Positions 1 to 64,000 of a stretch of 64,000 nt of DNA are shown piece by piece (the stretch's first letter is position 1; each line of letters opens with the position of its first letter). A program made the translations under genes and the position numbers. The stretch is from contig NZ_CP160398.1 of NCBI RefSeq assembly GCF_040729435.1, forward strand, positions 5,561,001 to 5,625,000. The letters are read 5' to 3'. Source of the stretch: Pseudomonas sp. HOU2. GTDB lineage: Bacteria > Pseudomonadota > Gammaproteobacteria > Pseudomonadales > Pseudomonadaceae. Under the pieces are notes generated by a model that was not told where the DNA came from, searched no databases, and saw nothing but the letters and a program-made list of their open reading frames with translations.

Positions 1-564
1 CTGGCCCTGTTGAGCACCATTGCCTTCATCGTGCAGTTGACTGCCCCGGTGTTCGAAATCATGGGCCAGGCGTTCTCCTGGAAGGACATGATCCTGATTG
101 CCGGTGGTCTGTTCCTGGTGTGGAAAGCCACGACCGAGATCCATCACAGCATGGACCCGGCGCCGGAAGACCCGAAAAGCGCGACATCGACCGTGACCCT
201 GGGCTTTGCTGCCGCGATCGGTCAGATCCTGATGCTGGACATGGTGTTTTCCATCGACAGCATCATTACCGCGGTGGGCATGACTGAGCACTTGCCGATC
301 ATGGTGATCGCGGTGGTGGTCTCGGTGATGGTGATGCTGTTTGCGGCTGAGCCTTTGGCCAAGTTCATCAACGACAACCCGACGGTGGTGATGCTGGCCC
401 TGGGCTTCCTGATCATGATCGGCATGACGCTGATCGCCGAAGGCTTCGGCGCCCATGTACCGAAAGGGTATGTGTATGCGGCCATGGCATTCTCGGCAGC
501 GATTGAAGTGCTGAACATGCTGTCGCGCCGGGCGAAGCAGAAGAAGCTGGCGCAGCAGGCTTAA
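1..564 (+). CDS. TerC family integral membrane protein (5' partial)
   Basis: The reading frame is open from the first base, so the N-terminus lies outside the window and about 187 C-terminal residues are visible. They hold four to five hydrophobic segments and the TerC-type stretch [13 protein letters not shown], in which acidic residues sit within membrane helices. TerC-family proteins are inner-membrane proteins linked to metal-ion export or resistance, but the substrate cannot be told from sequence. The C-terminus is basic (SRRAKQKKL). A strong hairpin terminator follows 16 bases after the stop, so the gene ends its transcript here. Confidence 0.85.
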
Positions 565-580
565 TCTGCAGCAAATCAAA

Positions 581-613
581 AGGCCGGCTGGACGTCAGTA
601 GTCCAGCCGGCCT
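581..613 (+). terminator. Rho-independent terminator after the TerC gene
   Basis: A 13-bp perfect stem (AGGCCGGCTGGAC and its complement) with a 7-base loop is followed by a run of T. It is flanked by A-rich sequence on the left, so it may also work on the minus strand for the small gene at 762-929. Confidence 0.85.
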
Positions 614-665
614 TTTTGCTTTATGTCTCATGCCTCATGGCTTATGCCGTATGGCTGGTGACTTA

Positions 666-738
666 TGTAGGAGCTGCCGAAGGCTGCGATCTTTTGACTT
701 TGAAGATCAAATGATCGCAGCCTTCGGCAGCTCCTACA
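666..738. repeat. REP-type inverted repeat
   Basis: Two arms of about 26 bases (TGTAGGAGCTGCCGAAGGCT... and its complement) face each other around a short AT-rich centre. This is one of the Pseudomonas extragenic palindrome classes; a similar TGTAGGAGC pair with another middle lies at 45716-45796. Confidence 0.8.
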
Positions 739-761
739 GGGGTTTTATATCAACTGACCTA

Positions 762-929
762 TCAATGCGCAGTCGCGTGGCTGGCGCTTTGTCTTTCAGG
801 TTTTTGTGCCGCTGCCGAATCGACCGGGTGATGGTGGCGCCGCGCAATACGCAGCACGCCCCACAGCATGGCGCTGGCCACTGCCAGCCAGCCGGCAATC
901 AGCATTACGATAGTCATGGTCAGGCTCAT
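762..929 (-). CDS. Small single-pass membrane protein, 55 aa, unrecognised
   Basis: A 55-residue frame starts at an ATG preceded by a near-perfect ribosome site (AGAGGAGG, about 6 bases upstream on the minus strand) and ends with TGA. The protein begins MSLTMTIVMLIAGWLAVASA, a clear membrane helix. A basic His-rich stretch follows (RIARRHHHPVD), then a short hydrophilic tail ending HATAH. This topology suggests an inner-membrane peptide with a cytoplasmic tail. I do not recognise a family. The strong ribosome site, the helix and the position between two intergenic signals argue that it is real. It is divergent from the lipoprotein gene at 1150. Confidence 0.65.
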   Translation of the reverse strand: MSLTMTIVMLIAGWLAVASAMLWGVLRIARRHHHPVDSAAAQKPERQSASHATAH

Positions 930-1149
930 CAGTGCCTCCTCTTTGCCCTGCGTCGGGCACTCACTTTTTCAATTCGCTCTGTTTCAGTGACAGTCTAGAC
1001 AATGGGGTGTTTCAGACTATTGACCAAAGGTCGGTGATGACCAATCAGTTCGCTCTATGCAATCGATCGGTCTGCGGTTTAAGGCTATACCGCAGGCGTG
1101 CGCCGCCCTATGATCGCAGGCGTTGCCGGAACACGATGACCGGCGTCTG

Positions 1150-1833
1150 ATGAGAGTGACGATGGTGCAGGTATTTTCTCGATTGCGAGGGGCGCTGCTG
1201 ATTGCCGGTTGCGCGGCCGTGTTGGCAGGGTGTGCGGGCAGCGTGGCGCCGCAGGTCAAGCGCCTGCCGGAGCGGGTGGAACTCAGCGGCACGTTCTATC
1301 GCGGCGAAGCCAATCAGAGTGGTCCGCAAGTGCTGGCCAGCCTGTTATCGCAGCAGGGCATCATGATCACCCCGGGCTTGCTGGAGAAACCGTTGCATCT
1401 GCCGGGGGCACAGGATCAGTTGCAACAGAATCTGCAGAACCTGGCCCGCGATTACGGCATGGTGGTCTATCCGCTGGACAAGAACCTGCCAGCCTTGTTG
1501 ACCCAGGTGGCGGCCGGTTATCCGGTGATGGTGCGCTTCAGTGAAGGCTCGGCGTTCTGGGCTGAACCGCGTTACGCGATCCTTTCCGGTTACGACCGGC
1601 TGAAACAGAAGGTGCTGTTGCGCGCCGGGATGAATCGTCGCGAACTGATGAGCTTCAGTTCTTTTGAATCGGCGTTCGAAAAGTCGGGTGGCTGGGCGGT
1701 ACTGATCCAGAAGCCGTCGCAGATTCCCGCCGAGGTTGATCGCCAGCGCTGGCTCACGGCAGCGGATGAGCTGGCGCAGGCCGGGCAGGAACGTGAAGCG
1801 GCGCAAGCCAAAAAGGCGTTGGCCGCACATTAA
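1150..1833 (+). CDS. Peptidase C39-like lipoprotein lacking the catalytic cysteine
   Basis: The protein (227 aa from the ATG at 1150) has a lipoprotein signal peptide with lipobox LAGC, so it should be lipid-anchored in the envelope. The mature part resembles the C39-like papain-fold family of Pseudomonas lipoproteins, with the pattern GEANQSGPQVLASLL where active members have QCGP. The expected histidine region reads PRYAILSGYD with no His. Both catalytic positions therefore appear replaced, suggesting a non-proteolytic binding role. Starts at 1123, 1150 and 1162 are in frame. None has a strong ribosome site, and 1150 keeps the usual short basic n-region. Two small genes follow on the same strand. 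Confidence 0.7.
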   Translation: MRVTMVQVFSRLRGALLIAGCAAVLAGCAGSVAPQVKRLPERVELSGTFYRGEANQSGPQVLASLLSQQGIMITPGLLEKPLHLPGAQDQLQQNLQNLARDYGMVVYPLDKNLPALLTQVAAGYPVMVRFSEGSAFWAEPRYAILSGYDRLKQKVLLRAGMNRRELMSFSSFESAFEKSGGWAVLIQKPSQIPAEVDRQRWLTAADELAQAGQEREAAQAKKALAAH

Positions 1834-1922
1834 GGCTCCGTTCGTCATCTGCCGGGCACCCTCACGCCCGGCAGGTCTCTCACTGATAGAGCCCGAATGT
1901 GCGGGTGATTCAGGAGGCGAGC

Positions 1923-2129
1923 ATGGCAGATTCCCCATCCCCGAAAGGCCCACACTCGAGCGAGCATTCGTCCGGTCATGATCTGGGTTTTGATCCGGAT
2001 TCGCCGGACCTCGACGATCCACAGGTTGACCCCGTCGGTCCGGCCAAGGCGCCGAAAGACGTGGAGCCCGGCGAAGACAGTAAACGTCCGGCCAAGCCTT
2101 ACGATCCTTTGGCTGACCTGAAACCCTGA
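1923..2129 (+). CDS. Small acidic proline-rich protein, 68 aa, hypothetical
   Basis: The start is chosen at 1923 because CAGGAGGCG lies just upstream. The product is soluble, rich in Pro, Asp and Ser, with no predicted fold (MADSPSPKGPHSS..., ending YDPLADLKP). The 'DPDSPDLDDP' stretch resembles the following gene, so the two may be diverged duplicates. No function is recognised. Confidence 0.65.
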   Translation: MADSPSPKGPHSSEHSSGHDLGFDPDSPDLDDPQVDPVGPAKAPKDVEPGEDSKRPAKPYDPLADLKP

Positions 2130-2141
2130 AGTGAGGTGCGT

Positions 2142-2336
2142 ATGAGTACCGATTCCAGCTTCGACGATAAAAAACCGGACAGCGTGCCTACCACGCCTGA
2201 GGACGATGTGGATCCTGTGTTGGATCCGGACAGTCCGCTGCGGGATCCGTTGGCGCGGCCCAATGTGCTGACGCCAGATCCGGGCGCCGGCGACGGCATC
2301 CCGGATGACGACAAAATGCCGCTACCCAATGATTGA
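2142..2336 (+). CDS. Small acidic proline-rich protein, 64 aa, hypothetical
   Basis: The ATG at 2142 follows GTGAGGTGCG, 12 bases after the stop of the previous small gene, so both probably share a transcript. The protein is very acidic and probably disordered; the motif LDPDSPLRDPL echoes FDPDSPDLDDP of its neighbour. No signal peptide or membrane segment is seen, and the function is unknown. Confidence 0.65.
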   Translation: MSTDSSFDDKKPDSVPTTPEDDVDPVLDPDSPLRDPLARPNVLTPDPGAGDGIPDDDKMPLPND

Positions 2337-2368
2337 ATAACGGATATTCAACCACGGCTGAATACCTC

Positions 2369-2470
2369 TGTGGCGAGGGAGCTTGCTCCCGCTGGACTGC
2401 GCAGCAGGCCTTCTCTTGTTAAAAAAGAAGGTCCGCTACGCGCCCCGGCGGGAGCAAGCTCCCTCACCAC
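2369..2470. repeat. REP pair, GTGGCGAGGGAGCTTGCTC class
   Basis: Two inverted copies of the TGTGGCGAGGGAGCTTGCTC palindrome flank about 50 bases between convergent genes. The same class recurs at 25081, 36017 and 42144. Confidence 0.85.
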
Positions 2471-2486
2471 AATTGGGTTTTTCTGG

Positions 2487-3425
2487 TTACTTGGAGGCTT
2501 CGACCACGCCGCTCTGGCGATTCTTGAGGTTTTTCTCGGCCTTGTATTGCTGTGCAACTGCCGGGACGCTGGCGCTGCGACCGGTTTCCACCCAGCTGCG
2601 AATACGGCTTGCATCGGCAAAATGCGTGTACTTGCCGAACGCATCGAGAATCACTAGGGCCACCGGACGGTTGCCCATTCGTGTGACCAGTACCAGACAG
2701 TGCCCAGCCGGATTGGTAAAGCCGGTTTTGGTGATCTTGATGTCCCAGTCAGCCTTGTTCACCAGGTGATCGGTGTTGCGGAAACCCAGGGTGTAATTGG
2801 GTTTGCGGAACGCTACGGTTTTTTCCTTGGTGGTGGTCAGTTCGCTGAGGATCGGATGCTTGCTCGCGGCGACCAGCAATTTGCTCAAGTCGCGGGCGGT
2901 GGACACGTTGCGTTCAGACAGCCCGGTCGGCTCGACATAGTGCGTGTTGGTCATGCCCAGCGATTTGGCCTTGGCGTTCATTGCGGCGATGAACGCGGCG
3001 TAGCCGCCTGGATAGTGATGCGCGAGGCTGGCGGCCGCGCGGTTTTCCGAGGACATCAGGGCAATCAGCAGCATCTCGCGACGTGGCAGTTCGCTCTTGA
3101 GTTTGACTCGGGAGAACACGCCTTTCATTTCCGGCGTGTGGCTGATGTCGACGTCGATCCATTCGTCCATGTTCTGGTGCGCTTCAACCACCACCAGTCC
3201 GGTCATCAACTTGCTCACCGAAGCGATCGGTACGATCACATCCGGGTTGCTCGAATAGATGACTTTATTGGTCTGCAAATCCATGAGCAGGGCGCTGCCG
3301 GAGGCGATCTTCAGTTGCGAGGCATCGCGTGGCGCGGCGGTAGTTTCAGCGGCGTTGACGGTTGGCGTGACGAACGTGCCTGAAAAAGCAAAAATCAGGC
3401 TCAGGATCGAAAGACGAATTTTCAC
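2487..3425 (-). CDS. pbpG: D-alanyl-D-alanine endopeptidase (PBP7-type)
   Basis: A 312-residue periplasmic protein with a signal peptide ending near VNAAE. It carries the three signatures of low-molecular-mass penicillin-binding proteins in order: SxxK (S69-V-S-K72), SxN (S126-E-N128) and KTG (K233-T-G235). The family cleaves D-Ala-meso-DAP crosslinks in peptidoglycan and is involved in wall remodelling and septation. Length and motif spacing fit PbpG rather than a DacA-type carboxypeptidase. The gene is monocistronic, and upstream sequence up to the folD terminator is AT-rich. Confidence 0.9.
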
Positions 3426-3610
3426 GCGGGCGAACTCATAAAGGTTGGATATTCCGTTAGTTTGTAACGGGTTATTTCTTCAAAGCGTCGCATTCTAGGA
3501 GTATGGCTGAAGATCTGTCGATGGTTGTTTGAATGACCTGAAAATCTCGTGAAAAGGCCTGTAAAAAGAGGGGTTTCCGGCGAACGGTTAGTGTTTTTTC
3601 TCAGATACGA

Positions 3611-3635
3611 AAAACCCCGCACAAGGCGGGGTTTT
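3611..3635 (-). terminator. Terminator of folD
   Basis: The perfect stem AAAACCCCGC/GCGGGGTTTT with a 5-base loop has a T run on both strands. It lies 20 bases beyond the folD stop codon on the minus strand. Confidence 0.85.
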
Positions 3636-3655
3636 TTTCTTGCTGAAATTACGCC

Positions 3656-4510
3656 TCAGGCGTGCAGGGTTTCTGCCGCATAGAGAGTGTTTTCCAGCAG
3701 GCAGGCACGGGTCATCGGGCCAACGCCGCCCGGCACCGGAGTGATCCAGCCGGCACGGGGCAGGGCAGTTTCGTACACCACGTCACCGACCAGCTTGCCG
3801 TCGTCCTGACGGTTGATGCCGACGTCGATCACGATTGCGCCTTCCTTGATCCACTCGCCCTTGACCAGACCCGGCTTGCCGGCGGCGACCACCACCAGAT
3901 CAGCGCGGCCGACGTGGCCGGCCAGATCCTTGGTGAAGCGGTGGGTGACGGTCACGGTGCAACCGGCCAGCAACAGTTCCATCGCCATCGGGCGACCAAC
4001 GATGTTGGAGGCGCCAACCACCACCGCATCGAGACCATAAAGGTCAACACCGGTGCTTTCCAGCAAGGTCATGATGCCCTTCGGGGTGCATGGGCGCAGC
4101 AGCGGGATGCGCTGGGCCAGACGGCCGACGTTATAAGGATGGAAGCCGTCGACGTCTTTGTCCGGGCGAATGCGCTCCAGCAGTTTGGAGGCGTCCAGGT
4201 GCTCGGGCAGCGGCAGTTGCAGCAGCACGCCGTCAATGGCCGGGTCGTCGTTGAGGCGATCGATCAGATCGGTCAGCGCTTCTTGAGTGGTTTCGGAAGG
4301 CAGGTCGTAGGCTTGAGAGAGGAAGCCAACCTCTTCACAGTCTTTACGCTTGTGCGAGACATAAACCTGAGAGGCAGGATCGCTGCCGACCAGGATCACC
4401 GCGAGGCCGGGAGTGCGCAGGCCTTGCTGGCGACGCTCGGCAACTCGTTGGGCGATCTGCTGGCGCAGGCTGGCGGCGATCGATTTGCCGTCGATTAGTT
4501 GTGCAGTCAT
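3656..4510 (-). CDS. folD: Methylenetetrahydrofolate dehydrogenase/cyclohydrolase
   Basis: This 284-residue cytosolic enzyme interconverts 5,10-methylene-, 5,10-methenyl- and 10-formyl-tetrahydrofolate. It shows FolD features: the [14 protein letters not shown] region with the active-site lysine, LPLPEHLD, the conserved PCTPKG stretch, and the Rossmann segment [12 protein letters not shown] for NADP. The C-terminal [10 protein letters not shown] is also typical. The gene stands alone and is transcribed away from the tRNA operon. Confidence 0.97.
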
Positions 4511-4641
4511 TGCGCGTGATTAACCATCGAGAGGGGAAAAAAAGAGAACGCATTCTCGCATGTCAGGCGGTGAGGGCAAAGGCGCTTGGTCAGCAAATTC
4601 CCCTAACTCCTTTAATTAAATGAATTTTTTTCAAAAAAGAT

Positions 4642-4670
4642 TTGACGACCTTAAGGTCGCTCTATACTAT
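4642..4670 (+). promoter_or_regulatory. Promoter of the tRNA operon
   Basis: TTGACG at 4642-4647 is followed by TATACT (4663) or TACTAT (4665-4670). The second gives 17-bp spacing. It lies in an AT-rich tract about 115 bases before the first tRNA. Confidence 0.7.
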
Positions 4671-4785
4671 TCGTCGCACTTGTCGGGCACAGCCTAGCAC
4701 TGGTTAAGAAGGTCGAGCGGAATTACGGTTCTGCGAGACTGGAAAGCACTTAGTTTGTAGTCCTCCAAGGGTACAGATTAACAAG

Positions 4786-4862
4786 GCGCCCGTAGCTCAG
4801 CTGGATAGAGCATCCGCCTTCTAAGCGGATGGTCGCAGGTTCGAGTCCTGCCGGGTGCGCCA
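4786..4862 (+). tRNA. tRNA-Arg (anticodon TCT)
   Basis: A 77-nt cloverleaf with acceptor stem GCGCCCG/CGGGTGC and encoded CCA. The anticodon loop CTTCTAA gives TCT. It is the first gene of a four-tRNA operon. Confidence 0.97.
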
Positions 4863-4894
4863 TTAGGCAGCTTTGGCACAAGTAACGCGATATG

Positions 4895-4970
4895 GTGGGC
4901 GTAGCTCAGTTGGTAGAGCACGGGATTGTGACTCCCGTTGTCGTGGGTTCGATCCCCATCGTCCACCCCA
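4895..4970 (+). tRNA. tRNA-His (anticodon GTG), copy 1
   Basis: A 76-nt cloverleaf with acceptor GTGGGCG/CGTCCAC. The discriminator C and the upstream G at 4894 (G-1) are typical of tRNA-His. The CCA is encoded. It is identical to the copy at 5189. Confidence 0.97.
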
Positions 4971-4977
4971 TATTTCG

Positions 4978-5009
4978 AAAGGCGCCAGATGTAACAGTCT
5001 GGCGCCTTT
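4978..5009 (+). other. Hairpin between tRNA-His and tRNA-Leu
   Basis: The stem AAAGGCGCCAGA/TCTGGCGCCTTT with an 8-base loop is almost the same as the operon terminator at 5272-5303 but lacks a long T run. It is the by-product of duplicating the tRNA-His unit with its 3' flank, and it could act as a processing or partial termination signal. Confidence 0.7.
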
Positions 5010-5027
5010 GCTTTAAAAGCTTCATCT

Positions 5028-5112
5028 GCGGATGTGGTGGAATTGGTAGACACACTGGATTTAGGTTCCAGCGCCGCGAGGCGTAAGAGTTCGAGTCTCT
5101 TCATCCGCACCA
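5028..5112 (+). tRNA. tRNA-Leu (anticodon TAG)
   Basis: An 85-nt class II tRNA with a long variable arm. The acceptor is GCGGATG/CATCCGC, the anticodon loop TTTAGGT gives TAG, and the CCA is encoded. Confidence 0.97.
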
Positions 5113-5188
5113 ATTAAAGCTTCATTCATGCCGCAGGCCTGATGAAGTTCAGCAAAGAAGTTGAATGGCTTTTTTGTGACGCAATATG

Positions 5189-5264
5189 GTGGGCGTAGCT
5201 CAGTTGGTAGAGCACGGGATTGTGACTCCCGTTGTCGTGGGTTCGATCCCCATCGTCCACCCCA
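5189..5264 (+). tRNA. tRNA-His (anticodon GTG), copy 2
   Basis: The 76-nt gene has the same sequence as the copy at 4895, with about 8 identical bases upstream and about 40 nearly identical bases downstream. This marks a recent tandem duplication or gene conversion. Confidence 0.97.
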
Positions 5265-5271
5265 TATTTCG

Positions 5272-5303
5272 AAAGGCGCCAGATTTAACAGTCTGGCGCC
5301 TTT
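5272..5303 (+). terminator. Terminator of the tRNA operon
   Basis: The 12-bp stem AAAGGCGCCAGA/TCTGGCGCCTTT with an 8-base loop is followed by a T-rich run. Confidence 0.85.
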
Positions 5304-5661
5304 TTTGTTTTACGGCTTGTGGTTTGTTGTGTCGGGTTTCAGGTCCAGGGGCAGGGCATTCGTCGTGTTCACGGGCTTGCAGCCGTTGCGCCGACCACCG
5401 GCAATGTTCACGGGATCAGCCGTCAGGGAGATGGCTCGCGGTCTCTTCTATATATAGAAGCGGTTGAAACAGAGCCCTGGCGTGATGGTCTTTATTCGTC
5501 TTCGGGGTGGAGTGCATTGCTGCATTCACACCTATAAATGGCCTGCTGTTTTTTTACCCGTTTCCAGTAGGGTGACTTCTTGAGTTTGACCCACTAGAAT
5601 GCATGCCCTTGATTCTGGGGTCGGAAACGGCCGGCTAACGTCTGTGCAACGAGGAATATCC
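5304..5661 (+). promoter_or_regulatory. Leader and promoter region of tig
   Basis: No gene is seen in this stretch. A candidate promoter has GTGACT at 5572-5577 and TAGAAT at 5595-5600 with 17-bp spacing, leaving a leader of about 55 bases before tig. A perfect 16-bp palindrome, CTTCTATATATAGAAG, lies at 5445-5460 and is unexplained. The tig ribosome site is GAGGAAT at about 5651. Confidence 0.5.
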
Positions 5662-6972
5662 ATGCAAGTTTCTGTTGAAAATACTACTGCTCTTGAGCGC
5701 CGCATGAGCGTCACCGTGCCGGCTGAGCGCATTGAGAGCCAGGTCAACAAGCGTCTGCAGCAGACTGCCCAAAAGGCCAAGATTGCTGGCTTCCGTCCAG
5801 GCAAAGTGCCAATGAGCGAAATCAAGCGCCGTTTCGGTGCTGACGCTCGTCAGGAAGCTGTTGGTGATGTCATCCAGTCCTCCTTCTACGAAGCTGTGGT
5901 TGAGCAGAAGCTGAACCCTGCCGGTTCGCCTTCGATCGAGCCAAAGTCGCTGGAAGCTGGCAAGGACCTGGAATACGTTGCCGTATTCGAAGTGTTCCCT
6001 GAGTTCACCGTTGCCGGTTTCGACGGCATCACTGTCGAGCGCCTGAGCGCTGACGTGGCTGACGCTGATCTGGACAAGATGCTGGACATCCTGCGCAAGC
6101 AGAACACCCGTTTTGAAGTGACCGACCGTGCCGCTCAGAACGAAGACCAGCTGAACATCGATTTCGTTGGCAAGGTTGACGGCGAAGTGTTCGCTGGCGG
6201 TTCGGCCAAAGGCACTCAACTGGTGCTGGGTTCCGGTCGCATGATCCCGGGCTTCGAAGAAGGCCTGGTTGGCGCCAAAGCGGGCGAAGAGCGCGTTCTG
6301 AACCTGACCTTCCCAGAGGACTATCAGAACCTGGACCTGGCCGGCAAAACCGCTGAGTTCACCGTGACTGTAAACACCGTGTCCGAGCCTAAGCTGCCAG
6401 AGCTGAACGAAGAGTTCTTCGCTCAATTCGGCATCAAGGAAAGCGGTATCGACGGTTTCCGCACCGAAGTTCGCAAGAACATGGAGCGTGAACTGCGTCA
6501 GGCCATCAAATCCAAGGTAAAAAATCAGGTAATGGACGGTCTGCTGGCCACCAACCCGATCGAAGTGCCTAAGGCTCTGCTGTCCAACGAAGTTGACCGT
6601 CTGCGCGTGCAGGCTGTTCAGCAGTTCGGCGGCAACATCAAGCCTGACCAACTGCCGGCCGAGCTGTTCGAAGAGCAAGCCAAGCGCCGTGTAGTGCTGG
6701 GTCTGATCGTGGCTGAAGTGGTCAAGCAGTTCGACCTGAAGCCTGACGAAGCCCGCGTTCGCGAAATGATTCAGGAAATGGCTTCGGCTTATCAGGAACC
6801 TGAGCAGGTCGTGTCCTGGTACTACAAGAACGAGCAGCAACTGAACGAAGTTCGTTCGGTTGTGCTGGAAGAACAAGTTGTGGATACTGTTCTGCAGAAA
6901 GCTAGCGTGACCGACAAATCGGTCTCTTACGAAGAAGCGGTCAAGCCGGTAGAAGCTCCAAAAGCCGACTGA
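5662..6972 (+). CDS. tig: Trigger factor, ribosome-associated chaperone and prolyl isomerase
   Basis: The 436-residue protein starts [15 protein letters not shown]. The N-terminal ribosome-binding domain carries the signature GFRPGKVP. A central FKBP-type prolyl isomerase domain is seen ([16 protein letters not shown], then [14 protein letters not shown] sequence). The helical C-terminal chaperone domain follows. It binds nascent chains at the ribosome exit tunnel. The start at 5662 is supported by GAGGAAT just upstream; an in-frame upstream extension lacks a ribosome site. clpP and clpX follow, the usual order in gamma-proteobacteria. Confidence 0.97.
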
Positions 6973-6997
6973 TTGTTTTTGCGTTAAGAAGTACACA

Positions 6998-7025
6998 CAT
7001 AAGCCAGCCTTCGAGCTGGCTTATG
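6998..7025 (+). other. Hairpin between tig and clpP
   Basis: An 11-bp perfect stem (CATAAGCCAGC/GCTGGCTTATG) with loop CTTCGA has no T run. It may slow transcription or stabilise the tig mRNA rather than end it. Confidence 0.6.
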
Positions 7026-7064
7026 CGTATTCAAGACATAACTATTTGGGAGTGACTGCAGAGC

Positions 7065-7700
7065 ATGTTCCGTAATTCGTATATTCAGCAGAACTCTGAT
7101 ATCCAGGCCGCTGGCGGCCTGGTCCCGATGGTTGTCGAGCAATCTGCTCGTGGCGAGCGCGCCTATGACATCTACTCGCGCCTTCTGAAGGAGCGCGTAA
7201 TTTTTCTGGTGGGTCCTGTAGAGGACTACATGGCCAACCTGATCTGTGCGCAATTGCTGTTCCTTGAAGCGGAAAACCCGGACAAGGACATCCATCTCTA
7301 TATCAACTCCCCGGGCGGTTCGGTGACAGCGGGCATGTCGATCTACGACACCATGCAGTTCATCAAGCCAAACGTATCGACGACCTGCATTGGTCAGGCG
7401 TGCAGCATGGGTGCATTCCTGCTGACGGCCGGTGCTCCAGGCAAGCGTTTCTGCCTGCCGAACTCGCGTGTGATGATTCACCAGCCACTGGGCGGTTTCC
7501 AGGGCCAGGCGTCGGATATCGAAATCCATGCCAAGGAAATCCTGTTCATTCGCGAGCGTCTGAACACGCTGATGGCCAAGCACAGCGGTCGTACGCTTGA
7601 AGAAATCGAACGCGACACCAACCGCGACAACTTCATGAGTGCAGAAGCTGCGAAGGAATACGGTCTGATCGACGAAGTCATCAACCAGCGTCCTGCGTAA
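7065..7700 (+). CDS. clpP: ATP-dependent Clp protease, proteolytic subunit
   Basis: The 211-residue serine protease assembles as two stacked heptamers and degrades substrates fed by ClpX or ClpA. The catalytic triad is visible: S114 in [11 protein letters not shown]139 in VMIHQPLGG and D188 in the ERDTNRDNF segment. The [11 protein letters not shown] oxyanion region is intact. Residues before about 15 are the expected propeptide. clpX follows after 118 bases, which include a hairpin (7751-7770, GCGGGCTT/AAGCCCGC) without a T run. Confidence 0.98.
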
Positions 7701-7818
7701 AAGTAAAATAAGCAGCTCAAAATAAGGTGGGTCGGCAGGTCCGACCACCAGCGGGCTTGAAAAAGCCCGCAATAGCCTTCATCTTGTGTTGCAAGCCTAT
7801 CGGATTTGGATCGAACGA

Positions 7819-9102
7819 ATGACTGACACCCGCAACGGCGAGGACAACGGCAAGCTGCTCTATTGCTCCTTCTGTGGCAAAAGCCAGCATGAAGTGCGCA
7901 AATTGATTGCCGGCCCCTCGGTCTTTATCTGCGACGAGTGCGTCGACCTGTGCAATGACATCATCCGCGAGGAGGTGCAGGAAGCACAGGCCGAAAGCAG
8001 CGCGCATAAATTGCCTTCGCCTAAAGAAATCAGCGGCATCCTTGACCAGTATGTAATCGGTCAGGAGCGTGCGAAAAAGGTTCTGGCCGTAGCGGTGTAC
8101 AACCACTACAAGCGCCTGAATCAGCGTGACAAGAAGGCTGACGACGTCGAACTCGGCAAGAGCAACATCCTGCTGATCGGCCCGACAGGCTCCGGTAAAA
8201 CCCTGCTGGCCGAAACACTGGCCCGCTTGCTGAACGTTCCGTTCACCATCGCCGACGCCACCACCCTCACCGAGGCTGGTTACGTGGGTGAAGATGTCGA
8301 GAACATCATTCAGAAACTGCTGCAAAAGTGCGATTACGACGTGGAAAAGGCCCAGATGGGCATTGTCTACATCGACGAAATCGACAAGATTTCCCGCAAG
8401 TCCGACAACCCGTCGATCACCCGCGATGTTTCCGGTGAAGGCGTGCAGCAGGCCTTGCTCAAGTTGATCGAAGGCACGGTCGCTTCCGTTCCGCCGCAAG
8501 GTGGCCGCAAGCATCCGCAGCAGGAATTCCTGCAGGTCGACACCCGTAACATCCTGTTCATCTGCGGTGGTGCGTTCTCCGGTCTGGAAAAGGTTATTCA
8601 AAACCGTTCCACCAAGGGCGGCATCGGTTTCAACGCAGAAGTGCGCAGCAAGGAAGAAGGCAAGAAAGTCGGTGAATCCCTGCGTGAAGTCGAGCCTGAC
8701 GATCTGGTCAAGTTCGGTCTGATCCCGGAATTTGTCGGTCGTCTGCCGGTCCTGGCGACGCTGGACGAGCTCGACGAGGCTGCGCTGATGCAGATCCTTA
8801 CCGAGCCGAAAAATGCTCTGACCAAACAGTATGCCAAGCTGTTCGAGATGGAAGGCGTGGATCTGGAATTCCGGACCGACGCACTGAAATCGGTCGCCAA
8901 GCGTGCCCTGGAACGTAAAACCGGTGCCCGTGGCCTGCGCTCGATTCTCGAAGGTGTGCTGCTCGACACGATGTACGAAATCCCCTCGCAGTCCGAGGTG
9001 AGCAAAGTCGTCATCGATGAAAGTGTGATCGAAGGCAAGTCCAAGCCACTGTATATCTACGAAAACAGTGAGCCGACGGCCAAGGCAGCGCCGGACGCGT
9101 AA
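7819..9102 (+). CDS. clpX: ATP-dependent Clp protease, unfoldase subunit ClpX
   Basis: This 427-residue AAA+ unfoldase delivers tagged proteins to ClpP. It has an N-terminal zinc-binding domain with C16, C19, C38 and C41 (CSFC...CDEC). The Walker A is GPTGSGKT, the Walker B is VYIDEID, and the pore loop is GYVGEDVE. The C-terminal small domain is complete. The ATG at 7819 is chosen over an earlier in-frame start at 7786 because the zinc domain then begins at the usual distance. It is followed by a strong terminator. Confidence 0.98.
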
Positions 9103-9123
9103 GCGTCCACACTGCCGGAACAA

Positions 9124-9152
9124 AGAAGGGGCCTTCGGGCCTCTTTTTTTTT
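9124..9152 (+). terminator. Terminator after clpX
   Basis: A GC-rich stem with a TTCG tetraloop at 9134-9137 (GGGGCC/GGCCTC, one G-T pair) is followed by nine T residues. Confidence 0.85.
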
Positions 9153-9178
9153 ATGTCGTTTTTTACATCCGCTTTGCG

Positions 9179-9207
9179 CTTGTTTTTTTTCAAGGCAGCC
9201 CCCATCT
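9179..9207 (+). promoter_or_regulatory. Candidate sigma-32 (heat shock) promoter of lon
   Basis: CTTGTTT at 9179-9185 and CCCCATCT at 9200-9207 are separated by 14 bases. This fits the sigma-32 pattern CTTGAAA / CCCCATNT, with a near-perfect -10. It lies about 60 bases before lon, a known heat-shock gene. Confidence 0.6.
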
Positions 9208-9265
9208 TGGCTTCAAGCTTAATTCCATCTGATTACGGCCATATGGCCGCCGTAGAGGCGAAATC

Positions 9266-11662
9266 ATGAAGACAACCATCGAATTGCCTCTCCTGCCATT
9301 GCGTGATGTCGTGGTTTATCCGCACATGGTTATCCCGCTGTTCGTGGGGCGCGAGAAATCCATCGAAGCCCTCGAGGCAGCGATGACGGGCGACAAGCAG
9401 ATCCTGCTGCTGGCCCAGAGAAACCCGGCTGACGATGATCCCGGTGAAGAAGCTCTCTATCGCGTAGGTACGATTGCGACTGTGCTGCAGCTGCTGAAGC
9501 TGCCGGACGGCACCGTCAAGGTTCTGGTCGAAGGTGAGCAGCGTGGCGCTGTAGAGCGCTTCAGCGAAGTCGACGGGCATTGTCGCGCCGAGGTCTCGCT
9601 GATTGATGAAGTCGACGCCGCCGAGCGCGAATCCGAAGTGTTCGTGCGCAGCCTGCTGTCGCAGTTCGAACAATATGTGCAGCTGGGCAAAAAAGTCCCG
9701 GCTGAAGTCCTGTCGTCGCTCAACAGCATCGATGAGCCGGGTCGTCTGGTCGACACCATGGCCGCGCACATGGCGCTGAAGATCGAACAGAAGCAGGAAA
9801 TCCTCGAAATCATCGATCTGTCGGCCCGGGTCGAGCACGTGCTCGCCTTGCTGGATGCCGAAATCGATCTGCTGCAAGTCGAAAAACGCATTCGCGGCCG
9901 CGTCAAAAAGCAAATGGAGCGCAGCCAGCGCGAGTACTACCTGAATGAGCAGATGAAGGCCATTCAGAAAGAGCTGGGCGACGGTGACGAAGGTCACAAC
10001 GAAATCGAAGAGCTGAAAAAGCGCATCGATGCTGCCGGCCTGCCGAAAGATGCCCTGGCCAAAGCGACCGCCGAGCTGAACAAGCTCAAGCAAATGTCGC
10101 CGATGTCCGCTGAAGCCACCGTGGTGCGTTCCTACATCGACTGGCTGGTGCAGGTGCCGTGGAAGGCACAAAGCAAGGTACGTCTCGACCTGGCGCGTGC
10201 TGAAGACATTCTCGATGCCGATCACTACGGCCTCGAAGAGGTCAAGGAACGTATCCTTGAATACCTCGCCGTACAGAAGCGCGTGAAAAAGATTCGTGGC
10301 CCGGTGTTGTGCCTGGTCGGTCCTCCTGGCGTGGGTAAAACTTCGCTGGCGGAGTCGATTGCCCATGCGACCAACCGAAAATTCGTGCGTATGGCCCTCG
10401 GCGGCGTGCGTGATGAAGCGGAAATTCGTGGTCACCGTCGGACTTACATCGGTTCGATGCCAGGAAGATTGATTCAAAAGATGACAAAAGTGGGCGTACG
10501 CAACCCGCTGTTCCTGCTCGATGAAATCGACAAAATGGGCAGCGACATGCGTGGCGACCCGGCGTCGGCGTTGCTGGAAGTGCTCGATCCGGAGCAGAAC
10601 CACAACTTCAACGATCACTATCTGGAAGTCGATTACGACCTGTCCGATGTGATGTTCCTGTGCACCTCGAACTCGATGAACATCCCGCCGGCACTGCTGG
10701 ACCGGATGGAAGTCATTCGTCTGCCGGGCTACACCGAAGACGAAAAGATCAACATCGCCGTCAAGTACCTGTCGCCCAAGCAGATCGCCGCCAACGGTCT
10801 GAAGAAAGGCGAGCTGGAATTCGATGAAGAAGCGATCCGCGACATCATCCGTTACTACACCCGTGAAGCCGGTGTGCGTGGCCTCGAACGGCAGATCGCC
10901 AAGGTCTGCCGCAAGGCTGTCAAAGAGCACGCGCTGGAAAAACGTTTCTCGGTGAAAGTGACAGCTGATCTGCTGGAGCACTTCCTCGGCGTGCGCAAAT
11001 TCCGCTACGGTCTGGCAGAGCAACAGGATCAGATCGGTCAGGTGACTGGCCTGGCGTGGACGCAGGTGGGCGGCGAATTGCTGACCATCGAAGCCGCTGT
11101 GGTACCGGGTAAAGGTCAGTTGATCAAGACCGGTTCGCTGGGCGATGTAATGGTCGAATCGATCACTGCCGCGCTGACGGTTGTCCGCAGCCGTGCCAAG
11201 AGCCTGGGCATTCCTCTGGACTTCCACGAGAAGCGCGATACCCACATTCACATGCCGGAAGGGGCGACCCCGAAGGACGGTCCTAGCGCGGGTGTGGGCA
11301 TGTGCACGGCTCTGGTGTCGGCCTTGACCGGGATCCCGGTGCGCGCCGATGTCGCCATGACGGGTGAAATCACTCTGCGGGGTCAGGTGCTGGCAATTGG
11401 CGGTCTGAAGGAGAAACTGCTCGCGGCTCATCGCGGCGGAATCAAGATTGTGATTATTCCGGAAGAAAACGTGCGCGATCTGAAGGAGATTCCTGACAAT
11501 ATCAAGCAGGATCTGCAGATTAAACCGGTTAAATGGATTGACGAGGTCCTGCAAATTGCGCTGCAATACGCGCCGGAGCCCTTGCCGGATGTGGCTCCGG
11601 AGATAGTTTCCAAGGACGAAAAACGTGAGTCTGATTCAAAGGAAAGAATTAGCACGCATTAA
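9266..11662 (+). CDS. lon: ATP-dependent protease Lon
   Basis: The 798-residue protein is a homohexameric AAA+ serine protease that degrades misfolded and regulatory proteins. An N-terminal LAN domain ([20 protein letters not shown]) is followed by a coiled region. The AAA+ module has Walker A GPPGVGKT and Walker [10 protein letters not shown]. The C-terminal protease domain has the catalytic serine in [11 protein letters not shown] and the lysine partner in [14 protein letters not shown]. The ribosome site GAGGCG precedes the ATG. Regulation is probably by heat shock through the promoter just upstream. hupB follows under its own strong promoter. Confidence 0.98.
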
Positions 11663-11686
11663 TACGTTTTTGCCTGGGGGGCTTCC

Positions 11687-11716
11687 TTGACAGCTTTTTA
11701 GAGCCCTTGTTATAAA
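11687..11716 (+). promoter_or_regulatory. Strong sigma-70 promoter of hupB
   Basis: A consensus TTGACA at 11687-11692 is followed by TATAAA at 11711-11716 (18-bp spacing, or 17 if read as TTATAA). The leader to the GTG start is about 90 bases. Confidence 0.8.
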
Positions 11717-11809
11717 GCGGCTCTTAAGTGTCTGTAGGCCATTCAGCACTGTTTTTGCTTTCACCAAAAAACTTAGAATCATCTCAAAATAGATATAAGG
11801 GGACTTAGA

Positions 11810-12082
11810 GTGAACAAGTCGGAACTGATTGATGCTATCGCTGCATCCGCTGATATCCCGAAAGCTGCTGCTGGCCGTGCGCTGGACGCTGTAATCGAAT
11901 CCGTCACTGGCGCTCTCAAGGCTGGCGACTCCGTTGTTCTGGTAGGTTTCGGCACGTTCTCCGTGACTGATCGTCCAGCTCGTATCGGTCGTAACCCACA
12001 GACTGGCAAGACGCTGGAAATCGCTGCTGCTAAAAAGCCAGGTTTCAAAGCCGGTAAAGCGCTGAAAGAAGCTGTCAACTAA
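11810..12082 (+). CDS. hupB: DNA-binding protein HU-beta
   Basis: This 90-residue nucleoid protein starts with GTG, preceded by AAGGGGA. It shows the HU fold: helix-turn-helix dimer region ([13 protein letters not shown]), the GFGTFSV strand, and the DNA-binding arm with [17 protein letters not shown] dimers bend and compact DNA without sequence specificity. The order lon-hupB-ppiD is conserved across gamma-proteobacteria. Confidence 0.97.
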
Positions 12083-12139
12083 GCAAGTTTGTTTCAGGTT
12101 TTTACCCATCCGGGTCGGGGTCATGCCTGACTTGGCAGC

Positions 12140-12215
12140 GGAGCGGTAGAGCAGGTCGCTGGAACAGCCGCCTGTAACGCCGGGATCGAGGGTTCGAGCC
12201 CTGTCCGCTCCGCCA
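12140..12215 (+). pseudogene. Degenerate tRNA-Asp-like element
   Basis: The 76-base segment has a perfect acceptor stem (GGAGCGG/CCGCTCC), discriminator G and CCA, and a TTCGA T-loop, like tRNA-Asp of Pseudomonas. The interior does not fold. D-stem positions 10-13 (GAGC) cannot pair with GGAA. The anticodon stem GCCGC/GCCGG has mismatches. The T-stem has only three to four good pairs. In tRNA-Asp register the anticodon loop is CTGTAAC, giving GTA in place of GTC. It therefore looks like a decayed tRNA-Asp or a tRNA-like RNA. A terminator-like hairpin follows. Confidence 0.6.
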
Positions 12216-12223
12216 GTTACGAG

Positions 12224-12247
12224 AAGGCGCATCCTCGGATGCGCCTT
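12224..12247 (+). terminator. Terminator after the tRNA-like element
   Basis: The stem AAGGCGCAT/ATGCGCCTT with a 6-base loop is followed by TCTTCT. It probably ends the hupB transcript and tRNA-like element before ppiD. Confidence 0.75.
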
Positions 12248-12318
12248 TCTTCTATCCGGATTCTACCCACGCTCCACGGTTGCCTAATTTTTGAAGTTCA
12301 ACCGTTTCTGGGGGACGC

Positions 12319-14190
12319 ATGCTGCAGAATATCAGGGACAATTCACAAGGCTGGATTGCCAAGACCATTATCGGGGTCATCGTTGCACTGATGGCTCTGA
12401 CCGGTTTCGATGCCATTTTCAAGGCCACCACGCACACCAACGATGCGGCCAAGGTCAATGGTGAAGAAATCAGCCAGAACGAGCTGAGCCAGGCCGTTGA
12501 CATGCAACGCCGTCAGCTGATGCAACAGCTGGGCAAGGACTTCGATGCTTCCTTGCTTGACGAAAAAATGCTCCGCGAATCGGCCCTCAAGGGTCTGATC
12601 GATCGCAAGCTGCTGCTGCAAGGCGCAGAACAATCGAAATTCGCTTTCTCCGAAGGTGCGCTGGATCAGGTGATCCTGCAGACCCCTGAATTCCAGGTGG
12701 ACGGCAAGTTCAGCTCCGAGCGTTTCGACCAGGTGATTCGTCAACTGGGCTACACCCGCATGCAATTCCGCCAGATGCTGGCTCAGGAAATGCTGATCGG
12801 TCAGTTGCGCGCCGGTGTTGCCGGTAGCGGCTTCGTCACCGACGCCGAAGTGCTGGCATTCGCCCGTCTGGAAAAACAGACCCGCGACTTCGCTTCGCTG
12901 AACGTCAAGGCCGACCCGGCCGCGGTCAAGCTGACCGACGATGAGGTCAAGGCTTATTATGACGAGCACGCCAAGGAGTTCATGACCCCTGAGCAGGTGG
13001 TTGTCGATTATGTCGAGCTGAAGAAGTCCTCGTTCTTTGACCAGGTTGCGGTCAAGGATGAAGACTTGCAGGCGGCGTATCAGAAAGAGATCGCCAACCT
13101 GTCGGAACAGCGTCGTGCGGCGCACATTCTGATCGAAGTCAACGACAAGACCACCGACGCTCAGGCCAAGGCGAAGATCGAAGAAGTCCAGGCGCGTCTG
13201 GCCAAGGGCGAGAAATTCGAAGCGTTGGCCAAGGAGTTCTCGCAGGATCCGGGTTCTGCCAACAATGGCGGTGATCTCGGTTTCGCCGGTCCTGGCGTCT
13301 ATGACCCAGCCTTCGAAAAAGCCCTGTACTCGTTGAACAAGGACCAGGTGTCCGAGCCGGTGCGTACCGACTTCGGTTACCACCTGATCAAACTGCTGGG
13401 TGTTGAAGCGCCAGAAGTACCGACCCTGGCCAGCCTGAAAGACAAGCTGACCCGCGAGCTGAAGACTCAACAGGTCGAGCAGCGTTTTGTCGAGGCGACC
13501 AAGCAACTGGAAGATTCGGCGTTCGAAGCGTCTGACCTGGCCCAGCCTGCAGCAGATCTGAAACTGACTGTGCACACCTCCAAGCCATTCGGCCGTGAAG
13601 GTGGCGAAGGCATCGCCGCCAACCGCGCTGTGGTGACGGCTGCGTTCAGCCAGGAAGTGCTGGAAGAAAACGCCAACAGCACCGGCATCGAGCTGGATCC
13701 GGAAACCGTGGTGGTGCTGCGCGCCAAGGAGCATCTGAAGCCTGAGCAACTGCCGCTGGAAGCCGTCAACACGGCGATTCGTGCGCAGTTGACCAAAGAG
13801 CATGCCAGCGCTGCGGCCAAGACCAAGGCTGACCAGTTGATCGCCAGTCTGCGCGATGGCAAGACTCCGCTGGACAAGGCGGTTGATGGCCAGAACTGGA
13901 AGGTTGTGACCGCGGCGACCCGTGCTCAGGAAGGGGTTGACCCGACTGTGCTGCAGGCGTTGTTCCGCATGCCGAAACCGGCGGCCAAGGGCAAGCCGAC
14001 GTTCAGCAGCGTGACCTTGCAGGATGGTAGTCTGATGATTGTACGTCTGGACGGTGTGAATGAAGCGGTAGCGCCGACTGATGAAGAGAAGGCGCAATAC
14101 CGTCGTTTCCTGGCTTCGCGTGAAGGTCAGCAGGATTTTGCGGCGTTCCGTAAACAGTTGGAGAGTCAGGCGGACATCAAGCGGTATTGA
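12319..14190 (+). CDS. ppiD: Peptidyl-prolyl isomerase D, membrane-anchored periplasmic chaperone
   Basis: The 623-residue protein begins with a short cytoplasmic stretch (MLQNIRDNSQGWIAK) and a single membrane anchor at about residues 15-35. It is followed by SurA-like periplasmic domains. The parvulin domain is recognisable by RRAAHILIEV, AKEFSQDPGSANNGGDLGF and VRTDFGYHLIKL. It assists folding of secreted proteins at the Sec translocon. CTGGGGGACGC upstream provides the ribosome site. A strong terminator follows. Confidence 0.95.
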   Translation: MLQNIRDNSQGWIAKTIIGVIVALMALTGFDAIFKATTHTNDAAKVNGEEISQNELSQAVDMQRRQLMQQLGKDFDASLLDEKMLRESALKGLIDRKLLLQGAEQSKFAFSEGALDQVILQTPEFQVDGKFSSERFDQVIRQLGYTRMQFRQMLAQEMLIGQLRAGVAGSGFVTDAEVLAFARLEKQTRDFASLNVKADPAAVKLTDDEVKAYYDEHAKEFMTPEQVVVDYVELKKSSFFDQVAVKDEDLQAAYQKEIANLSEQRRAAHILIEVNDKTTDAQAKAKIEEVQARLAKGEKFEALAKEFSQDPGSANNGGDLGFAGPGVYDPAFEKALYSLNKDQVSEPVRTDFGYHLIKLLGVEAPEVPTLASLKDKLTRELKTQQVEQRFVEATKQLEDSAFEASDLAQPAADLKLTVHTSKPFGREGGEGIAANRAVVTAAFSQEVLEENANSTGIELDPETVVVLRAKEHLKPEQLPLEAVNTAIRAQLTKEHASAAAKTKADQLIASLRDGKTPLDKAVDGQNWKVVTAATRAQEGVDPTVLQALFRMPKPAAKGKPTFSSVTLQDGSLMIVRLDGVNEAVAPTDEEKAQYRRFLASREGQQDFAAFRKQLESQADIKRY

Positions 14191-14212
14191 TGGTTGACTG
14201 AGTGGTAACTGG

Positions 14213-14240
14213 AAAGCCCCGATCTTATGGTCGGGGCTTT
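14213..14240 (+). terminator. Terminator of ppiD
   Basis: The stem AAAGCCCCGA/TCGGGGCTTT with an 8-base loop is followed by further T residues. Confidence 0.88.
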
Positions 14241-14340
14241 TTTTATGGTTGGTTTTTTGCGCTTGGCGGCCTTCGGGCCGACCATGCTCTTGTGGATCGG
14301 GTGAATATCCGTTGCTTCGGGTGTGGCTTCTGGCGGTTTC

Positions 14341-14586
14341 GCTCTTACAGCGAGTCACCTTTTCCAGACGCCGAAAAGGTAACCCAAAAGGCTTGGCCCC
14401 GGCGTACGGCCCTCGCTTAGGCTCGGGTTCCTTCGTTACGGGGTTCATCCGGGGGCATCGCCTACGGTTTGCTTCGCTGCACCTCCTCTCGATGTGTTTG
14501 GCTGCGCCAAACGGTCGCTGCGCTCCCACCCCCGGATAAACCCCTTCACTCAGCCTGCCGAAGGGGCCGGCACGGCAAGATCAAGA
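14341..14586. repeat. Dispersed intergenic repeat, copy 1 (about 245 bp)
   Basis: This block is almost the same, in the same orientation, as 33157-33400. Shared stretches include the CGTACGGCCCTCGCTTAGG region, a TTTGGCTGCGCCAAA palindrome, and an end in GGCACGGCAAGATCAAGA. It has open frames on both strands but no ribosome site or codon bias, so it is not a gene. The rest of the 14241-14757 stretch holds partial REP units and a hexamer repeat, and no gene is seen there. Confidence 0.85.
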
Positions 14587-14649
14587 GCTGCAGCCGAGCT
14601 TGCGCTCATCCTGTGTAGGAGCTGCCGAAGGCTCGGGCCGCGTTCGGAC

Positions 14650-14681
14650 GATCTTTTGATCTTGATCTTGATCTTGATCTT
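14650..14681. repeat. Short tandem GATCTT repeat
   Basis: GATCTT occurs five times: once followed by TT, then four in direct succession at 14658-14681. It lies next to REP fragments and could be a slippage site. Confidence 0.8.
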
Positions 14682-14786
14682 GTGGGAGCTGGCTTGCCAG
14701 CGATGGCGGCCTGTCAGCCGCCCCATCTCTGACTGCCCACCTCAATCCCTGTGGGAGATTCTATGTTGCTCAGCAACCCTAGAATC

Positions 14787-15722
14787 TCAAACTGATCGGT
14801 ATTCGCCCTGATTCTTCATCAGGGTGAATGCCACTCGGCAGAGCTTGCGAGCAAGAGCTACCAATGCCTGTGTTTTCGAGAAGCCTCTGGCCAGGTAAGA
14901 CTCGTAAAAAGGCTTCCACTTGGTTGAGCGACACGCCGCCATTGCGGCGTTGTAGGCTAATCGACGGATCTCCGGATCTCCTTTTTTGCTCAGGAACCTC
15001 GGGCCGTTCTTTTTCCCCGAATCGTCCACCGTCAGATCCATACCCAAAAACGCGATGAACGCGTCGCTGTTGGCAAAGTCACCGCGCATATAGGTCGTTG
15101 CCAACCCAGTCGCAGTCAACTCTCCCACGCCCTCGATTGCTTTGCAGCGGCCAATATTGTCATCAATACCGGCCTCTTTGCTGACTTTGCGCAGCAGGTT
15201 TTGAATGACCTTGTCGGATCGCTCGAATGCCTTTTGCTGAGCCGTACGTTCTTTCTTCAGCAAGGGTTCATCGGCCCAGCTCAACATCAGACCCGTATGG
15301 TTCTGAATCAGCGTCGCGCGTCTGTGCAGCAAGCTTTTCAGTACGGTGTAGGCTTTAGGAGGCGGGTTCCAAAGCCGCAGTTTGCTTTGTTCATTCGTCA
15401 GATAGCGTGCGAGCACGCGTGCATCGCAGGGATCATTTTTGGCTCGCTGACCGACACCGCGACGATAGTGGCTGACTCGATAAGCATCCACCACATAGAC
15501 CTGATGTCCCATCGCATGAGCCAGATCAACAGTCTCCAAATGGTAGATATTGGTGGCTTCGACAGCGATAGCGCTTTGCGCGGGCAGAGTTTTGAGCCAA
15601 CGTTTGAGGGCGGCACGATCATTCTTGACCGCTTCAATGGTTTCCAGGTCGGCGCGATAGACAACGATTTCGGCCTTGGCGATATCGATACCAACAACCG
15701 TCTGCGAAGTAAGGATTGTCAT
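14787..15722 (-). CDS. IS110-family transposase (DEDD recombinase)
   Basis: The 311-residue recombinase has an N-terminal RuvC-like domain with acidic residues D13 (GIDIAK), E55 (VEATNIY), D97 and D100 (NDPCDARVLARY). The C-terminal Transposase_20 domain has the helix-hairpin motif IEGVGELTATGL and a candidate catalytic serine S235 in VDDSGKKNG, followed by LSKKGDPEIRRLAYNAAMAA. IS110 recombinases insert elements through a bridge RNA that pairs with donor and target DNA. The length is close to that of the family and the frame is intact, so the element may be active. The start is ATG at the end of the noncoding region. Confidence 0.93.
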   Translation of the reverse strand: MTILTSQTVVGIDIAKAEIVVYRADLETIEAVKNDRAALKRWLKTLPAQSAIAVEATNIYHLETVDLAHAMGHQVYVVDAYRVSHYRRGVGQRAKNDPCDARVLARYLTNEQSKLRLWNPPPKAYTVLKSLLHRRATLIQNHTGLMLSWADEPLLKKERTAQQKAFERSDKVIQNLLRKVSKEAGIDDNIGRCKAIEGVGELTATGLATTYMRGDFANSDAFIAFLGMDLTVDDSGKKNGPRFLSKKGDPEIRRLAYNAAMAACRSTKWKPFYESYLARGFSKTQALVALARKLCRVAFTLMKNQGEYRSV

Positions 15723-15923
15723 GACGAATCCTCGGAGCTAGGGTTTAAGAGCTTGTTGGGGTCTACCGTTGCGCTGGCTTGTCTCTGTCGTCGGTTTACC
15801 GATGAATTCCTTATTGGCGCTTTGGGTAGAAGGGGCGGGACGAGAAGTCTCCCACGGTCTGTACTGGTCAGAGTCAGAATCGAGTCTGTAGTCCCGCCCA
15901 CCCCTTCAAGTCTAAACATACAA
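15723..15923 (-). ncRNA. Candidate IS110 bridge RNA region
   Basis: This 201-bp noncoding end lies directly 5' of the transposase, where IS110-type bridge RNAs are encoded. On the minus strand GGGCGGGAC pairs with GTCCCGCCC to close a large internal loop. The loop holds CAGACTCGAT (15888-15879), 8 of 10 identical to the left REP target CAGGCTCGCT. It also holds GTGGGAG (15855-15849), the exact complement of the right target CTCCCAC. These fit left and right target guides. A second, donor-binding loop is less clear, though a small hairpin TCGGT/ACCGA is present. RNA ends are not determined. Confidence 0.6.
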
Positions 15924-15980
15924 GCGAGCCTGCTCGCGAAGACGGTCGATCAGTCAACCAATCCGCGACAGACAAACCCA

Positions 15981-17183
15981 TCACCTCACCCCCGCAAACC
16001 CATGACCCCGCGCCCTGAGCGCCGTATATAAAGTCAGAACCAGCAATCCCACAACAATCCACGGAAAGGCCCCAACTCCCAAATTCCCCAGCAGCAAACC
16101 ACCCGCCAAGCCGCCCCCGGCAATCCCGACATTCCACAGGGTCACCAGCATCGACTGCGCAGTATCGGCAGCTTCTGCGGCGGTTTTCGCTGAGGCGGTT
16201 TGCAGCAGCGAGGGCATTGCGCCGAACGCCAGGCCCCACACGGCGACAGCGGTATACACCACGGCCGGCGATTCTCGCCACAGGCCCAGGGCGACGGCCG
16301 CAAGCATGAACAGCAGGGTGCTGATCAGCACCAGCTCGCGCAGCCAGCGGTCGATCAGGCTGCCGACGATCCACAGGCTCAGCACCGAGGCCAGGCCGAA
16401 CACCAGCAGCACTCGGTCGATATTGCCGCCAAGTCCAGACGGTTGCAGGAACGGGGCGATGTAGGTGTACAGCAGATTGTGGGCGACCACGTAGGACAGG
16501 GTCACGAACAGCACCGATCGCACCCCGGGCAGGGTAAAGACCTGACGCAGGGGCAGGCGCTTTCCTGCGTGTTCTCCGGCAAAGTCCGGTACTTGCCAGC
16601 GCACCCAGATCACCAGCAGCAGCGTCAGTGCGGTCATGACCGCGAAGCTCAGGCGCCAGCCCACCAGGGTGCCGAGTAGCGTGCCGGCCGGGATGCCCAG
16701 CGACAGGGCGAGCGGTGCGCCGAGCATGGCGACGGTGATCGCGCGGCCTTGCAGGTGTGGCGCGACCATGCGGCTGGCGTAGCCTGCCAGCAACGCCCAC
16801 AGCAGCCCGGCAAATACCCCGGCGAGCAAGCGTGCGATCAAGGTCAGCCAGTACCACTCCGACAGGGCGGTGATGCTGTTGGCGATGGCGAAGCCGCCGA
16901 TGGCTGACAGCAGCAATGGCCGGCGACGCCAGCTGCGGGTGACGATGGTCAGCGGGATGGCTGCGAGCATCGAGCCAATCGCGTACAGCGTTACCAGCTG
17001 TCCGATCAGTGCCTGGGAGACATTCAGCCCTGCGCTCATTTGTGGCAGCAGGCCGGCGGGCATGGCTTCGGTCAGCACCGTGATGAAGCCAGCGGTGGCC
17101 AGGGCCAGCAAGGCGCCGAGGGGTAATCGGTGGTGGGTGTCGACTGGCTGGGTGAGGGCCGAGGTCAGTTGTGTATCGTTCAT
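15981..17183 (-). CDS. MFS transporter (DHA1-type exporter)
   Basis: The 400-residue protein has 12 predicted membrane helices. The conserved loop 2-3 region reads LYAIGSMLAAIPLTIVTRSWRRRP, and helix 5 has the drug-antiporter feel of LGIPAGTLLGTLVGWR. It resembles AraJ/SotB-like sugar or drug exporters, but the substrate is unknown. It is divergent from a LysR gene (start 17304) across 120 bases, so that regulator probably controls it. The IS element lies just beyond its 3' end. Confidence 0.85.
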   Translation of the reverse strand: MNDTQLTSALTQPVDTHHRLPLGALLALATAGFITVLTEAMPAGLLPQMSAGLNVSQALIGQLVTLYAIGSMLAAIPLTIVTRSWRRRPLLLSAIGGFAIANSITALSEWYWLTLIARLLAGVFAGLLWALLAGYASRMVAPHLQGRAITVAMLGAPLALSLGIPAGTLLGTLVGWRLSFAVMTALTLLLVIWVRWQVPDFAGEHAGKRLPLRQVFTLPGVRSVLFVTLSYVVAHNLLYTYIAPFLQPSGLGGNIDRVLLVFGLASVLSLWIVGSLIDRWLRELVLISTLLFMLAAVALGLWRESPAVVYTAVAVWGLAFGAMPSLLQTASAKTAAEAADTAQSMLVTLWNVGIAGGGLAGGLLLGNLGVGAFPWIVVGLLVLTLYTALRARGHGFAGVR

Positions 17184-17303
17184 GAGTCAGCGTCCATGTG
17201 CCGAAGTGGGTGAAGGCCATAGGCTAGGGCGCTGCGCATTGGAGAAAAATGGTTTACGGTTCCGAACATATCGGACACGGATGTCGTAAGTCGGAGAGAT
17301 GAA

Positions 17304-18203
17304 ATGGACAGTCTGGGCAGTATTTCGGTGTTTGTGCAGGTCGCCGAGACTCGCAGTTTTACCGAGGCGGGGCGGTTGCAGGGCGTTTCGTCATCGGCGG
17401 TGGGCAAAAGCATTGCCCGGCTGGAGGCGCGACTCGGCGTGCGGCTGTTTCATCGCACCACCCGCAGCATCACCCTGACCAGCGAGGGCGCGCTGTTCCT
17501 CGCACGCTGTCGCAAGATTCTTGCCGAGGTGGAAGCCGCCGAGTTCGAACTCTGCAATTCCGCCTCGCAGCCCCATGGCAAACTGCGCATCAGCCTGCCT
17601 CAAGTACATGGCCTGGTGATGCCGGTGATGAATGAGTTCATGGCGCTGTACCCGCAGATCGAACTGGATCTGGACCTGACCGATCGCATGGTCGACGTGG
17701 TGGAGGAGGGCTTCGATGCGGTGATTCGTACCGGTCAACCACGAGATTCACGGCTGATGGCGCGGCCTTTGGGCGAGTTTCACATGGTGCTCGTGGCGAG
17801 CCCGCTGTATCTGCAACAGCACGGCGTGCCGCAAATTCCCGCCGATCTGGCGGAGCACGCCTGCTTGCGGCACACCTTTCATGCCACTGGCAAGCTGGAG
17901 CCATGGCCATTGACTGGCGAGGAGGGCGCGCCGGAGCCGAGCTTGCCGACGCGGCTGGTTACCACTTCTATCGAAGCCGTCCATCATGCGGCGCTGGCAG
18001 GGATGGGTATCGCCTGCCTGCCGGATTTCATGACCCATGAGGATGGGGCGCAGGGGCGCTTGCAGCGTGTGCTGGATGCGCATATGAAACACACCGGTCA
18101 GTTCTGGGTGTTGTGGCCCTCCAGCCGCCATGCCACCGCCAAATTGCGCGTCTTCATCGATCACTTGTCGCTGCGACTTTTTCCGGCAAACAAGGGTCAA
18201 TAG
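17304..18203 (+). CDS. LysR family transcriptional regulator
   Basis: The 299-residue protein has an N-terminal winged helix-turn-helix (SFTEAGRLQGVSSSAVGKSIARLE) and the substrate-binding domain of the CrgA/AaeR-like LysR branch (CLRHTF, ATSIEAVHHAALAGMGIACLPDF-like). The ATG at 17304 has GGAGAGATGAA-type purines upstream. It probably regulates the divergent MFS gene and itself from the intergenic region. Confidence 0.9.
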   Translation: MDSLGSISVFVQVAETRSFTEAGRLQGVSSSAVGKSIARLEARLGVRLFHRTTRSITLTSEGALFLARCRKILAEVEAAEFELCNSASQPHGKLRISLPQVHGLVMPVMNEFMALYPQIELDLDLTDRMVDVVEEGFDAVIRTGQPRDSRLMARPLGEFHMVLVASPLYLQQHGVPQIPADLAEHACLRHTFHATGKLEPWPLTGEEGAPEPSLPTRLVTTSIEAVHHAALAGMGIACLPDFMTHEDGAQGRLQRVLDAHMKHTGQFWVLWPSSRHATAKLRVFIDHLSLRLFPANKGQ

Positions 18204-18294
18204 GGTTGTAACGGCTTTAAGACACAATCCATGCGCCGCAGGGCCAAGTTCTGTTGCACAATACGCCCCGGACTGTTTTCCCTCAGGATGTTCA

Positions 18295-19182
18295 ATGTTG
18301 ATTTCAACTCCCATGCGTGTCGTTGGGTTGGCGCTGTTGTTGACCGCTGTTGCTGGCTGTTCGAAGGATAAGCCGATCTATGAGCATGAGAACTTCGATG
18401 ATTCCGGCACGTTCTCGCGCAATTATCCGGTGGCTGACACCGCGAGTTGCGAGGCGGCCCGTCGTGCGTTGCTCAGCCAGGGCTACATCATCACCAGCAG
18501 TGACCCGAAACTCATCAGTGGCCACAAAAGCTTCCAGCAAACCGGTGAAACCCACATGGAGATCAGCTTCAATGTGGTGTGTACCGAAGACGGCAGCTCC
18601 AAGCACCATGCCACGGTGTTCGCCAACGCCCTGCAGGATCGCTATGCGCTGAAGAAGACCAACAACTCCGCCAGCCTCGGGGTCGGCGTATTGGGTTCGG
18701 TGTCGATGCCGATCGGCTCTTCCGACGATTCAATGGTCAAGGTGGCCAGTGAGACCGTGACCTCGCAGAAGTTCTACGAGCGATTCTTCACCCTGGTTGA
18801 GTTGTTCCTGCCAGCCGATGCGAAGAAAGCTGCGCACATCGAAGAAAAACCCAAGACCGATCTCGGTGTGCCTGAGCCGAAGCCTGCCGCTGCGGCGCCG
18901 GCAACACCTGCCCCGGCGGTAGAGGCAACGCCTGCGCCGCCGCCAGCCGGGATTGTCGAGCCAGCCCAGACCACGACGCCGGCAGCCCCGGCAGCGACCC
19001 CGGCGCCGGCCCCGGTTGCACCGACGCCAACGGGTTCCGAACCCGTGGTGCCGCCTGCGGAGTCTGCGCCGATCACCCCGGCACCGAGTGCTGAACCAGC
19101 ACCGGCCAGCGAAACGATCACGCCGCCGGCCAACCCGAGCAATATCCCGCCACCGTCCGAGCCGATTCCGGCAATGCAGTAA
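18295..19182 (+). CDS. DUF2242-type lipoprotein with Pro/Ala-rich tail
   Basis: The 295-residue protein starts at ATG 18295 (AGGA upstream) with a lipoprotein signal peptide ending AVAGC. The folded part (residues 25-180) has CEAARRALLSQGYIITSSDPKLISGHKSFQ and matches my memory of DUF2242 proteins of unknown function. From about residue 195 the chain is a long low-complexity tail of Pro, Ala, Thr and Glu, likely disordered and perhaps spanning or contacting the wall. A short palindrome follows as a terminator. No partner is evident. Confidence 0.75.
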   Translation: MLISTPMRVVGLALLLTAVAGCSKDKPIYEHENFDDSGTFSRNYPVADTASCEAARRALLSQGYIITSSDPKLISGHKSFQQTGETHMEISFNVVCTEDGSSKHHATVFANALQDRYALKKTNNSASLGVGVLGSVSMPIGSSDDSMVKVASETVTSQKFYERFFTLVELFLPADAKKAAHIEEKPKTDLGVPEPKPAAAAPATPAPAVEATPAPPPAGIVEPAQTTTPAAPAATPAPAPVAPTPTGSEPVVPPAESAPITPAPSAEPAPASETITPPANPSNIPPPSEPIPAMQ

Positions 19183-19198
19183 GCCCGATGCGAAACCC

Positions 19199-19222
19199 TG
19201 TGGGAGCAAATCTGCTCCCACA
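19199..19222. repeat. Single REP palindrome, terminator-like
   Basis: CTGTGGGAGCA and its complement surround a 2-base centre directly after the DUF2242 gene. It may act as its terminator, although the T run is short. Confidence 0.7.
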
Positions 19223-19410
19223 GTTGTTTCTGCGGCGCGTGAAAGCTCGTTACATTCCCCTGACAAAAATCCCGCGATAAATTCCTGACCACCTGCTACG
19301 TTTTATTCATGAAGGCGGGATGTCACTTTTCCTTCATACGGGCACGCTAGGCTCGAGGCACTGGTCAGTTGATCGGGCTATTTTCAAACGGGCAGCAGGG
19401 GGATCACACG

Positions 19411-19497
19411 ATGGATGACTATCAAGAAGAACTGCTCGAATACCAGGCGTATGAACTGGATCAGCCAGAGCCGGCCGAAGACGCCACCGAGCTTTAA
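19411..19497 (+). CDS. Possible 28-aa acidic peptide
   Basis: ATG at 19411 is preceded by CAGGGGGATC at good spacing and reads MDDYQEELLEYQAYELDQ, then a Pro/Glu-rich end before TAA. It has nine acidic residues in 28 and no hydrophobic segment. The ribosome site and regular codon use suggest translation; no family is recognised. It converges on the AraC gene and ends 5 bases before that gene's stop. Confidence 0.5.
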   Translation: MDDYQEELLEYQAYELDQPEPAEDATEL

Positions 19498-19501
19498 GGC
19501 G

Positions 19502-20542
19502 TCAGGCGGTTTTACGGTGACTGCGGCGAAACTCGCCGGGGGTCTGGCCGCTCCAGCGCTTGAAGGCGCGTTGAAACGCCTCGGCTGAAGCAAAGCCCAG
19601 CAGGTAGGCGATTTCGCCGAACGCCAGTTCGGTGTCGCGGATGTAGGTCATTGCCAGATCACGGCGGGTGTCGTTGAGGATCGCGCGAAACTGCGTGCCT
19701 TCTTCGGCCAGTTTGCGGCGCAAGGTCCAGGTCGGCAGCTTCAGGCGTGCCGCCACTTCTTCCAGGTCGGGTTCCCGACCACCATTGAGCAACGGCCCCA
19801 ACAGTTGAGTGATGCGTTCGCGCAGGCTGCGGGTGCGGGTCAATTGCTCCAGTTCCCGTTCACACAATTGCAGCAGGTGCCGCCAGGTACTCGGGCAGTG
19901 CTCGGGGTTGCGCAGCGCAAGGCTGTTCAGGCTCAGGCGCAATTGATTGCGCTCAGCGCCGAACTGGATTGGACAGTCGCCCATTGCACTGTAGGCGTCG
20001 CGATAGTCCGGCTCATCAAATTCGATCTCGATGCGTTCGGCCCGCAGTGGCTCGCGCCCGACGCTGGACAGCTGATGCAGCCAGCCGGCGATGATTGAAT
20101 CAACTACAAAACGGTTATAGGCGTTGTACGGGCTGATCGAATAGAAGCGCAGCCACGCGCCATGAGCGTCTTCGTGAAAACTCGACTGCCCGCGATAGTT
20201 GGAGCCGTACAGCGGCTCGAAGCGGATCAGACAACGGGCGGCCTCGCGCACGGTCGGCGCCTGCGCGGCAGTGACCCCGGCGAGCCCGGCCTGACTCAAG
20301 CGGCTGAGCTGGCCCATGCGCAGGCCCAGCGCCGGATCGCCGGTCAACTGAATCGCGCTGTGCCCCAGACGCATGTAGCGCGGGATCGACAGCCGCGCGC
20401 CGGCCTCGGCCAGTCGCGCGGCATCCAGACCATATTGTTCCAGCAGCGGTTGCGGATCGGCACCATGGCTGCGCACGGCATCAGCGAGGCTGTGCACGAA
20501 ACCTACCGACAGATCCCCCAGGCGCATCGGCAGCGGCTTCAT
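19502..20542 (-). CDS. AraC family transcriptional regulator
   Basis: The 346-residue protein has the N-terminal arabinose-binding-like domain used by OruR/ArgR-like and virulence-type AraC regulators, then the C-terminal double helix-turn-helix (LAMTYIRDTELAFGEIAYLLGFASAEAFQRAFKRWSGQTPGEFR). Its start is 3 bases from the stop of the nitrilase-fold gene, so both are co-transcribed. The inducer is not known. Confidence 0.9.
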   Translation of the reverse strand: MKPLPMRLGDLSVGFVHSLADAVRSHGADPQPLLEQYGLDAARLAEAGARLSIPRYMRLGHSAIQLTGDPALGLRMGQLSRLSQAGLAGVTAAQAPTVREAARCLIRFEPLYGSNYRGQSSFHEDAHGAWLRFYSISPYNAYNRFVVDSIIAGWLHQLSSVGREPLRAERIEIEFDEPDYRDAYSAMGDCPIQFGAERNQLRLSLNSLALRNPEHCPSTWRHLLQLCERELEQLTRTRSLRERITQLLGPLLNGGREPDLEEVAARLKLPTWTLRRKLAEEGTQFRAILNDTRRDLAMTYIRDTELAFGEIAYLLGFASAEAFQRAFKRWSGQTPGEFRRSHRKTA

Positions 20543-20545
20543 GGC

Positions 20546-21676
20546 TTACAACCAGATGTTCAGCAAGCGCGCGCCACGGGCTTCACCATCGGCGAATTGC
20601 TGGCCATTGCTGCTGAGAAAGCTTTGCCCCGAACCGGGCTTGTCCCAGAACTGGCCGCGCAGGAACACGCTCATGCCGGCGATCGCACGGCTGCTCGGCG
20701 GTTGCGCGGTCAGTGTCAGGCGATGCCAGGCCTGACCTTCACTGATTTCCCCAGGCTTGAGGCTGACCGACCCCGGTGTACTCGAACCCTTGTAGCCGGC
20801 CCACGGCTGATTCCAGGTGTCGTGACCGACGACGAAGGCCGGCACCGCCACCAGTTGCGCGCCTTGCTCGTCGAGTCGGCGATAGTTGTCCGGGTACCAG
20901 CTGTCGCTGCCGATCAGCACACCCAGACGCCCGGCCGGGGTCTCGACCACGTTGATCGCGTGCTCGTCTTCGCTTCCGATCACGTCACGTTGTTCGAAGA
21001 TCGGGTGCATCTGCCGCTGGGGCTGGCCCAGCGGCAAGCCATCACGACCGAATACCACGCTGCTGTTGAACAGCGCACCGCTGCCGGGCTTGAGCTGTCC
21101 ATCACGAATACTCGGTTCGGGCAGGACGATGGAGCCGGCCACCAGGGTCACGTGGAATTCCTTGGCCAGACCACCGAATAACGCCTGGTAATCCTTGGCC
21201 ATGGCTTTGGACTTCATGCGCAGGTGCGCGTCGTCGAGGCGATTTTCGCCCTTGGCGGTGAGCCAGGCGCGGGCGAACAGCAACGGATTGCTCGCCGCCA
21301 GCCAGTTCATCGCTTCGACCAAGGTCGGCGCCTGGTAGAGCTCGTCTTTCTCGCCGCTGATCATCAGCCAGGTACCGACATGCTCGGGCAGCACAACCAC
21401 GGTTTTTTCGTTCAGCAGCCCCTGATCCTGTGCCTGCTGCAGATAGGCCGCGAGTTTGCGGTGCAGGCGCTCGGGACTTTGGTAGTCGGTGGGGAACAGT
21501 TCCGGCTGGATGCCCAGCAGATTGCCACGGTCGGCGGGCGTGCCCTGATCGACCGCCAGTTTGATGCGCAGATCCGACAGGTAATGCCCCGCCGGCCGGT
21601 CCGCCGCCCACATGGCGTAGGTGGTCAGGGCGGCAACGATGGCCATGGAGAAAAACAGATACAGAAGTTTGCGCAT
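20546..21676 (-). CDS. Membrane-anchored nitrilase-fold protein without catalytic Cys and Lys
   Basis: The start at 21676 places a single N-terminal membrane anchor (LLYLFFSMAIVAALTTYAMW) at the front, giving 376 aa with a periplasmic domain. The fold matches carbon-nitrogen hydrolases: the glutamate motif VVVLPEHVG is present and GVLIGSDSWYPDNYRRL aligns with the nucleophile motif GVxICYDxxFPE. There is no cysteine anywhere in the protein, and the usual lysine position reads QRQMHP. It is therefore probably not an amidase by the standard mechanism. It shares a transcript with the AraC regulator. Confidence 0.75.
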   Translation of the reverse strand: MRKLLYLFFSMAIVAALTTYAMWAADRPAGHYLSDLRIKLAVDQGTPADRGNLLGIQPELFPTDYQSPERLHRKLAAYLQQAQDQGLLNEKTVVVLPEHVGTWLMISGEKDELYQAPTLVEAMNWLAASNPLLFARAWLTAKGENRLDDAHLRMKSKAMAKDYQALFGGLAKEFHVTLVAGSIVLPEPSIRDGQLKPGSGALFNSSVVFGRDGLPLGQPQRQMHPIFEQRDVIGSEDEHAINVVETPAGRLGVLIGSDSWYPDNYRRLDEQGAQLVAVPAFVVGHDTWNQPWAGYKGSSTPGSVSLKPGEISEGQAWHRLTLTAQPPSSRAIAGMSVFLRGQFWDKPGSGQSFLSSNGQQFADGEARGARLLNIWL

Positions 21677-21861
21677 GAAAACCAACAACAGCCGGGTACA
21701 GGGTGTGGCGACTAGGGTAGGGCGCATACCTGCGCTTGCCAAGGGGCGCTGCGCATTTGGATCAATAAGTTGTCAGTTTCGGTCATTGAGTGACAGCAGT
21801 GCGACTCTTAGTCTGTCGAACATGACTGACGGGGGACGCAGAGCTCCCGCAATTTCCGTGA

Positions 21862-23922
<2,061 letters not shown>

Positions 23923-23937
23923 GCTACGCCGCTTAAC

Positions 23938-24031
23938 CTGTGGGAGCGAGCTTGCTCGCGAAGGCGTGGTGTCAGTCGACATATGTATTGGCTGACACTC
24001 CGCTTTCGCGAGCAAGCTCGCTCCCACAGTG
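23938..24031. repeat. REP pair, GTGGGAGCGAGCTTGCTCGCG class
   Basis: Inverted TGTGGGAGCGAGCTTGCTC copies are separated by about 45 bases. This class is also at 37548 and 62832, and is the class the IS110 element has entered. Confidence 0.88.
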
Positions 24032-24149
24032 TTTGTGTTGTTCACTGATTCGGTGAGCACCATCAAGCCAATGCAGGAGTGAGCCGGCTCGCGATGGCTG
24101 CTTATGCGCGACTAGAATGTGGGCCTCTGCCCAGAATGATCAGTCGCCC

Positions 24150-25076
24150 ATGCTTCTTCCTCCCGCCAACTGGCTACCCCAAGCCCCCCTCGAATGGCTG
24201 CAACTCGACTGGCTCACCATCGCCGGAATCGAGGTCGCCATCCTGCGCCTCGACCAGATCGACCCGCTGATCAGCGGCAACAAATGGTTCAAACTCACCG
24301 AACACCTCAAAGCTGCCGACCGCGCCGGCGCGCAGGGCATCATCAGCCTTGGTGGCGCGCATTCCAATCATCTGCATGCGCTGGCGGCGGCTGGCAAGCG
24401 TCTGGGTTTCGAAACCGTTGGGCTGTTGCGTGGCCATCCACAGCAAACGCCGACGGTTGCCGATCTGCAGGCGTTCGGCATGCACCTGCACTGGCTCGGT
24501 TACGGCGGCTATCGGGCGCGGCATGAGCCCGGGTTCTGGGAGCCTTGGCAGGCGCAGTTCCCGAATCTGCACGCAGTGCCAGAGGGTGGCGGCGGATTGG
24601 CCGGTGCGCTGGGCTGCAAGGTGCTAAAGCAACAGGTGAGTTCGCAACTGAGCACGCTGGGCTGGAGCGATTACCACGGCTGGTGGCTGGCGTGCGGCAC
24701 CGGGACGACCCTGGCAGGGTTGGTGCTCGCCGAGGCGGGTGCGCATCCGGTGTACGGCGCTCTGGCGGTGCCGGAGGATCATGGCGTGGCGCCGCAGGTG
24801 GCGGCGATTATGCAGGAGGCCGGTGTCGCTGCTGCCGGCTACGAGCTGCTCGACGCCAGCCGCGGTGGCTTCGCCAAGGTTGATGAGCAGTTGCTTGAAT
24901 TCATCGAGATTACTGAACGCGGGAGCGGCATACCGCTGGAGCCGTTGTATACCGGCAAGGCGTTGTTGGCGCTCAAGGAGCGGATCGAAGCGGGCGGATT
25001 CGAGTCAGGCACCCGGCTGATCTTTGTGCACACGGGCGGTTTGCAGGGGCGGAGAGGATTCATCTCCTGCAGTTGA
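24150..25076 (+). CDS. PLP-dependent ACC deaminase/D-cysteine desulfhydrase-like enzyme
   Basis: The protein (308 aa from ATG 24150) is a fold-type II PLP enzyme. The cofactor lysine is in SGNKWFKL, the substrate-binding stretch is GGAHSNHLHALA, and the phosphate-binding loop is CGTGTTLAG. Members act on 1-aminocyclopropane-1-carboxylate or D-cysteine, giving ketobutyrate or pyruvate and ammonia. Sequence alone does not decide, and D-cysteine desulfhydrase activity is the more common in such genomic positions. No clear ribosome site is present; an upstream ATG at 24117 is possible. Confidence 0.8.
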   Translation: MLLPPANWLPQAPLEWLQLDWLTIAGIEVAILRLDQIDPLISGNKWFKLTEHLKAADRAGAQGIISLGGAHSNHLHALAAAGKRLGFETVGLLRGHPQQTPTVADLQAFGMHLHWLGYGGYRARHEPGFWEPWQAQFPNLHAVPEGGGGLAGALGCKVLKQQVSSQLSTLGWSDYHGWWLACGTGTTLAGLVLAEAGAHPVYGALAVPEDHGVAPQVAAIMQEAGVAAAGYELLDASRGGFAKVDEQLLEFIEITERGSGIPLEPLYTGKALLALKERIEAGGFESGTRLIFVHTGGLQGRRGFISCS

Positions 25077-25080
25077 GCTT

Positions 25081-25219
25081 CTGTGGCGAGGGAGCTTGCT
25101 CCCGCTCGGCGGCGCAGCCGTCGTCAATTCAGCGAATACAGTTTCGCCTGACAGTCCACATTTTCAGGAATCAGGTCTGCTGCGCAGCCCAGCGGGAGCA
25201 AGCTCCCTCGCCACAGGGG
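25081..25219. repeat. REP pair, GTGGCGAGGGAGCTTGCTC class
   Basis: Inverted copies of the palindrome flank about 85 bases between convergent genes. Confidence 0.85.
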
Positions 25220-25238
25220 AATTTCACCTAGGCAATGT

Positions 25239-25787
25239 TCAACCGCGCTTGGGCATCATCCGCAACAAGGTGTTATCGCCCACCACATAATGGTGATACA
25301 GCCCCGCCAGCGCATGCAGGCCGATCAGCCAGTAGCCGGTATTGCCGATCAACACGTGCCAGTGCTCCACCTGCTTGGCGAAAGCCTTGTCTTCATGAAC
25401 CAGCAGTGGCAGATCGAAACCGTAGAACATCACCTGATGCCCCTCGGCACTGGTGATCAGCCAGCCAAGGATCGGCATGCTGATCATGAACAGGTACAAC
25501 AACCAGTGCATCACCCGCGCCAGCAGGGTTTGCCATTGCGGCGAGGCCGGGAAGATTTTCGGTGCCGGGCCGATGCTGCGCGCTACCAGGCGAAACCACA
25601 CCAGCACGAACACGGTCAGGCCGAGCATGTAATGCACTTCGCGGATCAGCGTGCGGCCGCCACTGCCCTTTGGAAAGATCCCCCGAAGCTCCATGCTGGC
25701 GTACACCAGGATCAACAGAAGCAGCATCAGCCAGTGCAACAGCACGGATACAGTGCTGTAGCGGGATTCGGAACTTGTCCACGGCAT
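25239..25787 (-). CDS. Cytochrome b561 family protein
   Basis: A 182-residue inner-membrane protein with four helices and paired histidines for two b hemes: LLHWLMLLLL near the N-terminus, HYMLGLTVFVLVWFRL, MHWLLYLFMI and HVLIGNTGYWLIGLHALAGLYHHYVV. The family moves electrons from quinol to acceptors, sometimes called CybB. ATG 25787 is chosen since AGGAAA lies about 10 bases upstream, making an upstream GTG unlikely. Confidence 0.88.
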   Translation of the reverse strand: MPWTSSESRYSTVSVLLHWLMLLLLILVYASMELRGIFPKGSGGRTLIREVHYMLGLTVFVLVWFRLVARSIGPAPKIFPASPQWQTLLARVMHWLLYLFMISMPILGWLITSAEGHQVMFYGFDLPLLVHEDKAFAKQVEHWHVLIGNTGYWLIGLHALAGLYHHYVVGDNTLLRMMPKRG

Positions 25788-25920
25788 ACGGTATTTCCTC
25801 ACAGATCAGGGTCGCCACGTGCCGTTCTTGCGCGACGGCATGCTTTAACTGTAATCCGCTTTGGCGGATTTGCCTGAGGCTGATCGGAGTTTCAATGCGC
25901 TGAGTCAGGGCTTTAGCCAA

Positions 25921-25957
25921 AAAAAACGCCAGAGTCGCGAAGACCCTGGCGTTTTTT
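25921..25957 (-). terminator. Terminator after phnX
   Basis: The stem CGCCAG/CTGGCG (25927-25932 and 25946-25951) is extended by A and T runs on either side, so it can act in both directions. It follows the phnX stop by about 25 bases. Confidence 0.8.
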
Positions 25958-25979
25958 GTTGTTTTGAAAAAAGGCGTGA

Positions 25980-26807
25980 TCAGCTCGATTGCGGCATCTC
26001 GCCGTTGGCCAGACGCTTGTTGATGTCGGCAATCACTTCCGGCAGATCGCTGATGGTGTCGATCATGTAGTGCGGGCGTGAGTCGGCGAACAGCGCATGG
26101 ATGCGTTTGCGTTCGCTGGCCAGTTCGTCGCTGCCCAGCGCACGATAGCCGGCGTAGTCCAGGCCCAGCGCGTTGCCCGAGCAGATCAGCGCCACGGTCC
26201 ACATCCCGGCGCGACGGCCTTCGAGGATGCCCGGCACGGTGTCATCGATCTTCACGCAGGCGCCTACGTCGTCGATGCCCAGCGCAATCACGTTGGCCAG
26301 GGCCTGAGCCGGCCATGGGCGACCGTTCGGCACTTCGTCGGTGGCGACCACGTGGTCGGCGACGTAGCCATTAGTGGCAGCGAGGGCCACGACCTTGTCC
26401 ATCACCTGTTTCGGGTAGCCGGAGCAGGAACCGATCTTGATCCCTTGCTGACGTAGGTTGGCGATGGTTTCCAGGGCGCCGGGAATCAGCGCCGAGTGCT
26501 CGGCGATCTTCTCGATCTGCAGCGGCATGAAGCGGTTGTAGATCGCGGTCACGTCGTCATCGGTCGGGGTGCGGCCGAAGGCTTTGCGATAACGCTCGGC
26601 GACTTGCGGCTGATCGCACAGGGTGCGGATGTGGTCCCACTTGCCCATGCCCATCGGGCCACGGGCTTCTTCGATGGAGACCTGAACGTCGAATTCGGCG
26701 AAGGCTTCGACGAAAATCTGCGTCGGCGCGAACGAGCCGAAATCGACCACGGTGCCGGCCCAGTCGAGGATGGCGGCTTGCAGTTTGCTTGGGTTTACGT
26801 AGTTCAT
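25980..26807 (-). CDS. phnX: Phosphonoacetaldehyde hydrolase
   Basis: A 275-residue HAD-superfamily enzyme that splits phosphonoacetaldehyde to acetaldehyde and phosphate, the second step of 2-aminoethylphosphonate use. The nucleophile is D15 in [12 protein letters not shown], and the Schiff-base lysine K56 is in [13 protein letters not shown] motif III is the VKIDDTVPG region. ATG 26807 gives the standard length. It lies downstream of phnW on the same strand with a REP pair in between, so phnX levels may be lowered relative to phnW. Confidence 0.95.
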
Positions 26808-26856
26808 GGCAATAAGAATCCTGTGTTGGCAATGCAATTCAAAAGGTTTGGCGATC

Positions 26857-26949
26857 CTGTGGGAGCGGGCTTGCCCGCGATGGGGCCCTTTCAGTCGACA
26901 TCTATGCTGATGGTCAGACCTCTATCGCGGGCAAGCCCGCTCCCACAGG
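26857..26949. repeat. REP pair between phnW and phnX
   Basis: Inverted CCTGTGGGAGCGGGCTTGCC copies are separated by about 40 bases inside the phnW-phnX transcription unit. They could halt 3' exonucleases or partly end transcription. Confidence 0.85.
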
Positions 26950-26961
26950 TATCGTGGTGAT

Positions 26962-28071
26962 TCAAATATCGAGCACTTCCATCTCGCGCAGCACCTCACC
27001 CACGGCCGCCACGGCCTGGCGCATCTGGTCCGGGGTGACGTGGCCGATGCAGCCGACGCGGAAGGTTTCGACCTGGGTCAGTTTGCCGGGGTAGAGGATG
27101 TAACCCTTGGCCTTGACCCGTTCGTAGAAGTCCTTGAACTGGTAGCGCGGATCTTTCGGGGCATGGAAGGTGGCGATGATCGGCGCCTGGATCGCTGCCG
27201 GCAGGAAGCTGCGCAGGCCGAGTTTGCTCATCTCTTCCATCAGCGCCTGACAGTTGGCGGCGTAACGCGCATGGCGCGCCGGCAGGCCACCTTCTTCGTT
27301 GTATTGCAGCAACGCTTCGTGCAGCGCGGCGACTACGTGGGTCGGTGGGGTGAAACGCCACTGACCGGTCTTTTGCATGTAGCTGTGCTGGTCGTACAGG
27401 TCCATCGCCAGCGAATGCGAGTTGCTGGCCGCTGCTGCCAGCGATTCCTTGCGAGCGAAAACAAAACCCATCCCCGGCACGCCTTCCAGACACTTGCCCG
27501 AGGCGGCGATCAGCGCATCGAACGGGACTTTTTGCGCATCCACTGGTAATGCACCAAATGAGCTCATGGCGTCGATGATCAGGCGCTTGCCATGTTGCGC
27601 AACGACCTCGGCGATTTCCGGCAGGGGATTGAGGATGCCGGTGCTGGTTTCGCAGTGGATCAGCGCGACATGGCTGATGTCGCCATCGGCGCGCAGCAGG
27701 CGGTCGACGTCAGCGGCGGTGGTCGGTTCGTCTTCAGCGGTTTCGAAGGTGCTGAACGAGCGGCCGAGCACTTCGCAGATCTTCGCCAGACGCTTGCCGT
27801 AGGCGCCGTTGATCAGCACCAGCACCTTGCCGTCACGCGGTACCAAGGTACCAATGGCCGCTTCGACGGCGAAGGTGCCGCTGCCCTGCAACGGTACGCA
27901 GTGGTGAGTGGCGGCGGCGTTGAGGATCGCCAGCAGTTGCTCGCAGAGGCTGGAGGTCAGTTGATTGAAGCGGTCATCCCATGACCCCCAGTCGACCATC
28001 ATTGCCTGGCGGGTGCGGGCCGAGGTGGTCAACGGGCCGGGAGTGAGCAGGATGGGTGCGGCAGTACTCAT
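26962..28071 (-). CDS. phnW: 2-aminoethylphosphonate:pyruvate transaminase
   Basis: This 369-residue class V PLP aminotransferase converts 2-aminoethylphosphonate and pyruvate to phosphonoacetaldehyde and alanine. Its family marks are [18 protein letters not shown], the [13 protein letters not shown] region, DAMSSFGA, and the PLP lysine in [12 protein letters not shown]. The ATG at 28071 is preceded by GAGGACAC. It is divergent from the LysR gene at 28185, with 113 bases between. Confidence 0.96.
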
Positions 28072-28184
28072 TCGTGTGTCCTCGCGATAGCGCTGTGGGA
28101 TGAAGCTACGGGGCATACGTTGCAATTCGGCGGTCTATCAATCAAATTGTTTGTTGTTATGCCAGCCATCAGCGAGGGTTATCC

Positions 28185-29045
28185 ATGAATCTGTTCCAGC
28201 TACGCGCCTTCGATGCCGTGGCCCGGGAAGGCAGCTTCACCCGTGCCGCCGCGCGCCTGTTCATCAGCCAGCCGGCGGTCACCGGACACATCAAGGCGCT
28301 GGAGGAGCATTACCAGATCACCTTGTTGCGTCGCACCGCACGCCGGGTGGAACTGACCGAGGAGGGCACCAAACTGGCAGCTATCACCCGCGCCATGTTC
28401 GGTCTGGCCGAAGAAGCGCAGACCCTGCTCGAAGCCAACCGTCAGTTGCTCACCGGGCGCCTGGAAGTGGCGGCGGACGGCCCGCACATGGTCATGCCGA
28501 TGCTCGCCAGCCTGCGTGCGCGCTATCCGGGGATCACGGTGAATTTGCGTCTGGGCAATGCGCAGGAAACCCTCGCCGCGCTGTTGTCCGAGCATGCCGA
28601 CGTGGCGGTGCTGACCGAGGTCGAACCGCGCAAGGGCCTGCATCTGCAAGCGTTGAGCGAATCGCGGATCTGCGCGCTGGTACCGGCGGCGCATGCGTGG
28701 GCGCAGCGTACCGGCGAGGTGCGGCTCAAGGAGCTGGATCAGGTGATCATGGTGTTGCGCGAGCCGAGTTCGATTACCCGGCGCACCTTTGATCAGGCCT
28801 GCATGCAGGCGGCGGTGCATCCGCGAGTGTTGCTGGAGCTGGACAGCCGCGAGGCGGTGACCGAGGCGGTGGCAGCGGAATTGGGGGTGGGTGTGGTGTC
28901 GTCGGTAGAAGTCAGCCATGACCCGCGGGTGGTGGCGATTCCGATTGTCGGGGAGGGGCTGGTCAATCGGCACATGATCGGCTGTATGGAGCGGCGGCGG
29001 GAATTGCGCCTGATCCAGGCGTTTTTCGGCCTGGCGCCAGTCTGA
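28185..29045 (+). CDS. LysR regulator next to phnW
   Basis: The 286-residue regulator has an N-terminal helix-turn-helix (SFTRAAARLFISQPAVTGHIKALE). It is divergent from phnW, so it is the likely activator of 2-aminoethylphosphonate genes. It aligns along its length with the LysR protein at 29166-30038 (shared SREAV/GREAAREAV, VGVGVVS and RRELR regions), which suggests duplicated regulators serving two halves of one cluster. Confidence 0.9.
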   Translation: MNLFQLRAFDAVAREGSFTRAAARLFISQPAVTGHIKALEEHYQITLLRRTARRVELTEEGTKLAAITRAMFGLAEEAQTLLEANRQLLTGRLEVAADGPHMVMPMLASLRARYPGITVNLRLGNAQETLAALLSEHADVAVLTEVEPRKGLHLQALSESRICALVPAAHAWAQRTGEVRLKELDQVIMVLREPSSITRRTFDQACMQAAVHPRVLLELDSREAVTEAVAAELGVGVVSSVEVSHDPRVVAIPIVGEGLVNRHMIGCMERRRELRLIQAFFGLAPV

Positions 29046-29061
29046 TACACCGTGGTGCCTT

Positions 29062-29152
29062 CATCGCTGGCAAGCCAGCTCCCACAGAATTTGTGGTGGC
29101 CCCCAAATTTGTGTGCGACGCCATACCTGTGGGAGCTGGCTTGCCAGCGATG
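29062..29152. repeat. REP pair, GTGGGAGCTGGCTTGCC class
   Basis: Inverted copies lie between the convergent LysR genes. The same class is at 33463-33650 and 60641-60734. Confidence 0.85.
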
Positions 29153-29165
29153 AGGCCGTGACTGT

Positions 29166-30038
29166 CTAAGCAAGACTCTCGCGCACCATCTCGAGAAACG
29201 TCGCCACCACCCGCCGCGAACTCTGTTCACGCAAGCACACCAGCGTCTCGGTCAACCGCCGGGTGCAATCGGTGATCGGCAGCGCGCACACCCGTGAATC
29301 CGCGCCAAACTCCGCTGCCGACACCACACCTACGCCAATCCCCACCACCACCGCTTCACGCGCCGCCTCCCGACCCTCGACCTGAATCGCCGGACGAATG
29401 CGAAAACCGGCGCGGGCCATTTCTTCTTCCAGGGTCTGGCGGGTCACCGAGCCGTGTTCGCGCAGCACCAACGGCGTGTCATCCAGATCAGCCAGGCAGA
29501 TCGACTCGCGTTCGGCCCACGGGTGATGGCGCGAGACGAACGCCACCATCGGGTCGTTGCGCAACGGCACGCACAGCAGGCGTTCATCAGTGACATCCCG
29601 CCCGAGCAGCGCCAGATCGGCCTGGTAGTTGAACAGGCGAAACAGCGATTCATCGGTGTTGCCAGTCTCGATCTTCACGTTGATCCCCGGGTAGCGCTCG
29701 CAGAACCGCGCGATCTGCGGCAGCACGTGCACCGGGGCGTCCACAGCGAGGATCAGGCTGCCGGTCTGCAACGCCTGGGATTCCTGCAGCAGTTCCTGGG
29801 CCTCTGCTTCGATCACAAACAGCCGCTGGGTGATCGCCAGCAGGCGCTCGCCCAGATCGGTCAGGCGCACCGAACGCTTGTTGCGATGAAACAGCAACAC
29901 ACCGAAGCGTTCTTCGAGTTTGCGCACCTGGTCGGAAATCGCCGGTTGCGTGAGAAAAAGCCGTTCGGCGGCTTTGGTGAAGCTTCCATGCACGGCCACG
30001 GCGTGGAAGGCTTTGAGCTGGGCGTGGGACACCGACAT
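29166..30038 (-). CDS. LysR regulator next to the phosphonate-type carrier
   Basis: The 290-residue regulator has helix-turn-helix SFTKAAERLFLTQPAISDQVRKLE and an effector domain related to its neighbour at 28185. It is divergent from the MFS gene that starts at 30308, across about 270 bases. It probably controls the MFS-oxidoreductase pair. Confidence 0.9.
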   Translation of the reverse strand: MSVSHAQLKAFHAVAVHGSFTKAAERLFLTQPAISDQVRKLEERFGVLLFHRNKRSVRLTDLGERLLAITQRLFVIEAEAQELLQESQALQTGSLILAVDAPVHVLPQIARFCERYPGINVKIETGNTDESLFRLFNYQADLALLGRDVTDERLLCVPLRNDPMVAFVSRHHPWAERESICLADLDDTPLVLREHGSVTRQTLEEEMARAGFRIRPAIQVEGREAAREAVVVGIGVGVVSAAEFGADSRVCALPITDCTRRLTETLVCLREQSSRRVVATFLEMVRESLA

Positions 30039-30307
30039 GCAGCCTCCGGTAACAAGCTGAGCTTATGTGTGAAATACGATAAATCGATTTTATTTATTAA
30101 ACAGTAATTGCTTTGATCCGCTCACGCCATCACTGACTGCCCGCTCGGGCCGCAAGGTTGGCGATGAGCCTGTGCGTGCAACAACAGGACTCATCTGACC
30201 GCTATCGCCATAGGGATGGGGCGCTGGCGCAGTGCTCAACAATAAAAAACACAGGCGTTTACTTAACGATTCTGCCGGCACACTCACACCCTGAGGTCAG
30301 AACCACA

Positions 30308-31633
30308 ATGAACAAGCACATCGGCACCATTGCGCGTTGGCGCATGCAGATTTTCGCTGTCACCTGGCTCGCGTACGCCGCTTTCTATTTCACCCGCAAA
30401 GCGTTTTCGGTGGCCAAACTGGGCATCGCCGAAGACCCGACCTTCATGCTCGACAAGATGGCCATGGCCAACCTCGATGCGATCTATCTGGCGGCCTACG
30501 CCATCGGCCAATTCACCTGGGGCATGCTCGCCGACCGCTTCGGCCCACGGGTCGTGGTGCTCGGCGGCTTGCTGATTTCCGCTGGCGCCGCGTTGGTGAT
30601 GGGCAGTTTCGCCACGCTGCCGATCTTCGCCACCTGCATGCTGATTCAGGGGCTGGCGCAGTCCACCGGCTGGTCGGGATTGTGCAAAAACCTCGGCAGT
30701 TTCTTCCCCGCCGAACAGCGCGGGCGGGTGCTCGGTCTGTGGAGTTCCTGCTATGCGTTTGGCGGTCTGGTGGCTTCGCCGTTCGCCGGCTGGTGGGCGT
30801 ATACGCTGATGGGCACCTGGCACGCGGCGTTCATTTCCAGCGCGGCAGTGGTCGCGGTGGTGGCGCTGTTGTTCTTCATCTTTCAGCGCAACAAACCGGA
30901 AGACGTCGGTTTGCCAGCGGTTGAACCGGAGGCGGAACTCAGTGCCGCAGAAACCGAAGCCAACAGCAAGCTCAGCGTTTGGGAGCCGTTGAAGGAAATC
31001 CTGCGCAACCGCACGGTACTGGTGCTGGGCCTGGCGTATTTCATGTTGAAACCGGCGCGTTACGCGATTCTGTTGTGGGGGCCGGTGATCGTCTTCGAGC
31101 AGATGCCGAGTGTCGGCAAGGTCGGCGCGGCGATCATTCCCACCTCGTTCGAACTGGCCGGTCTGCTCGGGCCGATCATGATCGGTCTGGCCTCGGACAA
31201 ACTGTTCGGCGCCCGGCGCATGCCGGCCTGCGTCCTCAGCCTGCTGGCGCTGACCGTGACCTTGGCGCTGTTCATGGGCGCGTTGCACACCGGCAGCGTG
31301 ATGCTGGTGGTGGCGCTGCTGTTTGTCATGGGCCTGACTCTGTACGGGCCGGATTCGATGATCAGCGGCGCGGCGGCCATCGACTTCGGCAAGGCCAAGG
31401 CCGGTGCCACGGCGGCCGGTTTCGTCAACGGCTGCGGCTCGGTCGGCGCGGTGCTCGGCGGATTACTGCCGGGTTACTTCGATTCGGTGACGGTGTTCAT
31501 CGTCTTCGCCGGCTGCGCATTGTTCTCGGCGCTGGTGCTGATTCCGCACTGGAACAGCCGCCCGACCGGAGTGATGGAGCCGCGTGCGTCCATTCCCAAT
31601 CGCCCGTTGGCGATCAAACCCCTGCGCAACTGA
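30308..31633 (+). CDS. MFS transporter, organophosphate:phosphate antiporter type
   Basis: The protein (441 aa from ATG 30308) has 12 helices and resembles GlpT/UhpC-type carriers: YFTRKAFSVAKLG at helix 1, GLAQSTGWSGLCKNLGSFF in helix 4-5 and GPDSMISGAAAIDFG in helix 10-11. Such carriers move phosphorylated organic molecules, so import of an aminophosphonate is a reasonable inference from the neighbouring phnW and phnX. The FAD oxidoreductase gene follows after 71 bases on the same strand. Confidence 0.85.
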   Translation: MNKHIGTIARWRMQIFAVTWLAYAAFYFTRKAFSVAKLGIAEDPTFMLDKMAMANLDAIYLAAYAIGQFTWGMLADRFGPRVVVLGGLLISAGAALVMGSFATLPIFATCMLIQGLAQSTGWSGLCKNLGSFFPAEQRGRVLGLWSSCYAFGGLVASPFAGWWAYTLMGTWHAAFISSAAVVAVVALLFFIFQRNKPEDVGLPAVEPEAELSAAETEANSKLSVWEPLKEILRNRTVLVLGLAYFMLKPARYAILLWGPVIVFEQMPSVGKVGAAIIPTSFELAGLLGPIMIGLASDKLFGARRMPACVLSLLALTVTLALFMGALHTGSVMLVVALLFVMGLTLYGPDSMISGAAAIDFGKAKAGATAAGFVNGCGSVGAVLGGLLPGYFDSVTVFIVFAGCALFSALVLIPHWNSRPTGVMEPRASIPNRPLAIKPLRN

Positions 31634-31704
31634 AAACCCTTGCCTCGCGGCCTGCTGCGGTGCTCGCGGCAGGCTGTGGGGTGGCTATCCGACTGGAGAA
31701 TCCC

Positions 31705-33096
31705 ATGCGACCTTTTTGGCTCGAACAAGCCTTGCAGGCCGATCCATCCCCGACTTGCCCCCCGCTGCAAGGCGAAATGCGCGCCGACGTGTGCATCGTC
31801 GGTGGTGGCTACACCGGATTGTGGACAGCGACCATGCTCAAGCAGCAGAACCCGGAACTCGACGTATTGCTGATCGAAGCCGACATCTGCGGCGCCGGTG
31901 CCAGTGGGCGCAACGGTGGTTGCGCGTTGTCGTGGTCTGCCAAGTATTTCACCCTTGAGCGGCTGTTCGGCGTCGAGGAAGCGGTGCGCTTGGTCAAGGA
32001 ATCCGAGCGCAGCATCCACGCCATCGGCGAGTTCTGCGAGCAGTACGGCGTCGACGCCGATTACCGCCTCGACGGCACGCTGTACACCGCTACCAACAAG
32101 GCGCAGGTCGGTTCGACCGACGCGGTGATCGCGGCGCTGGAGCGCAATGGCATCAACTCCTTTACCCAACGCCCGGTGGCCGATGTGCAGCGCATGGCGG
32201 GTTCCAGCAAGCATCTGGAGGGCTGGTTTTCGCCGGCGGCGGCCAGTGTGCAACCGGGCAAACTGGTGCGCGGGCTGCGCCGGGTGGCGTTGCAACTGGG
32301 CGTGAAGATCCACGAAAACACGGCGATGACAGGCCTGGAGGAGGGCCGTCCGGCGCGCATTCACACGGCCAATGGCTGCGTGATCGCCGATCGTGTGGTG
32401 TTGGCGATGAACGCATGGATGGCCCGAGCGTTTCCGCAGTTCGAGCGCAGCGTGGCGATTGTTTCCAGCGACATGCTGATCACCGAGCCGCGCCCGGATC
32501 TGCTGCAGCAAATCGGCTTGACCAGCGGCGTCACGGTGCTCGATTCGCGGATTTTCGTGCACTACTACCACAACACCCCGGACGGCCGGATCATGCTCGG
32601 CAAGGGTGGCAACACGTTCGCGTTTGGTGGGCGGATGTTGCCGGTGTTCGATCAGCCATCGCCTTATGCGGATGTGCTCAAGCGCAGCCTTGGGGAGTTT
32701 TTTCCGGCGTTTGCCGGGGTCAAGGTGGATGCGACCTGGAATGGACCGTCGGATCGTTCGGTGACCGGGTTGCCGTTTTTTGGGCAGATGAGTGCCAGTG
32801 GCAATGTGTTTTATGGTTTTGGTTATTCCGGCAGTGGCGTCGGGCCGTGTCACATGGGCGGGCAGATTCTTGCCTCGTTGGTGCAGGGGCTTGATAACCC
32901 TTGGACACGTTCGCCGTTGGTGAACGGGCCGCTGGGGTATTTTCCGCCGGAGCCGATTCGGTATCTGGGGTCGTTGATGGTGCGTAATGCGATTCGGCGC
33001 AAGGAGCGGGCTGAGGATCATGGGCGGCGACCGCGGCATCTGGATGTGCGGTTGGCGAAGTTTGCGGCGGCGGCGGGGAAGGCTGACAAGGGGTGA
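31705..33096 (+). CDS. FAD-dependent amine oxidoreductase (DAO family)
   Basis: The 463-residue protein has an N-terminal dinucleotide-binding motif VCIVGGGYTGLW (residues 29-40) and the DAO fold, with the conserved ASGRNGGCALSW flavin segment and C-terminal GFGYSGSGVGPCHMGG. Related FAD enzymes (called PbfC or PbfD elsewhere) oxidise aminophosphonates or their N-methyl forms to phosphonoacetaldehyde. With phnX present, this enzyme could supply a PhnW-independent entry. Other substrates such as putrescine-like amines are possible. The C-terminal tail is basic. Confidence 0.85.
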   Translation: MRPFWLEQALQADPSPTCPPLQGEMRADVCIVGGGYTGLWTATMLKQQNPELDVLLIEADICGAGASGRNGGCALSWSAKYFTLERLFGVEEAVRLVKESERSIHAIGEFCEQYGVDADYRLDGTLYTATNKAQVGSTDAVIAALERNGINSFTQRPVADVQRMAGSSKHLEGWFSPAAASVQPGKLVRGLRRVALQLGVKIHENTAMTGLEEGRPARIHTANGCVIADRVVLAMNAWMARAFPQFERSVAIVSSDMLITEPRPDLLQQIGLTSGVTVLDSRIFVHYYHNTPDGRIMLGKGGNTFAFGGRMLPVFDQPSPYADVLKRSLGEFFPAFAGVKVDATWNGPSDRSVTGLPFFGQMSASGNVFYGFGYSGSGVGPCHMGGQILASLVQGLDNPWTRSPLVNGPLGYFPPEPIRYLGSLMVRNAIRRKERAEDHGRRPRHLDVRLAKFAAAAGKADKG

Positions 33097-33156
33097 CTGG
33101 GGGCTTTGATTTATGGGGACATATCCATTGCTGCGGTAACGGCGGCTTAGGGTTCC

Positions 33157-33400
33157 GCCCTTACGGCGGGTCACTTTTTCAGACGCCAAAAAGTAACCAA
33201 AAGGCTGGGCCCCGGCGTACGGCCCTCGCTTAGGCTCGGGTTCCTTCGTTACGGGATTCATCCGGGGGGCAGCGCCTACGGTTTGCTTCGCTGCACCTCC
33301 TCTCGCTGTGTTTGGCTGCGCCAAACGGTCGCTGCGCTCCCACCCCCGGATAAATCCCTCCACTCAGCCTGCCGAAGGGGCCGGCACGGCAAGATCAAGA
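33157..33400. repeat. Dispersed intergenic repeat, copy 2 (about 245 bp)
   Basis: This is the second copy of the block at 14341-14586, in the same orientation. The two differ by scattered substitutions and small indels, so they are not a very recent duplication. The region 33097-33690 holds this repeat and tandem REPs but no gene. Confidence 0.85.
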
Positions 33401-33462
33401 ACTTTCGGCGAGCTGACACTCGGCCATTGAGTGGTGAAAAGCATGCGCTTGGCTTTAGCTCC

Positions 33463-33650
33463 CTGTGGGAGCTGGCCTGCCAGCGAAGGCGGCCTACGAG
33501 CCGACCAGCCTCCAACTGCCCGCACCCAATCCAACTGTGGGAGCTGGCTTGCCAGCGATAGCAATCTCCCAGCCGACCAATCTTCAACAGCTCACACCCA
33601 ATCCAACTGTGGGAGCTGGCTTGCCAGCGATAGCGACCTCACAACCACCC
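33463..33650. repeat. Three tandem REP units at 72-bp spacing
   Basis: CTGTGGGAGCTGGC starts at 33463, 33535 and 33607, exactly 72 bases apart, each followed by a similar spacer with CCAATCCAA. All three have the same orientation, unlike the usual facing pairs. The unit is a recent tandem amplification. Confidence 0.85.
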
Positions 33651-33690
33651 AGTTTCTTCCAGGTGTACTCAATGCCAATGTCTGCGACGC

Positions 33691-35076
33691 TTACGGATCG
33701 GCCCCATGCAGCAGCCAATCGAGCAACAGGCTGCTGTCGCGCGGTGGCGGCGTTTCGTTCGGTGGTGCGGAGCGCGGGTTGGCGAGGCAGAGGATAGGTC
33801 GATCCGGGTCGCTGTCGAGGAAGCTCACCCACACCTCACTGCCGGCGCGGGGCAGCTGGTGGGCGGCGAGCCGGCCGGTGCCGGTCAGCGCGATTGGCAG
33901 CCACAGGCACGCGGACTCGGCTGTCTGCGCAGGCCAGAGACTGACGCCGATGCGCCCGCGATCATCCAGTGCTGCTGACTGGCCGGGCGATCCCAGCACT
34001 CGTGCCAGGTGATAGCCGCCGATGTTCGGGCGCGGCTGCGCCAGGGGCGGGCGAAAATCGCTCGACCAGGGCAGGGCGCTGAAGTCGTTTCGGTAGCGAT
34101 GCACGTCGGTTGTCGGATCGAGGATCGAGGGGTGCTGGCCCTGATGGTGCAGCTCGGTGATCAACCATTGCTCGTTGAAAGCATTGATCGGGTGTTCGCT
34201 GATCTGCAACAGATGCCCGCTGCGCAACGCGCTGCAGTCGCCGGAGCCGCGGATCGTGCGCGACTGGCAGCGCTGACGCTGCAGATGGCGCCGGCTGCGT
34301 TGTTCGGAGTGACGCTGGTCGCTCGACAGGTTCAGCGGTGTGAGCGCGGGCACGGGGTGGTTGGCCGCGTCTGCGGTAATGACCGCCTGGCCCCGGTTGC
34401 GAATGCCGGGCGCGGCCATGACCGGTGTCGCGTCATGACGCTGTAACAGCGTGCTGATGCGTGGTGACGGCGTGTCGTCGGCAACGGCAAACGGCACTGG
34501 CAGCGGCTCCTGCGGCAGGCTCAGGTTGTCATCGGCAAACACCAGCACATGCCCGTTCGGGTGATGTTCGAAGTGATAGTGAATACCTTCCTCCTCACAC
34601 AGCCGTTGCACGAAGGCCAGGTCGCTCTCCTCGTATTGCAGGCAAAATTCCCGTGGCGGGTATTGGCCGACACTCATCTCGATCCGGTAACTGTCCGTTG
34701 GCAGTTGATGTTCTTCGAGCAGTTGCGCAAGGATCGTCGGCACGCTCGTTTGCACGAAGACCCGGCGCCGGGGCGGCTGGTCCAGACTCAGCAGCAGCGG
34801 GACGAGGATCAGCCGGTAGCCGATGCGGTGGCTGGCGCGATGCTCGCAACTGACACTGTGGATCAGGCCGTGAATCCCGTGATCGGTACCCAGGCGCAGG
34901 AACGCGGGTTGGCGCAGCAGGCTGCCGGGGGGCAACGCTGGCGCCAGACCGATCACTTCTATCTCGAAGCGAAACGGCTGATTGAGTGCTTCGGTGCCGC
35001 TGAAACGCAATACCGGCAGGCACAGCGGGCCGTCGGTCAGGGTCAGGGTGAACGGGCTATCCTTGTCATTGAGCAT
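33691..35076 (-). CDS. Type VI secretion VgrG-like protein, short form
   Basis: The protein (461 aa from ATG 35076) has the gp27-like N-terminal part (FTLTLTDGPLCLPVLRFSGTEALNQPFRFEIEVIG; CLQYEESDLAFVQRLCEEEGIHYHF) and then an OB-fold stretch GRIGVSLWPAQTAESACLWLPI ending SEVWVSFLDSDPDRPILC. It stops right after that, without the long beta-helical needle or a C-terminal effector. Some GGR-rich gp27 segments look altered. It stands alone with no hcp or tss gene here. It may be an orphan spike, or degraded. Confidence 0.8.
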   Translation of the reverse strand: MLNDKDSPFTLTLTDGPLCLPVLRFSGTEALNQPFRFEIEVIGLAPALPPGSLLRQPAFLRLGTDHGIHGLIHSVSCEHRASHRIGYRLILVPLLLSLDQPPRRRVFVQTSVPTILAQLLEEHQLPTDSYRIEMSVGQYPPREFCLQYEESDLAFVQRLCEEEGIHYHFEHHPNGHVLVFADDNLSLPQEPLPVPFAVADDTPSPRISTLLQRHDATPVMAAPGIRNRGQAVITADAANHPVPALTPLNLSSDQRHSEQRSRRHLQRQRCQSRTIRGSGDCSALRSGHLLQISEHPINAFNEQWLITELHHQGQHPSILDPTTDVHRYRNDFSALPWSSDFRPPLAQPRPNIGGYHLARVLGSPGQSAALDDRGRIGVSLWPAQTAESACLWLPIALTGTGRLAAHQLPRAGSEVWVSFLDSDPDRPILCLANPRSAPPNETPPPRDSSLLLDWLLHGADP

Positions 35077-35295
35077 TCGTACGGGCTCTGTGGGCAATAC
35101 GGACGGCAGAGGGTACGAAAACGCGAGCACGAATGGTCATGGCTGGTGGGCTTTTCAGAATCGCCCTACAAGTCGTGGTGAAGATGTCGATCCAACAATG
35201 ATTTTTTTGGTCGATTGCCGACTTTAGGCCGTATAAACTTGGCGCCACGCGTCGGCCAATAGATGTCTCGGCGCCACAGATCAAGAGAGTGAGTA

Positions 35296-36000
35296 ATGGG
35301 CGCACAGTGGAAGGTTAAACACAAAGAAGCGGCAGCCAACGCCAAGGGCAAGATCTTCGGCAAACTGGTGAAAGAAATCACCATCGCTGCCCGCAACGGT
35401 GCCGATACCGCCACCAACGCACACCTGCGTCTGGTGGTCGAACAGGCCAAGAAAGCCTCGATGCCCAAGGAAACCCTGGACCGCGCCATCAAGAAAGGCG
35501 CCGGCCTGCTGGGCGAAACCGTGCAATACCACCGTGTGACGTACGAAGGTTTCGCACCGCACCAGGTTCCGTTGATCGTCGAGTGCGTCACCGACAACAT
35601 CAACCGCACCGTTGCGGAAATCCGCGTGGCGTTCCGCAAGGGGCAGCTGGGTGCTTCCGGTTCGGTGGCCTGGGACTTCAACCACGTCGGCATGATCGAA
35701 GCCTCGCCGGACACCCCGGACGCCGATCCGGAAATGGCCGCGATCGAAGCCGGTGCCCAGGACTTCGAGCCGGGTGAAGAGGGCGCGACCCTGTTCCTGA
35801 CCGATCCGACCGACCTCGACGCCGTGCAGAAAGCCCTGCCTGAGCAAGGTTTTACCGTGCTGTCGGCCAAACTCGGCTACCAGCCGAAGAACCCGGTCAG
35901 CGGCCTGAGTGCCGAGCAGATGGCTGAAGTCGAAGCGTTCCTCGAAGGCCTCGACAACCACGACGACGTGCAGGACATGTTTGTCGGTCTGGCGGGCTGA
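35296..36000 (+). CDS. YebC/PmpR family transcription and translation regulator
   Basis: The 234-residue protein matches the YebC/TACO1 family: an N-terminal helical domain ([31 protein letters not shown]) and the conserved [26 protein letters not shown] stretch. It is nearer the YeeN branch than the YebC gene usually next to ruvC. Members bind DNA or help ribosomes at difficult codons. A promoter and an AT-rich leader precede it. Confidence 0.9.
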
Positions 36001-36016
36001 TTTGCTGCAAAGATAA

Positions 36017-36113
36017 CCTGTGGCGAGGGAGCTTGCTCCCGCTCGGCTGCATAGCAGTCGTTGTTTTTGGGACGGCTTCGCCGTCCAGCGGGAGCAAGCT
36101 CCCTCGCCACAGG
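36017..36113. repeat. REP pair, GTGGCGAGGGAGCTTGCTC class
   Basis: Inverted palindromes lie between convergent genes. Confidence 0.85.
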
Positions 36114-36124
36114 ATTTGGGTCAG

Positions 36125-37438
36125 TTACAGCTTTTCCAGCACCTCAATCACTTCGCTGAACCCCGGCCGCGCCAGCACATCCGGCTGACAGCAACGCTGT
36201 TCCAGCGCCTCCAGCACCTCGCGTCGTTCATCGCTCAACCCTGAGTCGATGCGCGCCAGCAATTCCCCGAGCAGAACCCCGAACGCCCGCACTTCGATGT
36301 GCTGCAGCGCCCGGGTTTCCAGGTTATCGGTGGTGGCATGGAACGACGCCGCGCCGAAATCCCCGAGCAAGCAATCGCCCTGATCGTTCAACAGAATGTT
36401 GTGGCCGTAGAGGTCGCCGTGGGTGATGCCCTGTTGATGCAGGTGCTCGGCCGCCGAAGCGATACCCTTGGCAATATTCAAGGCCACCTCGGTACTGAAA
36501 CGGCAATCCTCTGCGTAGACATCCCGTGAGCAGCTCGCCAGGCTCGGCAATGCCGCCAGGTTGCGAAAGCTTGGGTCGATCAGTTGCATCACCAGCCCCT
36601 GTTGGCCATCAGGATGCCCGTGAATACGGCCCTCCACGCGGATCAGGTTCGGGTGCAGGCCGGCGGTGATGCAGGCGTTCATTTCGTGCAGCGGCGAACC
36701 GTCGCTGGTCATTTCACCTTTATACAGTTTCACCGCGACCGGCACTTGCGAGCCGTCGGCGCGCTGCCACTGCGCCCGGGAAATCACCCCCGACGCGCCT
36801 TCGCCCAGGCGTTGTTCCAGACGCAGCGCCGACCAGTCGATCAGCGGCGTGGCTTCCAGCGCGGCGGCATCGGCTTCGGTTTCCAGCGGATTACCGGCGT
36901 ACGCCAGCCAGGTCAGGCGCGGCAGGGTCAGCAGCCACTGCGGCAGTTCACGCATCTGGTTGGCGGCGATGCGGATCAGCTCCAGGCGATGGCACTGGCT
37001 CATGGAGGCTGGCAGCGCTTGCAGGCGATTGCCGGCCAGCAGCAACTTTTGCAGGTGCGGGCGCTCGCCCAGTTCGGTCGGCAGGGTTTCGATGCAGTTA
37101 TCGGTCAGGATCAACCAGCGCAGCAGCGGCGGCAATGCAGCGCCCGGCACGTGGCTGATGCGGTTGGCCTTGAAGCCGATCATCGTCAGCGCCGCACATT
37201 TTCCGACGCACTCCGGCACCTCGGTGAAGCGGTTGTCCGAGCAGAACAGGATGCGCATCCGGGTCAGGCGATGCAGGTCGTCCGGCAGGCTGCTCAAGGC
37301 GTTGCCGCTGAGGTTGAGCACCTCCAGCGTATCGGCCAGTTCGAAAATCTCCCGGGGAAACTCGGTCAGTCCGCAGGACAGATCCAGCCGGTTAATGCCC
37401 GACAACTCGCCGGCGCGCAATTGAGCAAGGGTGTGCAT
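36125..37438 (-). CDS. Leucine-rich repeat protein kinase
   Basis: The protein (437 aa from ATG 37438) has an N-terminal region of about 185 residues with seven to eight leucine-rich repeats (LEVLNLSGNALSSLPDDL, LLLAGNRLQALPASM). A protein kinase domain follows, with a glycine loop LGEGASGVISRA, lysine in VAVKLYKG, the catalytic loop HGDLYGHN and the DFG motif LLGDFGAAS. The catalytic loop has HGD, not HRD. No signal peptide or membrane helix is seen, so it is cytosolic, unless exported by an unseen route. Substrate unknown; an LRR-kinase fusion is uncommon in bacteria. Confidence 0.9.
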   Translation of the reverse strand: MHTLAQLRAGELSGINRLDLSCGLTEFPREIFELADTLEVLNLSGNALSSLPDDLHRLTRMRILFCSDNRFTEVPECVGKCAALTMIGFKANRISHVPGAALPPLLRWLILTDNCIETLPTELGERPHLQKLLLAGNRLQALPASMSQCHRLELIRIAANQMRELPQWLLTLPRLTWLAYAGNPLETEADAAALEATPLIDWSALRLEQRLGEGASGVISRAQWQRADGSQVPVAVKLYKGEMTSDGSPLHEMNACITAGLHPNLIRVEGRIHGHPDGQQGLVMQLIDPSFRNLAALPSLASCSRDVYAEDCRFSTEVALNIAKGIASAAEHLHQQGITHGDLYGHNILLNDQGDCLLGDFGAASFHATTDNLETRALQHIEVRAFGVLLGELLARIDSGLSDERREVLEALEQRCCQPDVLARPGFSEVIEVLEKL

Positions 37439-37547
37439 GGGGATGTTCACTATCAAGGGAAAGAAGCGCCGGGCGCTCGGAATGGGCGACATGATAACGG
37501 CAATGGCTGGATTTGCATTGACCCGACCCTCGATAACACCGGAAACC

Positions 37548-37637
37548 CTGTGGGAGCGAGCTTGCTCGCGAAGGCGTCCTGTCAGTCAGTGATTCGTCAC
37601 TGACACTCCGCTTTCGCGAGCAAGCTCGCTCCCACAG
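37548..37637. repeat. REP pair, GTGGGAGCGAGCTTGCTCGCG class
   Basis: Inverted palindromes lie between the kinase and ZapE-like genes, which are both on the minus strand. Confidence 0.85.
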
Positions 37638-37662
37638 TGGTAATCGGTGGTGATCAATGGGA

Positions 37663-38784
37663 TCAGTGGATTTCCTGCAGCTGCCCCAAACGGCTGCGGG
37701 TGCGGGCCAGGTCGATGGCATTGCCGCCAAGCGCCTCGCGCAGTGGCAAGCGGCTGAGCAGGGTCAGGTGTTTGTCCTGGTCGTAGAGCACGTCGATCAG
37801 GTTGATGAAGCGCTGTTGCGCGGCGATCGGGCACTCTCCCAGTTCCGGCAGATCATCGATGATCCAGTGATCGAAACGTCGACACAGCTCCAGATAATCC
37901 ATGACCGCTGTTGGTTGCTCACACACATCGTTGAAGGTGAAACCGACGGTGCGGCCTTCGCACAGCCGTGCCTGCAAGTGCCGGATGCCCACCGGCAAGG
38001 CAATCGCCGGCGCGTCCTGCGCGGGCAGGTTCAAGGCCTGGCGCTGGGTCGCGGTGGCCGGCCACACATAGTGGCCCTGGGTGAATAACTGATGCGCATG
38101 GTTGCTCGCCTGGCTGCGGTAATCGTGCGGGCCGCCGACCTCCATCACTTGCATGCGGGCGTTGATCAATTCGATCACCGGTTTGAAGCGCGCGTGATAG
38201 AGCGGGTTGGGCAGCAAGCCTTCCGGCGGATAGTTGGAGGTCACCAGCAACAGGATGCCGCGCTGGAACAAGGCCTTGAACAGGCGGGTGATGAGCATCG
38301 CATCGCCGATGTCATGCACATGAAATTCGTCGAAACACAGTACCCGGCAGTCGTTTAGCAGCTCATCGAGCGTGACGGCGAGGGCGTCGTCCTGTTCGCG
38401 ATGCTCGAACATGCCCTGATGCAGGCGGGCGAAAAACGCATGGAAATGCACGCGCTGCTTCTGCGCGGTGGGCAGTGCCTGGAAAAAACCGTCGAGCAGC
38501 CAGCTCTTGCCACGTCCGACCGCACCATGCAGGTACAGGCTCGGCGGCGTTTGCGGCCTGGCGCCGAACAACAGGCTGGCCTGCTGCGCCATGCAATCAA
38601 TCACCCGCTGCTGGCTGTGGCTGAGGGTGTAACCCTGGCCCTGAGCCTTGTGCCGGAAATAGTCGCGGATCGACTGGGCATTCGCGTCATGCCCGGCATG
38701 CGCTGGCCGACCCTTGGCGAACCAGCGGCGCAGCGCCGACCAGCGTAGGGTCAGTGGCGATCGTTTGGGCGCTCGAGAGGGCAC
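37663..38784 (-). CDS. zapE: ZapE/AFG1-like cell division ATPase
   Basis: The 373-residue P-loop ATPase starts with GTG. Walker A is GAVGRGKSW, Walker B is VLCFDEFHV and the sensor is VTSNYPPEGLLPN, all of the AFG1 family. ZapE associates with FtsZ under stress. The N-terminus has an unusual Arg-rich extension (SRAPKRSPLTLRWSALRR). Pseudomonas also has a ZapE elsewhere, so this may be a second, divergent paralogue. Confidence 0.82.
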   Translation of the reverse strand: MPSRAPKRSPLTLRWSALRRWFAKGRPAHAGHDANAQSIRDYFRHKAQGQGYTLSHSQQRVIDCMAQQASLLFGARPQTPPSLYLHGAVGRGKSWLLDGFFQALPTAQKQRVHFHAFFARLHQGMFEHREQDDALAVTLDELLNDCRVLCFDEFHVHDIGDAMLITRLFKALFQRGILLLVTSNYPPEGLLPNPLYHARFKPVIELINARMQVMEVGGPHDYRSQASNHAHQLFTQGHYVWPATATQRQALNLPAQDAPAIALPVGIRHLQARLCEGRTVGFTFNDVCEQPTAVMDYLELCRRFDHWIIDDLPELGECPIAAQQRFINLIDVLYDQDKHLTLLSRLPLREALGGNAIDLARTRSRLGQLQEIH

Positions 38785-39071
38785 AGTGCAGTCACTCCGT
38801 GTTCATCAGACCGGCGCCCGGACGCGCGGCGCCGTAGTGTAACCAGAGGCTGCGCCCGGCTTCCATCGCGGCTCGTCGACTGTGGGCGATCACTGAACAG
38901 ATTTGTGCGGGACGTACAGCTATTTTCAGCGATGTAATTCGTCGTGTTGCCAAACTTTCGAAACATATCCCGGCAGATCCATGGATCGAATCGACTGGCG
39001 GAATCGTCGACCGTTGCTAACCTGAAACACAGTAACGTCATCCAGGATGTTCCCTCACAAGGAATGGGACA
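38785..39071. other. Intergenic region, probable pilus operon promoter
   Basis: No gene is seen in this 287-base stretch between the divergent zapE-like gene and the pilus operon. The last 30 bases hold AAGGAATGGGAC, the ribosome site of the first pilin. No clear sigma-70 promoter can be named. Confidence 0.4.
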
Positions 39072-39593
39072 GTGATTGTACGTGTGGTGATGGGCCTGCT
39101 CGGGGTGCTGGGGGCCTCGGTGCATGCGGCGGATTTTCAGGTCGAAGTCCGCGTTGACGTGCAGCGTGGCTGCCAACTGATCGGCCAGCAGCGCGAGGCG
39201 GGTATCGAACAACTGGGTGTGCTGGATTTCGGCAGTACTGCGCGCCTCGATGATCCGGCCGGACCACTGGGTGCGGCACTGACCAACCAGCGCTTGCCGC
39301 GCCTGGAGTGCAACCCCGACACGCCGTATCAGCTGCGGGTCGACGGTGGCCTGCATGGCGGCGTTGGTGAGGTTCGCTACATGGCGGGGGCTGCGGGAAG
39401 CCAGCCGATTCCCTATCGGCTGTATCAGGACGCGGCGCGCCGGGTGCCGCTGGTGGTGGACGTGCCGGTCAGCGGCCGGGTGCCGGACACCGGCACGGTG
39501 GAGCTGCCGCTGTATGCACGGATCGAGCGTCTGGCGCAGGTGCCGCAGGTCAGCCGCTATTCGGATCTGGTGAAAGTCACCGTGACCTGGTGA
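39072..39593 (+). CDS. Spore coat U-domain pilin-like subunit 1 (Csu-type pilus)
   Basis: The 173-residue protein starts with GTG and has a signal peptide cleaved after ASVHA. The secreted domain has the spore coat U (SCPU) pattern: a first Cys (RGCQLIG), LGVLDFGST, a second Cys, PYRLYQDAARR and a C-terminal donor-type strand LVKVTVTW. It is probably a pilus subunit, the first of four in an archaic chaperone-usher operon. Which is the main shaft subunit cannot be told from sequence. Confidence 0.85.
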   Translation: MIVRVVMGLLGVLGASVHAADFQVEVRVDVQRGCQLIGQQREAGIEQLGVLDFGSTARLDDPAGPLGAALTNQRLPRLECNPDTPYQLRVDGGLHGGVGEVRYMAGAAGSQPIPYRLYQDAARRVPLVVDVPVSGRVPDTGTVELPLYARIERLAQVPQVSRYSDLVKVTVTW

Positions 39594-39698
39594 GTGCAGG
39601 ATTTCAGGCAATTCGCTGGAGGCGGATTGCGCAGGGAAGGGGCGTTCGATGACGAACGCAAGGTACGCAGACATCCTCAAGGAGCAGGGACGGACGCA

Positions 39699-40232
39699 AT
39701 GACAGGCAAGCACTGGATGGTCATCGCCACGGGTACGCTGCTGTTGCTCGCTGACGACGCACAGGCGGCAATCAGCGGGCAGATCAATGCGCGGCTGATC
39801 CTGATCGCCGGGTGCGAAGTCACCAACAGCGCCACCCCGGCGATCCCGGTGAGCAATCTGGGCACCCTCGATTTCGGTCAGCAGGGGCCGACCTGGAACG
39901 CGCCGATCAAGGCCAGTCTCGACGGCGACAGCAGCGGCAAGCTGAATGTCGCCTGCAATCCTTCGGTCACTGGTTTCACCGTCACCATCGATGGCGGCAG
40001 CCACGGTGACGGCACCACCCGCCGCCTGAGCAACGGGCGCCAGACCCTGCCTTATCAACTCTTTCTGGATGCCTCCGGCAGCCAGCGCTACAGCATTGGT
40101 CAACAACACAATTTCGCTGTCACCAGCGGTGCGCAAATACCGATTCCGGTGTTTGGCACGGTGGTGGCGAATACCCGCGCGGTACCGGCAGGTGTCTATA
40201 CCGACACGCTGACGGTGACGCTCGACTGGTAA
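39699..40232 (+). CDS. Spore coat U-domain pilin-like subunit 2
   Basis: The 177-residue subunit starts at ATG 39699 after AAGGAGCAGGGA. It has a signal peptide (WMVIATGTLLLLADDAQA) and an SCPU domain with two Cys (AGCEV and VACNPS), NLGTLDFG, LPYQLFLDASGSQRY, and a C-terminal YTDTLTVTLDW. The 105-base gap after the previous gene has no other feature. Confidence 0.88.
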   Translation: MTGKHWMVIATGTLLLLADDAQAAISGQINARLILIAGCEVTNSATPAIPVSNLGTLDFGQQGPTWNAPIKASLDGDSSGKLNVACNPSVTGFTVTIDGGSHGDGTTRRLSNGRQTLPYQLFLDASGSQRYSIGQQHNFAVTSGAQIPIPVFGTVVANTRAVPAGVYTDTLTVTLDW

Positions 40233-40252
40233 CCCCGTAGAGGACGGACACC

Positions 40253-40789
40253 ATGCGTACGTATGCATCAAGGATAGGTTTGTCGTTGCTCGGCCTGACG
40301 CTGGTTTCCAGTGCTCACGCCGCCACCACGGTCACCGGCCAGATCACCGCCAGTCTGACTCTGATCAGCAGCTGTCAGGTCAATGGCGCCGGCGGCTCCA
40401 CGGGGCTGAACTTCGGTGCGCTGAACTTCGGTACCGCCAACAGTCTGTTCACCACCGCCAGCGGGCAAGTGCTCGGCGGTGGCGGCGGGGCGTTGTCGAT
40501 ACTCTGTTCCAGCGGCACGACCCCGGTGGTCAAAGTGCGCGCCGGTGCTCACGACGGGCAGTCGCCGGGCGGCGCTCGTGCACTGTACGACGGTGTCGCC
40601 AACTACGTGCCGTACGATTTCTACACCGATGCCGGGCATTCACAGCTGCTGCCGATCGACGGCACGATCAACCTGGCGACCAGCACTGGCGTGGCGCAGA
40701 CGGTGAATATCTACGGTCAGGCGGTGGGCAAGGCCGGGCTGCCGGCCGGGACTTACACCGACACCGTCGCTGTCGAACTGACGTTCTGA
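40253..40789 (+). CDS. Spore coat U-domain pilin-like subunit 3
   Basis: The 178-residue subunit has a signal peptide ending SSAHA and an SCPU domain (SSCQVNG, GALNFGTAN, VPYDFYTDAGHSQLLPI, TYTDTVAVELTF). It is translated just after subunit 2 (20-base gap, GAGGAC ribosome site). It is rich in Gly and Thr, as expected of a shaft subunit. Confidence 0.88.
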   Translation: MRTYASRIGLSLLGLTLVSSAHAATTVTGQITASLTLISSCQVNGAGGSTGLNFGALNFGTANSLFTTASGQVLGGGGGALSILCSSGTTPVVKVRAGAHDGQSPGGARALYDGVANYVPYDFYTDAGHSQLLPIDGTINLATSTGVAQTVNIYGQAVGKAGLPAGTYTDTVAVELTF

Positions 40790-40793
40790 TGCC

Positions 40794-41294
40794 ATGCGCC
40801 GCCAGGGCTGTGCCGCGCTGCTCCTGCTCTGTGCGGGCAGTGTGCCGCTGCCGCTGGGGGCGGCGACCAGCCAGAGCTTCCAGGTCAGCGCGACCATCAC
40901 GCCGGGGTGTCTGGTAGTTGGCGGGGTGTCGAATTACGGCGGGCTGAATTTCGGCTCGCGCTCGGCCCTCGCGACGGGAACGGTGCAAGTGGCATTGACC
41001 GGCGGCGTGCAGCTGCAATGCACCCCCGGGGTGACCTTGAACATGAGCGTCGATGGCGGCCAGTACAACAGCAGCGGTCGGCATATGCAGATCAACAGCG
41101 GCAGTGCGCGGGTGGCGTATGCGCTGTTTCGCGATGCGGCGTACAGCCAGAGCCTGGGCATCGGTCAGAGCGTGGCGGTGGCCTATAGCGATGCGAACAA
41201 CATCAGCCTGCCGATTTACGGCCAGGTGCAATTGCCGGGCAATCAGCCTGGGGGGACGTACAGCGACGTGTTGCAGGTGCAGCTGTCGTGGTAA
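40794..41294 (+). CDS. Spore coat U-domain pilin-like subunit 4
   Basis: The 166-residue subunit begins 4 bases after subunit 3 ends, so translation is coupled. A signal peptide precedes ATSQSF. The SCPU domain has GCLVVGG, GGLNFGSRS, CTPGVTLNMSVDGG, VAYALFRDAAYSQSL and the final strand YSDVLQVQLSW. Confidence 0.88.
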   Translation: MRRQGCAALLLLCAGSVPLPLGAATSQSFQVSATITPGCLVVGGVSNYGGLNFGSRSALATGTVQVALTGGVQLQCTPGVTLNMSVDGGQYNSSGRHMQINSGSARVAYALFRDAAYSQSLGIGQSVAVAYSDANNISLPIYGQVQLPGNQPGGTYSDVLQVQLSW

Positions 41295-41328
41295 AGCGAC
41301 ATTTGAATGGCCGACAAGGAGCAGGTTC

Positions 41329-42117
41329 ATGGGGGCAGTTACGTCTGGACATTCGTTGTTGCAGGGCGCGTTGCTGGCGCTGGTCATGCTCGGGGCCGGC
41401 CATGCGCAGGCCGCCAGTTCGGTGCTGATCTGGCCGATCGATCCGGTGCTGGAGGCCGATCAACAGGCCAGTGCGCTGTGGCTGGAAAACCGTGGCACGG
41501 AAACCGCCAACCTGCAGATCCGTGTGTTCGGCTGGAGCCAGAGCGGTTTTGCAGAGCAATACCAGAATCAGCGCGACGTGATCGGCAGCCCGCCGGTAGC
41601 GAAGATCGAGCCAGGGCAAAAGCAACTGGTGCGTCTGACCCGGACCAAGGATGTGCCGCCGGGGCAGGAGCTGGCCTACCGGATCATCATCGACGAAATC
41701 CCTTCCGCCCAGCCGCCGGCTGCCGAGGGCGGCAAGACCGCCGCCGCGATCCGCTTCCAGATGCGCTATTCGGTGCCCTTGTTTGCCTACGGCGCGGGGC
41801 TGTGGAGCAAGGAAGACAGCAGCCGCCCGCGTGATCCCAAAGGTATCGGTGTGCCGCAACTGAGCTGGCGCACGGTGACGGTGGACGGCCGGCCGTATGT
41901 CGAGGTGCGCAATCAGGGCGCGGTGCATGCGCGGCTCACCGACGTGGCGATCAAACAGGGCGGACAGAACAAACCATTGGCCGAAGGCTTGCTGGGTTAC
42001 GTGTTGCCGGGGGCGGTGATGCGCTGGCCGGCACCGGGGCCGTTGGCCAGTGAGTCGGCGTTGCAGGTGCGGGTCAATGGCGGGGCGCAGGTGCAGAACA
42101 TTGCGCCGGGACGCTGA
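41329..42117 (+). CDS. Periplasmic pilus chaperone (CsuC-like)
   Basis: The 262-residue protein starts at ATG 41329, with AAGGAGCAGG upstream, and has a signal peptide ending GHAQA. It is a two-domain immunoglobulin-like chaperone: SSVLIWPIDPVLEADQQASALWLENRG, then LVRLTRTKDVPPGQELAYRIIIDEIP, the usual basic cleft region. It caps pilin subunits in the periplasm and hands them to the usher. A REP pair separates it from the usher gene. Confidence 0.92.
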   Translation: MGAVTSGHSLLQGALLALVMLGAGHAQAASSVLIWPIDPVLEADQQASALWLENRGTETANLQIRVFGWSQSGFAEQYQNQRDVIGSPPVAKIEPGQKQLVRLTRTKDVPPGQELAYRIIIDEIPSAQPPAAEGGKTAAAIRFQMRYSVPLFAYGAGLWSKEDSSRPRDPKGIGVPQLSWRTVTVDGRPYVEVRNQGAVHARLTDVAIKQGGQNKPLAEGLLGYVLPGAVMRWPAPGPLASESALQVRVNGGAQVQNIAPGR

Positions 42118-42143
42118 ACCAAGACCCTGTGTTGAGTGGATTA

Positions 42144-42278
42144 CTGTGGCGAGGGAGCTTGCTCCCGCCGGGTTGCGAAGCAGCCCCAAGTCAGGCGAGC
42201 ACGCAGTGTCAGGTAGCCCGCTTAAACAGATCTAACGACGGCTGCGCCGCCGAGCGGGAGCAAGCTCCCTCGCCACAA
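42144..42278. repeat. REP pair inside the pilus operon
   Basis: Inverted GTGGCGAGGGAGCTTGCTC copies lie between the chaperone and usher genes. They could reduce expression of the usher relative to the subunits. Confidence 0.82.
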
Positions 42279-42375
42279 TGATTGCGTCAGGTCGTCAAAA
42301 TTCCAGAGAAAGATAACTGGCTTTGGCAAGAGTGGCATCAGGAGGATCAAGTCCATTGACGGACGTAAAGCGTGT

Positions 42376-44733
42376 ATGAGCCCGGGATGGGCTCGTCGTA
42401 TTCAGCGTCCGTTGTGGCTCATGACCGGCGCGTGGTGCCTGATGTTCGTGCAACCATCTGAGGCCGGCGAACTGCCGCCGCCGCCCAGCGGCATGGAGGC
42501 TGTGAGTGATGCACAGTTGTTTCTGGAACTGGTGGTCAATCAGATGAACACCGGGCGGGTGGTGGCGGTGCAGCAGCGTAACGGGCATCTGTTTCTGCCG
42601 GCCAGTGCACTGCGCGAAACCGGAATGAAATTGCCCGAGGGCAGCGCTGACGAAGTCGATCTCGACGGTTTGCCGGGACTGCACAGCGAATACGACAGTG
42701 TCGGCCAGCGTCTGCTGCTGGATGTACCACCGCAGTGGTTGCCGGACCAGTTCATCGGCAACCGCGAGAACTATCCACGCACCCCGGCGCTGAGCAGTTT
42801 CGGCGCGTTGTTCAACTACGACTTGTACCTCAACGACACTGACGATGCCGGCACTTATCTGGCGGCCTGGAATGAGCTGCGGCTGTTCGACAGCTGGGGC
42901 ACGTTGTCCAATACCGGGCAGTACCGGCGCACCTTGTCCGGGGATTCGGTCAGCACGCTCGACAACGGTTACCTGCGCTACGACACCACCTGGCGTTACT
43001 CCGATGACGAGCGAATGCTCACCTACGAAGGCGGGGACGTGATCAGCGGCGCCTTGCCTTGGAGCAACTCGGTGCGTCTGGGCGGCGTGCAATTTTCACG
43101 GGATTTTGCCGTGCGTCCGGATCTGGTCACCTATCCGTTGCCGCAGTTCGCCGGCGAGGCCGCGGTGCCGTCGTCGGTGGATCTGTTCATCAACGGCTAC
43201 AAGTCGAGCAGCACCGACCTGCAACCGGGGCCGTATACCCTGACCAATATTCCCTTCATCAACGGCGCCGGGGAGGCCGTGGTAGTGACCACTGATGCAT
43301 TGGGGCGGCAGGTGTCGACCACGGTGCCGTTCTATGTCACCAGCAGTCTGCTGCAAAAAGGCCTGAGTGATTTCTCGGTGGCGGCCGGTACGTTGCGCCG
43401 CGATTACGGCTTGAAGGACTTCAGCTATGGCCCTGGCGTGACTTCCGGCAGCCTGCGCTACGGTGTCAGCGACAGCTTCACCCTGGAAAGCCACGCCGAA
43501 GCGGCTGACTCGCTGAGCCTCGGCGGCATCGGCGGCAATTTGCGTCTGGGCAATTTCGGTGTACTCAACAGCGCCATCAGTCAGAGCCGATTCGACGGCG
43601 ACGGCGGCGAGCAGTTGAGCCTCGGTTATCAGTACAGCAGCCAGCGCTACAGCTTTTCCTGGCAGCGCCTGCAACGTCGCGACCAATACGCCGACCTGAG
43701 CGTGATCGACAGCCCTTACATCAGCCTCAGCCGGCGCAGCGAGCAGGCGACCCTGAGTGTCAACCTCGAGCGCTGGGGCAGCCTCGGTGCCGGTTATTTC
43801 GACGTGCGCGCGGCGGACGATTCGCGCACGCGTCTGCTCAACCTGAGCTGGAGCAAACCGCTGTGGCGCAACAGCAGCTTCTACCTGTCGGCCAACCGCG
43901 AGATCGGCGACAGCAACTGGGCAGTGCAGGCGCAACTGGTGATCCCGTTCGATCTGCGCGGCAGCCTGGCGATCAGCAGTGAACGCAGCAAAACCGGGCA
44001 GAGTCAGCAGCGGGTCAATTACAGCCGCTCGGTGCCGACCGAGGGCGGGGTCGGTTTCAATCTGGGTTACGCCAAGGGTGATGGTCCTGACTATCGCCAG
44101 GCCGACGTGACCTGGCGTATGCAGTCGGTGCAGTTGCAGGCCGGGGTCTACGGCACGTCCGAGGCCGAGACCCGTTGGGCCGATGCCAGTGGCTCGCTGG
44201 TGTGGATGGACCGCCAGGTGTTCGCCGCCAATCGCATCGACGACGCGTTTGTGGTGGTCAGCACCGAGGGTTTCGCCGATATTCCGGTGCGCTACGAAAA
44301 CCAGCAGGTCGGGCAGACCGATAAAAACGGCCACTTGCTGGTGCCGTGGAGCAGCGCGTACTACCGCGGCAAATACGAAATCGATCCGCTGAATCTGCCG
44401 GCCAACGTGCGCAGCCCCAACGTCGAACAACGCATCGCCGTGCGCCGTGGCAGCGGTTATTTGCTGGAGTTTCCTCTGACCCGGGTGATCGCCGCGAGCA
44501 TCGTGCTGGTGGATGCGCAGCAACGCGAACTGCCATTGGGCGCGGGCGTGCTGCACGAGCAGAGTGGGGCGCGCACGGTGGTCGGCTGGGACGGGCTGGT
44601 CTATCTGGAAAACCTGCAGGCGCAGAACTCGTTGCAGGTGACGCTGGCCGACGGCAAAACCTGCAAGACGCAATTCGAAGTGGATATGCAGCAAAGCCAG
44701 GTACCGCTGATCGGCCCGTTGGTGTGCCAATGA
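42376..44733 (+). CDS. Outer membrane pilus usher (CsuD-like)
   Basis: The 785-residue protein has a signal peptide ending near PSEAG. An N-terminal domain, a large beta-barrel (about residues 130-640 with many aromatic-ended strands), an internal plug and a C-terminal domain (ANRIDDAFVVVSTEGFADIPVRYENQQVG) fit FimD/PapC-type ushers. It is shorter than classical ushers (about 830-870 aa), as in the archaic clade. It overlaps the next gene by 4 bases (ATGA). Confidence 0.93.
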   Translation: MSPGWARRIQRPLWLMTGAWCLMFVQPSEAGELPPPPSGMEAVSDAQLFLELVVNQMNTGRVVAVQQRNGHLFLPASALRETGMKLPEGSADEVDLDGLPGLHSEYDSVGQRLLLDVPPQWLPDQFIGNRENYPRTPALSSFGALFNYDLYLNDTDDAGTYLAAWNELRLFDSWGTLSNTGQYRRTLSGDSVSTLDNGYLRYDTTWRYSDDERMLTYEGGDVISGALPWSNSVRLGGVQFSRDFAVRPDLVTYPLPQFAGEAAVPSSVDLFINGYKSSSTDLQPGPYTLTNIPFINGAGEAVVVTTDALGRQVSTTVPFYVTSSLLQKGLSDFSVAAGTLRRDYGLKDFSYGPGVTSGSLRYGVSDSFTLESHAEAADSLSLGGIGGNLRLGNFGVLNSAISQSRFDGDGGEQLSLGYQYSSQRYSFSWQRLQRRDQYADLSVIDSPYISLSRRSEQATLSVNLERWGSLGAGYFDVRAADDSRTRLLNLSWSKPLWRNSSFYLSANREIGDSNWAVQAQLVIPFDLRGSLAISSERSKTGQSQQRVNYSRSVPTEGGVGFNLGYAKGDGPDYRQADVTWRMQSVQLQAGVYGTSEAETRWADASGSLVWMDRQVFAANRIDDAFVVVSTEGFADIPVRYENQQVGQTDKNGHLLVPWSSAYYRGKYEIDPLNLPANVRSPNVEQRIAVRRGSGYLLEFPLTRVIAASIVLVDAQQRELPLGAGVLHEQSGARTVVGWDGLVYLENLQAQNSLQVTLADGKTCKTQFEVDMQQSQVPLIGPLVCQ

Positions 44734-45701
44734 GTGCGGCGCGGATCTGTCTGTGCCTGGCGTTGCTGCTGCCGGGGATGGCGCAGGCCTTGTGCTCGGT
44801 GGTCAGCACCACGCCGGCGGCGTTCGGTTCGATCAGTTCGATTGCCGTGCGCACCACGACGCAGCCCAGTTCCACGCTCAATGCAGGCTTGAGCTGCACC
44901 GGCTCACTGCTGTCATTGCTGACCAGCAACGATCATTTCTACGCCACCATCACCTCGACCCAGAGCGGCTTGCTCGGGCCGACGGGCGACGTCATTGGCT
45001 ACACAATCTACGCCAACAACAGCACCAGCTACCCGGTGACTCGCGGCACCGCCTATGACTTCGCGCGCAACGGCATCATCGACGCCTTGGGACTGCTCAA
45101 CGGTACCACCCCGAAAACCGTGCCGCTGTATCTGGGCACGACCATTGGCAGCAACGTCGCCGCCGGGATTTATACGGAAACCCTGAGCATTTTCTGGAAC
45201 TGGAATTACTGCTCCGGGATCGGTATCGGCAGTGTTTGTCTGGGGCGCGACATTAACAGCGGTACGGCGACGTTGACGGTGAACCTGACGGTGTCCAACG
45301 ACTGCACGATTACTGCGCCGAACATTGCCTTTGGCAGTGCACCGGTGATCAGCGCCTTTACCCCGGTGACCGGGCAGACCATCAATCTGGCCTGCACCAA
45401 GGGCAGCGCCTACACCGTCGGTTTGAGCGACGGGCAGAACCCGGTCAGTGTTGGCGGTCGGCGGCGGATGATTTCCGGGAGCAACTATCTGGCCTACGAC
45501 ATCTTCAAAAGTGCCGGCACCACCCGGTGGGGCAGCGTCGGCAGCGCGCGCCGGTCAAGCACCGATGCCGAGGTCAATCCGGGGAATGGCTTGGGTACGG
45601 GGAGCCAGATTTTCAATTACAACGCGAAGATCTACACCGACCAGACCACGCCGCCGGCGGGCACTTACCTGGACAATGTGGTGCTCGACGTAGGTTTCTG
45701 A
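44730..45701 (+). CDS. Two-domain spore coat U tip protein (CsuE-like)
   Basis: The 323-residue protein is translated from an ATG overlapping the usher stop codon. After a signal peptide (LCLALLLPGMAQA) it has two SCPU domains in tandem. The first (LCSVVSTTPAAFGSI) ends in a Trp- and Cys-containing stretch IFWNWNYCSG. The second (DCTITAPNIAFG) ends with YLDNVVLDVGF. Two domains and last position match the CsuE adhesin of Acinetobacter, which binds surfaces. The operon order of subunits, chaperone, usher, tip is the Csu order. Confidence 0.88.
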   Translation: MSAARICLCLALLLPGMAQALCSVVSTTPAAFGSISSIAVRTTTQPSSTLNAGLSCTGSLLSLLTSNDHFYATITSTQSGLLGPTGDVIGYTIYANNSTSYPVTRGTAYDFARNGIIDALGLLNGTTPKTVPLYLGTTIGSNVAAGIYTETLSIFWNWNYCSGIGIGSVCLGRDINSGTATLTVNLTVSNDCTITAPNIAFGSAPVISAFTPVTGQTINLACTKGSAYTVGLSDGQNPVSVGGRRRMISGSNYLAYDIFKSAGTTRWGSVGSARRSSTDAEVNPGNGLGTGSQIFNYNAKIYTDQTTPPAGTYLDNVVLDVGF

Positions 45702-45715
45702 CCCAACACAGTCCC

Positions 45716-45796
45716 CTGTAGGAGCTGCGGCACGCTGCGATCTTTTGACCTTGATGTTAAAAATCAAAAGATCGCAGCGTGCCGCAGCTCCTACAG
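45716..45796. repeat. REP-type inverted repeat, GTAGGAGCTGCGGCACGC class
   Basis: Two perfect arms of about 34 bases (CTGTAGGAGCTGCGGCACGC... ATCTTTTGA) and their complement surround a short centre. It probably ends both convergent transcripts. Confidence 0.85.
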
Positions 45797-45804
45797 TGGG
45801 GCTT

Positions 45805-46560
45805 TCAGAATTGCATTGATTGCTTCAGTTGTTTTGCCGCCGGCGAATCCGTCGGGCTGACCATCGCATAGTTGTACCCGTCACCGGACCAGTAATCGGC
45901 CTGCAGATCGCCGTCGCTGCGGCTACCGCGAGGCAGGAAGGTGTTCTTCGGCCCCGGTGGTCGCACATAGAAACTGACCTTATGGCCGCTGCGGTCCTCA
46001 TACATGACCATCGCCGCCGGGCCTTCGTCGGTGCTGAGCAGGCGGCCGCTGACCGGTTCGAAACCGGCGGATTTCAGATCCGGCAAGCGGCTGGCCTGGG
46101 TGAAATAACGGTCGAGCCAACGCTGCATATCGCCGTCAGTGTCGACCTTGTAGTCCGCCGGTAATATCCCTTGCTGGGCGATCAAACGATAGGCCTGCAA
46201 GGCGTCGGTCATCGGCAACATCGAAGACCTCACGAGGGTCATTTCCCGCGCCTGCCAGCCACTGAAACCGCCGATGCCGACCGCGATCAATAACACCGCC
46301 GCGCTGGCCAGGTGACGACGCGACTGACGCTTGAGGCGCTGGCGAATCAGCGCCGGATCGAGCTCCGGGTTGGCCGGTTGCTGCAACGCACCACCCAGGG
46401 CTGCGCGCAACAACTGGGCGTCGTGCTGCCAGGCGCGCACCTGCGCGGCGGCTTCCGGGTGAGTGGTCAGCCAGGTGTCGACCAGACGCCGGTCGGCTTC
46501 GTTGAGTTGGTGATCGACGTACGCGTGCAGGTCGCGCTCGCTGGGGGGCATGCTGATCAT
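45805..46560 (-). CDS. Anti-sigma factor, membrane-bound
   Basis: The 251-residue protein starts with an ATG that overlaps the sigma gene stop (ATGA). It has an N-terminal anti-sigma domain of about 75 residues (ERDLHAYVDHQLNEADRRLVDTWL) and one membrane helix at about residues 84-101 (LASAAVLLIAVGIGGF). A periplasmic domain of about 150 residues follows. This is the RseA/FecR-like arrangement for holding the ECF sigma factor at the membrane. Its tail includes the motif GYNYAMVSPTDSPAA. Confidence 0.87.
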   Translation of the reverse strand: MISMPPSERDLHAYVDHQLNEADRRLVDTWLTTHPEAAAQVRAWQHDAQLLRAALGGALQQPANPELDPALIRQRLKRQSRRHLASAAVLLIAVGIGGFSGWQAREMTLVRSSMLPMTDALQAYRLIAQQGILPADYKVDTDGDMQRWLDRYFTQASRLPDLKSAGFEPVSGRLLSTDEGPAAMVMYEDRSGHKVSFYVRPPGPKNTFLPRGSRSDGDLQADYWSGDGYNYAMVSPTDSPAAKQLKQSMQF

Positions 46561-47063
46561 TTGAGTATCCGCAAAGAAGGGCTGCTGATTTCGCCGTCGC
46601 TGAGTTGGCGCAAGGCCTGGCGGGCGCGGGACAGGCGCGACATCACGGTGCCGGTGGGGACGTCCAGAATTTCGGCGACTTCCTTGTAGCTCAGGCCTTC
46701 GACCGAGACCATCAGCAACAGCGCGCGTTGCTCGGTGGGCAGGCGATCGAAGGCTTGCAGGGTCGATTGGGCGATCACGGTGCGCTCGGTCGAGGGTTCG
46801 GCGTCGTCGCGACCGGTGAAGAATTCGAGCATCCGCGCATAACGACGGGAGCGTCGGTGGGCGTCGAGAAACTGCCGATAGAGGATCGCGAACAGCCACG
46901 CGCGCACGTCACCTTCGGCGCGTTTCGCACCCCAGCCGGACAGGGCCCGCTCGAGGCTGGCCTGCACCAGATCGTCGGCGCTGCTGCTGTTGCGGGTCAA
47001 CGACACGGCAAAGCGGCGCAATCTGGGAATGATTTCTCTCAACTGTTCGTCGAATTCGCTCAT
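46557..47063 (-). CDS. ECF-family RNA polymerase sigma factor
   Basis: The 168-residue protein has sigma region 2 (LRRFAVSLTRNSSSADDLVQASLERAL, DVRAWLFAILYRQFLDAHR) and region 4 (LPTEQRALLLMVSVEGLSYKEVAEILDVPTGTVMSRLSRARQAL), and lacks regions 1 and 3. It is transcribed with its anti-sigma gene and divergent from a peroxidase gene. The promoter motif GGAATAA-N14-CGTCT is present on both sides, so autoregulation and control of the peroxidase are expected. Confidence 0.92.
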   Translation of the reverse strand: MSEFDEQLREIIPRLRRFAVSLTRNSSSADDLVQASLERALSGWGAKRAEGDVRAWLFAILYRQFLDAHRRSRRYARMLEFFTGRDDAEPSTERTVIAQSTLQAFDRLPTEQRALLLMVSVEGLSYKEVAEILDVPTGTVMSRLSRARQALRQLSDGEISSPSLRILK

Positions 47064-47097
47064 GAATTTCTGCTAGTCACTACGCTGTGGACTAGGG

Positions 47098-47123
47098 AGA
47101 CGTCTGCCGTTCGAGGTTATTCC
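47098..47123 (-). promoter_or_regulatory. ECF-type promoter of the sigma gene
   Basis: On the minus strand GGAATAA (47123-47117) and CGTCT (47102-47098) are separated by exactly 14 bases, about 35 bases before the sigma start codon. The same pattern faces the other way at 47152-47177. Confidence 0.75.
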
Positions 47124-47151
47124 ACGTTCGGAAAAATAAATACCGGGCCAT

Positions 47152-47177
47152 GGAATAAATCCCGCTGGGGTGCGTCT
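47152..47177 (+). promoter_or_regulatory. ECF-type promoter of the peroxidase gene
   Basis: GGAATAA (47152-47158) and CGTCT (47173-47177) are separated by 14 bases, about 45 bases before the peroxidase ATG at 47221. The match in sequence and spacing to the minus-strand promoter makes it the likely target of the ECF sigma factor. Confidence 0.75.
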
Positions 47178-47220
47178 TGCTGATTCTTCCTACTTGTGGC
47201 CGATGGCCCTGGAGTTATTC

Positions 47221-48315
47221 ATGGTTGATCGCACTTCACCGCCGGGCAGGCCGCCGCGTCCGCCCTTGAGTGCCGCGAGCACAGTGTTGCGCCTGACGGC
47301 GATTGCCGTGGTGGTTGCCGCTGTCGCTGGGGCGTTTGCCTACGTGCACGGTAATCTTGACCCACAACGTCTGACGCCCAAGGCGCTGGTCGATGTGCTG
47401 GAGAAAAACAACGGCGTGCATCCCGGGTTTCGGCGCAACCACGCCAAGGGCGTGTGCGTGATCGGGCATTTCGAGAGCACTGGCGAGGCGCGAGCGTTCT
47501 CTTCCGCGCAGGTGTTCAACGAGGCGCAGACGCCGGTGGTCGGGCGTTTCGCATTGCCGGCGGGCAATCCCTACGCCCCGGACAGCAGCGTGCCGATCCG
47601 CAGTCTGGCGCTGCGTTTCACCCAGGCCAACGGTCAGCAATGGCGAACCGGGATGAACAGCATGCCGGTGTTCCCGGTCGGCACTCCCGAGGCGTTCTAC
47701 CAGTTGCAGCAGGCACAGTCGCCGGATCCGGCCACAGGTAAACCGGATCCGTCGAAAGTCCCGGCGTTCTTCGCCGCGCACCCGGAAGCCGTGCCGTTTC
47801 TGACGTGGGTGAAAACCGCCAAACCGTCGGCCAGCTATGCCACCGAAACCTACAACAGCGTGAATGCGTTCTATCTGGTCAACGCCAGCGGGCAGAAGCA
47901 GGCGGTGCGCTGGAGTGTCACGCCACTGGCGCGTTATGCCGCCGGAGCCGCGGCGCCGGAGGGTGCGGATTTTCTCGAGAAGGATCTGGTGCAGCGCCTG
48001 GCCGAGGGGCCGTTGCGCTGGCAGCTGAATATCACCCTGGCCAACCCCGGTGATCCAGTGAACGATGCGAGCAAAACCTGGCCCGAGGGTCGCAAGGTGA
48101 TCAACGCCGGCACGCTGGTGCTGGAGAAGACTCAGCCGCAGCTCAGCGGCGAATGCCGCGACATCAACTACGATCCGCTGGTACTGCCGGCCGGTATCGA
48201 AGGCTCCGACGACCCGCTGCTCGCCGCGCGTTCAGCCGGTTACGCCGACTCCTATCTGCGGCGTACCAGTGAAGTCAGCCAATTGCCCGCCGCCCGTCAG
48301 GAGGCTCGCCCATGA
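47221..48315 (+). CDS. Catalase-related peroxidase (SrpA-type), membrane-anchored
   Basis: The protein (364 aa from ATG 47221) starts after the candidate promoter, which excludes the upstream ATG at 47170. It has a short N-terminal cytoplasmic segment and a membrane helix (residues 22-40), then a small catalase-fold domain. The catalytic histidine is H74 in FRRNHAKG, and the proximal heme tyrosine is in AGYADSYLRR. Such mini-catalases are periplasmic peroxidases. A cytochrome b561 gene overlaps its stop by 4 bases, so electrons may come from quinol. Confidence 0.88.
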   Translation: MVDRTSPPGRPPRPPLSAASTVLRLTAIAVVVAAVAGAFAYVHGNLDPQRLTPKALVDVLEKNNGVHPGFRRNHAKGVCVIGHFESTGEARAFSSAQVFNEAQTPVVGRFALPAGNPYAPDSSVPIRSLALRFTQANGQQWRTGMNSMPVFPVGTPEAFYQLQQAQSPDPATGKPDPSKVPAFFAAHPEAVPFLTWVKTAKPSASYATETYNSVNAFYLVNASGQKQAVRWSVTPLARYAAGAAAPEGADFLEKDLVQRLAEGPLRWQLNITLANPGDPVNDASKTWPEGRKVINAGTLVLEKTQPQLSGECRDINYDPLVLPAGIEGSDDPLLAARSAGYADSYLRRTSEVSQLPAARQEARP

Positions 48316-48857
48316 GCACGCAACCGACTCATTTCGCGCTGTTGGCGCGGCTGCTGCACTGGCTGATGGCGCTGATGATCATCGCCATGTTGTTCATTGG
48401 CGCCGGCATGGTCACTTCGGTTTCACAGCGGCATGAATGGCTGATTCATCTGCACAAACCGCTGGGGATCGCGATTCTGCTGCTGGTAGTCGTGCGTCTG
48501 TTGGTGCGATTTTCTACCCGACAGCCGCCGCTGCCGGCCGATCTGCCGGGCTGGCAGGTGATGGCGGCCAAGGCTTCGCATGTGTTGTTGTACGCCTTGA
48601 TGCTGGTGTTGCCGCTGCTCGGTTGGGCGATGATCAGTGCCTCGGGCGAGCCGGTGATGCTCAGCAATACCTTGCAGTTGCCGTCGATCCTGCCGGCCGA
48701 TGCGCAAGTGTTTGCCCTGCTGCGCAAGGCGCATGGCTATCTGGCGTATCTGTTGTTCCTGACCGTGCTGTTGCACCTGGCGGCGGCGCTGTTCCACGGT
48801 TGGGTACGCCGCGACGAGGTGCTCGACAGCATGTTGCGCGGTCGCGATCGCGATTAA
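48312..48857 (+). CDS. Cytochrome b561 family protein, partner of the peroxidase
   Basis: The 181-residue membrane protein has four helices and heme-ligand histidines (LLHWLMALMI, EWLIHLHKPLGIAILL, HVLLYALMLVLPLLGW, KAHGYLAYLLFLTVLLHLAAALFHGW). ATG overlaps the peroxidase stop (ATGA), showing coupled translation. It is related to the gene at 25239. It probably brings quinol electrons to the peroxidase. Confidence 0.88.
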   Translation: MSTQPTHFALLARLLHWLMALMIIAMLFIGAGMVTSVSQRHEWLIHLHKPLGIAILLLVVVRLLVRFSTRQPPLPADLPGWQVMAAKASHVLLYALMLVLPLLGWAMISASGEPVMLSNTLQLPSILPADAQVFALLRKAHGYLAYLLFLTVLLHLAAALFHGWVRRDEVLDSMLRGRDRD

Positions 48858-50053
48858 CCCGCCTGCGTGGCGCACCGCTGCGGTGCGCCACTTTTCAGGG
48901 TCAGCCACCAATAGCCCAGCGCCACTGCATTGATAGCGGCGCCAAGCAGACACACGCCGGTCCAGCCGGCCCAGGCGTACATCGCCGTCGAGGTAATCGA
49001 ACCCAATGCGCTGCCGATCGAATAGAACAGCATGTAGCCGGCGGTGAGGCGGCTTTGCGCTTCGGGCCGCACGCTGTAGATCATGCTCTGGCTGGTGACG
49101 TGCACGGCCTGCAAGCCCAGATCGAGGGTGATCACACCGAGCAATAGCGCCCACAACGAGGACTGGGTAAGGGCGATCGGCAGCCACGAGGCGAGCATCA
49201 GCAACAGCGACAGACCACTGACCCATTGGCCCAGGCCGCGGTCGGCGAGATGTCCGGCACGCGCGGCGGCGAGCGCACCGGCGGCACCAGCCAAGCCGAA
49301 CAGGCCGATTTCACTGTGTGACAAAGACAGAGGCGGGGCGGCCAGCGGCAGCACCATCGGCGTCCACAAAACCATGGCGCTGGCGAAGGTCAGCAGCGCG
49401 AGAATCGCCCGTTGTCGCAGCACCGGCTCTTGCCTGAACAGGCTGAACACCGAAGCGATCAGCGCGCCGTAACGGCTCGCCGGCTGCGCGGCTTCATTCT
49501 TGGGCAATACGCGTAACAGCAGCAGCGCCATCAGCAGCATCAGCCCCGCCGACAGCAGATAAATTGCCCGCCAACCGGCCAGATCAGCCATGGCCCCGGC
49601 AACGGTGCGCGCGAGCAGAATACCGACGACGATGCCGCTGGTGACCACGCCGACCACGCGCCCGCGTTGCGCCGGGATGGCCAGTGTCGCGGCATACGCC
49701 ACCAGCACTTGCGTCACCACGGCGAGCAGGCCGGTCAGGGTCATGCCGAGCAGCAACCACACGCTATTGGGTGCCAGCGCGATCATCAACAGCGCGGCGG
49801 CCGAGAGCAGGGTCTGGGTGACGATCAGCCGCCGTCGGTTGAGCAGGTCGCCGAGTGGAACCAGCAATACCAGACCGATGCCGTAGCCGATCTGCGTCAG
49901 GGTGATGACGATGCCGATGGTTGCCGGCGACATGGCGAAGGCCTCGGCCATGGCGTCCAGCAACGGCTGCGCGTAATACACATTGCCTACAGCCAGACCG
50001 CAGGCAATGGCGAACAGCAGCACCACGCTGCTTTTGAGGGGTTGAGTTTGCAT
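48854..50053 (-). CDS. MFS transporter, DHA1 family
   Basis: The 399-residue, 12-helix carrier has GDLLNRRRLIVTQTLLSAAALL at loop 2-3 and RAGHLADRGLGQW in the second half, as in drug exporters or YfcJ-like sugar carriers. It overlaps the convergent cytochrome gene by 4 bases. A long perfect palindrome (50076-50119) lies 23-66 bases before the start and is probably an operator; no regulator gene is adjacent. Substrate unknown. Confidence 0.85.
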   Translation of the reverse strand: MQTQPLKSSVVLLFAIACGLAVGNVYYAQPLLDAMAEAFAMSPATIGIVITLTQIGYGIGLVLLVPLGDLLNRRRLIVTQTLLSAAALLMIALAPNSVWLLLGMTLTGLLAVVTQVLVAYAATLAIPAQRGRVVGVVTSGIVVGILLARTVAGAMADLAGWRAIYLLSAGLMLLMALLLLRVLPKNEAAQPASRYGALIASVFSLFRQEPVLRQRAILALLTFASAMVLWTPMVLPLAAPPLSLSHSEIGLFGLAGAAGALAAARAGHLADRGLGQWVSGLSLLLMLASWLPIALTQSSLWALLLGVITLDLGLQAVHVTSQSMIYSVRPEAQSRLTAGYMLFYSIGSALGSITSTAMYAWAGWTGVCLLGAAINAVALGYWWLTLKSGAPQRCATQAG

Positions 50054-50075
50054 GCCCTGATTCCTTTTTGGGTTT

Positions 50076-50119
50076 CAAATTAAAACCAGAATCACGGTAA
50101 GCATTCTGGTTTTAATTTG
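50076..50119 (-). promoter_or_regulatory. Perfect 17-bp inverted repeat, candidate operator
   Basis: CAAATTAAAACCAGAAT at 50076-50092 is the exact complement of 50103-50119, with a 10-base centre. It is AT-rich compared with its surroundings and has no T run, so it is not a terminator. It sits where the promoter of the MFS gene should be. Confidence 0.7.
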
Positions 50120-50155
50120 CAACCTTGTTGGTTATGGCGTTTGAATGCGCAAAAA

Positions 50156-50183
50156 AAAGATCGCAGGCATAGCTGCGATCTTT
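50156..50183 (-). terminator. Terminator of the M14 carboxypeptidase gene
   Basis: The stem AAAGATCGCAG/CTGCGATCTTT with a 6-base loop is followed by eight T residues on the minus strand, about 20 bases after the stop codon. Confidence 0.85.
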
Positions 50184-50202
50184 GGGTGGAGCGGGGGAGG
50201 GA

Positions 50203-51354
50203 TCAGCGCAAGGTGTCGACCATGTCGGCGATGGTGGTCAGCACATCCTTGCCCAACTGTTTCGAGCGCTTGCCCGACCAGCCCGTTTCTTTGTTCGGAT
50301 GGTCGTCGTGATCCTTGAACGGCATTTCCAGAGTCAGCGACAGGCAGTCGTATTTCTGCCCGACCGCGTTGCAGGCCAGGGTCATGTTGGCCTGGCCCGG
50401 TTCGTCACGGGTGTAGCCGTACTGGGTCTGGAAGTCTTTGGTGGTGTGCTTGAGGTGCGTGCGGAAATGCTCTTCAAGCTTCTCGATGCGCGGTGTGTAA
50501 CCCGGGTTGCCTTCACAACCGGCGGTGAACACGTGGGGGATTTCCTCGTCACCGTGTACGTCGAGGAACAGATCGACGCCGTACTTTTCCATCTGCTGTT
50601 GTACGAAAAGTACCTCTGGGCTGACGTCCTGACTGGCGCTCTGCCAGGCGCGGTTCAGGTCCTGGCCCATGGCGTTGGTTCGCAGATGGCCGTGGAAGGC
50701 GCCGTCCGGGTTCATGTTCGGCACCAGATACAGATCCGCGCTGGCCAGCAGTTTGTTCAATACCGGGTCGTCGTGGCGTTCCAGGCGTTCGATCACGCCC
50801 TCCATGAACCATTCGGCCATGTGTTCGCCCGGGTGCTGTTGCGCGATGATCCAGACTTTGCGCTGGCCTTCTGCGCCGCTGCCCTTGCGCAGCAGTTGAA
50901 TGTCCCGACCCTCGACGCTCTTGCCGGTGGACACCAGTTCGGTGCCGGCCTTGCTCAGCGCCTGCTCGATCAGCCAGTCGTGACGACCGCGGCTGTAGGG
51001 TTCGAAGTAGGCGAACCAGGCGTGAGTCTGCTCGGCTTCGAGGCAAAAGCGCAGGCTGTCGCCTTCAAAACTGGTGGGAATGCGGAACCAGTTGACGTGA
51101 TCGTAGGAAGCGACCGCCTGATAGCCGGTCCAGGCTTTGTTGTAGGAGGATTGGCTGGCGTTGACCAGGCGAAACCAGTGTTCCTGATGAACATGCAGGC
51201 CGCTGGCCTTGAAGTGGAACCACTGGAAGTGAGCGCTCCGGGTATCCGGGCGAATGGCCAGAACCGGGTTGAGCGGATTGGAGATGTCGATGACTTGGAT
51301 GTTACCGCTGTCGAAGTTGGCGCTGATGTCGAACGAAGATTTGGCCACGGTCAT
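50203..51354 (-). CDS. M14-family zinc carboxypeptidase (CCP-like)
   Basis: The 383-residue protein has an N-terminal beta domain (HFQWFHFKASGLHVHQEHWFRLVNAS), then an M14 carboxypeptidase domain. Zinc ligands are H174 and E177 in HPGEH and H267 in VHGDEE. The NMNPDGAFHGHLR, TNAMGQDLNRAW pattern is that of cytosolic carboxypeptidases that remove C-terminal residues from proteins, for example deglutamylases. The role in bacteria is unclear. It has no signal peptide. Confidence 0.9.
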   Translation of the reverse strand: MTVAKSSFDISANFDSGNIQVIDISNPLNPVLAIRPDTRSAHFQWFHFKASGLHVHQEHWFRLVNASQSSYNKAWTGYQAVASYDHVNWFRIPTSFEGDSLRFCLEAEQTHAWFAYFEPYSRGRHDWLIEQALSKAGTELVSTGKSVEGRDIQLLRKGSGAEGQRKVWIIAQQHPGEHMAEWFMEGVIERLERHDDPVLNKLLASADLYLVPNMNPDGAFHGHLRTNAMGQDLNRAWQSASQDVSPEVLFVQQQMEKYGVDLFLDVHGDEEIPHVFTAGCEGNPGYTPRIEKLEEHFRTHLKHTTKDFQTQYGYTRDEPGQANMTLACNAVGQKYDCLSLTLEMPFKDHDDHPNKETGWSGKRSKQLGKDVLTTIADMVDTLR

Positions 51355-51630
51355 ATCGGTTCCTGAATATGATTTTTATGGCAGCTACTTTACACGCAAG
51401 ACTGCGGTGAAACCGAGGGAAATTGCGGGTTGCGGTGGGGGGCGTCTTCCGTGACGCGCAAGCAGCTTAGAGACTGTGCGATTGATTCTCAAGTGCTAAT
51501 TGTCATTAGTTTGCCCCAATCGGGCCGGGCTTTGCTTGCCAAGCGATATTCTTTTGATATTATCCGCGCCATCGAATTTGCAGCACCCAAAGACTTCATT
51601 AGCCTGAAGCCATAAGCCCGAAAAACGGGC
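51355..51630. other. Intergenic region with promoter-like sites and no gene
   Basis: No convincing coding frame is present. A plus-strand promoter pattern, TTGCCA (51536-51541) and TATTAT (51558-51563), has 16-bp spacing. An imperfect palindrome CTAATTGTCATTAG lies near 51497. A short hairpin GCCCG/CGGGC is at 51616-51630. A small RNA here is possible but unproven. Confidence 0.35.
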
Positions 51631-51631
51631 A

Positions 51632-51744
51632 AAAAAAAGACCCGGCAAAAAGCCGGGTCAAAAACCGTGATTAGCCTGATGAGGAGATAGTCCAGAAGAC
51701 CGACCTGAGGTCTCTGGTCCATCGACTGATCTCGCGACCAGCTG
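51632..51744 (-). ncRNA. prrF: PrrF-type iron-responsive small RNA
   Basis: The about 113-nt transcript on the minus strand begins just after a Fur box and a TATTAT -10 (51757-51752). It contains CTGGTCGCGAGATCAG near its 5' end and CTCATCAGGCTAATCACGG before the terminator, which I recognise from Pseudomonas PrrF RNAs. It ends in a stem GACCCGGC/GCCGGGTC with a long T run. PrrF RNAs are made at low iron and block translation of iron-using proteins such as SodB. Length and layout match PrrF1/PrrF2 of P. aeruginosa. Confidence 0.85.
51639..51659 (-). terminator. Terminator of the PrrF RNA
   Basis: The stem GACCCGGC (51639-51646) and GCCGGGTC (51652-51659) with a 5-base loop is followed by eight T residues on the minus strand. 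Confidence 0.88.
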
Positions 51745-51746
51745 CT

Positions 51747-51765
51747 TGCAATAATAATCATTATC
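51747..51765 (-). promoter_or_regulatory. Fur box over the PrrF promoter
   Basis: TGCAATAATAATCATTATC matches 15 of 19 positions of the Fur consensus, with the CATTATC half complete. It overlaps the -10 region of the PrrF RNA, the usual place for iron repression. Confidence 0.82.
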
Positions 51766-51835
51766 ATTTGCAAGTCAAATGTTTTTATCTGCGCGATTGG
51801 AAAATTCTTTCCTGTCCGTCCGCTTCCCGTCTCAG

Positions 51836-52174
51836 TCAGAGCTGCTCGCCATCAATTGAATGGTCGACCATCGCTCGCGCCATATCCACCATATGCACCA
51901 CCGAAAATGCCAGATCTCGGCTCGCGCCCTGCAGGTTTTCCGCTGCCTTGAAGGCGGTGGCGGCCGCGCAGCGCAACAGATCCGACGCGTGCACGAGGGC
52001 TTCTTCGCCGCTGAGATGGCGTTTCACATCGAAAAAACGTTCATCCACCTCCGGTTCTGAAACAGCTGGTTTCAAGTAATAGTCCAGTGCTCGCTGCGCT
52101 GCCGCGTTGCCTTGAGGGGAGGTGAACGTGGTGTCCATTTGCAGATCGGGCAAGTCTTTGCTGCTGATATTCAT
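51836..52174 (-). CDS. DUF6124 family protein, 112 aa
   Basis: The small soluble helical protein has an AQRALDYYL segment, SGEEALVHASDLLRCAAATAFKAAEN and a C-terminal HMVDMARAMVDHSIDGEQL. I recall this as the DUF6124 (earlier DUF3077) family, common in fluorescent Pseudomonas, often in several copies, with unknown function. CAAGGAGTGAC gives a good ribosome site. It lies upstream of the PrrF gene on the same strand, with about 90 bases between. Confidence 0.8.
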   Translation of the reverse strand: MNISSKDLPDLQMDTTFTSPQGNAAAQRALDYYLKPAVSEPEVDERFFDVKRHLSGEEALVHASDLLRCAAATAFKAAENLQGASRDLAFSVVHMVDMARAMVDHSIDGEQL

Positions 52175-52305
52175 GGTGAAGGGTCACTCCTTGTTCGATT
52201 GAAAGTCCGTGCTGCCAGCATAGTACGGTGCGTAGTTGTGACCAGAATTTAAATACTACAATATGTGTTTTGCCGGCCGAAGGCGGGGCAAGTAAGGTGC
52301 CGCAC

Positions 52306-52965
52306 ATGGATAAATGGATTGAGTTGGTCAAGGCCAAGATGAGTGAACTCAAAATCACTCAAACAGAGCTCGGAGAGCGCGTCGGCATGTCCCAGGGCGG
52401 GATCGGCCATTGGCTGAACAAACGTCGCGAGCCGGGTATTACGGAAATGAACCGCGTATTGCAGGCGCTGGGCATGGACTTCCTGGAAGTGGTGCTGGTG
52501 ATTCGCGAGCCGCAGGAGACCGACGATGACGAGATGCCGCTGGCGCAGAAGTACAACCCGTACTTCCGCTATCCGGTCAGCGACTGGCACACGCCGTGCG
52601 AATCACGCGAGAGTGCAACCGCCGCTTACGCCCCGACGCAAGACAAGCAGCGCTTCGAGCTGACGGACTATCACGCCCGTGGCGCAGCGTTCTGGCTGAC
52701 AGTGACGGGGAATTCGATGACCGCACCTTCAGGCCAGAGCATCGCCGAGGGAATGCTGATTCTGGTGGATCCGGAGGCGGAAGCGCTGCCGGGCAAACTG
52801 GTGATCGCCCAGTGGCAGGGCTGCGATGAAGCGATCTTTCGCAAGCTCGACGAAGAGGGCGGCCAGCGTTATCTGGTACCGCTCAATCCGACCTGGCCCA
52901 AAGCCCTGTTCACCGATGAGTGTCGAATCATCGGTGTGGTGGTTCAAGCCACGGCGCGTTTCTAG
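52306..52965 (+). CDS. PrtR-like XRE/S24 repressor
   Basis: The 219-residue protein has an N-terminal helix-turn-helix (ITQTELGERVGMSQGGIGHWLNKRREP) and a C-terminal S24/LexA-type self-cleaving domain with serine S137 in TGNSMTAP and lysine K180 in IFRKLDEEGG. It closely resembles PrtR, the DNA-damage-inactivated repressor of pyocin genes in P. aeruginosa. No pyocin or prophage gene is in this window. The start at 52306 follows AGTAAGGTG. TTGT and ACAA half-sites around 52236-52261 could be its own operator. Confidence 0.85.
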   Translation: MDKWIELVKAKMSELKITQTELGERVGMSQGGIGHWLNKRREPGITEMNRVLQALGMDFLEVVLVIREPQETDDDEMPLAQKYNPYFRYPVSDWHTPCESRESATAAYAPTQDKQRFELTDYHARGAAFWLTVTGNSMTAPSGQSIAEGMLILVDPEAEALPGKLVIAQWQGCDEAIFRKLDEEGGQRYLVPLNPTWPKALFTDECRIIGVVVQATARF

Positions 52966-53004
52966 TCAGATCGATCCTCGCTTTGCCTAGGATCGATCTC
53001 CCAT

Positions 53005-54953
<1,949 letters not shown>

Positions 54954-54954
<1 letters not shown>

Positions 54955-55769
54955 CAACGCGGCTCCTTGGTGGTGGTTGCGGCTTGCCAGTTCGGCGGAC
55001 GTTTTTGCAGAAAGGCGCGCAAGCCTTCCTGGCCTTCAGGGCTGACGCGGATCCGGGCGATGGCGTTTTCGGTGTAGCGGCGCAGCGCCGGGGTCAGCGC
55101 ACCATTGCCGACTTCGCGCAGCAGATCCTTGCTGGCGCGCATCGCGGCGGGGCTGTTGAGCAGCAGGTTGTCGATCCATTGCTCGACGGCTTGATCAAGC
55201 TCGGCGGCCGGGTAGCTCTCGGACAACAAACCGATTTCCCGCGCCCGCTGCCCGCCGAAGCGCTCGGCAGTCAGCGCATAACGACGCGCGGCACGTTCGC
55301 CGATGGCCTGCACCACGAACGGACTGATCACCGCCGGCGCCAAACCGATGCGCACTTCCGACAGACAGAACTGCGCATCATCGGCGCCAATCGCCATGTC
55401 GCAGCAACTGATCAGCCCCAGCGCGCCGCCGAACGCCGCGCCTTGCACCACGGCCACGGTCGGGATTTTCAGCTTGGCGAGGTTGTACATCAGCTCCGCC
55501 AGTTCGCGGGCGTCGTCGAGGTTGGTGTGGTAATCGAGTTCGGCCGACTGCTGCATCCACGCCAGGTCAGCGCCGGCGCTGAAATGCTTGCCACGCCCGC
55601 GCACCAGCAGGAAACGCAGGCTGGAATCGCTGGCAACCTTGTCCAGCGCCAGAATCAGTTCGCGGATCATTTCGGCGTTGAACGCGTTGTTCTTTTCCGC
55701 ACGGTTGAGCCAAAGGGTGGCGAAACCCCTTGGATCGTTGTGCAGTTCGAGGGTGTTGAAGTCGCTCAT
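54954..55769 (-). CDS. liuC: 3-methylglutaconyl-CoA hydratase
   Basis: The 271-residue enoyl-CoA hydratase family enzyme has GKHFSAGADLAWM, the oxyanion region GAAFGGALGLI and active-site segments near SEVRIGLAPAVISPFV. Next to the carboxylase genes it is LiuC, which hydrates 3-methylglutaconyl-CoA to HMG-CoA. The ATG at 55769 is chosen, since an upstream frame extends into a REP sequence. Confidence 0.92.
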
Positions 55770-55792
55770 ATTTATCCGTCTCCACGGTTTTT

Positions 55793-55866
55793 GTGGGAGC
55801 TGCCTGTGGGCCTGGATTACGATTGCTGCGCAATCGAACGGGAGCAAGCTCCCTCTCCACACAGGC
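55793..55866. repeat. Degraded REP pair between liuB and liuC
   Basis: One GTGGGAGCTG arm and a GGGAGCAAGCTCCC arm with CACACAGG remain around a variable centre in the liuB-liuC gap. Confidence 0.6.
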
Positions 55867-55884
55867 TCGCTCCGACAAAAAGCA

Positions 55885-57492
55885 TCACATCCGGAACACG
55901 CCGAAGCGGCTCGGTTCGATAGGCGCGTTCAACGACGCGGACAAGGCCAGGGCCAGCACATCGCGAGTCTGCGCCGGGTCGATGACGCCGTCGTCCCACA
56001 GGCGTGCGCTGGAGTAGTAGGGGTGACCCTGCTCTTCGTACTGGTCGAGGATCGGCTGCTTGATCTCGGCTTCCTGCTCGGCGCTGAAGGCCTGGCCGCT
56101 GCGTTCGGCCTGCTCGCGCTTGACCTGCACCAGCACACCCGCCGCCTGTTCGGCGCCCATCACGCCGATGCGCGCGTTCGGCCACATCCACAGGAAACGC
56201 GGATCGTAAGCGCGCCCGCACATGCCGTAGTTACCGGCGCCGAAGCTGCCACCGATGATCACGGTGAATTTCGGCACCTTGGCGCAGGCCACGGCGGTCA
56301 CCAGTTTCGCGCCGTGCTTGGCGATGCCGCCGGCCTCGTATTTCTGGCCGACCATGAACCCGGTGATGTTCTGCAGGAACAGCAGCGGAATGCCGCGCTG
56401 GCAGGCCAGCTCGATGAAGTGCGCGCCTTTCTGCGCGGCTTCGGCGAAGAGGATGCCGTTGTTGGCGAGGATCGCGATCGGATAGCCGTGCAGATGGGCA
56501 AAGCCGCACACCAGCGTGGTGCCGAACAGCGCCTTGAATTCATCGAACACCGAACCGTCGACCAGCCGCGTAATCACTTCGCGCACGTCGAACGGCTGTT
56601 TGGCGTCGGCCGACACCACGCCATACAACTCGTCGCTGGCGTACAGCGGTGCAATCGGCGGGCGCTGTTGCACTTCACCGAGCTTGCGCCAGTTGAGGTT
56701 GGCAACGCTGCGGCGGGCGAGGGCGAGGGCGTGTTCGTCGCTCTCGGCGTAATGGTCGGCCACGCCGGAAATCTTGCAGTGCACATCGGCCCCGCCAAGG
56801 TCTTCAGCGCTGACCACTTCACCGGTCGCGGCTTTCACCAGCGGTGGGCCGGCAAGGAAGATCGTCGCCTGATTGCGCACCATGATTGCTTCGTCCGCCA
56901 TCGCCGGCACATAGGCGCCGCCCGCGGTGCACGAGCCCATGACCACGGCGATCTGCGGAATGCCCATCGCGCTCATGTTGGCTTGGTTGAAGAAGATCCG
57001 GCCGAAGTGCTCGCGATCCGGAAACACCTCGTCCTGACGCGGCAGGTTGGCGCCGCCCGAGTCCACCAGATAGATGCACGGCAGGCGGTTCTGCTGGGCG
57101 ATGGTCTGCGCGCGCAGGTGTTTTTTCACGGTCAGCGGGTAGTACGAGCCGCCCTTCACCGTCGCGTCGTTGGCGACGATCATGCACTCGACGCCTTCGA
57201 CCCGGCCGATCCCGGCAATTACGCCAGCGGCAGGAACCTCTTCGCCATACACGGCGTGGGCGGCGAGCTGACTGATTTCCAGAAACGGCGAGCCCGGATC
57301 GAGCAGGCGATTGATGCGTTCACGCGGCAGCAGTTTGCCGCGCGAGGTATGCCGTTCCTGGGCTTTCGCGCCGCCACCCTGCGCCACCTGGGCGAGCAGG
57401 GTGTGCAGGGCGTCGACCTGTTCAAGCATCGCCGCGCTGTTGGCGGCGAACTCCGCTGAACGGGGATTGAGCTGGGTATGCAGGATAGCCAT
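55885..57492 (-). CDS. liuB: Methylcrotonyl-CoA carboxylase, beta (carboxyltransferase) subunit
   Basis: The 535-residue protein has the crotonase-type carboxyltransferase halves: [22 protein letters not shown] and [22 protein letters not shown] in the N-half, and [24 protein letters not shown] and [20 protein letters not shown] in the C-half. With LiuD it carboxylates 3-methylcrotonyl-CoA. Standard length and full motifs. Confidence 0.96.
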
Positions 57493-57504
57493 GTGCAGCT
57501 CCGT

Positions 57505-58668
57505 TTAGCGGGTTTCGTTGAACAGTTCGCGGCCGATCAACATGCGCCGGATCTCACTGGTGCCGGCGCCGATTTCGTAGAGCTTGGCGTCACGCAGCAG
57601 GCGCCCGGCCGGGAATTCGTTGATGTAGCCATTGCCGCCGAGAATCTGGATCGCATCGAGGGCCATTTGCGTGGCGCGCTCGGCGGTGTAGAGGATCACC
57701 CCGGCGGCGTCCTTGCGCGTGGTTTCACCGCGCTCGCAGGCCTGGGCCACTGCGTACAGGTAGGCGCGGCTGGCGTTGAGCTGGGTGTACATGTCGGCGA
57801 CTTTGCCCTGGATCAGCTGGAATTCGCCGATGCTCTGGCCGAACTGCTTGCGGTCGTGGATGTACGGCACGATCAGGTCCATGCACGACTGCATGATCCC
57901 GGTCGGGCCGCCGGAGAGCACGACGCGCTCGTAGTCGAGGCCGCTCATCAACACCTTCACGCCGCCGTTGAGCACGCCGAGGATGTTTTCTTCCGGCACT
58001 TCGACGTCATCGAAGAACAGCTCGCAAGTGTTGGAGCCGCGCATGCCGAGCTTGTCGAACTTGTTGCTGCGGCTGAAGCCTTTCCAGTCGCGCTCGACGA
58101 TGAACGCGGTGATGCCGTGCGGGCCTTTTTCCAGGTCGGTCTTGGCGTAGATCACGTAGGTGTTGGCGTCAGGGCCGTTGGTGATCCAGGTCTTGCTGCC
58201 GTTGAGCACGAAGCGGTCGCCGCGTTTGTCGGCGCGCAATTTCATCGAAACCACGTCGGAGCCGGCGTTCGGTTCGCTCATGGCGAGGGCGCCGACGTGT
58301 TCGCCGCTGATCAGTTTTGGCAGGTATTTGGATTTTTGTTCGTGGTTACCGTTGCGGTTGATCTGGTTGACGCAGAGGTTGGAGTGCGCGCCGTAGGACA
58401 GGGCCACCGAGGCCGAGCCACGGCTGATTTCTTCCATCGCCACCACGTGCGCCAAGTAACCCAGGCCCGCGCCACCGTACTCTTCCGGCACGGTGATGCC
58501 GAGCAGGCCCATGTCCCCGAATTTGCGCCACATGTCGGCCGGGAACAGGTTGTCGCGGTCGATCTGCGCGGCGCGTGGGGCGATCTGATCGGCGACGAAG
58601 GACTGAACCTGATCGCGCAGCATGTCGATGGTTTCACCGAGGGCGAAGTTCAGGGATGGATAGCTCAT
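57505..58668 (-). CDS. liuA: Isovaleryl-CoA dehydrogenase
   Basis: The 387-residue acyl-CoA dehydrogenase has the flavin-binding signature [16 protein letters not shown], the [18 protein letters not shown] region and the C-terminal [35 protein letters not shown]. Position at the head of liuBCD and isovaleryl-CoA dehydrogenase-type residues support the role. It passes electrons to ETF. Two palindromes ACGTTAACGT upstream are likely LiuR sites. Confidence 0.95.
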
Positions 58669-58723
58669 GGGTCACCTTTTGGCTTTTTTGTAGGTTGGGA
58701 GGGCGGTCGAACGGCTCTCACCT

Positions 58724-58737
58724 TTACGTTAACGTAA
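58724..58737. promoter_or_regulatory. LiuR-type operator, site 1
   Basis: TTACGTTAACGTAA is a perfect 14-bp palindrome between liuA and the acyl-CoA synthetase gene. It matches the remembered LiuR/MerR operator. Confidence 0.75.
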
Positions 58738-58766
58738 GCCTGCGGCGGTTGGCTGTCAATCACCCT

Positions 58767-58780
58767 TTACGTTAACGTCA
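58767..58780. promoter_or_regulatory. LiuR-type operator, site 2
   Basis: TTACGTTAACGTCA has the same ACGTTAACGT core as site 1, 43 bases away. The two may serve the divergent liuA and synthetase promoters. Confidence 0.72.
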
Positions 58781-58934
58781 ACTTGGGTGAGAGTAGGGGC
58801 AGTTCAGGATTGAAAACGGACAGGCTTTTGTGGAAGTAGCCTTTGTGGTGAGGGGATGAATCCCCTCACCACAAAAGCCATCCGCAAAAAAGTGAGCTCC
58901 GGTAAACCCACTAATAAAGACAACAGGGGTCATC

Positions 58935-60632
58935 ATGGATCAACCCAGTGCAAACCCGCAGCGCAGCTACACCCGTGGTTCCCAGGACAAAGCCTTGCTG
59001 GCGATGACCATCGGGCAAAAGTTCGACCAGACGGTTGCGCAACACCCGCACGGCGAGGCCCTGGTCGTACGCCATCAGCGGTTGCGTTACACCTGGCGAC
59101 AACTGGCCGATAGCGTCGACCTGCACGCCAGAGCCTTGCTGGCGCTGGGTTTGCAGGCCGGTGATCGGCTCGGTATCTGGGCGCCGAACTGTGCGCAGTG
59201 GTGCATCACACAAATCGCCACGGCGAAAATCGGCGTGATTCTGGTCAACATCAATCCGGCCTACCGCAGCTCCGAACTGGAATACGTGCTCAAACAGTCC
59301 GGTTGTCAGTGGCTGGTGTGCGCCGGCGCGTTCAAGTCCTCCAACTACCACGCCATGCTGCAAGGGCTGGTACCGCAACTCGCCGAGCAATCCATCGGCC
59401 AGTTGCGCAGCGAACGTCTGGCGGATTTGCGTGGGGTGATCAGCCTCGACGCACAGCCACCGTCGGGCTTCCTGCCGTGGTCGCAACTGGCCGATCTGGC
59501 GAGCAGTGTGACGCCCGACCAGTTGCGTGAACGCAGCGACAGCCTGCACTTCGATCAACCGGTGAACGTCCAGTACACCTCCGGCACCACCGGTTTCCCC
59601 AAGGGCGCGACCCTCAGTCACTACAACATTCTCAACAACGGTTACATGGTCGGCGAAAGCATTGGCCTGACCCCGAGCGACCGCCTGGTGATCCCGGTGC
59701 CGCTGTACCACTGCTTCGGCATGGTCATGGGCAATCTCGGCTGCATCACCCACGCCAGCACGATGATCTACCCCAACGACGCGTTCGATCCGTTACTGAC
59801 CCTGCAAACCGTCGCCGAAGAACAAGCCACTGGTCTGTACGGCGTGCCGACCATGTTCATCGCCATGCTCGATCAGCCGCTGCGAGGTGAATTCGATCTG
59901 TCGAGCCTGCGCACCGGGATCATGGCCGGGGCGACTTGCCCGATCGAAGTGATGCGCCGGGTCATCAGCGAGATGCACATGAGCGAAGTGCAGATTGCCT
60001 ACGGCATGACCGAAACCAGCCCGGTGTCGCTGCAAACCGGGCCGAACGATGAACTGGAATTGCGCGTGACCACCGTCGGCCGCACTCAGCCGCAATTGGA
60101 AAGCAAGATCATCGACGAGGCGGGCAATCTAGTGCCGCGCGGCACCATCGGTGAGCTGTGCACCCGCGGTTACAGCGTGATGCTCGGTTACTGGAGCAAC
60201 CCGCAAGCCACTGCCGAAGCCATCGATGAAGCAGGCTGGATGCACACTGGCGACCTGGCGAGCATGAACGATGAGGGCTACGTGAACATCGCCGGGCGTA
60301 ACAAGGACATGATCATTCGCGGTGGCGAGAACATTTACCCGCGTGAGCTGGAAGAGTTCTTCTTCACCCACCCGGCGGTGGCGGATGTACAGGTGATCGG
60401 CATCCCGTGCTCGCGTTACGGTGAGGAGATTGTCGCCTGGATTAAATTCCACCCCGGCCACACTGCGTCCGAGCTGGAGCTGCAAACCTGGTGCAAGGAG
60501 CGCATCGCCCACTTCAAGACGCCGCGGCATTTCAAGTTCGTCGAAGAGTTTCCGATGACGGTGACGGGCAAGATTCAGAAATTCAGGATGCGTGAGATCA
60601 GCATCGAAGACTTAAAAACAATCGAACGGTAA
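58935..60632 (+). CDS. Acyl-CoA synthetase (AMP-binding)
   Basis: The 565-residue enzyme has the ATP motif [16 protein letters not shown], the AYGMTETSP motif, [36 protein letters not shown] and the C-terminal lysine motif [12 protein letters not shown]. It activates a fatty or branched acid to CoA. Being divergent from liuA with shared LiuR sites, it probably activates isovalerate or related acids; this is inference. Confidence 0.92.
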
Positions 60633-60640
60633 CCACCACC

Positions 60641-60734
60641 CCTGTGGGAGCTGGCTTGCCAGCGATTGCGGTAGATCATTCAACATTGATGCTGGCTGAC
60701 CTGACGCTATCGTTGGCAAGCCAGCTCCCACAGG
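60641..60734. repeat. REP pair, GTGGGAGCTGGCTTGCC class
   Basis: Inverted palindromes directly follow the synthetase gene. Confidence 0.85.
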
Positions 60735-60767
60735 GATGTTCGGGGATTCGGGAATCACAGAAAGCAC

Positions 60768-60791
60768 AAAGGGGAGCCGAAGCTCCCCTTT
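60768..60791. terminator. Bidirectional terminator, synthetase gene and CrcY RNA
   Basis: The stem AAAGGGGAGC/GCTCCCCTTT with loop CGAA serves the plus strand (followed by AATTTTG) and probably marks the 3' end of the minus-strand CrcY RNA, whose T run is weaker. Confidence 0.8.
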
Positions 60792-61140
60792 AATTTTGTC
60801 GTCGCGTGCTCTTTTTTATTATTGAGGGGCGGTCTGTTGTTGTTTTTGGCAACCGTGGCCCTTTACCGCTGTTTTTGGCGACCCCCATCCGGAGTCAAGA
60901 GCAAACGTATTTTTTTGAGCGCTGATCTGCTTTCTCGTTAAACGATCCAACCGATTCGGGAGCTACCTGAAGGTAGTTTTATTGTTCTCTGCCCGGTTGC
61001 GGGTCACTCCTGAGAGCACCCTGAAAAGCACACCTTCTCCAAAAAAATCTGTTAGCTGCGTCTCTGCCGTGTTGTTTTTGTTATGTCAGAGTCGGTACGT
61101 CTTATTTTTATTGGTTTGCTGCTTTTTATTCTTGTTATGC
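60768..61140 (-). ncRNA. crcY: CrcY-type small RNA, Crc/Hfq antagonist
   Basis: This stretch of about 370 bases has no protein gene but on the minus strand carries at least six A-rich motifs of the Hfq/Crc-binding kind, AANAANAA: AACAAGAA, AATAAAAA twice, AACAAAAA, AACAATAA, AACAACAA and AATAATAA. A sigma-54 promoter lies just upstream, and a terminator hairpin lies at the 3' end. Such RNAs sequester Hfq/Crc and relieve carbon catabolite repression. I recall CrcY of P. putida next to mvaB, an HMG-CoA lyase gene, the same setting as here (liuE at 61298). Ends are estimated. Confidence 0.85.
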
Positions 61141-61150
61141 CATAGAGATA

Positions 61151-61165
61151 GCAGGAGCCATGCCA
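61151..61165 (-). promoter_or_regulatory. Sigma-54 promoter of crcY
   Basis: On the minus strand TGGCATGGCTCCTGC has GG and GC separated by 10 bases, the required -24/-12 arrangement. It places the start site at about 61140. Confidence 0.85.
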
Positions 61166-61246
61166 ACTTTTTAAAACCCTTGTAAATCAATGGCTTGAGA
61201 TTTTTTAAGGATTTTTCCTTCAGAGCAAACCAGACAATTTGTTTCC

Positions 61247-61289
61247 GTGTTACTCGACTACGCCCACGTTTCGGACACAGCGGTAACAC
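61247..61289. promoter_or_regulatory. Candidate CbrB upstream activation site
   Basis: GTGTTAC (61247-61253) and GTAACAC (61283-61289) form an inverted repeat with a 29-base centre, 107-149 bases upstream of the crcY start. That is where an enhancer-binding protein such as CbrB should bind. The sites are not confirmed. Confidence 0.5.
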
Positions 61290-61297
61290 CTTCGCCC

Positions 61298-62197
61298 TCA
61301 CTGGGCGTTACGGGCCTTGGCCACACGCGAACCACTCGGGCGACCGAGCACCGCGCTGATCTGCTGACCCGCCGCAATCAGGGCGTCCAGGTCGATACCG
61401 GTCTCGATACCCAGGCCATTGAGCAGGTACACCACGTCTTCGGTGGCGACGTTACCGCTCGCGCCTTTGGCATACGGGCAGCCGCCGAGGCCGGCGATAG
61501 AGCTGTCGAACACCGCAATGCCTTCCAGCAGGCTGGCGTAGATGTTGGCCATGGCCTGGCCGTAGGTGTCGTGGAAGTGCCCCGCAAGCTTTTCCCGTGG
61601 CACTTGCGCCGACACCACCTCGAACAGCCGCCGGGTCGCGCCCGCGGTGCCGGTGCCGATGGTGTCGCCGAGGGACACTTCGTAGCAGCCCATCGCGTAC
61701 AGCTCACGCGCGACCATCGCCACTTGCTCCGGCGCCACTTCGCCTTCATAAGGGCAACCGAGCACGCAGGACACGTAGCCACGCACGCTAACGCCATGCT
61801 GTTTCGCCGCTTCCATGATCGGCGCGAAGCGCGCCAGGCTTTCGCTGATCGAGCAATTGATGTTGCGCTGCGAGAACGCCTCGGACGCGGCGGCAAACAC
61901 CGCGACTTCCTTCACGCCGGCCGCCAGCGCGTCTTCAAAGCCGCGCAGGTTCGGCGCCAGTGCGCCGTACGTCACACCGGGTTTACGCTGGATCTGCGCG
62001 AACACTTCAGCGGATCCGGCCATTTGCGGCACCCATTTCGGTGATACGAAACTGCCGACTTCGATATAGCCAAGGCCGGCGGCGCTCAGGGCGTCGACCA
62101 GTTGCACCTTGTCAGCCACGCTGATCGGTTGGGCTTCGTTCTGCAAGCCATCGCGCGGGCCGACTTCGATCAGGCGTACTTGGGAGGGGAGGGACAT
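61298..62197 (-). CDS. liuE: Hydroxymethylglutaryl-CoA lyase
   Basis: The 299-residue TIM-barrel enzyme splits HMG-CoA to acetoacetate and acetyl-CoA, the last step of leucine breakdown. It has the N-terminal EVGPRDGLQNE motif, the catalytic cysteine loop AGLGGCPYAKGASGNVATED and the metal-binding HFHDTYGQA. The ATG at 62197 is preceded by AGCAGG. It lies between liuR and crcY on the minus strand and is also called mvaB. Confidence 0.96.
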   Translation of the reverse strand: MSLPSQVRLIEVGPRDGLQNEAQPISVADKVQLVDALSAAGLGYIEVGSFVSPKWVPQMAGSAEVFAQIQRKPGVTYGALAPNLRGFEDALAAGVKEVAVFAAASEAFSQRNINCSISESLARFAPIMEAAKQHGVSVRGYVSCVLGCPYEGEVAPEQVAMVARELYAMGCYEVSLGDTIGTGTAGATRRLFEVVSAQVPREKLAGHFHDTYGQAMANIYASLLEGIAVFDSSIAGLGGCPYAKGASGNVATEDVVYLLNGLGIETGIDLDALIAAGQQISAVLGRPSGSRVAKARNAQ

Positions 62198-62232
62198 GGG
62201 ATTGACCTGCTCTTCTGAATTCGAGGTGAACC

Positions 62233-62326
62233 CCTGTAGGAGTGAGCCTGCTCGCGATAGCGGTGAGTCAGATAGTATTTGCTCGACTGACACTCCGCTA
62301 TCGCGAGCAGGCTCACTCCTACAAGG
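62233..62326. repeat. REP pair between liuR and liuE
   Basis: Inverted CCTGTAGGAGTGAGCCTGCTC copies with one variable centre sit within the liuR-liuE transcript. Confidence 0.82.
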
Positions 62327-62341
62327 GATTGGTGTTGTTTG

Positions 62342-62740
62342 CTAGCTCGCCTGCTGACTCTTCAGCGTCTGCTCCAACGCCTGCACGCAGCGCTCTTCCG
62401 CAGTGTCGAGTTCCAGCTTCATCTGTTCGATGTCGAGTAGCTGCTGTTCGAGCTGTTCGCGGCGCTCGCTGATTTTCGCCAGCATGCTGTTGAGCTGTTT
62501 GGTGTTACCGCTGGACGGGTCATAGAGCTCGATCAGCTCGCGGCATTCGGCCAGCGAGAAACCGATGCGCTTGCCGCGCAGGATCAGCTTCAGGCTGACC
62601 TTGTCGCGCGGTGAATAGATGCGTTCCTGGCCACGGCGCTCAGGGCTGAGCAGGCCTTGTTCTTCATAAAAGCGGATCGCCCGGGTGGTGATGTCCAGCT
62701 CGCGGGCGAGGTCGGAAATGCTGTAGGTCTGGCTGCTCAT
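62342..62740 (-). CDS. liuR: MerR-family regulator of leucine catabolism
   Basis: The 132-residue MerR protein has the N-terminal helix-turn-helix SISDLARELDITTRAIRFYEEQGLLSPERRGQERIYS and a long coiled coil (MLAKISERREQLEQQLLDIEQMKLEL). It lacks metal-binding cysteines. It is the LiuR regulator by family and position beside liuE. A palindrome TTGACGTTTACGTCAA lies in its own promoter, so it is autoregulated. Confidence 0.93.
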   Translation of the reverse strand: MSSQTYSISDLARELDITTRAIRFYEEQGLLSPERRGQERIYSPRDKVSLKLILRGKRIGFSLAECRELIELYDPSSGNTKQLNSMLAKISERREQLEQQLLDIEQMKLELDTAEERCVQALEQTLKSQQAS

Positions 62741-62783
62741 GAAAGCGCTCGGAAAAAGGTCTTGGCGCTAAGCTAATGGCGAG

Positions 62784-62799
62784 TTGACGTTTACGTCAA
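62784..62799. promoter_or_regulatory. LiuR-type operator in the liuR promoter
   Basis: TTGACGTTTACGTCAA is a 16-bp palindrome with one central mismatch, about 45 bases before the liuR ATG. It is the same type as the sites at 58724 and 58767. Confidence 0.72.
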
Positions 62800-62831
62800 G
62801 CAGGAAGGATCGTTGTTGTCAGTGCCGGCCT

Positions 62832-62904
62832 CTTCGCGAGCAAGCTCGCTCCCACAGGATCAGTGGCGCGCACACGTCCATGTGGGAGCGAGCTTGCTCG
62901 CGAA
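62832..62904. repeat. REP pair, GTGGGAGCGAGCTTGCTCGCG class
   Basis: Two inverted palindromes point away from each other (tail to tail), upstream of liuR and at the 3' side of the last LysR gene. Confidence 0.82.
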
Positions 62905-62927
62905 GAACGATAACGCGGTTGCCAGCC

Positions 62928-63857
62928 TTACACCTTGTCGAGCTTCTTCTCCTGCGCCGCCACCTGCTGGCACAACTCGATGATCTGCTCGCGCATCCAG
63001 CGATTGGCCGGATCCTGGTCGGTGCTTTCATGCCAATACAGGTGAGTCTCCAGCGGCGGCACGTCGTTGACCGGCAGGTTGAACGCATGCAAGTCATTAC
63101 GCCGGGCAAAGCGCTCGGGCACCGTCATCACCATGTCGGTCTGCTGCATGACCTGCGACGCCATCAGATAATGCTGCGAGCGCAGAGCGATCTTGCGCTG
63201 AATGCCCATTTTGCCCAGCGCCAGATCCACATAGCCCAGCCCGCTGCGGCGACTGGATATATGGATGTGGGTCAGCGACAGATAGTCATCCAGCGACAGT
63301 TTCTCCTTGCCCGCCAGCGGATGGCCCTTGCGCATCGCACAGACGTAACGGTCTTCCATCAGCTTGACGTGACGCACCTGCGGGTCGGTGTTGAGCGGCG
63401 CATCGACGGCGAAATCCAGGCGTCCGGCGGCCAGTTCCTTGGTGGTCTCGCGGCGTTTGGACAGAAAGCTTTCAATGATCACCGTCGGCGCCAGACGCCG
63501 CAAACGCTGGAACAGCGGCGGCAGAATCACCGCCTCAGTCAGGTCGGTCATGCTGATGCGGTAAGTCTTCACTGCCTGCGCAGGGTTGAAAATCCGGCTC
63601 TCCTGCACCGACACCCGCAGCAGTGACAGCGCGTTGCGTACCGGGCCGATGATGTTCTGCGCCATCGGTGTCGGCACCATGCCCTGGGCGGTGCGCACGA
63701 ACAGCGGATCGTTGAAGGTCTCGCGCAACCGCGCCAACGCGTTGGACACCGCCGGCTGGGTGATCCCGACAATCTGCCCGGCGCGGGTCAGGTTGGCTTC
63801 GGTGTAGATCGCGTCGAAGACGATGAAAAGGTTGAGGTCGACCTTACTCAGATTCAT
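62928..63857 (-). CDS. LysR family regulator, NahR/LeuO-like
   Basis: The protein (309 aa from ATG 63857) starts MNLSKVDLNLFIVFDAIY and has the helix-turn-helix LTRAGQIVGITQPAVSNALARLRETFNDPLFVR, typical of the NodD/NahR branch. The effector domain includes KLMEDRYVCAMRKGHPL and SQVMQQTDMVMTVPERFA. The target genes are not in this window; its divergent neighbour would lie beyond 64000. Upstream sequence to the window end has no gene. Confidence 0.9.
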   Translation of the reverse strand: MNLSKVDLNLFIVFDAIYTEANLTRAGQIVGITQPAVSNALARLRETFNDPLFVRTAQGMVPTPMAQNIIGPVRNALSLLRVSVQESRIFNPAQAVKTYRISMTDLTEAVILPPLFQRLRRLAPTVIIESFLSKRRETTKELAAGRLDFAVDAPLNTDPQVRHVKLMEDRYVCAMRKGHPLAGKEKLSLDDYLSLTHIHISSRRSGLGYVDLALGKMGIQRKIALRSQHYLMASQVMQQTDMVMTVPERFARRNDLHAFNLPVNDVPPLETHLYWHESTDQDPANRWMREQIIELCQQVAAQEKKLDKV

Positions 63858-64000
63858 AACGCGGCTTCTCTTGTTCTGTGGGCTGACAATCAGCGGATCA
63901 TATATCGGTGATGAATGTTTATACACGCCGAGAATAGGCTAGGTAAATTATCCGCGCTGTTCTAGCATCGATTGCATGATCTGAACAACCTCTGCCTAAA

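Follow-up and report, generated by a model that had tools for sequence, protein, structure and literature searches.

IS110 elements lying in REPs were reported in 2006 for ISPpu9, ISPpu10 and ISPa11 (PMC1525189), in a paper where, for both ISPpu9 and ISPpu10, seven of seven copies in Pseudomonas putida KT2440 are described as lying in REPs, always at a single point and with a repeat of 2 bp. The bridge-RNA mechanism, together with covariation between bridge RNAs and their targets, was published in 2024 with ISPpu10 among the examples (PMC11208160), the predicted guides and target of that element being given in Extended Data Fig. 10 of Durrant 2024. The same paper states that IS621 strongly prefers core pairing with both strands, and that recombination can be directed by reprogrammed bridge RNAs. 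ISPa11, an IS1111-group element with a seekRNA, is also RNA-guided into the REPs of Pseudomonas aeruginosa, and the available text of the seekRNA paper names one natural redirection, that of ISEc11 and ISXne4 (PMC11187229). Both the mechanism and REP homing are already known. What is new here is a fine-grained natural series of guide changes, in which close relatives, two of them in one genome, read different REP families, and an element that favours a minority REP type in its own genome while its paralogue, which has a different guide, occupies a different type. Our search of the open-access literature, with subscription papers and bioRxiv mostly outside it, returned no closer account of how guides change in elements that target REPs.

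The element described here lies on the minus strand of a 64,000-nucleotide stretch of Pseudomonas sp. HOU2 DNA (the window). It is like ISPpu9 and ISPpu10 by description, and shares with IS621 a DEDD and serine recombinase, a noncoding left end, a CT core, ATA/TAT near the ends and, by prediction, target and donor loops and handshake positions (PMC11208160, PMC11208158); its likeness to ISCro4 (PDB 9t56) is one of recombinase homology (E 1.2e-18, the value for IS621 being 3.4e-18). It differs from IS621 in a right guide of 7 nt rather than 4, in the core-facing bases of the left guide, which are usually AT in the Pseudomonas elements, and in that the MFE folds of two Pseudomonas elements contain no separate 5' stem-loop. 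In ISPa11 the noncoding region is downstream of the gene (PMC11187229), whereas here it is upstream. We conclude, with a probability of about 0.93, that this is an insertion sequence of the IS110 group that has been active recently, and that its left noncoding end codes for a bridge RNA placing insertion in one REP family.

The element and its insertion point

The recombinase gene (14787..15722, minus strand, 311 aa) encodes DEDD_Tnp_IS110 and Transposase_20 domains, both scoring above the cut-offs (PF01548, the N-terminal DEDD domain, 70.9 bits; PF02371, C-terminal, 50.8 bits). Residues D13, E55, D97, D100 and S235 are invariant across 14 aligned recombinases, the window's included, and were also aligned with ISCro4 9t56. 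Domains, catalytic residues, end layout and CT core place the element in the IS110 group of the IS110 family; the long noncoding region downstream of the gene that marks the IS1111 group is absent, the right end being 29 nt.

With one copy of the core the element spans 14758..15924 (1,167 bp, minus strand), ends that are common to seven near-identical copies. The initial annotation, which gave 14756-15924, was right about the insertion, but that span counts both cores. These read CT on the minus strand, as it had noted, at the right (14756..14757) and left (15923..15924) ends, and AG at 14756-14757 and 15923-15924 on the plus strand. The right half of the target REP, CTCCCAC including the core, occupies 14751..14757 on the minus strand (plus-strand GTGGGAG) and the left half, TCGCGAGCAGGCTCG, 15925..15939 on the same strand; once the element is removed, GTGGGAG (14751-14757) and CGAGCCTGCTCGCG (from 15925) form a REP, and the proposal of an interrupted REP whose halves rejoin stands as made. 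Inside the ends are a left noncoding region of 202 nt (15723..15924, minus strand), the predicted bridge RNA, and a right noncoding region of 29 nt 3' of the recombinase gene (14758..14786, minus strand), with subterminal ATA/TAT repeats (CATAGAAT-CT-TGTATG).

Comparison was made with 138 copies from 43 genomes, drawn from 398 genomes searched, of which 51 had a match at 1e-60; sampling was limited to at most five copies per genome, the host excepted, and L013 was dropped as the same copy as L002. The extraction script located its left-end anchor, CTTGTATG, in all 138 copies, the right end CATAGAATCT in 135 of them, and the CT core at both ends in 135 of 138. The three copies in which the right end was not detected, all from G080, have the same terminus further out. 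These copies (L121-L123, from Pseudomonas sp. KNUC1026) have far longer right ends with an internal REP-like stretch, as if adjoining DNA had been captured.

An intact REP of the abundant CAAGCCAG type lies at window positions 14681-14706, about 50 bp from the interrupted REP, and a short tandem run of GATCTT (about 14655-14681) lies beside these REPs. The window also encodes the small RNAs CrcZ (60736-61138) and PrrF (51631-51778), both on the minus strand, and four tRNAs at 4786-5261. No exact empty site was found; in the best-matching relative, G011, the element is absent between the same neighbours, but the spacer differs. No Rfam family matched the element at gathering thresholds, and searches of 72,556 plasmid records (1e-60) and 50,697 phage records (1e-30) returned no match to it.

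The host genome carries seven full copies, differing from the window copy by 0 to 4 bases and all inserted at the same REP point, ...TCGCGAGCA[G/A]GCTCG-CT-CCCACA; six are in the CAGGCTCG type of REP and one in the CAAGCTCG type. Other copies do not lie in unrelated sites either, since the canonical REP left arm ([AT]TCG[CG]) is present in 123 of the 138 copies and absent in 15. A host paralogue, with a protein 52% identical and another left guide, has two copies, at ATCGCTGGCAAGCCAG-CT-CCCACA. A further locus, L008 (host C1:5724035-5724111), is a 77-bp remnant at the REP position of the seven full copies, which ends in the right guide GTGGGAG and continues as an inverted REP. We considered that the recombinase had acted on its own guide DNA, and rejected this since the junction pattern occurs in only 2 of 398 genomes, in the second of them without the element's left end upstream; we prefer to explain the remnant by a deletion that arose by chance between repeats of 7 bp.

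The predicted bridge RNA

In 14 of 14 comparisons, conservation is higher in the left end than in the coding sequence (93 against 71% identity with G139, 63 against 56% with the host paralogue), and in the left-end alignment the left-guide columns are variable and lie between invariant blocks. Conservation and a covarying structure are the grounds for predicting a bridge RNA here. Its target-binding loop is closed by helix 1, in which the 5' arm GGGCGGGAC (15891..15899, minus strand) pairs with the 3' arm GTCCCGCCC (15833..15841, minus strand); 94.4% of cells in this helix are paired, one pair being U-A in 12 and C-G in 9 of 21 sequences, and another being unpaired in 8 of 21. The donor-binding loop is closed by helix 4, GCGC at 15817..15820 with GCGC at 15771..15774 (both minus strand), which is invariant and hence gives no covariation.

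The left ends fall into two stem types that align out of register, and for this reason RNAalifold, run on 42 of them, found only a poor consensus. Pair counts were therefore confined to 21 sequences that share one stem type, and G091, with a left end of 127 nt, was left out of the RNA alignments. Across the 21 left ends 96.8% of cells are paired in a structure of 29 pairs, a measure that is favoured because the structure was drawn with the same 21 sequences in view. Cells with a double change number 20, against 6.4 in shuffled alignments (0 of 500 reach 20) and at most 6 with slid partners. Two other counts do not separate from the shuffles: 68 of 500 shuffles have as many as the 4 pairs with a double change seen here, and 464 of 500 have as many as the 7 further pair types. 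Two of the 29 pairs do not form in 8 and 7, respectively, of the 21 sequences. Folded singly, the window's noncoding end has a z of -1.77, with 12 of 200 shuffles equally good. The structural evidence comes from the alignment, the single-sequence fold being only modestly above shuffles, and the fold that the initial annotation drew through GGGCGGGAC/GTCCCGCCC is upheld as to the stem, which is present and supported by the alignment, but not as a convincing single fold. Stem-arm energies (own -23.6, swapped -21.4, shuffled -18.0 kcal/mol) lend weak support, since purine-rich and pyrimidine-rich arms pair regardless. A separate 5' stem-loop is absent from the single-sequence MFE folds of L001, L037, L221 and L228 and forms in that of L226; L001 and L037 instead pair the 5' end with sequence in the 3' part of the RNA. 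The 5' stem-loop and the RNA-closing helix seem to compete for one strand, L226 forming the former and L221 and L228 the latter.

Two stretches within the target-binding loop would serve as guides. The left guide, AGACTCG (15881..15887, minus strand), matches its target AGGCTCG at six of seven positions; it had been annotated as matching at 8 of 10, and the guide is indeed present, but the part that matches across copies is the 7 nt before the core. The left guide does not pair with the CT core, as the dinucleotide that faces it (15879..15880, minus strand) is AT and not CT; over 45 elements it is AT in 33, CA in 8, CT in only 3 and AA in 1. This departs from IS621 in a point of detail, core pairing by the left guide not being known to define the family. 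The right guide, GTGGGAG (15849..15855, minus strand), keeps the core complement AG and is the exact complement of CTCCCAC, as had been read. Of 130 copies in which guide and target were both read by the script, 126 have a right guide exactly complementary to all 7 bases of the right target, and where it changes in relatives it changes with the target (GTAGGAG/CTCCTAC in four G094 copies, CGATGAG/CTCATCG).

On the donor side, the left donor ATAGAAT lies within the right noncoding end (14758-14764, minus strand) and would be read at five of seven positions by a predicted left donor guide AAGGAAT (15806..15812, minus strand), while a predicted right donor guide ACAAG (15778..15782, minus strand) would read the right donor CTTGT; CAAG is present in 42 of 42 sequences and the preceding base varies. 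A predicted handshake A after the right guide (15848, minus strand; A in 42 of 42) would pair with the last T of the left donor, and a predicted handshake C after the right donor guide (15777, minus strand) with the last G of the left target. The latter is C in 39 of 42, G in two rows of one element with target base C, and U in one; the last base of the left target is C in G080, with a matching handshake change, and C in G139, without one. Donor guides and handshake bases vary too little for covariation and are predicted from likeness to IS621 (PMC11208158).

A -35-like TTGCTG in the right noncoding end (14771-14776, minus strand) would stand 17 bp from a -10-like TATGTT (15915..15920, minus strand) once the ends were joined in a circle. 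Scored with a consensus and weights that are our own assumption, circle junctions average 5.13 (n=50), integrated ends 4.35 and controls 4.65 with sd 0.54 (n=135 for both of these); as many as 17% of the controls score at or above the mean for circles, so that the case for a junction promoter is weak. A hairpin of changing sequence lies just before CATAGAAT and overlaps the -35-like box; over 44 distinct right-end 24-mers it averages -7.2 kcal/mol against -3.5 when shuffled, and is below -4 in 75% against 37%. The window element's own right-end hairpin is weak (-0.7).

By what is known of the family, the recombinase would cut the element out as a circle closed at the CT core, the joined ends would create a promoter transcribing the bridge RNA, and recombinase bound to this RNA would exchange strands at CT. 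On the bottom strand the left guide would read the seven bases that precede the core, and on the top strand the right guide would read CTCCCAC; the statistics show that this reading directs insertion to one point of one REP family. The donor loop, as its anatomy predicts, would read the element's own joined ends.

Guide match, REP abundance and alternative readings

The register of the left guide is marked, with 6.05 of 8 positions matching over 45 elements and at most 3.19 in seven other shifts. In a position table of 122 of the 138 copies (G383, G128, G301, G091 and G186 left out), position -8 matches in only 23, guide A facing target C in 91. Over seven bases, and with a shifted register applied to one clade, the 138 copies match their own guide at seven positions in 62, six in 56, five in 14 and fewer in 6; the register was shifted by one for G383, G128 and G301, a choice made after seeing the data. 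L039, L053 and L055 match poorly, at 4 of 7 or less, and the left target of L039 (G186) is off its guide because both flanks are the same 16 bases (CTCCCACATTTGGTAG). Permutation of guides among targets separates clearly from observation: over 45 elements the own match is 6.13 against 5.08 (sd 0.11, maximum 5.50 in 5,000), and over 17 distinct guides in 187 copies 5.83 of 7 against 4.35 (sd 0.22, 0 of 20,000). The larger set adds 49 copies extracted after the idea was set, some of them from genomes already sampled; 80 of 156 further loci were listed, of which 7 were unread by the script, 23 were already in the set and 50 were new, one with an N being dropped. Among the later-added copies from named genomes, 45 of 50 match at 6 or 7 of 7.

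The dependence extends beyond the genus, where relatives with other left guides use other left targets. When 369 genomes of the class were searched, 8 had a match; besides the host these were seven genomes carrying eight loci, and L221, labelled a Natronospira MAG, brings the outside-genus loci to nine. All nine keep the ends CTTGTATG and CATAGAATCT, and their recombinases are 39-51% identical. Taking the best of nine registers for observed and permuted alike, left-guide match is 6.11 of 7 against 4.23 (0 of 20,000). In seven of the nine loci, 5 to 7 of the 7 positions beside a CT or CA agree with the guide; L227 and L229 match at 0 and 3 of 7 next to CT, reaching their score only at an implausible register. 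The right guides, taken at their best place in the loop, match at 7/7 in eight and 6/7 in one, over three right-target types. L230 and L233, in one genome, differ by one left-guide base, and the same base differs in their 7-base left targets. A phylum-wide search with a second query matched only the host (1 of 398 genomes).

Sites of four REP types were tallied in each of the 43 genomes. The host has 35 of CAGGCTCG, 141 of CAAGCTCG, 114 of CAAGCCCG and 508 of CAAGCCAG, and the window element uses them 6, 1, 0 and 0 times; CAGGCTCG is the best guide match yet rare in the host, and the probability of at least 6 of 7 copies falling in it from abundance among the four types is 4.8e-8. The paralogue uses the four types 0, 0, 0 and 2 times, which at P 0.41 by abundance alone is unremarkable and no evidence by itself. 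Across the 43 genomes 108 of the 138 copies were usable, the other 30 having a left target not among the four types or none counted. Copies at the best-matching type number 85 of 108, against 53.4 expected, and 23 are at a poorer-matching type; summed guide match is 8.6 sd above the abundance null, a value that none of 20,000 draws attained. In a choice model that charges every mismatch the same penalty, this penalty comes to 2.19 nats, about nine-fold, and lowers the negative log-likelihood from 101.1 to 52.1; the model still fits without the register-shifted G383, G128 and G301 (penalty 2.38, n=95). Wobble pairing is not supported as the cause of the 23 off-type copies, the wobble cost being 2.34 (jackknife SE 0.43) and that of other mismatches 1.97 (0.59), or 2.12 (0.44) and 2.92 (0.69) without the register-shifted clade.

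These results bear on whether REP specificity merely mirrors the commonest REP type of each host. Guide type and commonest counted REP do often coincide, and in G139 and G004 abundance seems to beat guide mismatch, the copies there being mostly at CCCC sites (the commonest counted type, 224 and 423 per genome) although the guide ends in G; rejection of the abundance-weighted null, and the copies of the host, G254, G125 and G367, which use mostly minority types, leave this reading scarcely any probability. That the recombinase protein itself recognises REPs, by sequence or hairpin, the guide-like matches being by-products of a REP-like noncoding end, is also very unlikely in our judgement. It would accord with CTCCCAC as the right target in 127 of 135 copies read, with the prevalence of the REP left arm, and with guide and recombinase being partly correlated along the tree. 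Against it, in one genome 508 sites of one REP type were available while the type with 35 was used, 8 of the 15 sites that lack the canonical left arm still agree with the guide at 6 or 7 of 7 positions in fixed register, and the seven outside-genus loci match their own left guides at other left targets.

The left end might instead be mainly an mRNA leader controlling recombinase translation, as for ISPpu9, rather than a guide RNA, for which there is the precedent of a 244-nt 5'-UTR and antisense RNA in that element (PMC8450116), and in two single-sequence folds its 5' part does pair with 3' sequence close to the start codon. This would leave the joint change of guide and target unexplained, and we consider it extremely unlikely as an alternative, leader and guide roles being compatible. 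We keep to the bridge RNA, and the proposal in the initial annotation of a bridge-RNA system with REPs as homing sites is supported, both guide-target match and RNA structure being conserved across copies in the alignment, permutation and abundance tests.

Guide change among relatives

A quick tree of 45 recombinases requires the guide to have changed at least 21 times, and the most common target 20 times. Independent pairs for guide-target change are few: at position -3 they average 4.9 in the same direction, 0 in the opposite direction and 1.1 without a difference (median p 0.0625); at -2 the direction is the same in 2 of 2, and at -6 the trend is weak, with 2 of 5 in the same direction and 3 showing no difference. 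In G290 two copies have the guide AGGCTCG and one AAGCTCG, all three being in AAGCTCG sites, the commonest of the four counted REP types in that genome.

The G290 set fits a route, offered tentatively and in our estimate somewhat likelier to be wrong than right, by which bridge RNAs are reprogrammed target first: an element would insert in a REP family that is abundant though mismatched to its guide, and the new specificity would then be fixed by a single-base change in that guide. By this route sibling elements may have moved among REP families and can share a genome while reading different ones. An equally speculative corollary is that the usual AT in the left guide may keep the RNA gene from being its own target.

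How guides change in nature is a natural next question after the demonstration that bridge RNAs are reprogrammable. One genus here provides a dense set of related elements with varied left guides and a near-constant right guide, whose potential targets can be counted genome by genome, and from this set come a cost of guide mismatch in the wild, roughly nine-fold each, and a ready series of natural guide changes.
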